A stretch of DNA of 35,376 nucleotides from Candidatus Pacearchaeota archaeon. Its GTDB lineage: Archaea; Nanobdellota; Nanobdellia; Pacearchaeales; GW2011-AR1. The position numbers were made by a program, and so were the translations under genes. The DNA lies in the NCBI GenBank assembly GCA_018221305.1, contig JAAOYK010000029.1, forward strand, positions 1-35,376, given 5' to 3'. The notes beneath the pieces were generated by a model. It ran no database searches. It was not told the origin of the DNA and saw nothing but the letters and a program-made list of their open reading frames with translations. Shown in pieces: positions 1 through 35,376 of this stretch; position 1 is the stretch's first letter; every line of letters starts with the position of its first letter.

Positions 1-567
1 GTATTACCTTCGGACAGGCTTTTAAAAAAAGCAGGATATTCATCACTATCCAATGCCATCTTAAAACATGAAAAATTTCCTGCATTCAGAAAACTTCTTG
101 GACAAGAAAAGATTGTGAAGCCTTGGGGTTATTGGGATAAACCTGAAAATAGGCTAAAAGAAGCAAGAGAAGCTATGGAAAATGAAGGCTGGGATGTATT
201 GCCTCCAGGAAGAGCTTTATGCAAAAAAGGATATTCTTCATTATCTAATGCTATCCTCAATCATGAAGGATTTATTGCATTTAGAGAACTTCTTGGACAA
301 GAAAACAATATGCTGCCTAGAGGATATTGGGATAAACTTGAAAACAGACTAAACGGAGCAAAAGAAGCTATGGAAAAAAAAGACTGGGAGGTATTACCTT
401 CAGAGGAGGTTTTAAAAAAAGAAGGATATTCACCATTAAGCTATGCTATCTCCGACCATGAAGGATTTCCTGCATTTCGAGAAAAATTAAACCAATATTT
501 AGGTAAAAAATCTGAAAAAGAAGAAATCGAATGTTTGTTGGAGAAATATATTGGACGCGAAGATTAA
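1..567 (+). CDS. 65-residue tandem-repeat protein, 5'-truncated
   Basis: The frame is open from base 1, so the protein starts outside the window; an internal GTG at 115 is not its true start. The visible 188 residues hold two complete 65-residue repeats, beginning at bases 1 and 196, and a partial third at 391. Each unit reads roughly VLP...L.K.GYS.LS.AI..H..F.AFR..LGQ followed by GYWDK.ENRL..A.EAME...W. The period is exactly 195 bases. The last unit diverges into a charged tail ending KYIGRED. The pattern (W, hydrophobic helix, G-x-LP, L..AI, H, FR..LG) resembles small helical repeats seen next to homing endonucleases and in organellar nucleic-acid-binding proteins. That likeness comes from memory and is not proof of function. 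No enzymatic motif is visible. Confidence 0.7.
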   Translation, partial: VLPSDRLLKKAGYSSLSNAILKHEKFPAFRKLLGQEKIVKPWGYWDKPENRLKEAREAMENEGWDVLPPGRALCKKGYSSLSNAILNHEGFIAFRELLGQENNMLPRGYWDKLENRLNGAKEAMEKKDWEVLPSEEVLKKEGYSPLSYAISDHEGFPAFREKLNQYLGKKSEKEEIECLLEKYIGRED

Positions 568-599
568 TAGTATAATTTTAATTCACAAACTAAATGGGA

Positions 600-692
600 G
601 TCATAAATTACTCTGAACGTAAAATTACAATCATGTGTCCAACAGCTATATTACGTTGGCAACCATGTGTTCTACCACTAAACTAATGGCGC
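600..692 (-). pseudogene. tRNA-Gly(GCC)-like sequence with decayed 3' half
   Basis: Read on the minus strand from 692, the 5' half is a good glycine tRNA: acceptor strand GCGCCAT, TA, D-stem GTTT with loop AGTGGTA and GAAC, then anticodon strand CATGG and loop TTGCCAA (anticodon GCC). The rest is abnormal. About 20 extra bases follow the anticodon before a possible CATG partner, the T arm is poor (TTAC/GTAA around GTTCAGA), and the 3' acceptor strand ATGACTC matches at only 5 of 7 positions. It could be a decayed tRNA, a tRNA with an odd intron, or the 5' half of a split tRNA. A pseudogene is the simplest reading. Confidence 0.45.
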
Positions 693-797
693 ATAAAAAT
701 AGTATTAATAGCTGACTTATAAATTTAATTATTTTAATATATATTTTTAATGTTAGTATTAATTATAAATAAAAAATGATACCTGAATGAATAGAAG

Positions 798-1127
798 ATG
801 TTGGATGAATGGATAAAAGTCTTAGGAAAAGAAAAAGATCTGGCAATTGAAAAGGTTAACGAGGCTAGTTCAGATAAAAAGTTAGTTGGACTTGCAACAC
901 ATGCAATAGAGGTTAATTTTGTTTCTGCAAAAGATTGGTTAAAAGAAATGGATAATAGGGGATATAAATTAGAAAAAGATCTTTCAAAAGTTGAAAAGTA
1001 TTCTGAGGCCTCTCAAGATTATAGAAGGGTCTATAATCATGTAGAATATCATATGCATGCCATAAGGATCATTCCCTTACAAGTTGAGGAAGGAAAATTT
1101 GACGTAAATAAATTTTCTCATTATTAA
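798..1127 (+). CDS. Small orphan protein, 109 aa
   Basis: No family recognised. This is a charged soluble protein with predicted amphipathic helices (LDEWIKVLGKEKDLAIEK near the N-terminus) and a His-rich stretch, VEYHMHAIRI, at residues 82-91. It has no signal peptide, membrane segment or clear metal motif. The start ATG follows an AT-rich region without a Shine-Dalgarno site, so it is probably leaderless. The gene stands alone between the tRNA-like sequence and the surface-protein cluster. A short decayed copy of its first codons lies just downstream at 1152-1199, suggesting a local duplication. Confidence 0.6.
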   Translation: MLDEWIKVLGKEKDLAIEKVNEASSDKKLVGLATHAIEVNFVSAKDWLKEMDNRGYKLEKDLSKVEKYSEASQDYRRVYNHVEYHMHAIRIIPLQVEEGKFDVNKFSHY

Positions 1128-1151
1128 TCTTAAAATAGAAAGGTTAGATGA

Positions 1152-1199
1152 ATGGATAAAAAATTAGATGGATGGATAAAAACCTTAAAAAAAAGATAA
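1152..1199 (+). pseudogene. Truncated repeat of the preceding gene's start
   Basis: A 15-codon frame, MDKKLDGWIKTLKKR, resembles residues 2-12 of the upstream 109-residue protein (LDEWIKVLGKE) in both DNA and protein, then stops. It is probably a remnant of a partial duplication rather than a working gene. Confidence 0.35.
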
Positions 1200-1245
1200 A
1201 ATTAAACAGTAATTATCGCTATTATTTTAAACTAAAAAGCAAAAA

Positions 1246-1314
1246 TATCAAAATTTGATAAAATATTGTATTATTAAACTATCTTCTACAAATAAGTTTA
1301 AGATTTCAAACTTA
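1246..1314. promoter_or_regulatory. Two inverted repeats before the surface-protein cluster
   Basis: A 15-base inverted repeat, TATCAAAATTTGATA (1246-1260), is followed by a second with arms TAAGTTT (1293-1299) and AAACTTA (1308-1314) around an 8-base loop. Both precede AT-rich TATA-like sequence near 1317-1350 and the strong ribosome site AAGGAGGT at 1371-1378. They could be operator sites for the cluster starting at 1384. The rest of 1128-1383 is AT-rich with nothing further recognisable. Confidence 0.35.
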
Positions 1315-1383
1315 GCTTTATATGGATAAAAGATTATTTGAAAATATATTTATCAGAAATATATAGATGAAAGGAGGTTAAAA

Positions 1384-2271
1384 ATGAAATTAAATAAAGG
1401 TGTAATGCCTTTAATTTTATCCATAATATTAGCAATAGGAATTCTTGTAGTAATTGGAAGTATCAATGCTGCAGAATGCGGATCACAAGATTGTAGTGGT
1501 TCTATGAGCCTTGTTCTAGGCAATTCTGCGCCGGTTATAACTTTTGTTAACATTACAGGTAGTAGTACTGTTGTTTTAAACGGAGGAACAACAAAGACAG
1601 TTTATGTTATATTTAATGTTACAGATAATAACGGTTATGCAGATATAAATTCTAGTACATCAAATGTTACTTTTAGTAAGCCTGGAGAAACAACAAGAGG
1701 TAGTGCAAGTTCGTGTGTCAATTTGGCAAACACAACGCTTACCTCTCAATTTAATTGTACTGTTTCTTTGCAGTTTTACGACGGTGCAGGTTCTTGGATT
1801 ATTAATGCTACAATAGATGATTCAAATCAATCAGATTCATCAGCAACAAATGGTAGTATTAATGCTACAGTAAGTGCACTTGATTATGTAAGTCAAGATG
1901 TTTCAGCAGTAAGCTGGACAAGTGTTACAACTGGAACAAATGATCAAGAAGCTGCTGCTGCAATGGTTTTAACAAATGGCGGGAATCAGAATTATACTAA
2001 TATAAGTATTAAAGGATTTGATGCAACAGGTGGCTCAAACAGTGAAGTTATTTTTGCAGAAAACTTTAGTGTTGATCCTGATACTGGCCAATCATCTGGA
2101 CAAGTTTACATGGTTAACGATACCTATACTGATGTTGCAGTATTAACTGGCCTTACAAACTACGGTGCTTCGTCAACAGAAAATGTTTATTTTTATGTAG
2201 ACACATCATCAGGACTACAGCCAGATACATTTACTAGTGATTCAAGCTGGAGCATATTAGTATCGGCATAA
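1384..2271 (+). CDS. Secreted surface protein with Asn-rich beta domains
   Basis: This is a 295-residue exported protein. A strong ribosome site AAGGAGGT sits five bases before the ATG. Residues 8-28 form a hydrophobic signal/anchor segment ending near INAAEC. The mature N-terminus carries ECGSQDCSGSM, a two-Cys motif that recurs in the gene at 4849. The rest is low in charge, rich in Ser/Thr/Asn with many N-x-S/T sequons, and predicted all-beta (Ig-like). Residues about 60-295 are closely related to the C-terminal part of the protein at 2948; the last 131 residues are about 84% identical by eye. It heads a same-strand run of four envelope genes. Inference: a glycosylated cell-surface or adhesin-like subunit; no enzymatic motif is seen. 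Confidence 0.8.
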   Translation: MKLNKGVMPLILSIILAIGILVVIGSINAAECGSQDCSGSMSLVLGNSAPVITFVNITGSSTVVLNGGTTKTVYVIFNVTDNNGYADINSSTSNVTFSKPGETTRGSASSCVNLANTTLTSQFNCTVSLQFYDGAGSWIINATIDDSNQSDSSATNGSINATVSALDYVSQDVSAVSWTSVTTGTNDQEAAAAMVLTNGGNQNYTNISIKGFDATGGSNSEVIFAENFSVDPDTGQSSGQVYMVNDTYTDVAVLTGLTNYGASSTENVYFYVDTSSGLQPDTFTSDSSWSILVSA

Positions 2272-2285
2272 AATAAAAGAATAAA

Positions 2286-2912
2286 ATGAAAGAGAATAAA
2301 TTATTAATAACTGGAGTTAACAGTAATTTAGAATTTAAGATTTCCTTCATTTTTCTTTTTTTTCTTTTTTTAATAGGACTAGTTAGTGCAGGGTTTGCAA
2401 GCAGTTATCTTCCAACAATAGATGGAAAACAAACCCTTGTTGTAAAACAGGGTATTGAGAAAGTTTATTCGATTTATCCTCAAAATATGGGTGAGAAAAC
2501 TACCTATATAAAAATCAATTTAAGTGACAGTGAGGGAATAGTTGTTAATGAATTAGAAGAATTGTATGAAATACCGCCAAACACTAAAAGTGATAATTTT
2601 GAAATAAAATTAAACATAAAAGTGCCAAAAAAAACTGAACCAGGAACAACGTATTCTCTTACGTACAAGGTCTTATCTTCAACAGAAAAGTCAAGCACAG
2701 GATTTGTCACATTCGGCCCAGTAGGATATACTAAAACATTTGTGGTAATGGTTGAAAAAGCTGAAAAAGTAGAAGGAAAGAATTATACAGGGTTAGGGGT
2801 AATAACTGGTATAATTATCATATTTTCTATGATGTTTGGTATAAAAGTTTTTAGAAAATTTAAGATTCGACGAAGCCTGCTAGTAGCAGATTCTTTTATC
2901 CAAGAAGTATAG
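2286..2912 (+). CDS. Membrane-anchored surface protein, one external beta domain
   Basis: A 208-residue protein. Residues about 17-40 form a signal/TM segment (FKISFIFLFFLFLIGLVSAG). An external region of about 120 residues, predicted beta-sandwich, contains GKQTLVVKQGIEKVYSIYPQ and a late GPVGYTKTFVVMVEKAEK. A C-terminal TM (GLGVITGIIIIFSMMFGI, about 168-188) is followed by a short basic cytoplasmic tail. The layout resembles archaeal envelope proteins with a stalk-like or Ig-like domain held in the membrane. It starts 14 bases after the preceding stop and is followed 35 bases later by the next surface gene, so it is likely co-transcribed. The exact family is not recognised. Confidence 0.75.
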   Translation: MKENKLLITGVNSNLEFKISFIFLFFLFLIGLVSAGFASSYLPTIDGKQTLVVKQGIEKVYSIYPQNMGEKTTYIKINLSDSEGIVVNELEELYEIPPNTKSDNFEIKLNIKVPKKTEPGTTYSLTYKVLSSTEKSSTGFVTFGPVGYTKTFVVMVEKAEKVEGKNYTGLGVITGIIIIFSMMFGIKVFRKFKIRRSLLVADSFIQEV

Positions 2913-2947
2913 AATTTTTATTAAACATTAGAATAATAATCTGAGAG

Positions 2948-4852
2948 GTGAATAAAATCAAAAAAATAGCAAACTTAAATGTTATTATTAGTTGTGTACT
3001 TCTAATTTTTTTATTAATACCACAGATATCCTCAGATTTAATTCAAAAGGATAAATATGTTTTAAATGAGAAGATAAAGCTTGATCTCAGAAATATTGAG
3101 AATTATAAATTAAAGATAATAACCCCAAATAATCATTATATCCTGCACGGAAGTAATGATGTGCGAATATTTGAACCAAACATGGCGGGCAAATATAAAA
3201 TTGAAATTAAATCTAATGAAATAAATAAAGTTTATAATTTTGAGGTTTTCAAAGAAGATCTTTATGAGAAAGAAAGATTATTTGAGCAAGAAACATCACT
3301 AGACAAAGATCTAATTCAAGAAGATGCAGAAATTAACAAACCAGTGAAATGGAGAAGAAGAATAAGAAATAAAAGCACAGACCTTCCAAAAATAATTAAT
3401 TTTAGTTTTAGGGGGAAAAGTGATTACTCTAAAAAAATAAAATATAAATTAGAAAGACAAAGAAATAAAAATGTTCTTGAAATTGATGAAATCGAAGAGG
3501 GAGTAGAGATAGAATATTTTACAGAACCTCCAAGAATTATTAAGAAAAATCTGTCGAGTTTTAAAAAGCAAGTTGAGGTTTATTCTCCTGAAAATCTGCA
3601 TTATAAAAATATTTTAGTTTATACTGAGATAGAAGAATTAGCAAAAAATAAAAACCAAATTAATGTTTATTGGAAAGAGGAAGATAGATATCTTGACTTT
3701 GAAGCTTTTGATCTAGACAGCGACGGTTTGATTGATAAAGTTGAATGGATTGTCCCTCACCTAAGCAATCAAACCTTTGAGATCATTATAATAACGCGAG
3801 CAGAGCACAGGGATGAAAATAGAAATTTTGTTAGTGATATTTATGATGAATTACGTTTGTTAGATAATGTTTGGTCTGAAATTATTGTTAATGATCATTT
3901 TGTGAGAGTCTTTTTTGAGACAAACTTGACAAGCAAGAATGATATTACTGTTTTTCCAAGAGTTGTTAGTGGTAGGCCTAAAATTGAGGTTTATGAAAAA
4001 GATAAAAATGAAATTATTGCAGAGTTTAATAACCTTGAGAATAATGAGTATAACAAAGTTTATTTAACAAATTTGAAAGGGAGTCAGGATATTTTTGATC
4101 TAAGAATTGTTGGAGGTAATATTGAATTTGATCATATTATAGATCCGCCAGCAGTAATATCATGGGTAGAACCGATCTCAGCGATTACATTAAACGGAGG
4201 AACAACAAAACAGTTTTACATACGTTTTAATGTAAGTGGGGATAATCTTAACGCTAGCACAGCAAAAATAGAAATAAGCTATAATGAAGAGACTAGGAAC
4301 AGTAGTTCTTGTGTAAATAGTAGTTCTGCAAATCAGTTCAACTGCACGATTATAATGCAATTTTTTGATTCTGCAGGTTCTTGGAACATAAATGCATCCA
4401 TTCAAAATACAACTGGTAGCATTGAAACAAATAATAGTATTAATTTTACTGTAAATGCTCTTGATTATGTAAGTCAAGACATTTCAGCAATCAGTTGGGC
4501 AAGTGTTACCTCTGGAACCAATGATCAAGAAGCTGCTGCGGCAATGGTTTTAACAAACGGTGGAAATCAAAATTATACGAATATAAGCATTAAAGGATTT
4601 GATGCGACAGGTGCTTCAAACGGTGAAGTTATTTTTGCAGAAAATTTTAGTGTTGACCCTGATACAAGCCAAACAGTAGGGCAGACTTATATGAACAATA
4701 ATACCTATACAGATGTTTCAGTACTAAACGGCCTTACAAACTATGGATCTTCATCAACAGAAAATATTTACTTTTATGTAGATACAACCTTTGGCTTAAG
4801 AGCAGATACATTTACTAGTGACTCCAGCTGGAGCATATTGGTGAGCACATGA
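2948..4852 (+). CDS. Large modular surface protein, DPANN type
   Basis: A 634-residue secreted protein. Residues 7-30 are a signal segment (NVIISCVLLIFLLIPQISS). A small beta domain follows at about 40-105. Around residues 225-345 is a module I recall from many DPANN surface proteins: DLDSDGLIDKVEWIVPHLSN (acidic DxDxDG, possibly calcium-binding), then TRAEHRDENRNFVSDIYDE and VRVFFETNLTSKNDITVFPR. Residues about 405-634 duplicate the secreted part of the protein at 1384. Sequons are frequent. The start is uncertain: the GTG at 2948 lies inside a GAGGTG ribosome-site-like sequence, and an in-frame ATC at 2957 sits at normal spacing after it. The stop overlaps the next ATG by four bases, indicating translational coupling. 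Confidence 0.8.
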   Translation: MNKIKKIANLNVIISCVLLIFLLIPQISSDLIQKDKYVLNEKIKLDLRNIENYKLKIITPNNHYILHGSNDVRIFEPNMAGKYKIEIKSNEINKVYNFEVFKEDLYEKERLFEQETSLDKDLIQEDAEINKPVKWRRRIRNKSTDLPKIINFSFRGKSDYSKKIKYKLERQRNKNVLEIDEIEEGVEIEYFTEPPRIIKKNLSSFKKQVEVYSPENLHYKNILVYTEIEELAKNKNQINVYWKEEDRYLDFEAFDLDSDGLIDKVEWIVPHLSNQTFEIIIITRAEHRDENRNFVSDIYDELRLLDNVWSEIIVNDHFVRVFFETNLTSKNDITVFPRVVSGRPKIEVYEKDKNEIIAEFNNLENNEYNKVYLTNLKGSQDIFDLRIVGGNIEFDHIIDPPAVISWVEPISAITLNGGTTKQFYIRFNVSGDNLNASTAKIEISYNEETRNSSSCVNSSSANQFNCTIIMQFFDSAGSWNINASIQNTTGSIETNNSINFTVNALDYVSQDISAISWASVTSGTNDQEAAAAMVLTNGGNQNYTNISIKGFDATGASNGEVIFAENFSVDPDTSQTVGQTYMNNNTYTDVSVLNGLTNYGSSSTENIYFYVDTTFGLRADTFTSDSSWSILVST

Positions 4853-6255
4853 TATTAACTAAGAAAAAAAAATATATAGGCCTGTTAATGGTCGTAATGA
4901 TTTTTCTAGTTGACTCTTTCTTATTTGTATCTGCATCAGAATGTGAATTTTCAGATTGTTCAACAAATATGACTTTAGTAGTTATTAGTAATGTTGTAGA
5001 CTTGAATGAAACAACAAGCGTAACTAGAAACAGTACAGTGGTCCTTATCCCTCAGAATAATAATGCATCAAACATAACCACGTCATTAGGCGTTGAAAAT
5101 GTTTCTTTAAACGTTTCATCAATGGTTACTACTTCAGGAAATATATCAAATGCTACATTAAATGGGACAATTAATATAATTTCTAACCTAAGTTCTGGTT
5201 TAATAACAATGTTGGTGCCTGAAGAAATAACGATTTCAGGAAATAGCAGTTGGGAGGGAATAATTAATTTACCAACACCTAAGCAGACAACAAGCGTAAC
5301 TGTTACACCAGATTCTGGATACAGTGCAACGGTTTCTAAAGTAATTGAAATAGGACCTGAGGATATTGAATTAACTTTTGATAAAGCCATAAGAATACTA
5401 TTTGAAGGTGAAACTGGAAAATTGATCGGTTATTCAAGAGAAGGAACGTTTACAAAAATTTTGTCTACATGTCTAGCAGATAATCAAAGCGTAGGAGACG
5501 CCTTAAGTGACGGAGGAAATTGTAAAATAAATGTAGGAGATGATTTAGTTATATGGACTAAACATTTCACTAAATTTGCAATATATACTCAAACAATAAT
5601 CTTAACTTCAACAGAACCAAGCGGATCACCAGGAGGTGGAGGGGGAGAATCGTGCATTTATGATTCTAACTTTGATTGGGAGTGTAATATATGGAGTGAA
5701 TGTGAAAATGGATCTCAGACACGAAAATGTAAAGAATTTAACAATTGTGATAATCCTTATGGTCAGCCTGATATTGATCGTAGCTGTGAGATCTTAGAAG
5801 TACCAGTAAACGTGAAAAATGTATTGTTTGATATTAAATTAGAAATTCTTGATTCGAAAGGTTTAGAGTTGAAAATTAATCTTTTAAATTTTGGAGTTCC
5901 AGGAAGAGTTAATGCTTCTCTTTATTATGAAGTATCAGATTCTGCTGGAAAAGTGGTTTATGAAGAAAATGAAATAGTTTCTGTTGAAACCCAGATAGAA
6001 TTTATTAAAAGTATTAAAGGCCTTGATTTAAATAACGGAAAATATAAAGTTTTTGTGGATTTAAAATATGAAGGACAGCAGGTTCCAGCCTTTGCAGAGG
6101 ACTTTTTTATCATTAAAAAATCTATAAAAGAAAATTCAACAGTAATGGCCATTTTAATTTCAGGGGGAGTAATTTTATTCTTACTTTTTATATGGATCGT
6201 GATAAAGATTTATAAAAAACCAGAGATGCCACAAATACTACCACCTAATCCTTAA
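4849..6255 (+). CDS. Surface protein with thrombospondin-like Cys motif and C-terminal anchor
   Basis: A 468-residue type-I-like membrane protein. The signal segment is about 9-29. The mature N-terminus, SECEFSDCSTNMTLV, parallels the ECGSQDCSGSM motif of the protein at 1384. Residues 50-130 are extremely rich in Asn/Ser/Thr sequons. A domain ending in IWTKHFTKFAIY precedes a Gly linker (SGSPGGGGGE, 258-267). Next comes a Cys-rich module at about 269-313 (WECNIWSECENGSQTRKC then CDNPYG...RSCE) of the thrombospondin type-1 style common in DPANN surface proteins. A beta domain (320-425) and a TM helix (about 432-455) with a short Lys/Pro-rich tail end the protein. The ATGA overlap couples it to the previous gene. 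Likely a glycosylated adhesin or envelope protein (inference). Confidence 0.8.
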   Translation: MILTKKKKYIGLLMVVMIFLVDSFLFVSASECEFSDCSTNMTLVVISNVVDLNETTSVTRNSTVVLIPQNNNASNITTSLGVENVSLNVSSMVTTSGNISNATLNGTINIISNLSSGLITMLVPEEITISGNSSWEGIINLPTPKQTTSVTVTPDSGYSATVSKVIEIGPEDIELTFDKAIRILFEGETGKLIGYSREGTFTKILSTCLADNQSVGDALSDGGNCKINVGDDLVIWTKHFTKFAIYTQTIILTSTEPSGSPGGGGGESCIYDSNFDWECNIWSECENGSQTRKCKEFNNCDNPYGQPDIDRSCEILEVPVNVKNVLFDIKLEILDSKGLELKINLLNFGVPGRVNASLYYEVSDSAGKVVYEENEIVSVETQIEFIKSIKGLDLNNGKYKVFVDLKYEGQQVPAFAEDFFIIKKSIKENSTVMAILISGGVILFLLFIWIVIKIYKKPEMPQILPPNP

Positions 6256-6285
6256 TTTTTTAAAGGCAGAAATGTCTGAGTTTTC

Positions 6286-6501
6286 ATGAGAAATATTATA
6301 AAATACCATGATAGAACTGTTAGACAAGATCACAATACAGGAAGTGACGATGTTCAACAAGTAGAAGTAAAAAGACGCCAGTATCTTCAGAGTAAAAATG
6401 TAAGCCCGTGGATGCCTGGAACTATTGCAGATTGTTATAAGCACTGGAATGACGAACAAACTGAACAACCAATAGGACAAAATCTTGATACAAGCTTATA
6501 A
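6286..6501 (+). CDS. Small orphan protein, 71 aa
   Basis: No family recognised. It is a hydrophilic protein with a Gln/Asp-rich middle and a C-terminal half reading SPWMPGTIADCYKHWNDEQ. A TTTTTTAAAGG box near 6256-6266 lies about 25 bases before the ATG, fitting a leaderless transcript and favouring a real gene. The opposite-strand frame over the same bases is hydrophobic, Ser-rich and probably a shadow. The stop is eight bases from the convergent ppsA stop. Confidence 0.45.
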   Translation: MRNIIKYHDRTVRQDHNTGSDDVQQVEVKRRQYLQSKNVSPWMPGTIADCYKHWNDEQTEQPIGQNLDTSL

Positions 6502-6508
6502 GATAAAA

Positions 6509-9500
6509 CTATTTTCTTTTTCTTCGCAATTTCTTTTCGGTTTCGGCAATCTTTATACGGGTTTTAATAACAGTGTCAGGATTTAGGCTAATACTGTCAA
6601 TACCACATTCAACTAAAAATTGTGCAAAGTCTGGGAAGTCACTTGGTGCTTGACCACAAATACCAATCTTTCGCTTATTCTTTTTTGCTTTAGCAATAAC
6701 TTCTTTTATGAAATCTTTTACTGCCTTATTACGTTCATCATAAATATCACTTACTATCTCTGAATCACGGTCAAGGCCTAAAGTTAATTGTGTCAGATCA
6801 TTACTACCGATTGAAAATCCGTCAAAAACTTTTGAGAACTCGTCAGCAAGGATTACGTTTGCTGGAATTTCGCACATTACATAGATTTGAAGGCCATTTT
6901 TTCCTTTCTTAAGGCCTTGCTTTTTCATGATTTCTATTACCTTTTTGCCCTCATCAACAGTTCGCACAAACGGTAACATGATTTTAACATTTGTCAGGCC
7001 AAACACGTTTCGCACTTTTTTAAAAGCAGCACATTCCAGCTCAAAAGCTTTTTGATATCCTGGTCGATAATAACGAGAAGCACCACGCCAGCCAATCATT
7101 GGATTTCCTTCTTTTGGTTCATAAGTCTTTCCTCCAATAAGGTTTGCGTACTCATTAGATTTAAAATCACTAGTCCTAACAATCACATCTTTTGGATAAA
7201 ATGCAGCAGCGATCATTCCAATACCTTCTGCTAATTTATCAACATAAAACTGCGTTTTGTTTTTATATCCATAAGTTAGTTCGTCAATTTGCTGTTTTAG
7301 TTTTTTGTCTTTAATTTTTTTATAATTAATCAATGCGTTAGGATGTATACGTATATGAGAGTTTATGATAAATTCTTCACGCGCAAGACCAACGCCTTCA
7401 TTAGGAATAAATGATTGTTCAAAAGCTGCCTCAGGGTTACCAATATTCATCATTATTTTTGTCTTTGTCTTTGGAATAGATTTTAAGTTATGTTTTTTTA
7501 CTTTGAATTTTAGGAGTCCCTCATAAACACGACCTTTTTCACCTTCTGCACAGCTCACTGTTATCTTTTTGCCACTCTTAATTTTTTGCGTAGCATTATT
7601 TGTCCCAACAACGCACGGGATCCCTAGTTCTCTGCTGATGATTGCGGCGTGGCAATTGTTAACAAGGATTGGGGTTAATTTTTCAGTAAATACAACATAA
7701 GTATGGTTATCTTCAACAGTTACGTTATAGACATCTCCATAACTTGGCTCATTTAAATTAATTATCCTTTGCATTCTGAAATCACTTTCCAATAACATAT
7801 TTATTTTTGGATCTCCTAGTTCTTTTAGATTTTCTTCAGAAACATACAAATTTTTATCTCTTCTTAATTTCAATTGCCCACTTACATTATTGCCTAATAT
7901 TTGCTTAGCCGAAAAAAATCTTGTTTTGATTATCCTTTCTCTAACATTTCCCTTAACTCTTTTGGTAAATCCTAGTATTTCGTTTAATTTTTCTACAATT
8001 TGGACATTGTGAATATTTCTATTTTTAGTTACTTGTGGAACAATCCCTAATTTTAAACATGCAACAACGACTGCCTCCAATAGATTTATTTTATTAATGT
8101 AGATTTGTATTCGATTGTTATGAAAGGATCCGTCTCCATCTATTACTCCTGCTAAAAAATTATGGGCCAATTCTTCACTTCCTTGTAAAAGTGTAGTTGT
8201 TATTTTTTGTGTTTCTTCATGCATCTCATATGCAATTTGTTTAGAATATAATCTATATGCTGTTGCTTGGCCTTGGACCAGTTTTCCTCTAATGAATCCA
8301 CTGGAAATATTTTTTTCACATCTGGTAAAACACTTGCTGTATACATTGCTCATGCACGCGTGCATATGGTCAATGAACATTTGTTTTTCTGGGACTGTCT
8401 TTTGTATGAATTGTACTTCACCATGTGTTTTACTTCTATAAATTGAACCATCAGTCATTATTCCCCCCAAAAGATATGCTAATTGTTTATCTTTTTCAGT
8501 CGCAATTTGCAATGAAGGAATTTTTTGTGCAATACAAATCATCTCTTTATTTTCAAGCATATTAGAAATCTTAGTATCTACGATATCCCCGCCCCTTAAA
8601 TTTATCATTTTATGGTCTGGAGTAAGTGTTAAGGCATTATCAGTAATCTTTCCAGATTGTGATGCAGAAAGAGTTATTCTTTGAGCTTGCTTTTTCATTA
8701 AGGCAATTATTGGTTTCCACTCCATCTTTTTACTATTTTTGTTGAATGAAAGAGTTAACAAATTTTTATGTCCAAATTCTTCAATTTGTTTAAATGTCAT
8801 GAACCCATTATTTGTTAAGATTTTTGTATTCCCATCAAAGCACGTTCTTCCACCACGATTAGTTACAATGGCTGATGCAATCTTCATAATCGGCTCCCAA
8901 TCTGGGTCTGTCATATCGGTTACTAAAATCTCGCCTTTTTTGAAACCATGAATACCTGACACGTCTTTGATAACATTTGCTTTGCCAACACCTATTTTCA
9001 TGCCAACACTTGCGCCTTCAACCAAAATGCGGCCTTTCTTGCCCATAAAATATTCTTCCAATACATTGATATCTTTTTGACTTTGCACTGTTTCTGGCCG
9101 TGCCTGCACAATGTAGAGCATGCCTGTTCTTCCATCTTTTGCCCATTCCATGTCCATTGGTTTAAACTTACCGGCTTTTTTGGAATAATGATCTTCAATA
9201 ATGCAAGACCATTTTGCAAGTTTTAAAATCTCTTTATCACTAATTACAAAATCTTTTTGGTCTTCTAAACTTACAGCAATATTTTTTACAGGCGAGTTTC
9301 CTTTAGTGCTATAAACCATTTTTATTTTTTTAGAACCAACCTTTTTTTGTAATATTGGCTTAAAACCTTTTTTTAAGGTTGGCTTATGAACATAATATTC
9401 ATCAGGATTAACTGCGCCTTGCACAACATTTTCCCCTAACCCGTATGCTCCAGTGATAAACACTGCATCTTTAAAACCAGACTCAGTGTCAATTGAAAAC

Positions 9501-10114
9501 ATTACACCACTAGACGCCAGATCACTTCTGACCATCTTTTGTACACCAATACTTAAAGCAATATTAAAATGGTCAAAACCTTTATCTTCACGATAAGATA
9601 TTGCTCGATTAGTAAATAATGATGCAAAACATTTTTTACATGCTGTTAGTAATTCACGTTCTCCTGTAATGTTTAGGTATGTTTCTTGTTGACCTGCAAA
9701 ACTTGCATCAGGTAAATCCTCTGCAGTAGCACTACTCCTTACAGCAACATCACAATTTTTTCCATATTCTGCACATAATATTTTGTAAGATCTTTTAATT
9801 TCTATAACGACATCTTCAGGGATTTTTGCAGAAAGGATAGCTTCTCTGACTTTTTTTCCTTTAGCCATTAGATTTCTTGTATCTCTTGTATTTAGGCCTT
9901 TTAAGATTTTTTTGATTTTATCCTTAATTCCTGCTTTTTCAATAAAATGTCTGTATGCATATGCAGTTACTGCAAATCCATTAGGAACCCGAACACCTTT
10001 CTTGCCTAATTCTCTGTACATTTCACCTAAACTTGCATTCTTGCCTCCAGCTAAAGGTACATCGTTAATAGTCAGGTCTTTAAATTTTAGAACGAAAGCT
10101 GTCTTTTTATCCAT
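6509..10114 (-). CDS. ppsA: Phosphoenolpyruvate synthase, intein-containing
   Basis: Converts pyruvate, ATP and water to PEP, AMP and phosphate (gluconeogenic direction). The host protein is 805 residues, the usual PpsA length, interrupted by a 396-residue intein. The N-terminal ATP-binding domain shows VRSSATAEDLPDASFAGQQE at about 125-144. The swivelling domain shows TNRGGRT, then the intein, then CHAAIISRELGIPC, with the phosphorylated His at 822. The C-terminal PEP-binding domain shows VRTSDFKSNEY, GWRGASRYY, VMCEIP, IGSNDLTQLTLGLDRD and the catalytic Cys in GICGQAPSDFPD (about 1153). ATG at 10114 was chosen because AGGGGTG lies just upstream; a GTG at 10120 would add two residues. A TATA box lies at 10148-10157. 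It is divergent from the thioredoxin cluster. A degenerate paralogue starts at 32724. Confidence 0.93.
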   Translation of the reverse strand: MDKKTAFVLKFKDLTINDVPLAGGKNASLGEMYRELGKKGVRVPNGFAVTAYAYRHFIEKAGIKDKIKKILKGLNTRDTRNLMAKGKKVREAILSAKIPEDVVIEIKRSYKILCAEYGKNCDVAVRSSATAEDLPDASFAGQQETYLNITGERELLTACKKCFASLFTNRAISYREDKGFDHFNIALSIGVQKMVRSDLASSGVMFSIDTESGFKDAVFITGAYGLGENVVQGAVNPDEYYVHKPTLKKGFKPILQKKVGSKKIKMVYSTKGNSPVKNIAVSLEDQKDFVISDKEILKLAKWSCIIEDHYSKKAGKFKPMDMEWAKDGRTGMLYIVQARPETVQSQKDINVLEEYFMGKKGRILVEGASVGMKIGVGKANVIKDVSGIHGFKKGEILVTDMTDPDWEPIMKIASAIVTNRGGRTCFDGNTKILTNNGFMTFKQIEEFGHKNLLTLSFNKNSKKMEWKPIIALMKKQAQRITLSASQSGKITDNALTLTPDHKMINLRGGDIVDTKISNMLENKEMICIAQKIPSLQIATEKDKQLAYLLGGIMTDGSIYRSKTHGEVQFIQKTVPEKQMFIDHMHACMSNVYSKCFTRCEKNISSGFIRGKLVQGQATAYRLYSKQIAYEMHEETQKITTTLLQGSEELAHNFLAGVIDGDGSFHNNRIQIYINKINLLEAVVVACLKLGIVPQVTKNRNIHNVQIVEKLNEILGFTKRVKGNVRERIIKTRFFSAKQILGNNVSGQLKLRRDKNLYVSEENLKELGDPKINMLLESDFRMQRIINLNEPSYGDVYNVTVEDNHTYVVFTEKLTPILVNNCHAAIISRELGIPCVVGTNNATQKIKSGKKITVSCAEGEKGRVYEGLLKFKVKKHNLKSIPKTKTKIMMNIGNPEAAFEQSFIPNEGVGLAREEFIINSHIRIHPNALINYKKIKDKKLKQQIDELTYGYKNKTQFYVDKLAEGIGMIAAAFYPKDVIVRTSDFKSNEYANLIGGKTYEPKEGNPMIGWRGASRYYRPGYQKAFELECAAFKKVRNVFGLTNVKIMLPFVRTVDEGKKVIEIMKKQGLKKGKNGLQIYVMCEIPANVILADEFSKVFDGFSIGSNDLTQLTLGLDRDSEIVSDIYDERNKAVKDFIKEVIAKAKKNKRKIGICGQAPSDFPDFAQFLVECGIDSISLNPDTVIKTRIKIAETEKKLRRKRK
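7655..8842 (-). mobile_element. Intein with LAGLIDADG endonuclease inside ppsA
   Basis: This is an in-frame 396-residue insertion whose excision joins TNRGGRT to CHAAI. Splicing motifs: N-terminal block A CFDGNTKIL with nucleophile Cys (residue 425 of the precursor), block B LTPDHK (Thr 498, His 501), block F GDVYNVTVEDNHTYVV, and C-terminal ILVNN followed by Cys+1. The penultimate residue is Asn rather than the usual His. Two endonuclease motifs are intact: YLLGGIMTDGS (about 547-557) and FLAGVIDGDGSF (about 653-664), each with its acidic residue. The homing endonuclease is therefore probably not decayed. The insertion point is one residue before the catalytic His. Inteins in archaeal PEP synthase are known, for example in Methanocaldococcus jannaschii. 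Confidence 0.93.
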
Positions 10115-10147
10115 TTTCACCCCTATATCATAATAAGTACAATCTTA

Positions 10148-10157
10148 ATATATAAAG
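10148..10157 (-). promoter_or_regulatory. TATA box for ppsA
   Basis: On the minus strand this reads TTTATATATT, about 35-40 bases before the ATG at 10114, giving a very short leader that contains AGGGGTG. Confidence 0.5.
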
Positions 10158-10176
10158 GTATTGTTAAATGATTAAA

Positions 10177-10209
10177 GTACTGCAGAAATCATGATGTTTT
10201 TGGCAGTAC
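10177..10209. promoter_or_regulatory. Inverted repeat between ppsA and trxA
   Basis: Arms GTACTGC (10177-10183) and GCAGTAC (10203-10209) flank a 19-base centre, upstream of both divergent promoters. The half-site GTACTG/CAGTAC recurs at 10245-10250, so one regulator may bind repeatedly here. This is inference from symmetry only. Confidence 0.4.
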
Positions 10210-10218
10210 ATAAAAGCC

Positions 10219-10248
10219 TTTAAATACTACTGTAAATACATTACAGTA
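10219..10248 (+). promoter_or_regulatory. trxA TATA box with overlapping palindromic operator
   Basis: TTTAAATA (10219-10226) is preceded by AAAAGCC, a BRE-like context. Immediately downstream is a perfect hairpin-type repeat, TACTGTAA-ATACA-TTACAGTA (10228-10248), placed between the TATA box and the expected transcription start near 10250. That is a common archaeal repressor position. Confidence 0.5.
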
Positions 10249-10300
10249 CTGATATAAAATAGCAATACCCTTGTAAGGAGGATTAATCACACAAAATAAA

Positions 10301-10630
10301 ATGGCAGTAGTACACTTAAATCAAAAAAATTTTACAGATGAAATTTTAACAGACCAAGGATTAACAATTGTAGACTTTTGGGCATCATGGTGCGGACCGT
10401 GTCAATTAATGGGCCCGGTTTTTGAAGAGCTTAGTGAAGAATATAAAGGAAAGATAAAATTTGCAAAACTAAGTACTGAAGAAGAACCAGCATTAGCGTC
10501 ACAATTTAAAATTCAAGGTATACCAAGCTTAGTAGTTTTAAAAGGTGGCAAAGAAATTAACAGGATTGTTGGATTTGCACCAAGACCAGTTTTAAAGCAA
10601 AAAATTGATTCAGTTTTAGAAAACATTTAA
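10301..10630 (+). CDS. trxA: Thioredoxin
   Basis: A 109-residue thioredoxin of typical length. The active site WCGPC is at residues 30-34, in FWASWCGPCQLMGPVFEEL, and the cis-proline is in IQGIPSL (Pro 75). It reduces protein disulfides in the cytoplasm and is recharged by the reductase encoded 53 bases downstream. Start: the ATG at 10301 fits the family, but the strong ribosome site AAGGAGG (10275-10281) is 19 bases away. It is four bases from an in-frame ATC at 10286, which would add five residues. A palindromic operator lies in the promoter. A T-rich tract follows the gene. Confidence 0.95.
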   Translation: MAVVHLNQKNFTDEILTDQGLTIVDFWASWCGPCQLMGPVFEELSEEYKGKIKFAKLSTEEEPALASQFKIQGIPSLVVLKGGKEINRIVGFAPRPVLKQKIDSVLENI

Positions 10631-10631
10631 A

Positions 10632-10663
10632 ATCTTTTTATTTTTATTTTTATTATATTTAAC
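10632..10663 (+). terminator. T-rich tract after trxA
   Basis: The tract contains repeated TTTTTA and TTTTTAT runs without an obvious hairpin, fitting archaeal oligo-T termination. Because trxB follows at once and has no strong promoter, termination may be partial and favour excess thioredoxin. Confidence 0.4.
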
Positions 10664-10683
10664 AAATTAAAAAATCATGAAAA

Positions 10684-11589
10684 ATGAAAACATATGACGT
10701 AATAATCATTGGAGGAGGGCCGGCAGGGCTTACTGCAGCAATTTATAGCGCACGCTATCAATTAAAAACTTTAGTCTTGTCAAAAGATATGGGCGGTATT
10801 GCAGCAACAGCGCACAAAATTTGTAATTATCCTTCATATACAGACATCTCTGGAATGCAACTTATGCTAAAATTTATTGCTCAAGTAGAAGATCTAAAAG
10901 TTCCAATAAACTACGAAGAAGTTTTAGAAATTAGTCGGAAAAAGCACGAATTTTTAGTGAAATCTGTTAAAGCTGAATATAAAGCTAAAAAAATAATTTT
11001 TACAGGAGGGGCAGTCAGACAAAAATTAAACGTCCCTGGAGAAAAAGAATTTCTAGGCAAGGGTGTTAGTTATTGTGCAACCTGTGATGCTACATTCTTT
11101 AAAGATAAAACTGTGGCAGTTGTTGGCGGAAGTGATGCAGCATTAACTGCAGCATTATTATTATCTGAATATGCAAAGCGTGTTTACATTATTTACAGGA
11201 AAGATAAATTTTTTAGAGCTGAGCCAACTTGGATAGAACTTGTTGAAAAAAATAAAAAAATAAAAATAATTTTTAATGATGAAATCACAGAAATTAAAGG
11301 AGACAATTTTGTTACTGAAATAACATTAAAATCAAACAAAGCACAAAAAGTGCAAGGAGTTTTTATTGAGATTGGGTCTACACCTAAGCTTACACTGATT
11401 GACGACTTAAATGTCAGAAAGACTGACAGAGGTTATATATTAACAGATGATCATCAAAAAACTAATGTTGAAGGTCTTTTAGCTGCAGGAGATATCACAA
11501 ACAAACCATTAAAACAAATTGTTACTGCAGCTGCACAAGGAGCAACTGCCGCATATACAGCATATGAAGAAATTAAACATGATGATTAA
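10684..11589 (+). CDS. trxB: Thioredoxin reductase
   Basis: A 301-residue flavoprotein of usual length that transfers electrons from a nicotinamide cofactor through FAD to thioredoxin. FAD-binding DVIIIGGGPAGLTAAIYSAR is at residues 5-24. The redox pair is CATCD, Cys 131 and Cys 134. A second dinucleotide-binding segment, VAVVGGSDAALTAA, is at about 144-157, where the usual form is GGGDSA. The C-terminal FAD motif is LLAAGDITNKPLKQIVTAAAQG. The residues after the second Gly motif (IIYRKDKFFRAEPTW) keep an R that often contacts NADPH. No ribosome site is visible. Its position after trxA makes a self-contained thioredoxin system. The regulator gene starts three bases after its stop. Confidence 0.95.
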   Translation: MKTYDVIIIGGGPAGLTAAIYSARYQLKTLVLSKDMGGIAATAHKICNYPSYTDISGMQLMLKFIAQVEDLKVPINYEEVLEISRKKHEFLVKSVKAEYKAKKIIFTGGAVRQKLNVPGEKEFLGKGVSYCATCDATFFKDKTVAVVGGSDAALTAALLLSEYAKRVYIIYRKDKFFRAEPTWIELVEKNKKIKIIFNDEITEIKGDNFVTEITLKSNKAQKVQGVFIEIGSTPKLTLIDDLNVRKTDRGYILTDDHQKTNVEGLLAAGDITNKPLKQIVTAAAQGATAAYTAYEEIKHDD

Positions 11590-11592
11590 AAA

Positions 11593-11940
11593 ATGGCAAT
11601 AGACTTTGCATGTAAAACTTTTGAATTGGATGACATAATTAAATGTGGCCTAGGACTTACACGGTCAGAGTTTAAAGTCATGAAATTTTTAATACAAGAA
11701 CATCTTGAAATAAATAGTCATGAAATAGCAAATAAACTCAAACTTGACCTTTCTACAGCTCAGCGAGCTTTGAAAAAATTAGTAGAACATAACGTAATAA
11801 TTAGGGGACAAAGAAATTTAGTAGGTGGAGGATATGTTTATGTATATAAAAGTAGTCCAAAAACACAGATAAGGAAGATTATCCTGAAAATAATTAAGAA
11901 CTGGAACAAGAAAGTTGAAAACAAACTTGAGAGGTGGTAA
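11593..11940 (+). CDS. Winged-helix transcriptional regulator
   Basis: A 115-residue DNA-binding protein. Residues about 20-85 form a winged helix: LGLTRSEFKVMKFLIQEH, recognition region INSHEIANKLKLDLSTAQRALKKLVEHNVI, and a wing with GGGYVYVY. The N-terminal FACKTFELDDIIKCGLGLT is typical of a small archaeal MarR/TrmB-like group. It keeps two Cys (residues 7 and 18), possibly redox-responsive (inference). It starts three bases after trxB and ends inside the start of a membrane-protein gene, so it is probably in the thioredoxin operon. It is a candidate for the protein binding the inverted repeats upstream of trxA. Confidence 0.8.
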   Translation: MAIDFACKTFELDDIIKCGLGLTRSEFKVMKFLIQEHLEINSHEIANKLKLDLSTAQRALKKLVEHNVIIRGQRNLVGGGYVYVYKSSPKTQIRKIILKIIKNWNKKVENKLERW

Positions 11941-12383
11941 AAATTAGAGAACTGATAAAATTATTTGAAAAAAGATATTGTAACATTGTTTTTTTTATTT
12001 CATTAGTCCTTGGATTTTTTCTTATACCGCGAAGAATCTTTTTTAGTTATTTAAATCCGTTGGCCATACTATTTATCTTAACATTTGCATTAACATTGAC
12101 TTGTATTGCGCGAAATATTAAAGAAAAAATAAGGCTTGCACGAACTTGTGCGCATTCGGTTATTGGCATAATAATCTCAATAGTTGGCATTAGTACGTTT
12201 CATGTGTGCACTATTGGAGGAGTTTGTGCAACAGGATTTGTAATGGGCATCATCTCAGTAATATTTCCAAGCATAATGATAAGTTTTATGCAAAATTATG
12301 CAATCTCCATAATAATATTATCAATACTCATACAGCTGGCATCATTATATTTTATGCATTGTTTTAGAAAAGTAAAAAAATGA
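11934..12383 (+). CDS. Four-helix membrane protein with paired cysteines
   Basis: A protein of up to 149 residues with about four TM helices (near 16-33, 41-60, 72-110 as a Cys-bearing pair, and 122-142). The central segment STFHVCTIGGVCATGFVMG has Cys-x4-Cys beside a His, with a further Cys in ARTCAHS. Linked to trxA-trxB and a regulator, the Cys residues suggest membrane thiol redox or metal handling, but no known family is recognised. Start: GTG at 11934 overlaps the previous gene by seven bases and lies within GAGAGGTG. An ATT at 11943, eight bases after GAGG, may be the real initiation codon. Confidence 0.65.
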   Translation: MVKIRELIKLFEKRYCNIVFFISLVLGFFLIPRRIFFSYLNPLAILFILTFALTLTCIARNIKEKIRLARTCAHSVIGIIISIVGISTFHVCTIGGVCATGFVMGIISVIFPSIMISFMQNYAISIIILSILIQLASLYFMHCFRKVKK

Positions 12384-12422
12384 TTAAAGATTAGTAACGT
12401 ATAAACGAGACAGTGATACAAA

Positions 12423-13826
12423 TCAATTGTGAAAGATTTGGTCTGTTAAATTTTTAATATTACTTTTCGTCACACATTTCTGACAGACTGTTTGATTTGC
12501 ATTATTTTTTTTGAAAAAATCTTTATCAGAATAAGTGTTACATTGAGGACACATTTTTAAACATTTATTGCATCCAAGATTTTCAGATAAATTATCAGAA
12601 TTTAAGTGATTCTGACAAAATACTTTTTTGCACTTAAAACATGCAAGTTTACAATCTTTACACATCTTTTTTGTACAAAAGCTGCATTCATGTGACAAGC
12701 ATTTCTTACAATAATTTTCACCACAATCTCCACAAGGATTATTACATTTTGGGCAGATAATATGACCATTAGAACAAAGAGTAATATGTTTAGTTTTCTT
12801 ATTACAATTATTGCAAACTATCGGATTCAAGCGATTGATTAAAGGATTATACTCAAAGATAGCTTTTGCAGTACATTTGTTATTCTTAATTTTTGTCTCA
12901 AAAATAAATCTTGGATAATAAATGACTGTTGTGTTTATCAGCTTATTATCAATATTTAAGCTATGTTTATGTTTTTCGTCAGTTATTGCAAATTCTTCTT
13001 CACGCAAAATTCTGTCTGCTTTATTATTTTTTTTAACTCTTTCAATATTTTCTTTGAGTCTTTGAATCTTGCGCTTTATTTTATCATATTCAAGCCCAGA
13101 CCTTCTTGTCATTTCAATTGCTAAAGATTTTATCTTTATCATATCTTGTTTCATCGAAACAAGTGCTTCGTTGCGTTGAGCATCAAAATGTTTTTTTATG
13201 CGTTTTGTACCTTTTTTTAAATCTTTATCTAAGATCACTTTTATCTCTTCAATTTTTTCATGTAACAACTCTTTAGTCTGTTTTTTTACAAGTTCATATT
13301 CTGCTCTTAATTCTTCCAAAGGAACATCTTCTTTTTTCCCTTCAACAACGGGATAATTAGATAAATCACCATCTACAATTTTTCCATTATGTACATGAAT
13401 AACATTTATTATTTGGTCACGTTTGTTCAAATACTGAAAAGTTGACTGAATTGTAAAACGAGAAAAAAAGTTATTTTTTTGTTTTTTTATAGAACTATCA
13501 ACCCGGCAATCAATAAAATTTAAGTGACCCTTAAAAACGTTCCCTGCATCTGCTTCAAACTTTATTCTAAGTATTGTTGCAGATCCGCTATCGCTTACAT
13601 AATCTGTCATAGATTTTAAAAGAGAAGATCCTTTAGCAATCAATTCAGTTTTTCCGGTCATTTTTTTCTCATCAAAAACTAAAAAATAGGGTGAACTACG
13701 TCGAGAAAACTTTTCAAAGTCAGAAGGTACATCTTTAACAATTAAAATGTCCCCTCCACGCTCCAGGCTTGCTTTAAGATTTTGAAAAAATTTTATGGTG
13801 AAATTTTGTATTTTTTTACTAGTCAT
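12423..13826 (-). CDS. Coiled-coil protein with C-terminal zinc-finger array
   Basis: A 467-residue protein. The N-terminal about 160 residues are a mixed domain without a known motif. A long Lys/Glu-rich coiled coil spans about 165-280. From about 340 to 455 it is packed with Cys/His pairs (CNNCNKK, CSNGHIICPKCNNPCGDC, CKKCLSHECSFCTKKMC, CFKCKKVFCQNH, CNKCLKMCPQC, CQKC), enough for five or more zinc sites of ribbon or RING-like type. Its start ATGA overlaps the helicase stop by four bases, so the two are translationally coupled and probably work together. A DNA/RNA-targeting or protein-binding partner of the helicase is the natural inference. The family is not recognised. Confidence 0.75.
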   Translation of the reverse strand: MTSKKIQNFTIKFFQNLKASLERGGDILIVKDVPSDFEKFSRRSSPYFLVFDEKKMTGKTELIAKGSSLLKSMTDYVSDSGSATILRIKFEADAGNVFKGHLNFIDCRVDSSIKKQKNNFFSRFTIQSTFQYLNKRDQIINVIHVHNGKIVDGDLSNYPVVEGKKEDVPLEELRAEYELVKKQTKELLHEKIEEIKVILDKDLKKGTKRIKKHFDAQRNEALVSMKQDMIKIKSLAIEMTRRSGLEYDKIKRKIQRLKENIERVKKNNKADRILREEEFAITDEKHKHSLNIDNKLINTTVIYYPRFIFETKIKNNKCTAKAIFEYNPLINRLNPIVCNNCNKKTKHITLCSNGHIICPKCNNPCGDCGENYCKKCLSHECSFCTKKMCKDCKLACFKCKKVFCQNHLNSDNLSENLGCNKCLKMCPQCNTYSDKDFFKKNNANQTVCQKCVTKSNIKNLTDQIFHN

Positions 13827-15607
13827 TTTTCATCTAAAAGTTTTAAATTTTTACTATTAGTTTTACTATAATTTTTTATACCTTTATCAATAATTTTTGC
13901 GATATTGTCTACTTCTTTTGAAAAGACTTCTAAATTATTTTTAGATTCAAGAAAAGCATTCATTAATTTTTCTTCGATCTTATTAGCACCACTTTCTTCA
14001 TATCCATCAAGACCTAGATTAAACAAAATTATCGGAAGTTCTCCAATAACTAATCCAACACAACACATCTTATTAATAATTAAATCTACCACATGTTCTT
14101 CCATTGTATTTTTTGTCGCTAAACTAAAAATGTTCATATCTTTTGTTTGACCAATACGGTCCAGGCGCCCGATACGCTGTTCAACAGACATTGGATTCCA
14201 TGGAAGATCATAATTAATTAAGTTATTACAAAACTGGAAATTAAGCCCTTCAGCACCTGTCTCAGTGCTTATCAAGATATCAGCCTCTTCTTTGAACTGA
14301 CGGATAATTTCAGTCTTTCCTTCGCGATTCATCCCACCAGTAAAAGGTACAATCTTTAAATTAAATGGTGTGAGTTTTTCAATAATATATCTCAGAGTTG
14401 TTGGATGACGAGTATAAATCAAAATTTTAGCATCTGGATCTTCTTCCCTGATATCGCGTACAATTTCTACTAATTTTTCAATCTTTGAATCCTTTTTTAG
14501 ATTTTTATATTGATCAAGTATTTTTTGTGCAAACGCTTTTGTGTCTTCATGATATTTTTCGTCTCCAATTATTCTTTGTAAAGACTCAATAGCAGAACGT
14601 GACGAACTTGTAACTTTTGGGAGCATTGCAAAAACTATTAACTTTCCATTAATTTTGCTCCCATCTGCACGATAATATTCTTTTTTTAATAACTCACACG
14701 TATCATTATAAATCTGCATTTCTTGCTTTGTTAAATCTACTGCCACAATACGAGGAATTCGTTTCATATACTTAATTATTGTCTCGCTACGTTTACGCCT
14801 AAGCATTACTTCTTCAAGTTTTTGTTTTAACATTCGGGGATTTATTGGATAACGCTTGTTTCCTTTATGTAAGAATTGTTGCCTAAACTCCCTAATTGTT
14901 CCTAAGTGGCCTTTTTTTAATAAGTGAAGCAGATTATATAACTCTATTAAATCATTTTGAAAAGGTGTTGCTGTTAATATCAAAAAACGTTTTTTTTGTA
15001 TACGGTCAACAAATTTCCATCGAACAGTTTTTCGTGCTTTTAATTTGTGCGCCTCATCAACAATGACTAAGTCCCAGGAAATTTCATGAGCACGTTTATG
15101 TTTAAATTCTCCTAAATCTTTGTTAAAAATTTTCACACGGTCAAGTGACGCTATTGCAAACTGTGCATGATCCCAGGAATTAATGTCTTCAATAATCGTT
15201 AAATCAATTTCAAACTTCTCCTTCATTTCTGCGACCCATTGATCAACCAAAGATGGAGGAGTTATTATTAAAGCACGTTTTACAAATCCTCTAACGATTC
15301 CTTCTTTTAAAATATACCCAGTAGTTACGGTTTTTCCAAGACCTACTTCATCGGCTAGAAGTGCTGTTGCATTTAAATTTTTTAAAATTTGTAATGCCCC
15401 ATCTGTTTGGTGTGGAAGATTGTACTCAATATTATCTTTTACTTGATTATAGCAAAGTAATTCTGTAATTTCTGTCTCTTTTGATATTTCTTCAGCTTCA
15501 ACTTTTAAGCTAAGAAGTTCAGGAGCTTCAAACTCTTTTTTTTCTAACTTGGCAAATAAGTCTTCATCTTCGTCTGAAAAAAATTCATTTACAATTATCT
15601 CACTCAT
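13823..15607 (-). CDS. SNF2-family helicase/translocase, RapA/HepA-like
   Basis: A 594-residue superfamily-2 ATPase that translocates on double-stranded DNA. It shows motif I LLADEVGLGKT (about 83-93), Ia IITPPSLVDQW, motif II VIVDEAH (181-187), III LILTATPFQND (about 210-219), IV ILIYTRHPTTLRYI, V ISTETGAEGLNFQFCNN and VI SVEQRIGRLDRIGQ. The acidic N-terminus is short, and the C-terminal tail after motif VI has only about 90 residues. ADEVGLGKT and the QRIGRLDRIGQ motif place it near RapA/HepA enzymes that recycle RNA polymerase, or the helicases of some defence systems. The ATG at 15607 was chosen because the longer frame adds 43 residues of unlikely hydrophobic sequence. AGAGGAAC precedes the start. 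Confidence 0.9.
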   Translation of the reverse strand: MSEIIVNEFFSDEDEDLFAKLEKKEFEAPELLSLKVEAEEISKETEITELLCYNQVKDNIEYNLPHQTDGALQILKNLNATALLADEVGLGKTVTTGYILKEGIVRGFVKRALIITPPSLVDQWVAEMKEKFEIDLTIIEDINSWDHAQFAIASLDRVKIFNKDLGEFKHKRAHEISWDLVIVDEAHKLKARKTVRWKFVDRIQKKRFLILTATPFQNDLIELYNLLHLLKKGHLGTIREFRQQFLHKGNKRYPINPRMLKQKLEEVMLRRKRSETIIKYMKRIPRIVAVDLTKQEMQIYNDTCELLKKEYYRADGSKINGKLIVFAMLPKVTSSSRSAIESLQRIIGDEKYHEDTKAFAQKILDQYKNLKKDSKIEKLVEIVRDIREEDPDAKILIYTRHPTTLRYIIEKLTPFNLKIVPFTGGMNREGKTEIIRQFKEEADILISTETGAEGLNFQFCNNLINYDLPWNPMSVEQRIGRLDRIGQTKDMNIFSLATKNTMEEHVVDLIINKMCCVGLVIGELPIILFNLGLDGYEESGANKIEEKLMNAFLESKNNLEVFSKEVDNIAKIIDKGIKNYSKTNSKNLKLLDEK

Positions 15608-15717
15608 TTTTAAAGGGTTCCTCTTTTTTTTAAAAAGGGTTGTAAAAAAATGAAAAAGACAGGAGTTTATAAGAATAATTGTTGTGGAGAGTGTAATAAC
15701 TATAAAATTAATCCGGA

Positions 15718-15975
15718 TTACATGTGTGGTTCGCAAATTTTCCAGGCTGCTTGCATTTCTTCTGATGCTTTGTATAGTTCACGTGCAGTAGAGTATAATT
15801 GGCTTGATAATTGTACCCTACCTTTTACTTCATCAGCTTTGGCTTGACGTTCAATATCTTGCCCAAGTTCTCCTAAGAATTTGGCAGCAGCAGCATACTT
15901 CATGCCACCAACAGCATGTGCTAGATCTTCTAGGGTTCCTTCATAACCAACAACAGAATCTTGATGCTTTTCCAT
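15718..15975 (-). CDS. Small helical orphan protein, 85 aa
   Basis: No family recognised. It is an Ala/Glu-rich all-helical protein: LEDLAHAVGGMKYAAAAKFL, then GQDIERQAKADEVKG, then a long helix ending CEPHM. It has no membrane segment. The ATG at 15975 is preferred over an upstream TTG because the TATA box CTTTATAT on the minus strand (15999-16006) places transcription start almost on it. A plus-strand frame over 15650-15847 overlaps it and is less convincing. Confidence 0.6.
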   Translation of the reverse strand: MEKHQDSVVGYEGTLEDLAHAVGGMKYAAAAKFLGELGQDIERQAKADEVKGRVQLSSQLYSTARELYKASEEMQAAWKICEPHM

Positions 15976-16050
15976 AAACAATTTACAAACAATTGTAGAT
16001 ATAAAGATTATTGTCTTTTGTTAGCTTTTTATAAAATAGGGTCTAAGAAA

Positions 16051-16060
16051 TATATAAATA
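16051..16060 (+). promoter_or_regulatory. TATA box for the gene at 16089
   Basis: TATATAAATA lies about 30 bases before the ATG, giving a leaderless or nearly leaderless transcript. Confidence 0.5.
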
Positions 16061-16088
16061 TTTAAGATGATTTATCCTTAATATAATC

Positions 16089-16577
16089 ATGATAATCCGG
16101 TTTGGTACAGGATACTTTGCTGTAACTATTGATCTTGGTGGTCCAAAATATACCAAAAAAGAGGTTCTAGAGAAATCCATCACAGGAGATTATGAAATTT
16201 CTAAACTTGAAACAAAGTCTCCAAGTACTGAGTGGGTATGCTACTTACTAAAAGATACAAATAATGACAAAGAAATTGCATATATCAGAGGTTATCATTG
16301 GGGAAAAGAAACATTTCATATTCAAAGAATAAAAAATTTGTTAAAAGATAGGATAAGTGGATACAGGCATATTCCAAAAATTTCTAAGATAATGGATGAA
16401 GATTTAAAAAAAGAAGGAGTTAAAGAATTGACATGCTCTGCTTATCTTAAATTTGCACCAATGGCTATGAAAAGATATGGATTTCGCCCTGATGAGAAAA
16501 ATACGCAATATATTGGAAGAACTTGGTGGAGATATGTTCCTTTACCATGGAAACCTTTGAAAAAAAAGTTAGATTAA
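16089..16577 (+). CDS. Possible GNAT-like acyltransferase
   Basis: A 162-residue soluble protein. Its second half has the outline of an N-acetyltransferase fold: beta strand EIAYIRGYHW, the helix KISKIMDEDLKKEGVKELTC, then SAYLKFAPMAMKRYGFRPDE, where a helix followed by YGF is the usual end of the acetyl-CoA-binding region. The classic R/Q-x-x-G-x-G/A loop is not clear, so the call is tentative. The N-terminus (IIRFGTGYFAVTIDLGGPKY) is not recognised. The gene stands alone with its own TATA box, 158 bases before the cold-shock gene. Confidence 0.4.
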   Translation: MIIRFGTGYFAVTIDLGGPKYTKKEVLEKSITGDYEISKLETKSPSTEWVCYLLKDTNNDKEIAYIRGYHWGKETFHIQRIKNLLKDRISGYRHIPKISKIMDEDLKKEGVKELTCSAYLKFAPMAMKRYGFRPDEKNTQYIGRTWWRYVPLPWKPLKKKLD

Positions 16578-16652
16578 GAAAATAAAAGCATTTAAAAAGT
16601 AAATAATTTTATACAAATCGTAACATTTTAGCTATTTGTGAGTAATTTTTAT

Positions 16653-16668
16653 TTAACAAATTTGTTAA
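16653..16668. promoter_or_regulatory. 16-base perfect palindrome upstream of csp
   Basis: TTAACAAATTTGTTAA is an exact palindrome 67 bases before the cold-shock ATG. It could be an operator or, if transcribed, a stem in the 5' leader. Confidence 0.4.
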
Positions 16669-16734
16669 GTTGTTTTTGAAATCAATAATAAACAAAATGA
16701 AAGTTAACAATAAAACAGAACAAGGAGGTTTAAA

Positions 16735-16926
16735 ATGAAAGGAACAGTAAAGTTTTTTAACGAATCAAAAGGATTTGGATTTATTACTGCTGAAGATGGT
16801 AAAGACGTTTTTGTACATCAATCAGCATTAGGAGAAGGCGTAGTCCTACATGAAAATGACGCGGTTATATTTGATGTAGAGGATGGCGATAAAGGTCCAA
16901 AAGCAGTTAATGTTAAAAAAGAGTAG
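16735..16926 (+). CDS. cspA: Cold-shock domain protein
   Basis: A 63-residue single cold-shock domain of usual length, a single-stranded nucleic-acid-binding RNA chaperone. RNP1 is KGFGFI (12-17) and RNP2 is VFVHQS (25-30); the N-terminal [17 protein letters not shown] and C-terminal [10 protein letters not shown] are classic. The strong ribosome site AAGGAGGTT (16722-16730), six bases from ATG, is unusual here, where most genes appear leaderless. With the roughly 100-base AT-rich leader and palindrome, it suggests post-transcriptional control. The family is mainly bacterial and patchy in archaea, so ancient transfer is possible. Confidence 0.93.
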
Positions 16927-17030
16927 TTAGAATCTGCTTATATTAATAATTAAAACAGATTAGCTAGAGTCGTAGACTTCTTGAGAAATTAGTAGATAGA
17001 CTTAAAAGTTGAGTCGGCCTTTGATAACTA

Positions 17031-17489
17031 ATGGCCCAAATCTTAACAAATCTAGGCATTGCAATTTTTATTTATATCTTAGGTTTCCTTATTACACCGA
17101 ATCATGTTTTTTATACAAGAATCAAAAAAACAAAACGTTTAGAACGTATTGCTAAAAAGTTTAGATCAGGAAACAAAGAAAAAACATTAAGAAATGTATA
17201 TTCACATGTAATAAATAATTTTTCAAATGAAAAATATAATTTTATATTGCAAAGCTATAAATTATTTTTTACTGATGTTGAGAAATTATTACAGAAAAAA
17301 CAATTTGCTCAATGTACACTTCAAAATCTTGTTTTGATAACTCTTTTAATTAATACTGGACAATTTAAGAAAGAAGATTTTAAAAGAAAATGGAGAATCA
17401 TTCATGGAATAATTTTACATCAATATATTCTTGTTAAAATTAAAAATAAAGTTTTTAGAGTTGACCCACTTTTAAGAAAGATTAGTTAG
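17031..17489 (+). CDS. Membrane-anchored transglutaminase-like protein
   Basis: A 152-residue protein. Residues 4-22 form an N-terminal TM helix (ILTNLGIAIFIYILGFLI), then a basic linker. The C-terminal half has the order of a transglutaminase/papain-like core: Cys 95 at the start of a helix (FAQCTLQNLVLITLLI), His 130 at the start of a strand (HQYILVKIKNK), and Asp 145 in VDPLL. Such proteins hydrolyse or transfer peptide bonds using Cys-His-Asp. The assignment rests on this spacing and on similarly arranged DPANN proteins I recall, so it is tentative. It follows csp by 104 bases, and a GGCC...GGCC hairpin could enclose its start codon. Confidence 0.5.
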   Translation: MAQILTNLGIAIFIYILGFLITPNHVFYTRIKKTKRLERIAKKFRSGNKEKTLRNVYSHVINNFSNEKYNFILQSYKLFFTDVEKLLQKKQFAQCTLQNLVLITLLINTGQFKKEDFKRKWRIIHGIILHQYILVKIKNKVFRVDPLLRKIS

Positions 17490-17510
17490 TTACTTTAGAA
17501 TGCCATATTA

Positions 17511-17518
17511 TTTATATA
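17511..17518 (+). promoter_or_regulatory. TATA box for the gene at 17544
   Basis: TTTATATA lies 26 bases before the ATG, implying a leaderless transcript. Confidence 0.5.
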
Positions 17519-17543
17519 CAATTATAGATTTTTATAGTTTGAA

Positions 17544-17759
17544 ATGAAATACGGAATAAAAATTGAAACATTTAAATCTGCTGGAAGATATCAACATACA
17601 GTGTATGAAATTGGAGTTAAACCAGACAGGGTAGGAGAATTAAGCAACGATGTTGTTGAGGCACAAAAAAGAGTAAATGAAAAAGTATATGAAGAAATGC
17701 CAGAAAACGCTACAGGATTAGTTGCTATAATAAAGTACAAAGCTCCAAAAAAAAAATAG
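17544..17759 (+). CDS. Small orphan protein, 71 aa
   Basis: No family recognised. It is a short alpha/beta-looking basic protein: strand IKIETFKSAGRYQHTVYEIG, helix VGELSNDVVEAQKRVNEKVYE, strand GLVAIIKYKAP. The tail is Lys-rich. A clear TATA box at -26 supports it as a real leaderless gene. The next gene starts 30 bases after its stop in the same direction. Confidence 0.6.
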   Translation: MKYGIKIETFKSAGRYQHTVYEIGVKPDRVGELSNDVVEAQKRVNEKVYEEMPENATGLVAIIKYKAPKKK

Positions 17760-17789
17760 TAGTTTTGAGAGTATGCACTTATAATAAAG

Positions 17790-18176
17790 ATGAAAGTTAA
17801 AAAAAGTTATTATGTTAGGGGTGACCAAAAAGAAGGCAAATCACTGAATAGAGCGATAGATGAAATTGGTTATCAAATAAGCTCAGGTGATATGATAGAA
17901 AAGCCAAACAATGAGTTTGATCCTAATTTTCCTAAATCTGAAGAATATACAGCAATGAAGAATAACCATAATTTATGGACATCTCAGGGTTATTTGATAC
18001 CTCATCCAGGTTCATCAAATTTATTTGTACATTGCTATGTATTTTATCCTTCAGTAGCGTTAAAAATAAGTAAGAATCTGCCCCAACTTACAGTTCAGTA
18101 CTTTGAAGAAACTGGATTACCTAACTCTCTTGAAGAAGTGATGAGTAGATATGAGTTAGAAGAAGCAAAAAGGTAG
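17790..18176 (+). CDS. Orphan protein, 128 aa
   Basis: No family recognised. It is a soluble protein with an N-terminal basic strand (MKVKKSYYVRGDQKEGKSL), a central region GYLIPHPGSSNLFVHCYVFY with His and Cys, and an acidic C-terminal helix. It is probably co-transcribed with the preceding small gene. The 96 bases after its stop are T-rich (CCCCTTTTTCTATAAAT), a possible terminator. Confidence 0.55.
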   Translation: MKVKKSYYVRGDQKEGKSLNRAIDEIGYQISSGDMIEKPNNEFDPNFPKSEEYTAMKNNHNLWTSQGYLIPHPGSSNLFVHCYVFYPSVALKISKNLPQLTVQYFEETGLPNSLEEVMSRYELEEAKR

Positions 18177-18272
18177 ATATTGCCCCTTTTTCTATAAATT
18201 TGGATTTTTGAATGTTTGAGTATTATTAGAACTTTCTTCTTCTAAAAGTGGCTAAGCTTGATTTTAAATCTT

Positions 18273-18692
18273 TTAGATTGAATCTCTAAAGAGCCTTGTA
18301 ACTCCACTTGCTTTTTTAAGGATTTCAAAATTTATTGTGTCTTTTACCTTTATTTGCACCTTTGAACTAGGAGGGTTTTTAATTCTTGAAAAATCTCCAG
18401 ACCCCTGTCCGGTCAGATGTAGTCTATAATAATGTTCTGATTTTAGCAAATCCACTCTTTGTGTAGCGTTGGCTGCTAAATCAACTGTTGAGGTACGCAA
18501 AGCAGGAGAAAGATCTCCCTTTTTATCACTTGCTAATCCTTGATAAGGATTATATATTCCACTGGAGATCTCTAGACTTCTTTCAGCCATATTAGGACTT
18601 GGATCATATGTGCACATAACTATATCTCCTGTTTCTACTCCAAAAGCTCTTTCTAGATCCCCTATAGTATTTAGATTTATTGCATTTTTCAT
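18273..18692 (-). CDS. Orphan protein, 139 aa, first of three minus-strand genes between repeat elements
   Basis: No family recognised. It is a soluble protein: helix NTIGDLERAFGVETGDIV, a polar middle with many Ser/Pro, and a basic C-terminal strand-helix (KVQIKVKDTINFEILKKASG). GGTTTAAAAAGG on the minus strand around 18711-18722 forms a TATA box for a leaderless start. The 40 bases further upstream resemble those upstream of the gene at 19310-19783 although the proteins are unrelated, and repeat element A follows. Downstream, 18225-18262 holds a weak match to the element core (AAGTGGCTAAGC). Confidence 0.6.
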   Translation of the reverse strand: MKNAINLNTIGDLERAFGVETGDIVMCTYDPSPNMAERSLEISSGIYNPYQGLASDKKGDLSPALRTSTVDLAANATQRVDLLKSEHYYRLHLTGQGSGDFSRIKNPPSSKVQIKVKDTINFEILKKASGVTRLFRDSI

Positions 18693-18760
18693 ACTTATTC
18701 CTTGTAATATACCTTTTTAAACCTTCCGGTTGTTGTCACTTCCCAATAGTATCTTTTTAG

Positions 18761-18844
18761 GCTTTTCGAGTGTCCTTTCCCCCTGGATGAGTAAAAATTG
18801 CTCTTTTGGGCGGGCTTAGAATAATATAAGAAAAAGGCACGATC
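18761..18844. repeat. Structured intergenic element A
   Basis: One of four related elements. The 5' arm GCTTTTCGAGTGTCCTTTCC (18761-18780) pairs with AAAGGCACGA (18833-18842): UCG, then bulge AG, then UG, bulge U, CCUUU, giving ten base pairs. The core contains GGGCGGGCTTAG. The 20-base 5' arm is repeated exactly in element B. Confidence 0.6.
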
Positions 18845-18857
18845 TGAATCTTAATAA

Positions 18858-19187
18858 CTAAACTTCAACGAGTTGATTTACTGTTGTTTTCATTAATTCT
18901 GTGTAGGAATCCCAAAAAGGTTTGAGAATCTCTAAGATAAAATAAGAATTAGGTTCGACTCCAAAAGATCTTCCAATTAATCGATACTTTCTATAGTTTT
19001 CTACAAAGTCTTCCTTTCTTCTTGTTAAATCTTTTTCTAATGGCAATTGTGGCTCAATTTCATTTTCCAAAGGCCTCCCGTACTTTTTTAAATGTTGAAT
19101 TGAAACTGAACTATTGATCAGTTTTCCTGATAAAGCACTATGATCCAATCCTTTGTAAAATGCGTTTATTTCTTTGTCTGTTGCCAT
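18858..19187 (-). CDS. Orphan protein, 109 aa, between elements A and B
   Basis: No family recognised. It is a charged, mostly helical soluble protein (LPLEKDLTRRKEDFVENYRKY, then a long C-terminal helix FILEILKPFWDSYTELMKTT). It has no similarity by eye to the neighbouring orphans. The TATA-like AGCTTAAAAGTAT (minus strand, about 19204-19217) overlaps the start of element B's 5' arm, so the gene's promoter and the element are physically joined. The start is leaderless. Confidence 0.55.
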   Translation of the reverse strand: MATDKEINAFYKGLDHSALSGKLINSSVSIQHLKKYGRPLENEIEPQLPLEKDLTRRKEDFVENYRKYRLIGRSFGVEPNSYFILEILKPFWDSYTELMKTTVNQLVEV

Positions 19188-19215
19188 GAAATTTATATGA
19201 GCCCCATACTTTTAA

Positions 19216-19276
19216 GCTTTTCGAGTGTCCTTTCCTTTTGAGTGGGCTAAGCAAATAGAATTAGAGAGGGTGCGAA
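19216..19276. repeat. Structured intergenic element B
   Basis: The shortest family member. The 5' arm (19216-19235) is identical to that of element A. Bases 19220-19223 (TTCG) pair with 19273-19276 (CGAA), and after the bulge AG, 19226-19234 pairs with 19264-19272: 13 pairs in all, four of them wobble on the plus strand. The core is GAGTGGGCTAAG. The 3' arm context AATAGAATTAGAGAGGG matches element C. Confidence 0.65.
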
Positions 19277-19309
19277 TTAATTTAATCATAAAAACACGAG
19301 AAATCATAA

Positions 19310-19783
19310 TTAATCATCATAAGGATTCATTATTTGGTGAAGGCCAATATCATCTTCAGTTACATTAAAACCATATTTATTGATCATTTCTGCCACCTGA
19401 CTTTTCATTTCTAAACCTTTCCTTATCCTAGCAGCATCTCCAGGCATATGACCGCCCCCTGCATGAGATTGTAGACTAATTCCTAAATACTGAGAAGTTA
19501 CTCCTCCGTCTTCTAACCAAAAATCATCTTCGAGAAAAACTAACTTCGTTAAATCTTCTCCAGAACTATGTTGATTAATTTTCTTTCTATGTTCTAAATT
19601 TTCGACAATTGATCCATCTGGAAAAATATAACTCTTTCCCCAATTAGTTGGCTCTTCTACAATAATATATCTCGGATTATTTTCATCGTCATGGCCTGTT
19701 GAACTAGGATTGAGATCAAATGGAGCTTTCTCTAACTGAGTTTCTATTCCTAAAACTAGGTTATAAATTGCTTGAGCTGCCAT
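19310..19783 (-). CDS. Orphan protein, 157 aa, between elements B and C
   Basis: No family recognised. It is an acidic soluble protein with many Asp/Glu, a strand-rich middle (RYIIVEEPTNWGKSYIFPDG, LTKLVFLEDDFWLEDGG) and a Gly/His-rich loop SHAGGGHMPGD that could bind a ligand or metal. The C-terminal region is helical and acidic. GGTTTATAAAGG on the minus strand around 19809-19820 is its TATA box. The upstream 40 bases match those before the gene at 18273-18692. Confidence 0.6.
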   Translation of the reverse strand: MAAQAIYNLVLGIETQLEKAPFDLNPSSTGHDDENNPRYIIVEEPTNWGKSYIFPDGSIVENLEHRKKINQHSSGEDLTKLVFLEDDFWLEDGGVTSQYLGISLQSHAGGGHMPGDAARIRKGLEMKSQVAEMINKYGFNVTEDDIGLHQIMNPYDD

Positions 19784-19850
19784 ACTTTTTTATAGAAAAG
19801 CTACCTTTATAAACCTTCCTATCTGTTACTACTTGCCAGTTGCATAAATA

Positions 19851-20058
19851 GCTTTCTGCGAGCACCCTTAGTAATTAGGCGGGGAAAAAGAGCATCTAAA
19901 ATTGCGTTGAACGTTTGCGATTAAAGAGTTCACTGCTGTTCACAGAAGTTGAAATCTGCAGTGGGGGAAGAAAATTCTGGGGTTATATTAGTTAAAATCT
20001 CTGAACCGGCGGGTCGCTTGAGACATCCCAATAGATTAGGAGGGTGCGCGAAAGAGCC
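19851..20058. repeat. Structured intergenic element C, long form; possible ncRNA
   Basis: The longest member, filling most of the 313-base gap between divergent genes. The 5' arm GCTTTCTGCGAGCACCCT (19851-19868) pairs with 20041-20057: CACCCU/AGGGUG, bulge AG, GCG/CGC, then C/G, UUU/AAA and GC/GC with small bulges, about 15 pairs. The enclosed roughly 170 bases are about 43% GC, well above the surroundings, and hold internal stems such as CACUG...CAGUG with CAGA/UCUG (about 19931-19963). Both ends match element B, so B looks like an internally deleted version or C an expanded one. Confidence 0.6.
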
Positions 20059-20096
20059 ATAAATAAACTTATATAATTCAATTTATTAGATATTTT

Positions 20097-20744
20097 ATGA
20101 GAGAAAAAAAGAAGGAATCTGAAAAACAAAAATATCTTAAGGATTTAAAAATGGGCCTAATTACTGGGGCTAAATCCCATAAATTTCTTCTTAAAAAATA
20201 TGAAAGTAGTAAAGATAGAAGCTCCGACATTAGGAGATTAGATCAAGAAATTTATGAAGCAGAAAAAAATAGAGATCCTAAGGCTATTGGTTATGTTCAG
20301 GCTTTTGCAGCAAAAGAATTAAAAGAAGCTCAAAAAATTGCAGATAGGATTGAAATGAGTGAGAATAGTTACAATAATGAGAATTTATCAATTTCAGCGA
20401 TGGAACATGCTTATGGGGCTATTCAATTGTATAAGGCAATAGGCCAAGATAATAGAAACAGTGTGATAAACAGAGCAACAAAAGTTTTCGGGAAAGTGGC
20501 TGATTTTGATGCAGGTCTTGCTCACAAATTCATGGATAAAAATGTAAATAGGAAAAGAAAACCTTTAGAACATTATTTTGGGATTATTTCATTATTTGGT
20601 TTTGTTTTGGGGGGTTTTTTCTTATCCCCTAATTTAACAGGCAACGCAATTGCAAACTTAACCACTAAAACAACGAGTATAATTGGAGCGGGCTTGTTTA
20701 TTGCAGGGATAGTTGGAACATATTTCTGGATTAAGAAGAAATGA
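20097..20744 (+). CDS. C-terminally membrane-anchored coiled-coil protein
   Basis: A 215-residue protein. Residues 1-150 are hydrophilic and helical (MREKKKESEKQKYLKDLKMG, IYEAEKNRDPKAIGYVQAFA), probably a cytoplasmic coiled-coil. The C-terminal about 60 residues hold two TM helices joined by a short loop with LSPNLTGNAIANLTTKTTS. This cassette (ISLFGFVLGGFFLSPNLTGN ... GAGLFIAGIVGTYFW) recurs at the C-termini of many DPANN proteins, from memory. The gene lies divergently from the orphan at 19310, between repeat elements C and D. TATA-like ACTTATATAATT precedes it. Function unknown. Confidence 0.7.
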   Translation: MREKKKESEKQKYLKDLKMGLITGAKSHKFLLKKYESSKDRSSDIRRLDQEIYEAEKNRDPKAIGYVQAFAAKELKEAQKIADRIEMSENSYNNENLSISAMEHAYGAIQLYKAIGQDNRNSVINRATKVFGKVADFDAGLAHKFMDKNVNRKRKPLEHYFGIISLFGFVLGGFFLSPNLTGNAIANLTTKTTSIIGAGLFIAGIVGTYFWIKKK

Positions 20745-20751
20745 TTTTCTA

Positions 20752-20835
20752 GCGCACCTTCTCCTGGGGGGGCGGGGGGATGGCCAGATTAGAGATTTTA
20801 ACCTAGAGTTAGTTTAGAATTTTCGGGCGGGGCGC
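20752..20835. repeat. Structured intergenic element D
   Basis: The 5' arm GCGCACCTT (20752-20760) pairs with GGGGCGC (20829-20835): GCG/CGC, bulge CA, CCUU/GGGG. A G-rich core GGGGGGGCGGGGGG follows the 5' arm at the same distance as GGGCGGG in B and C. Sequence similarity is weaker than among A-C, but the geometry is the same. Confidence 0.5.
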
Positions 20836-20864
20836 AATATCCTTTTATCAGCTGCTAACTTATT

Positions 20865-21350
20865 TTATTGTGTGTTCTCAACATCATCACTATTATTATT
20901 ATTATTATTACTAAATTGCAGGCCAGTACTTCCAAAACCCCCAGCACCTCTGCTGGTTTCTGATAAGTCTGTGACTTCTTCAATTTGAGCCTCCTCATAG
21001 CTTGTGAGGATGATCTGGGCAATCTTTTCACCTTTTCTTACATCATAATATGCATTACTAGTGTTCAGCATAATTACTCCTAGCTCGCCACGATATCCAG
21101 AGTCTAAAGTTCCTGGAGAGTTTGGCAAAGTTAGACCGTATTTTAAAGCAAGGCCAGATTTTGGCCTTACCTGGATCTCAAAACCCTTAGGAATTTCAAA
21201 AGAAATTCCTGTAGGTACTAAGATTCTTTCACCTGGTTTTATTATCATATCTTTTACTGAATACACATCCATGCCAGCATCACCATCATGCACATAATGT
21301 GGTATGATGGCGTCTGGATGTAATTTTTTTATTTTTATTGGTATCACCAT
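20865..21350 (-). CDS. dut: dUTP diphosphatase
   Basis: Hydrolyses dUTP to dUMP and pyrophosphate, keeping uracil out of DNA and feeding dTMP synthesis. The 161-residue trimeric-type dUTPase has all five motifs: DAGMDVYS (24-31), RPKSGLA (62-68), GTLDSGYRGE (80-89, catalytic Asp 83), KGEKIAQ (106-112) and the closing RGAGGFGSTG (134-143). The tail adds a run of Asn encoded by a short ATT-type repeat, then an acidic end, which is unusual. It lies 13 bases after the dcd-like gene in the same direction, so a two-gene operon is likely. Confidence 0.95.
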   Translation of the reverse strand: MVIPIKIKKLHPDAIIPHYVHDGDAGMDVYSVKDMIIKPGERILVPTGISFEIPKGFEIQVRPKSGLALKYGLTLPNSPGTLDSGYRGELGVIMLNTSNAYYDVRKGEKIAQIILTSYEEAQIEEVTDLSETSRGAGGFGSTGLQFSNNNNNNSDDVENTQ

Positions 21351-21363
21351 TTTTTTTCTCTTT

Positions 21364-21906
21364 TTATACTTGTTCCTCCTTTTCCCCGTTTGTTGACATT
21401 CGGCCGCCTTGCCATTGACCTCTATATTCGGAAACGTTTTCAGAATTTTGAAAAAATGTTATATGCGCAAAACGTGCACCATATCCTAAATTAAAGTTTT
21501 GATTTCTATTCATGTTCGTTATCCCAAAAATTAATTTACCACTATAACCCGGGTTAACTTTTGCTTTTGCAAGCATTATACCGCAACGCTGAAGTGTTGA
21601 TCGTGGCTCGATAAATGCTGTTATATCTTTTGGAAGATTAACAGTCTCAATTGTTCGTACCAAAAAATAATCTCCAGCCTTAATATTTAGTGCCCTATCA
21701 GAACCATAACTGCCGATAAGTTCTGACATTAGAGTTTGACGTGTTTTTATCCCAAGATATGCTTGCCCAGGTAAAAGCCTATATGCAGCTTTAAGTCTTA
21801 AATCAAAACCAGAACCTTCAGGATTAGTTAATTCACGTTCGCACAGATTTTCAACCAGTTTATCTTTTTCAACTAATTCTAAAAGTCGTTTAGTTCCAAG
21901 TATCAT
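21364..21906 (-). CDS. dcd: dCTP deaminase/dUTPase-like protein
   Basis: A 180-residue member of the dCTP deaminase fold family. Family features: GSGFDLRL (31-38), PRSTLQRCG (101-109), NPGYSGKL (118-125) and the closing YRGQWQGGR (161-169). In dCTP deaminases the strand after G-[FY]-x-G carries the catalytic Glu (as in ITLEL); here the aligned residue appears to be Gly (KLIFGITN). Activity may therefore be lost or changed toward dUTP hydrolysis or regulation. The ATG at 21906 was chosen because the TATA box at 21938-21946 places transcription start near 21916; the longer TTG frame begins upstream of that. It is followed by a true dUTPase in the same operon. Confidence 0.8.
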   Translation of the reverse strand: MILGTKRLLELVEKDKLVENLCERELTNPEGSGFDLRLKAAYRLLPGQAYLGIKTRQTLMSELIGSYGSDRALNIKAGDYFLVRTIETVNLPKDITAFIEPRSTLQRCGIMLAKAKVNPGYSGKLIFGITNMNRNQNFNLGYGARFAHITFFQNSENVSEYRGQWQGGRMSTNGEKEEQV

Positions 21907-21937
21907 CTTTTTTATATAATCATGACACAAACATTTT

Positions 21938-21946
21938 TTTATAAAG
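21938..21946 (-). promoter_or_regulatory. TATA box for the dcd-dut operon
   Basis: On the minus strand it reads CTTTATAAA, inside a segment (ATAAAGATTATTATTGT on plus) that is also found at 23572-23586 beyond the second tandem paralogue. The promoter may therefore have been copied along with the gene. Confidence 0.5.
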
Positions 21947-21963
21947 ATTATTATTGTGCAATC

Positions 21964-23460
21964 CTACTTTTTTTTGTTTTTACTTTTTTTTGTTTTCTTT
22001 TTTGTTTGTTTTCCTAATTTTTCCCCGTGTTTTAGTTTAACTAATTCAGAGCCATATTTTATTGCGTCGTCTAAACGATTCAAAACTTCTGGAAAAGGAG
22101 ATAAAGGATTTGAGCTTCGAGATTTCATATACCAGTCAGGAGGTACGTTCAAAGTAGAACTCCTGATTTCACACATAGAATTAATAAAACTTCTACAAAG
22201 TTTTGTATGAGCAGACCTAGGCCGCCCCCCTTCGTCAGATCCAGGAAGATCCTTTCTTGGAACTGAACAAATATGACCAAGACAAATAGGAGATTTAAAC
22301 AAGGTTAATTTACATCCATCAAAATTATGATAATTACAGTCACCATTAGAGTTACTAGAAATTTTTAAATGAGCTTTATTTTTTATTGCTTCAAAACTTT
22401 GGACTGCTAAGATTTGAGATGGAACACCAGTTTTAAAATAGTCCCTTGTGCAACAACGAGGTTCACTTTGCTCGCATTTATTTATGCATGCATCTCTTGT
22501 TAGTTCTTGAAGTATTGCATCTAGTGTTCTGGTTCTAAAAGAATAATCAAGAACCATGTTTCCTGTTTCAAATTTTTGTTCTGGATCTTTTTTTCTTATT
22601 GTGTTTAAAGCTACTGCGTTAACAAAATCTTTTATTCCTGTATCTAACTTTTTTGGATTTTGAAAAATTTCTTTGTAAAGATTTAATGATCTTTTTGCGC
22701 GTTTTAATCTTTTGTGATAATCAAAGCGCCCTTTTTTTATATCTTTAATATCATCACTACATATCCCATACCTTCTCAAGAATGATTGCATTAACTCAGA
22801 ATGGGGATTACCTAATCCTGTTGCAATATTTTTCATTGTTGCATCTCCTAAAGCTGTAAGTATCTCTTTTAAGTTTGGATTTTTTTTATCTTTTAAACCG
22901 TCTCTTAAACGAGCGACCTCTTTGTATGATTTAAGATCACGATAAGGATCGTGAATTAAATTTTGGATCATCGCACTTGGTATTTGGGCCTCTTCTATTG
23001 CAGATTCGTCTCCTTTCCTTAATCTTTTTCTTAAACCTTGCAAATTATTATAAACTCTTTTTATTCCTTTATCGCCAAGATCTGCAGCAGTTTTTACAAC
23101 AGCTTGATACTGCTCTTTTGTCTCTACATTGTCTGCCAGACGTTCAAGGGTCTTAAACTTTCTTGAAGTCGGAAGCTGGACAGCTCTTACATGGGCTAAT
23201 GCAAGCTGTGCATCATGACGATATGCTTCTGGCTCAACTTTTTGCCTGATGTATGCTGAAAAGTCTGTTACAAACGAGTCATAATCTGCGTGTGTTGGCT
23301 TGTACCCTGTATCTTTAAAATCTAATAATTCATAAGTATCTATCAGAATTTCATTTGCTAAAGATTTTCTCTGAGTTTTTGACGAAGAATTAAAAGTTTT
23401 TTCAAAATCAGCTATTGTGACAGTTTCTTCTAATTGTGGTTTTTCTTGCAATGTTTTCAT
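21964..23460 (-). CDS. Cys-rich paralogue 1, 498 aa
   Basis: Unknown function. The N-terminal about 95 residues (MKTLQEKPQLEETVTIADFE, IRQKVEPEAYRHDAQ) are about 93% identical to the paralogue upstream; the helical middle (100-320) is diverged. A Cys/His cluster at about 325-405 is conserved: CINKC...PRCC, GDCNYHNFDGCKLTLFKSP, then CLGHICS. The CxxxC, CC and GC-L...C..H.C pattern resembles zinc- or iron-chelating YkgJ-type clusters, an inference from spacing only. The last 25 residues are almost all Lys/Thr/Asn. Predicted cytoplasmic, with no signal or TM. It is separated by 132 bases from the second copy, which has the same upstream sequence and so probably its own promoter. Confidence 0.75.
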   Translation of the reverse strand: MKTLQEKPQLEETVTIADFEKTFNSSSKTQRKSLANEILIDTYELLDFKDTGYKPTHADYDSFVTDFSAYIRQKVEPEAYRHDAQLALAHVRAVQLPTSRKFKTLERLADNVETKEQYQAVVKTAADLGDKGIKRVYNNLQGLRKRLRKGDESAIEEAQIPSAMIQNLIHDPYRDLKSYKEVARLRDGLKDKKNPNLKEILTALGDATMKNIATGLGNPHSELMQSFLRRYGICSDDIKDIKKGRFDYHKRLKRAKRSLNLYKEIFQNPKKLDTGIKDFVNAVALNTIRKKDPEQKFETGNMVLDYSFRTRTLDAILQELTRDACINKCEQSEPRCCTRDYFKTGVPSQILAVQSFEAIKNKAHLKISSNSNGDCNYHNFDGCKLTLFKSPICLGHICSVPRKDLPGSDEGGRPRSAHTKLCRSFINSMCEIRSSTLNVPPDWYMKSRSSNPLSPFPEVLNRLDDAIKYGSELVKLKHGEKLGKQTKKKTKKSKNKKK

Positions 23461-23592
23461 TAAAAATAGGAGTATTAAGCGTTTTTAAAGTTTACTTATT
23501 GTAACTACTTAAGAATGGTTAATATCCCTGGGCCTATGGAAAATATTAAAAATTAAAGGTATTTTTTTTATAAAGATTATTATTGTCTAATC

Positions 23593-25086
23593 CTACTTTT
23601 TTGTTTTTGAATTTCGTTTTGTTTTCTTTTTTGCTTGTTTTCTTAATCTTTCGTGTTTTAGTTTAACTATTTCAGAGCCAAACTTTATTGCAGAATCTAA
23701 GTGAGTTAAAACTCCTGGAAAATGATACGTAGGGTCTGCGCCTTGCGATCTTTTAAGCCAGTCAGTTGCTAAATCTAAAGTACAACCTCTAAACCCGCTC
23801 ATGGCTTGCAAAAAATAATAATAAGGCTGATCATGAGAATATTGTAAGTTTTTATCATCTTCAAGGCCTGGAAGGTTTTCTCTTGGCGCACTGCAAAGGT
23901 GGCCCATACAAAGCGGGGATTTGAACAAAGTCAATTTGCATCCACCAACATTATGATAATTACATTCGCCATCATCCCTTGTAGAAATCCTTAAATGAAC
24001 TTTATTTTTTAGTGCTTCAAGTTGCTGTATTGCGAGAATCTGAGAAGAAACTGATCTATTAAAATAATTAGCGTCACAGCAACGAGGATCCTCGTGTTTA
24101 CATTTATTAATACATGCATCTCTTGTTAATTCCCGAAGTATGACGTCAAGTTTTCTTGTCCTAAAAGAATAATCTACAATTATGTTTCCAGTTTCAAATT
24201 TTTGTTCTGGATCTTTTTTTCTTAAAGTGTTAAGAGCTATTGCATTAACAAGATTGTTTATTCCAGATTTCATATCTTTCGATTTGCCAAAAATTTCTTT
24301 ATAGTGTTTAAGAGAAGTGTTTGCAGGCTTTAACTTTTCATGATAACTAAAAGATCCTTTTTTTAGTTGACGGAAATCATTACAAGATAATCCATACTTT
24401 CCTAAGAAAGGGCCCATAAAAGGTGAATCTGGATTATTTAGGCCTTTTGCAATATTTTGCATTACTACATCTCCTACAGCAGTAAGAATCTCACTTAAAC
24501 TCGAATTTTTTTTATCTTTAAAAGCATCGCTGAAATAATAAGGGTTTTTAATTGAATCAAAAAGTCTGTGCGAATTTGTAATCATCTCCTGGACAATATG
24601 GCCTGGGATCTGGGCCTCTTTGATTGCAGATTCGTCTCCTTTTCTTAATCTTACCCTTAAGCTTTTTAATTTATTATAAACTCTTCTACTTCCTTTATCG
24701 CCAAGATCTGCAGCAGTTTTTACAACAGCTTCATACTGCTTTTTTGTCCCTACATTGTCTGCCATATGTTCAAGTGTTTTAAACGCCTTTGAGTTTGGAG
24801 TTTGAAGGGCACGTACATGAGCTAGTGCACGCTGTGCGTCATGACGATATGCTTCTGGCTCAACTTTTTGCCTGATGTATGCTGAAAAGTCTGTTACAAA
24901 CGAGTCATAATCTGTGTGTGTTGGCTTGTACCCTGTATCCTTAAAATCTAATAATTCATAAGTATCTGTCAGAATCTCTTTTGCTAAAGATTTTCTCTGA
25001 GTTTTTGGAGAAGAATTAAAAGTTTTTTCAAAATCAGCTATTGTGACAGTTTCTTCTAATTGTGGGTTTTCTTGCAATGTTTTCAT
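23593..25086 (-). CDS. Cys-rich paralogue 2, 497 aa
   Basis: Tandem paralogue of the gene at 21964. The same order is seen: a nearly identical N-terminal 95 residues, a helical middle with conserved GDKG, LRKGDESAI and ALNTLRKKDPEQKFETGN, the cluster CINKC...PRCC, GECNYHNVGGCKLTLFKSP and CMGHLCS, and a Lys-rich tail ending KRNSKTKK. All cluster Cys and the central His are kept between copies while surrounding residues differ. This argues that the metal- or disulfide-binding cluster is under selection. No enzyme family is recognised. The start ATG is shared with the other copy. The tRNA-Val gene begins 154 bases upstream on the other strand. Confidence 0.75.
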   Translation of the reverse strand: MKTLQENPQLEETVTIADFEKTFNSSPKTQRKSLAKEILTDTYELLDFKDTGYKPTHTDYDSFVTDFSAYIRQKVEPEAYRHDAQRALAHVRALQTPNSKAFKTLEHMADNVGTKKQYEAVVKTAADLGDKGSRRVYNKLKSLRVRLRKGDESAIKEAQIPGHIVQEMITNSHRLFDSIKNPYYFSDAFKDKKNSSLSEILTAVGDVVMQNIAKGLNNPDSPFMGPFLGKYGLSCNDFRQLKKGSFSYHEKLKPANTSLKHYKEIFGKSKDMKSGINNLVNAIALNTLRKKDPEQKFETGNIIVDYSFRTRKLDVILRELTRDACINKCKHEDPRCCDANYFNRSVSSQILAIQQLEALKNKVHLRISTRDDGECNYHNVGGCKLTLFKSPLCMGHLCSAPRENLPGLEDDKNLQYSHDQPYYYFLQAMSGFRGCTLDLATDWLKRSQGADPTYHFPGVLTHLDSAIKFGSEIVKLKHERLRKQAKKKTKRNSKTKK

Positions 25087-25239
25087 TAAAAATAGGAGTA
25101 TTAAGCGTTTTTAAAGGTTACTTATTGTAACTACTTTGTAATGGTTAATATCCTGGCCTATGAGAAAGATTAAAAAATTAAAGCGTTTTTAAAACGTTAA
25201 ACTTAAAAACACCCAGATTTTATTAAAAGGATGAGTTAC

Positions 25240-25310
25240 GGGCCTATAGTCTAGTGGCAAAACGACTCGTTTACACCGAGTAGTCGGCAGTTCGATTCTG
25301 CCTAGGCCCA
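25240..25310 (+). tRNA. tRNA-Val (anticodon UAC)
   Basis: Acceptor GGGCCTA/TAGGCCC pairs perfectly. The anticodon stem ACTCG/CGAGT has loop TTTACAC (anticodon TAC). The T arm is GGCAG-TTCGATT-CTGCC and the discriminator is A. The length is 71 bases with no intron. CCA is not encoded. Confidence 0.95.
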
Positions 25311-25313
25311 TAT
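25299..25313 (+). repeat. tRNA-Val 3' end, possible attachment-site copy 1
   Basis: TGCCTAGGCCCATAT, the last 12 bases of the tRNA and three beyond, matches TGCCTAGATCCATAT at 26445-26459 at 13 of 15 positions, in the same orientation. Confidence 0.3.
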
Positions 25314-25320
25314 TTTTACA

Positions 25321-25887
25321 ATGAAATGTATAATTGTTCATGGATGTCCACCTAATACTGAAAAGTTTATGGGTCCAGAAGCAAGGACATATGATAAGCA
25401 TTGGATACCTTGGATTAAAGAACAACTTAATGCTAAATCAATAAATATAAAAACGCCCTTGATGCCTGATCCATGGGAACCGAATTATGAATCCTGGAAA
25501 AAAATAATTGATGAATTAGATGTAAATGAAGAAACAGTATTAATAGGACATAGCTGTGGTGGAGGATTTTTAGTAAGATATTTGGGAGAGACAAAAAAGA
25601 AAGTTAAAAAATTGATTTTAATTGCTCCAGCAATAATTCATTCTAGAGAATATAAACCCTTAAATGATTTGTTAAAATTTGAAATAAATCCTGAAGTGAA
25701 AAACCTTACCAACGATATAGTAATCTTTGTATCTGATAATGATAGCAAAGGAATCATAAAATCAGCAGAGATATTTTCACAAACATTAGATTGTAGAGTT
25801 AAAGAGTTTAAAGGTTACGGACATTTTACTCAGGATGATATGGGAACAATAGAATTTCCAGAATTACTTACAGAGATAATTAACTAA
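25321..25887 (+). CDS. Alpha/beta hydrolase, RBBP9/YdeN-like
   Basis: A 188-residue serine hydrolase of small-esterase size. The nucleophile elbow is GHSCGG (Ser 78), the oxyanion strand is KCIIVHGCPP at the N-terminus, the acid is probably Asp 139 or 141 in FVSDNDSKG, and the catalytic His is 168 in GYGHFT. The middle W-rich segment (MPDPWEPNYESWKKII) is typical of the RBBP9/YdeN group, whose substrates are mostly unknown. It starts 10 bases after tRNA-Val and converges with the next gene, their ends overlapping by eight bases. Confidence 0.85.
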   Translation: MKCIIVHGCPPNTEKFMGPEARTYDKHWIPWIKEQLNAKSINIKTPLMPDPWEPNYESWKKIIDELDVNEETVLIGHSCGGGFLVRYLGETKKKVKKLILIAPAIIHSREYKPLNDLLKFEINPEVKNLTNDIVIFVSDNDSKGIIKSAEIFSQTLDCRVKEFKGYGHFTQDDMGTIEFPELLTEIIN

Positions 25888-26398
25888 ACTTTCTTTTAGA
25901 AAATTTTATTGAAGATACACCAAAATCATCATAGCCTTTAATTAATCTTTTTACTCGTTCATTTAAAGAACTTCCAATCATTATTTCGTTTTCTATCATC
26001 TCGTCTAAATTTATTGCAGGAGGTAATAGAGAATTATGCGAGTACTGCCAAACACCATTTTTTTCTATAACTCTTGAAACAATCTTCTTTCCCTTTTTCT
26101 TTGCCCGTTCTCTAAAACATCTCTCTGAACAAAAATCACTAAAAGAAGGAGGTTCAGGATGTTCTTTTAAGTAGGACTTTGTTATGTGTGTGTGATAAGA
26201 ATATACAAAAATTCCGTGAGATTGCTCTAAAAATTCGCTTTCTTTTTCTAAGTCAATATCAATGCCTTTGGAATTGCCATTAATACCAATATCCATGAAA
26301 AATCTGCCATTAGTAAGAAAAAGCTTTTCTTTTCCTTGCCTTAAGCTTTCCTGATAAATTAATTCTTCAAAACTATAAAATGAATCTGTCTTTCTCAT
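25880..26398 (-). CDS. JAMM/MPN-like metalloprotease candidate
   Basis: A 172-residue soluble protein. The segment IFVYSYHTHITKSYLKEHPE followed by PPSFSD gives His 69, His 71, Ser 85 and Asp 88, the H-x-H-x(n)-S-x-x-D order of JAMM zinc peptidases; the loop (13 residues) is longer than the classic seven. An upstream Glu is available (for example Glu 24) but cannot be assigned with confidence. The SDFCSERCF region and a basic C-terminus are not recognised. The start ATG is the only good one. Its end overlaps the hydrolase gene tail to tail. Confidence 0.45.
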   Translation of the reverse strand: MRKTDSFYSFEELIYQESLRQGKEKLFLTNGRFFMDIGINGNSKGIDIDLEKESEFLEQSHGIFVYSYHTHITKSYLKEHPEPPSFSDFCSERCFRERAKKKGKKIVSRVIEKNGVWQYSHNSLLPPAINLDEMIENEIMIGSSLNERVKRLIKGYDDFGVSSIKFSKRKFS

Positions 26399-26444
26399 GA
26401 AATATTTTACTAGACAAGCATTAAAAAGATTAGTGTGAAGAATT

Positions 26445-26459
26445 GCCTAGATCCATATT
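26445..26459 (+). repeat. Imperfect copy of the tRNA-Val 3' end
   Basis: TGCCTAGATCCATAT differs from 25299-25313 at two positions. Together the copies bracket the hydrolase and JAMM-like genes, as attachment sites would. Confidence 0.3.
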
Positions 26460-26510
26460 GTTCTGTATAGCATAAATACTTAAGAATGTCTAATAAATAC
26501 TATTTTAGAG

Positions 26511-26555
26511 GTGAAGAGCACTTCAGATACTTATTCTGAGGGAAGTAGAAAATGA
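26511..26555 (+). promoter_or_regulatory. Leader with possible 14-codon upstream ORF and hairpin
   Basis: A GTG frame (26511) of 14 codons ends in a TGA that overlaps the ATG of the following gene (ATGA at 26552). Inside it CTTCAGA and TCTGAGG form a seven-pair hairpin with a seven-base loop. It could attenuate or couple translation of the downstream gene. Confidence 0.3.
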
Positions 26556-27076
26556 CAAATGAAGGTATAAAATATCTTGCAGGTGCTATAATCTTAGTTG
26601 AAGTGCCTAAAAGAAAAGTTGGTAAAGGACCATTTTTTACAGGTCGTGGTATGGCTATTCCTAGTAATGATGCAAAACATGTACTTACATATTTTGATGA
26701 GTGGGACCATGCAAGAGGATCTATTGATGCTTTAGGGGTTGGAAAAACATATTCAGAATCTTTTTCTGGATATTTACCTTCTTCACATCCATCAACCTTA
26801 CACCCTTCTTTTAAGCATAAGACATTAAAACAAATCTTAAATTTTTATATTGATAATAAAAACGACGTAGTAAATGAAGAAACTGAAATAAAAAGTAGAG
26901 TATTAAAAGTCGGGTATGCATTTCAAAGTTATGCGAAAAATAAAGAAAGACCATATCTCTTCACTGATCCAGAATATTGCAGTGACCAAGTATATTTAAC
27001 TCTTGAAGAGTATGTTAATTTAGATCAGCCAAAACAGGTTGTTAAAAAAGAAAGTGTTGAGGCTGTTAAGACATAA
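26552..27076 (+). CDS. Orphan protein, 174 aa
   Basis: No family recognised. It is a soluble protein with an N-terminal strand AGAIILVEVPKRKVGKGPFF, a Ser/His/Pro-rich middle (YLPSSHPSTLHPSFKHKTLK) and a helical, charged C-terminus. The upstream region holds an unusual 14-codon frame whose stop overlaps the ATG, and the GAGGTG at 26508 is too far away (38 bases) to serve this start. Confidence 0.6.
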   Translation: MTNEGIKYLAGAIILVEVPKRKVGKGPFFTGRGMAIPSNDAKHVLTYFDEWDHARGSIDALGVGKTYSESFSGYLPSSHPSTLHPSFKHKTLKQILNFYIDNKNDVVNEETEIKSRVLKVGYAFQSYAKNKERPYLFTDPEYCSDQVYLTLEEYVNLDQPKQVVKKESVEAVKT

Positions 27077-27114
27077 TAAAGACAGGATTAAAGATTTTTG
27101 AAAACCTCCTAAAG

Positions 27115-27678
27115 CTATTTACCTTCATAAGCTTCAACACACAATTTTCTTTCTAAAGTTTTATTTTTTGGGATATAATTATTTTGACCAAGCCAGGCAC
27201 GCGTACCATATTTTATGCCTACTAATTCTTCTGCTTTGTCAAAAGAAATATTGCGGGTATCAAGCTCGGTTTTTATGTATGCCAGAGCAGAGTCAAGTTT
27301 ATCTATTGCGTCAGTATATTTTTCATTTTCTTTATGTCTTAAGTTTACAACTGTTCTTTGAAAAATGATGTCTCCAACCTCTAATAATAGTTCTACCTCA
27401 TTATCTGTTGAAGGATTGTTATCATATACACTTAAAGCTTCAATAACTTCGGAGAGTTCAGTGTCAACCGATTGATTTCTTCGTTTATCAAAATATTGTG
27501 CCTGAAAACGCGTCGGGCCTTGATAATCAAAACCTAATGTGCGTACCAAGATTCCTTCTTCACCAAACAAATTTCTTGGCTGTCTTGTAGCATAAATAGT
27601 TTCAATAGCTGATTCTAAATTTCCAATTGACTGTTTAAGTCTTATCTCTTCTTCACCAGACAATTTTTGGTCTACCAC
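27115..27678 (-). CDS. MazG-like nucleotide pyrophosphohydrolase candidate
   Basis: A 187-residue helical protein. Residues 74-103 fit the metal-binding signature of all-alpha NTP pyrophosphatases, ExxE then ExxD after 12-28 residues: ELSE (74-77), 22 residues, EVGD (100-103), inside long helices. The following conserved-looking KYGTRAWLGQNN and a charged helix are in the expected place for substrate contacts. Such enzymes remove non-canonical NTPs, which would fit the nearby dUTPase and dcd-like genes. The N-terminal 60 residues are not recognised. GTG start; the TATA box CTTATAAATA lies about 27 bases upstream on the minus strand, so it is leaderless. Confidence 0.45.
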   Translation of the reverse strand: MVDQKLSGEEEIRLKQSIGNLESAIETIYATRQPRNLFGEEGILVRTLGFDYQGPTRFQAQYFDKRRNQSVDTELSEVIEALSVYDNNPSTDNEVELLLEVGDIIFQRTVVNLRHKENEKYTDAIDKLDSALAYIKTELDTRNISFDKAEELVGIKYGTRAWLGQNNYIPKNKTLERKLCVEAYEGK

Positions 27679-27773
27679 TTTATTATTCAGGGAAAAATTA
27701 AAGATTATTTATAAGAATTTAGATAATATAACATAACAACAATACTTAAAAATATCCAAGGATATAAAAATAT

Positions 27774-28103
27774 ATGGCACATTTTACATATGATATAATA
27801 TATCAAAGTCAGGAAATTGCTCCAGATTTAGCAGCCAGTGTTGCTGGCGCGATAGAAGCTGTTTCATCGGAAAATGGTATTGATAAATCAAAAACCATTG
27901 AACCAGGGCCTGCCAGACCGAATCTAAGAGGGGCATATAAACTCGGTGGTGAAGAGTACCAAGTATTGTTTAGTGTAAATTCAAGGCTTGCTAAAATGCA
28001 GGGTACAGAGCGTGCAACAATGCAGTTTGCAGGCTTAGAAGAAAACATCATAATCGCAAAATCAAAACTTCTGGATATTGTTAATGGATTAGAACTAAGA
28101 TAA
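27774..28103 (+). CDS. Orphan protein, 109 aa
   Basis: No family recognised. It is a small alpha/beta protein: strand HFTYDIIYQS, Ala-rich helix APDLAASVAGAIEAVSSENG, strands around GAYKLGGEEYQVLFSVNSRL, and a C-terminal helix. The regular strand-helix-strand order looks like a compact domain. The AT-rich box CTTAAAAATA about 25 bases upstream favours a leaderless start. The opposite-strand frame over the same region is a shadow. Confidence 0.6.
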   Translation: MAHFTYDIIYQSQEIAPDLAASVAGAIEAVSSENGIDKSKTIEPGPARPNLRGAYKLGGEEYQVLFSVNSRLAKMQGTERATMQFAGLEENIIIAKSKLLDIVNGLELR

Positions 28104-28191
28104 TTTTTAGATTATACAAATCCTTAATAATAAGATCTTCTTAAAATTTCTCTGGTGTGAGATCCATAAGAGAAAAGAATGTGTTAGAAAA

Positions 28192-28587
28192 ATGAACTAC
28201 TTATTCATATGCAGGCATAATATGGCGCGGAGTGTCATGGCAGAATATTTCTTTAAACAAGATTATGCAGCGCTTAGACATGTTTCGAAAAGTTGTGGAG
28301 TTGACGTAAAAGATCAAGGAGAAATAGTACCAATACAGGTTTGGCAAGCAATGATGGAGAAAGGAATAGACATTAAACACCATAGATCAGTACAACTTAG
28401 AGAAGGACATTTAGAATGGCCAGATAAAGCAATAGTTTTATGTAAACCTAATTTTTGTCCTGATTATTTAAGAAATAGTAGAAAAAGCGAATTTTGGTAT
28501 ATTGATGATCCGATCAAAGGATATGATTCAATAACCCACGCACGCGACATTATCGAGGTAAAGATTAGTAATATTTTTAGCACCTGA
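28192..28587 (+). CDS. Low-molecular-weight phosphatase family protein (ArsC/LMW-PTP fold)
   Basis: A 131-residue protein. The N-terminal LFICRHNMARSVMAE is a CX5R(S) phosphate loop, Cys 7 to Arg 13, in the place of the usual FVCxGNxCRSPMAE. The general-acid Asp is in DDPIKGYD (105-106), near the C-terminus as in the family. Likely hydrolyses phosphotyrosine or a small phosphoester. The resolving Cys of arsenate reductases is not evident at the usual position, although Cys 84 and Cys 89 are present. It is followed 43 bases later by the nucleotidyltransferase gene, which has its own TATA box. Confidence 0.8.
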   Translation: MNYLFICRHNMARSVMAEYFFKQDYAALRHVSKSCGVDVKDQGEIVPIQVWQAMMEKGIDIKHHRSVQLREGHLEWPDKAIVLCKPNFCPDYLRNSRKSEFWYIDDPIKGYDSITHARDIIEVKISNIFST

Positions 28588-28600
28588 AAGTAATAATAAC

Positions 28601-28609
28601 CTTTAAAAA
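28601..28609 (+). promoter_or_regulatory. TATA box for the nucleotidyltransferase gene
   Basis: CTTTAAAAA lies 22-30 bases before the ATG at 28631 and argues against the upstream GTG at 28610 as the start. Confidence 0.55.
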
Positions 28610-28630
28610 GTGAAGTTTTGTAGTTATGAT

Positions 28631-30442
28631 ATGGAGAAAGAAAAAGCTCAAGAAAAAGCTCAAGAAGAAGAAACAACGCTTGATGATAAGAAGTATCAAA
28701 ATCCTGATATGCCAGGGCCTGCTCCAAATCAGCCTTCTGTAAAAGACGAAAAAGAAATGAAGAAAGCGCGTGAAGAAATTGAAGCTATTAAGAAAAAAAT
28801 TCTTGCAAAATTTAAGTTTATTAATGCTATTGGAATCATTCCCCCTCAGGCAGCTGAAATGTTTGATGAAGAAAATGAGCTATCAAAAGAAGAAAGAAAA
28901 GAAAAACCAATGCATTTAGCAGTTATTTTACCTGATGATAAAGAAAAAAAGTATAATGAAGTAAAAGCTGAAATTATAAAGATTATTAATGAAGCCAAGC
29001 AAAAAATTTGGTTAAACCTATTTTTAGAAAGAGACTTATGGGAAATTTGTATGGATAGTAAGTATGAAATAAGTGAAGCAATTGGTATGTCTTTCCCATT
29101 ACATGATAAAGGAATTTTAGGTGCATTACGTGTTGCGCAAATACACAAATCATTAGTTTTGAAAAAGTTTGAGAAATATGTTTATTCATACATTATCGCG
29201 GGATCATTAGTTCGAGGAACTACTGTTAAAGCAAGTGACGTTGATGTTACTGTAATTATTGATGATACAGATGTAAAACGTATGCCAAGGCTAGAATTAA
29301 AAGAAAAATTACGTAATATTATTTGGAGTTATGTAATGCAAGCGGGAGAACTTGCTGGTGTTAAAAATCCACTAAATGTACAAATTTGGCTTTTGACAGA
29401 ATTCTGGGACGGGGTTAAAGATGCAAATCCTGTATTTTATACTTTTTTGCGAGACGGTGTTCCATTATATGACCGGGGAGGATTTTTGCCATGGAAATTA
29501 CTTTTGCGTATGGGAAAAATCAAGCCAAGCCCAGAATCTATTGACATGTTTATGAGTATGGGCGACAAAGCTGCAGACATTATTAAAAGAAAATTATTAG
29601 ACATTGTCATGGGTGATATTTATTGGGGAGTTATCTCTGCAAGCCAGGCAATGTTAATGTTGTATGGCCTTCCACCAACAACCCTGCAGGAGACAGTGCG
29701 TGAAGTTAAAAACATTTTTGTGGATAAAGAAAAATTATTAGAAAAAAAGTATTGGGACATCTTAGATGAAATTTTGATAAAATATTATAAAGGGTATGAA
29801 CACGGAAAAATTAAAGAAGTAACTGGGAAAGATGTTGACAGACTATTAAAAAATTCTCAAGATTATTTGAAAAGATTAAAAGAATTAAGAAAAGATTTAG
29901 AAAAGGAAATGCAGAAAAAAACATTTAAAGAAATATACAAAAATGTGTTTGATTTGATGAAATCTTTGTTTGGCAAAAAACCTGAAACTGCATTAATAAA
30001 AGATTATGAAGAAGAACTTGTGAATAAAGGTCAAGCAAGTCCAAGATTTTTGCATACATTAAAACAATTAATAGATACAAAGAAAAAGTATAGTACTAAG
30101 AAAATCCCATCAATACAATCGTCTGAGCGTACTAGAAAAGATTCTGTTTACTTAATAGAAAGTTTGATTGAATATGGGCAAAGAAAAGAAATGGGCTTAT
30201 TACAGAAAACAAAAGTTACAATAACCTACAAAGATAAGCATGCTGATTTATTTTTGACAAAGCCTGCATTCTTAGTTGAAGGAGCAAAGATTCAAAAAAT
30301 TACTGAAAAAGGGTTAGAAAAAAGTACTGCTAATGAGTTCAATAATGCAATATCAACATTTAAGCCGCATAGGGTTGTAATGGATTCTGATATTCTCAAA
30401 ACTTTGAAAAAAGAACTTGGCGAGTTTGAAATTGGGTTATAG
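28631..30442 (+). CDS. Large MNT-fold nucleotidyltransferase
   Basis: A 603-residue protein of the DNA polymerase beta-type nucleotidyltransferase superfamily. The signature is IIAGSLVRGTTVKASDVDVTV (about 188-208): GS, then Asp 203 and Asp 205 as metal ligands. A possible third acidic residue lies further on near the strand NVQIWLLTEFWD. A charged coiled region (1-60) precedes it. After about residue 290 the protein is helical (SMGDKAADIIKRKLLDIVMG) and resembles a HEPN-like helical bundle, then a Lys/Glu-rich coiled region and a small C-terminal alpha/beta domain. Substrate unknown. It may nucleotidylate tRNA or protein. ATG at 28631 is supported by the TATA box. Confidence 0.75.
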   Translation: MEKEKAQEKAQEEETTLDDKKYQNPDMPGPAPNQPSVKDEKEMKKAREEIEAIKKKILAKFKFINAIGIIPPQAAEMFDEENELSKEERKEKPMHLAVILPDDKEKKYNEVKAEIIKIINEAKQKIWLNLFLERDLWEICMDSKYEISEAIGMSFPLHDKGILGALRVAQIHKSLVLKKFEKYVYSYIIAGSLVRGTTVKASDVDVTVIIDDTDVKRMPRLELKEKLRNIIWSYVMQAGELAGVKNPLNVQIWLLTEFWDGVKDANPVFYTFLRDGVPLYDRGGFLPWKLLLRMGKIKPSPESIDMFMSMGDKAADIIKRKLLDIVMGDIYWGVISASQAMLMLYGLPPTTLQETVREVKNIFVDKEKLLEKKYWDILDEILIKYYKGYEHGKIKEVTGKDVDRLLKNSQDYLKRLKELRKDLEKEMQKKTFKEIYKNVFDLMKSLFGKKPETALIKDYEEELVNKGQASPRFLHTLKQLIDTKKKYSTKKIPSIQSSERTRKDSVYLIESLIEYGQRKEMGLLQKTKVTITYKDKHADLFLTKPAFLVEGAKIQKITEKGLEKSTANEFNNAISTFKPHRVVMDSDILKTLKKELGEFEIGL

Positions 30443-30534
30443 ATATTAACTAATATTATCTAAGTATCAAGCTAAGAATTTTTAGTAAAAAATTATAACA
30501 AAGATTATATACTATCCTGTTTCTGATTATTGTT

Positions 30535-30960
30535 ATGAAAGAAGCGGTAGAACGTCAGTTATATAAGGGATTTTTTGGTAAGTGCAAAAAGGCAGTCTTT
30601 GAATTTTATACTGGGTATAGTACACGCAAAGATTATGAGTATGATATCGCAACTGTACAAATCTTTTTTGAGGAAGAATATCAAGCAGAAATCTATGAAA
30701 AAGAAGCTAATCAAGAAAAGAATCGGTATATCCTTAGAAGTAAAGTTGTGCCAGCCCTTTTAGAAGCTGGATTTATAGGATTAGGATACCTTACTAAATC
30801 CTCAGAAATTATGATCCCAAGTGGACTTATTGCAGGACATGTGGTAAGAATAATGACCCAAAATCCGAACCCGATTGATGTACGAAAAGCTAACCGAAGA
30901 TATAGGTTTAGTAAACTCGAAGAAGAGCTTGGCATCAAAAAGCAAAGCTCACTTGAGTAA
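30535..30960 (+). CDS. Orphan protein, 141 aa, with hydrophobic segment
   Basis: No family recognised. The N-terminus is amphipathic and basic. Residues about 73-107 (VVPALLEAGFIGLGYLTKSS then IPSGLIAGHVVRIM) could form a hairpin of two short membrane helices or a buried core. The C-terminus is charged (DVRKANRRYRFSKLEEELG). It lies between the nucleotidyltransferase and ribosomal genes, with its own AT-rich upstream region. Confidence 0.55.
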   Translation: MKEAVERQLYKGFFGKCKKAVFEFYTGYSTRKDYEYDIATVQIFFEEEYQAEIYEKEANQEKNRYILRSKVVPALLEAGFIGLGYLTKSSEIMIPSGLIAGHVVRIMTQNPNPIDVRKANRRYRFSKLEEELGIKKQSSLE

Positions 30961-31046
30961 ACAAAACAGAGAAGGGTACTGGTAAGGTTTAAAAACCCAT
31001 CCTTTCTACATATTTTATAAAATCTTACTGATTATTATTAAATCAA

Positions 31047-31304
31047 ATGGTAAAAGGAAAAGTTATACAGTTTCGACGCGGACTAAAAAGAATACATGAA
31101 AGACATTATATCTTAGATGTAGAAGCAAAAACACGTGAAGAAGCAGAGAAGTTTGTTGGAAAAGAAGTTGTATGGACAAGCCCTGCTGGTAAAAAGATTA
31201 ATGGAAAAATAAGTTCTGCTCATGGTAATAAGGGTCTTGTTCGAAGTATTTTTGAAAAAGGTCTTCCAGGACAAGCACGAAATACGGAGTTAGACATTAA
31301 ATAA
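31047..31304 (+). CDS. rpl35ae: Ribosomal protein eL33 (L35Ae)
   Basis: An 85-residue large-subunit protein found in archaea and eukaryotes and absent from bacteria. The characteristic core is VGKEVVWTSPAGKKINGKIS followed by SAHGNKGLVRSIFEKGLPGQ; the basic N-terminal GKVIQFRRG strand is also typical. Length is normal. TATA-like TTTTATAAAATC lies upstream. It is followed 13 bases later by a short orphan and then uL16, suggesting a small ribosomal operon. Confidence 0.93.
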   Translation: MVKGKVIQFRRGLKRIHERHYILDVEAKTREEAEKFVGKEVVWTSPAGKKINGKISSAHGNKGLVRSIFEKGLPGQARNTELDIK

Positions 31305-31317
31305 AATAATATCCAGT

Positions 31318-31545
31318 ATGGTTATACTAACCCCAAAAAACATTAAAAAATATGATCTTGAGGGGATGCGTCAAAGGTTGGGGCTTCAGATTGGAGACGA
31401 ACTTTATATAAACGATGCTTATATACATCCAGAAAATTATTTAAGCAGGGATGACGAAAAACAAATAAAGGCCTATTTTAGCAAAAAAAAGCAGCGATTA
31501 GAAAATATTGCAACACAAATAAAAAACATAAAAGATTCAAAATAA
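31318..31545 (+). CDS. Orphan protein, 75 aa, between ribosomal genes
   Basis: No family recognised. It is a basic helical protein with LTPKNIKKYDLEGMRQRLGL and a C-terminal Lys/Gln helix (YFSKKKQRLENIATQIKNIK). Tight spacing (13 bases after eL33, 22 before uL16) suggests co-transcription and perhaps a ribosome-related role, an inference from position only. Confidence 0.65.
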   Translation: MVILTPKNIKKYDLEGMRQRLGLQIGDELYINDAYIHPENYLSRDDEKQIKAYFSKKKQRLENIATQIKNIKDSK

Positions 31546-31567
31546 AACACAATCAAAAAACAATAAA

Positions 31568-32116
31568 ATGGCAGTAAAACGAAAAGCATTAGCATATTCG
31601 AAACGAAAACCTGTAGTTAATACAAGACGATCTAAAAAGCAGCAAAAAAGTTATATAAAAACTATTCCACCCCAAAAGATTGTCAAGTTTAATATGGGGG
31701 ATATTAAAAAATTTGAAGCTGGTTTGTACCCAATCAAAATTACGGTTTTTACTGAAGAAAATATACAAATAAGAGATCTTGCACTAGAAGCAGTTAGACA
31801 GACGTTAAATAAAGATTTAAGCAAGCTTTTACTAAAAAATTATTTTTTGCGTTGTAATGTATACCCGCATAACATTCTAAGAAACAATAGAGTATATTCA
31901 GGGTCAAGCAAGGGTGAACGTGTACAAACTGGAATGAGAAAAAGTTTTGGAAGTCCAGAAGGCCGAGCAGCCATTGTTAAAAAAGGTAGACCAATATTTA
32001 CTAGCTATTTTGAAGGTGAAGAAAATATACCAAAGGTTAAAGCATTTTATAAAAAGGCAATACCAAAGCTTCCGTGCAAAACAAAAGTAATAGCAGAAAT
32101 TATGAAGAAAAAATAA
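31568..32116 (+). CDS. rpl10e: Ribosomal protein uL16 (archaeal L10e)
   Basis: A 182-residue large-subunit protein near the peptidyl-transferase centre and tRNA-binding region. Family traits: basic N-terminus with KRKPVVNTRRSKKQQKSYIK, FNMGDIKKFEAGLYPIKITV, ALEAVRQTLNKDL, YPHNILRNNRVYSGSSKGER, VQTGMRKSFGSPEGRAA, and a final KAIPKLPCKTKV. Length fits archaeal L10e. The N-terminal segment departs from the usual RPxxCYRK pattern, so this is a diverged version. Confidence 0.9.
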   Translation: MAVKRKALAYSKRKPVVNTRRSKKQQKSYIKTIPPQKIVKFNMGDIKKFEAGLYPIKITVFTEENIQIRDLALEAVRQTLNKDLSKLLLKNYFLRCNVYPHNILRNNRVYSGSSKGERVQTGMRKSFGSPEGRAAIVKKGRPIFTSYFEGEENIPKVKAFYKKAIPKLPCKTKVIAEIMKKK

Positions 32117-32130
32117 TTCTATAGATCACA

Positions 32131-32661
32131 CTATTTAACAGATCTACTTATCTGACCAAGGCTTGTTAAAGGAATAGCACCACCATCCCCAGTATAAGTA
32201 ACTGAAATAACTCCTAAAAACTTAGCGTTTAAATCTAAACTACAGTTAACCCTTACATTTTTTATGTCTTCTGGATCCATATGTCCAAGATCAGATGTAA
32301 CACCGCATTGCGAAATCTGGACATTCGAAATATAAACCTTATCTTCCCCTATATTTTTAAGACCTAGAAAAATACCATCAGATTCGATATCAAATGATTC
32401 TAGAAAAAAGGGTTCACTAATAGATCCCTTAGGATTAGCTTCATGGTCAGTACCGGCAAGATAAAAATATGTATAAATTCCTAAACCAATCAAAATAACA
32501 AGGATCATTAAAAAGAAAATTCCAAGAATTATTAAAATTATCATCCATGGTTTTAATTTTTTCTCAAAAGATTTGTTCACAAAATTTTGTGATTCATTAA
32601 AATTTTCTTGTATCATAGTGTTTAAACCCGGAGAATCTTTAAAAAAGTAATGATTTACCAC
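32131..32661 (-). CDS. Single-pass membrane protein with external beta domain
   Basis: A 176-residue protein. A short cytoplasmic N-terminus is followed by one long hydrophobic helix at about 38-70 (PWMIILIILGIFFLMILVIL, then IGLGIYTYFYLAG). A roughly 100-residue external domain contains FLGLKNIGEDKVYISNVQIS and two Cys (in SQCGVT and VNCSLD) that could form a disulfide. It resembles archaeal pilin-like or immunoglobulin-like anchored proteins, but no family is certain. GTG at 32661 is used; an ATG at residue 16 is an alternative. It is divergent from the PEP synthase-like gene. Confidence 0.65.
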   Translation of the reverse strand: MVNHYFFKDSPGLNTMIQENFNESQNFVNKSFEKKLKPWMIILIILGIFFLMILVILIGLGIYTYFYLAGTDHEANPKGSISEPFFLESFDIESDGIFLGLKNIGEDKVYISNVQISQCGVTSDLGHMDPEDIKNVRVNCSLDLNAKFLGVISVTYTGDGGAIPLTSLGQISRSVK

Positions 32662-32690
32662 TTTTGGTTCCTATTCTCAAACCCCATAAA

Positions 32691-32699
32691 CTTTAAATA
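32691..32699 (+). promoter_or_regulatory. TATA box for the PEP synthase-like gene
   Basis: CTTTAAATA lies 25-33 bases before ATG 32724, consistent with a leaderless transcript. Confidence 0.55.
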
Positions 32700-32723
32700 G
32701 GAAAATAAATTTCTGAATTGAAT

Positions 32724-35376
32724 ATGATAAAAAAAGAGATGAGCGGATTCTCAAGTTTTGAAAGTGTAAGTAATCCTGAGATGGCCAAAACAATGGGTGC
32801 TAGTCCAAACGAAGATCCTGATAATGAAATTAGCGCAGTAAGTAATGACAATGAGCCAAAGAAAATAAGTCCGGACAAAGACACGAATGTAGCTGAAAAA
32901 TATATCAGATGGTTCTCTGACCTGTCTAGGACAGATATTGAAGAAGTCGGAGAAAAAGCTGCAAATATGGGGGAGCTATATGACAAAAAATTCTTGATTA
33001 CCCCGGGATTTGTTATAACAAATGATGCTTTTTTATATTTTGTTAGAAAAAATAAAATTGAAGAAAAGATAAAAGAAATTTTTGAATCAATAGATATTAG
33101 TAATATAGATGAATTAATTCAGAAAAGTGAAGAGATAAAAGGTTTAATAAATAATGCAACAATTCCAGAAGATTTGGAGACAGAAATTATTGAATCATAC
33201 CACATACTAAATTCAGAACCTATTGAGGAAAAGGGTGTTTCGCAAGATGCTTTAAATATTTTAAAACAAGCACATGAACCAATCTTTGTTTCTGTAAGGT
33301 CAAGCATTTCTGCAAAAAGTAGAAGTAAAAATAGTTTTGCAGGTCAGCAAGATACATATCTTAATATTAAAGGAGATAAAAAGCTTCTTAATCATATCAA
33401 GAAATGTTTTGCATCATTGTATAATCCTAGGTCAATATATTATATGAAACTTAAAAAGTCACATGTACAAAGTTTGGCAACAATCGTTCAAAAAATGATT
33501 GACGCTGAACGATCAGGAGTTATCCTTACAAAAAATCCACTCAATTCTAAGAACGAATTATTAATGGAAGCAATTTATGGTCTTGGTGAAGGATTATCAA
33601 CAGGCAAAATTAAGCCAGATAGTTATGTGATTACAAAAGATCTTGAAATAAAAACAATTAAAAGCTCTGATAAAAAAGTTGCAATAGTTAGGACTAGCTC
33701 AGGAACTAGCGAAATAGTTCGACTAAACTCAGAGAGAAGTATTAGCCAAGTATTATCACAAGGACAAATTTTAGAAGTTGCGAACCTAGCATTAAAAGTT
33801 GAAGAAGTTTATAAAAAACCTCTTTTGATAGAGTTTGCTATTGAAGAAAGTAAAATATACATTTTACAGGTTAGAGAGATATTTGTTGAGGATAGTATTG
33901 ATGAAAATGAAGAAGAAATTTCAGGCAACCTTTTAGCTTCAGGCCTTCCTTCAAGCAGGGGCATAGGAACTGGACATGTAAGAATAATCAATGAGTTAGA
34001 AGATTTAAAGAAAATAAAAAAAGGTGATATTGTACTTATAGGATCAACTGATCCTGAAATTGTTCTTGGAATGGAAAAAGCTAACGCAATAATTAGTGAA
34101 AAAGGTGGAGCCTCAAGCCATGCCGTGGTTGTTGCACGAGAGTTTAAAATTCCTTGTGTGATTGGTGCAGAAGATGCTACAGAAAAAATAACAGATGGAA
34201 TGCTTGTCACTGTAGACGGAAATACTGGAAAAATCTATGAAGGCGAAGTAGAAACCGCACATCTTAAAGAAATAAAACCAGTAGAAAAAACTAGTAGGGT
34301 TGAATTAAAAATTATTGCAGATACTCCTGAAATTGCAGAAAAAGTCGTAAAAACAGGTATTAATGCCATAGGACTTACACGAATTGAATGGTTAACCTCA
34401 AACAAAGGTAAACATCCGTTACAGTATGAAAAAGAAAATAGTTTAGATGATTATGAACGATTGATTGAGCAAGGATTATTTAACATTGCTACCAATTTTG
34501 TATCAGTCCAGATACGTACTTCAGATATTAGAAGCGATGAACATAGTTCGCTTAAAGGTTCTCCTGATAAAGAACATAACCCTTTAATGGGTTTGCATGG
34601 TATTCGTTTTAGCTTGAAACATCCAAACATTTTCATGGCAGAACTACGAGCAATACAACATGTTGCTCAGAAAAATCCTGAAAAAGAGTTCAAAGTAATG
34701 ATCCCGCACGTGATAGGAATTGAGGAAATAAAAAAGGCAAAAGAAATATTTTATGATTTTAAGGAAGATAACATTGAATTTGGTGTAGTTGTTGAAACGC
34801 CTGCAGCTGTTCAAATAATTGATGATATCTGTGACGAAATAGAGTTTATTTCTATTGGATTAAATGATTTGGTTCAATTAACATTAGGGATTGATCGAGA
34901 TGAAGAAAGTGTGAAACATTTACATGACGAAAGTCATCCTGCAGTTGTTTCACAGCTCAAGCGAATTATCGGAGCATGTAAACGTAACAAAATAAAAGTT
35001 GGAATTTATGGTATTCGTGATAAAGGATTAGTGCGAAACTTGGTCAGAAGAGGAATTGACTCAATAACAGCCCATCCAGATAGTGCTTATGATTTTTCTG
35101 TATTAATAAAAGAATTAGAATTAGAAAGGGAAAAAGAAATACAAGAAGAAATAAAAGTGCGTGAAGAAACACAACGACAAAGAAAAGAAGAAGAAGAAAG
35201 AAAAAAAAGAGAAGAAGAAGAAAAACGACTTGCAGAAGAAAAAAGAAAAAAAGAAGAAGAAGAAAAGAAGCTTGCAGAAGAAAGAAAAAAAATACAAGAA
35301 CAAAGCCGGCGTGAAGAACAAGAGCGACGTCAAGAAATTGAGCAAGAAAGAAAAGAGGCTCAAGAAGAAGCACGTA
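32724..35376 (+). CDS. Degenerate PEP synthase-like protein with coiled-coil tail, 3'-truncated
   Basis: Open to the window end (884 codons seen). After a roughly 60-residue acidic extension come the PpsA domains: ATP-binding FVSVRSSISAKSRSKNSFAG then QQDTYLN (188-214); swivelling domain SEKGGASSHAVVVAREFKIP with phosphorylatable His 466; and PEP-binding domain with GLTRIEW, VRTSDIRSDE, NPLMGLHGIR, VVVETPAA and IGLNDLVQLTLGIDRD. The segment matching the catalytic Cys (ICGQAP in the intein-bearing ppsA) reads IYGIRD, so Cys is Tyr 762. The usual ATAED of the ATP site is SISAKSRSK. From about 797 a Glu/Lys/Arg-rich coiled coil runs to the end. A full enzyme cycle is doubtful; phosphotransfer or scaffold roles are possible. 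Confidence 0.85.
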   Translation, partial: MIKKEMSGFSSFESVSNPEMAKTMGASPNEDPDNEISAVSNDNEPKKISPDKDTNVAEKYIRWFSDLSRTDIEEVGEKAANMGELYDKKFLITPGFVITNDAFLYFVRKNKIEEKIKEIFESIDISNIDELIQKSEEIKGLINNATIPEDLETEIIESYHILNSEPIEEKGVSQDALNILKQAHEPIFVSVRSSISAKSRSKNSFAGQQDTYLNIKGDKKLLNHIKKCFASLYNPRSIYYMKLKKSHVQSLATIVQKMIDAERSGVILTKNPLNSKNELLMEAIYGLGEGLSTGKIKPDSYVITKDLEIKTIKSSDKKVAIVRTSSGTSEIVRLNSERSISQVLSQGQILEVANLALKVEEVYKKPLLIEFAIEESKIYILQVREIFVEDSIDENEEEISGNLLASGLPSSRGIGTGHVRIINELEDLKKIKKGDIVLIGSTDPEIVLGMEKANAIISEKGGASSHAVVVAREFKIPCVIGAEDATEKITDGMLVTVDGNTGKIYEGEVETAHLKEIKPVEKTSRVELKIIADTPEIAEKVVKTGINAIGLTRIEWLTSNKGKHPLQYEKENSLDDYERLIEQGLFNIATNFVSVQIRTSDIRSDEHSSLKGSPDKEHNPLMGLHGIRFSLKHPNIFMAELRAIQHVAQKNPEKEFKVMIPHVIGIEEIKKAKEIFYDFKEDNIEFGVVVETPAAVQIIDDICDEIEFISIGLNDLVQLTLGIDRDEESVKHLHDESHPAVVSQLKRIIGACKRNKIKVGIYGIRDKGLVRNLVRRGIDSITAHPDSAYDFSVLIKELELEREKEIQEEIKVREETQRQRKEEEERKKREEEEKRLAEEKRKKEEEEKKLAEERKKIQEQSRREEQERRQEIEQERKEAQEEAR

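Follow-up and report, generated by a model that had tools for sequence, protein, structure and literature searches.

What separates the small orphan genes of a DPANN archaeon, and whether the separating elements belong to a system of gene exchange, is the question raised by the window analyzed here, that is, the whole stretch of 35,376 nucleotides, which is contig C8 of its own genome (G000), a 1.26-Mb, 61%-complete archaeal MAG. The gene content of the window, which includes an L16/L10e ribosomal protein and PPDK, is chromosomal. An earlier note had described four intergenic elements, A to D, as sharing a long-range helix with a two-base bulge and as separating unrelated genes in the manner of integron cassettes with attC sites. 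All four elements are present where they had been placed, and we interpret them, with a probability of about 0.75, as degenerate relics of a family of structured sites for recombination, which lie between exchangeable gene units in the integron-like arrays of DPANN archaea of the same class. The cassette idea is supported at the level of the family, with its arrays, recombinase and complementary unit ends, whereas that of four intact attC-like sites does not. The window elements are integron-like and not a demonstrated integron, a wording that we prefer because the recombinase of the relatives lacks the IntI-specific insertion. All the data come from MAGs, and recombination is read from sequence alone.

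Table 1. Gene units and elements of the window, in order of position
Feature	Positions	Strand	Remarks
Gene of the first unit, 139 aa, orphan	18273..18692	-	No Pfam match; no relative in the contigs searched with close-relative patterns
A, left arm	18755..18780	+	25/26 identical to that of B; no other copy in the genome
A, right arm	18806..18862	+	GGGCGGG core, TTGGGCGGGCTTAGAATAATATAAGAAAAAGGCACGATC
Gene of unit A-B, 109 aa, orphan	18858..19187	-	No Pfam match; marginal matches only (E 0.008-0.009) in 137 relatives
B, left arm	19210..19235	+	The - strand here also bears the 109-aa gene's TATA box
B, right arm	19240..19278	+	Homologous to the right arm of A
Gene of unit B-C, 157 aa, orphan	19310..19783	-	No match in the other genomes of the 137 or in viral contigs
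C, left arm, end of the 157-aa unit	19848..19884	+	Similarity to G010 C16 and C14
C, truncated attC-like core	19901..19956	+	Matches intact sites G010_C9, C10, C16a, G000_C37, C22, C7
C, right arm, start of the 215-aa unit	19963..20057	+	Matches in G047 and G006; pairs with D
Gene of unit C-D, 215 aa	20097..20744	+	C-terminal membrane domain common to many relatives' proteins
D, left arm, end of the 215-aa unit	20748..20835	+	No site core after it

The intergenic regions that contain A to D have a GC content of 0.34-0.47, against mostly 0.08-0.29 in other intergenic stretches, the few others near 0.34 appearing to be coding. As previously described, A and B have a common 5' arm, which spans 26 nt, and B and C a common 3' context; overall, A and B align at 70% identity over 93 nt. 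Ordinary promoter sequence of the leaderless archaeal type makes up part of this A/B similarity, as it does of the similarity in front of the 139- and 157-aa genes. The regions upstream of these two genes do match, as the note had it, but what they have in common are ordinary TATA promoters (GGAAGGTTTAWAAAGGTA, about -35 to -20) with a nearly identical core, and the common A/B arm likewise takes in the TATA box of the 109-aa gene. Leaderless-type promoters, with TATA boxes about 25-35 nt before the ATG, are found at 18711-18728, 19802-19819 and 19207-19220.

The description of the three minus-strand frames (139, 109 and 157 aa) as orphans is borne out in that Pfam has no match for any of them. 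The C-terminal ~70 residues of the 215-aa protein (..LTGNAIANL..) recur at the C-terminus of otherwise different proteins in 40 of the 137 relatives, with up to 8 copies per genome; this membrane segment may be a shared anchoring or sorting domain. Elsewhere in the window, the pyruvate phosphate dikinase-like gene (6509-10120; PPDK_N and PEP-utiliser domains) is split by an intein with a LAGLIDADG domain, and two adjacent genes of ~497 aa (21964-23460 and 23593-25086; no confident Pfam match) have almost identical upstream promoter regions, suggesting a recent duplication.

The bulged helix fared less well than the elements themselves. Compared with dinucleotide shuffles (MFE, + strand), the elements do not fold better than expected (z of -0.6 for A, +1.3 for B, -1.5 for C and -0.7 for D), and the plan of outer stem, 2-nt bulge and inner stem is equalled or bettered by 20% of the shuffles of A, 1% of those of B, 13% of those of C and 88% of those of D, and so holds up for B only. 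When the proposed structure is imposed on a covariance model built from A and B, C and D both go undetected in the window, and no further copies turn up in the own genome. The UG/UG pairs proposed for B exist on the + strand, but the other strand has CA/CA at this point. The likely reason for the apparent bulge is that every element is a junction, at which one gene unit ends and another begins; arms derived from two different units would explain both the bulge and the wobble pairs of the proposed helix. Several other leads were discarded along the way: a DNA search of the own genome with full-length A returned only B and a chance match inside a coding gene on C54; the small open reading frames in A and B that end in GKDTRKA do not keep their frame across the homologous stretch and do not represent coding conservation; identity with C/D-box or other known RNAs has no Rfam support; and a viral origin was set aside, with no viral relative of the 157-aa protein and the 20-nt core motif in no viral contig.

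In relatives, open reading frames contain most of the weak A+B model matches that we checked, and no more than two matches, both intergenic (L055 and L075) and both in the same-genus genome G010 (archaeon CSMAG_1761), led on. At both, similarity extends far past the match, and DNA searches with the two loci return several copies in G010 and in G000 and reach elements A (E 5.8e-5) and C (E 3.1e-5) of the window. The copies define a core site of 75-150 nt with AAC/GTT ends, two strongly covarying helices (P1 and P2) and a variable hairpin. In the seed alignment (A5, 8 copies), the core opens with AAC in most copies and closes with GTTA, 6 of 16 base pairs are changed on both sides, and 92% of the cells are paired, compared with 24-53% when slid; in 64 aligned sites, the alignment of which was fitted to the model, 94% of the cells are paired and 13 of the 16 pairs have changes on both sides. 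Relative to shuffles, the median fold z of the sites is -3.3 and -2.6 on the two strands. No Rfam family matches the sites or the elements. The model R2, built from the eight seed copies, has matches in 39 of the 137 relatives (E<=0.01) and in 55 of 371 genomes of the phylum (E<=1e-5), spread over many families of the class; site boundaries in several of the tests were taken from model hits. AAC and GTT are present in nearly all sites, and the full 7-mers RYYYAAC ... GTTRRRY in part of the sites only.

Two further features of the site-bearing regions deserve mention. A GGGTGGG motif, possibly a G-quadruplex or a protein site, is found in both arms on the same strand (for example, L188:1862 and L192:3372 downstream and L183 upstream), an arrangement that would bring the G-rich loops opposite one another in the paired arms. 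Furthermore, three contig ends of G010 (L132, start of C10; L134, end of C14; L133, start of C16) have in common ~140 nt from AATAAGAAAGAGCGCGATCTG in the right arm, with one predecessor carrying a site and the other lacking it, a pattern suggestive of variation between strains at the boundary of a unit.

Set against this family, the window elements are incomplete. An R2 search finds no intact site in the window: A and B consist of left and right arms without a core between them, C keeps half a core, and D is a single arm. Three intact sites are present elsewhere in the own genome (C37:52586, C22:1371 and C7:10152), each of them single and none in an array. Over 57 nt, the right arm of A shares 79% identity with the downstream region of a G010 site (E 5.8e-5), with further matches to the downstream regions of two G010 sites (78% over 60 nt, E 1e-6; 70% over 77 nt, E 2e-5). 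The right arm of B resembles, as judged by eye, the downstream region of G010_C14 and gives no significant match when searched alone against the family loci; B is assigned to the family because it is homologous to A. The left arm of C is 65% identical over 80 nt to a stretch that extends into a G010 C16 site (E 0.008) and 78% identical over 55 nt to a stretch 392 nt beyond the G010 C14 site (E 5.8e-5). Its core runs from ATTGCGTTGAAC (AAC at 19910-19912) through the 5' arm of P1 (GCGATTAAAG) to CTGTTCACAGAAGTT (GTT at 19938-19940); the interior and the 3' arm of P1 are absent, and R2 yields a weak partial match only. Accordingly, C has the two ends of a site, ATTGCGTTGAACGTTTGCGATTAAAG and CTGTTCACAGAAGTT, with the interior lost, and next to them comes a right arm known from other genomes: it is 72% identical over 108 nt to an arm in G047 that is preceded by half a site at the end of a contig (E 7.9e-9) and 70% identical over 107 nt to the arm following a G006 site (E 8e-6). 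The left arm of D is 74% identical over 53 nt to the arm immediately upstream of a G047 site (E 9e-4). The earlier statement that AAC and GTT are missing at the arm ends requires qualification: the relatives' sites do end in these triplets, and both also occur inside C.

The association of these matches with sites was assessed by BLAST (E<=0.02) in 525 kb of relatives' DNA, 12.5% of which lies within 400 nt of a site. Matches near a site (<=400 nt) make up 2/2 for A, 8/9 for C and 1/1 for D, and the ninth C match comes directly after half a site, the contig ending there; matches at or beside sites for A, C and D together are therefore 12/12, counting the one beside the site half. For 12 control intergenic stretches, the corresponding figure is 13 of 100 matches.

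Many relatives contain arrays in which two or more attC-like sites succeed one another at distances below 4 kb and in one orientation; the window holds degenerate pieces only. Same-orientation arrays with genes between the sites and a spacing of 0.5-3 kb are found in G094, G079, G019, G047, G059, G039, G087, G108 and G053, with six sites within 10 kb in G094 and four on C28 of G079, the orientation of a site being ambiguous in that the box triplets are palindromic. If the units move like integron cassettes, the GTT-side box of one site and the AAC-side box of the next are parts of a single unit, and complementarity between them is to be expected. Indeed, the right box of a site is complementary to the left box of the next at 4.49 of 6 variable positions, as against 2.66 for its own left box, 2.40 for that of the previous site and 2.64 for any site (p 5e-5; 0 of 20,000 permutations reached the observed value). 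The arms beyond the boxes follow the same neighbor pattern (17.4 vs 13.5 and 13.3, p 5e-5), as illustrated by rows in L176 and L180, with GTTAAACTC at one site and GAGTTTAAC at the next. Pairing within an element was accordingly rejected as the main signal, given that the pairing runs between neighboring sites. We regard this unit-end complementarity as the strongest evidence in the present analysis, all the more as it involves no assumption on the recombinase; complementarity of the two ends of one and the same unit is what characterizes cassettes of the integron type. Within the window, D and C are complementary across the 215-aa gene, the former by its left and the latter by its right arm (inverted repeat I9; z 4.3, 0/200 shuffles), as expected of one unit, and no other pair of arms in or between A to D, including A-B and B-C, is significant in the same shuffle test.

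With respect to the enzyme, the integron-integrase model TIGR02249 detects tyrosine recombinases in 15 of 16 site-bearing genomes, all below the cut-off, and its strong matches miss the IntI-specific insertion (positions about 184-236 unmatched). In a phylogenetic tree, an XerA clade (n=10, at most one per genome, no site nearby) is separated from 13 other recombinases with support of 100/99. Ten of these 13 are encoded within about 3 kb of a site, on the same side and on the same strand, compared with none of the 10 members of the XerA clade (Fisher p 3.6e-4); for the other three, a contig edge lies 0.1-1.1 kb away on that side. The catalytic R, K, HxxR, H and Y are conserved in the alignment of the array recombinases. 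One of them, searched against solved structures, is closest to XerA (4a8e, 5hxy), aligning with XerA 4a8e in one stretch and with IntI4 2a3v in two, and the XerA_Arch model NF040815 gives a match as well. No array-clade recombinase was found in the 61%-complete own genome, whose C2 recombinase groups with XerA. Read in reverse orientation, the array layout is that of a classical integron with a divergent recombinase gene.

From these observations, a mechanism can be proposed by analogy with integrons. An intact site consists of a short core, foldable as a single strand (AAC ... P1, P2, variable hairpin ... GTT) and set between two longer arms, and a gene unit extends from one site, whose GTT-side tail and arm it includes, to the following site, of which it includes the arm and the AAC box. 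The tyrosine recombinase encoded at the end of the array would exchange strands in the AAC/GTT boxes of such folded, probably single-stranded substrates, so that a unit could be excised as a circle in which its two ends are reunited, and then inserted at another folded site. Under this scheme, the order 139-aa gene, A, 109-aa gene, B, 157-aa gene, C, 215-aa gene, D would represent a decayed stretch of an array, pointing to past activity of the system in this strain.

Alternative explanations of the elements have to be weighed against the same data. That A to D are MITE-like or IS-derived repeats, short non-autonomous elements with inverted ends that lie between genes and have no relation to cassette exchange, would agree with the dispersed intergenic copies with inverted arms, several of which lie between convergent genes, and with the location of several copies at contig ends, as is usual for repeats. 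We nevertheless consider this unlikely, given that the arrays are uniform in orientation and have a recombinase at one end, and that complementarity joins neighboring sites across genes instead of the two ends of a single element. Structured RNAs, or leader or terminator RNAs, forming a family transcribed between the genes would likewise exhibit covarying helices, a raised GC content in an AT-rich genome and better folding than shuffles, the latter being observed on both strands; that the two strands fold about equally, that the arms pair across the neighboring gene, that Rfam offers no matching family, and that one would not expect an RNA to have AAC/GTT ends and a recombinase linked to it make this explanation very improbable. 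Neither MITEs nor structured RNAs account for the pairing of the end of one site with the end of the next.

The remaining alternative, which we rate as the least probable of the three, is that the similarities within the window reflect promoters and chance, A and B being a duplicated promoter region and C and D coincidental GC-rich spacers. The TATA box in the A/B arm, the common core promoter of the 139- and 157-aa genes, the weak outcome of the fold and plan tests and the failure of the A+B model to recover C and D are all compatible with such coincidence. It is difficult to reconcile, however, with the far greater frequency at which A, C and D, relative to the controls, match the family at its sites, with the presence of the right arm of C in another genus and with the complementarity between C and D.

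The interpretation of A to D as degenerate recombination sites extends to a broader proposal, towards which we incline with less assurance, namely that a distinct integron-like system is widespread in the DPANN class, with XerA-related recombinases devoid of the IntI insertion, three-way-junction sites, long paired arms and units in either orientation. What defines integrons is IntI with its extra domain, and this domain is believed to be required for folded single-strand sites. If the proposal is correct, cassette capture does not need IntI, and a Xer-like cassette system without the extra domain would put that view to a direct test and bear on the origin of integrons. DPANN archaea, which combine very small genomes with many orphan genes, would gain a concrete route for gene gain and exchange that would explain much of the orphan-gene turnover in these tiny genomes. 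The site family supplies a search model for such arrays.

Ghaly et al. (2022; PMC9668308) reported archaeal integrons with true IntI and attC sites, among them attC sites in Nanoarchaeota, and some of the family sites described here may already have been called attC (cf. PMC9668308). In the open-access literature surveyed, we found no report of a non-IntI recombinase tied to such arrays. The arrays resemble integrons in the small gene units between structured, AAC/GTT-ended sites, in the tyrosine recombinase at the array end, in the complementary unit ends, as if each cassette carried its own box halves, and in the orphan genes; moreover, some of the family arrays without a recombinase resemble CALINs. 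They differ from integrons in that the linked recombinase lacks the IntI-specific insertion, in that no attI has been identified, and in that the genes lie in both orientations, a feature noted by inspection of the relatives and unlike most integron arrays; unlike integron attC, the sites have an extra covarying helix and hairpin, resembling a three-way junction, and long complementary arms past the boxes. With XerA/dif and the pdif-type Xer modules, the arrays share the recombinase fold, the nearest solved structures being XerA, and the NF040815 match, but the XerA clade, none of whose members is encoded near a site, does not include the array recombinases. Furthermore, dif is a 28-bp duplex site, in contrast to the long, foldable inverted structures of the present family. 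Like MITEs, the sites are short, intergenic, multi-copy and flanked by inverted arms, and they are set apart from MITEs by their order in arrays, the linked recombinase and the complementarity between neighboring sites.
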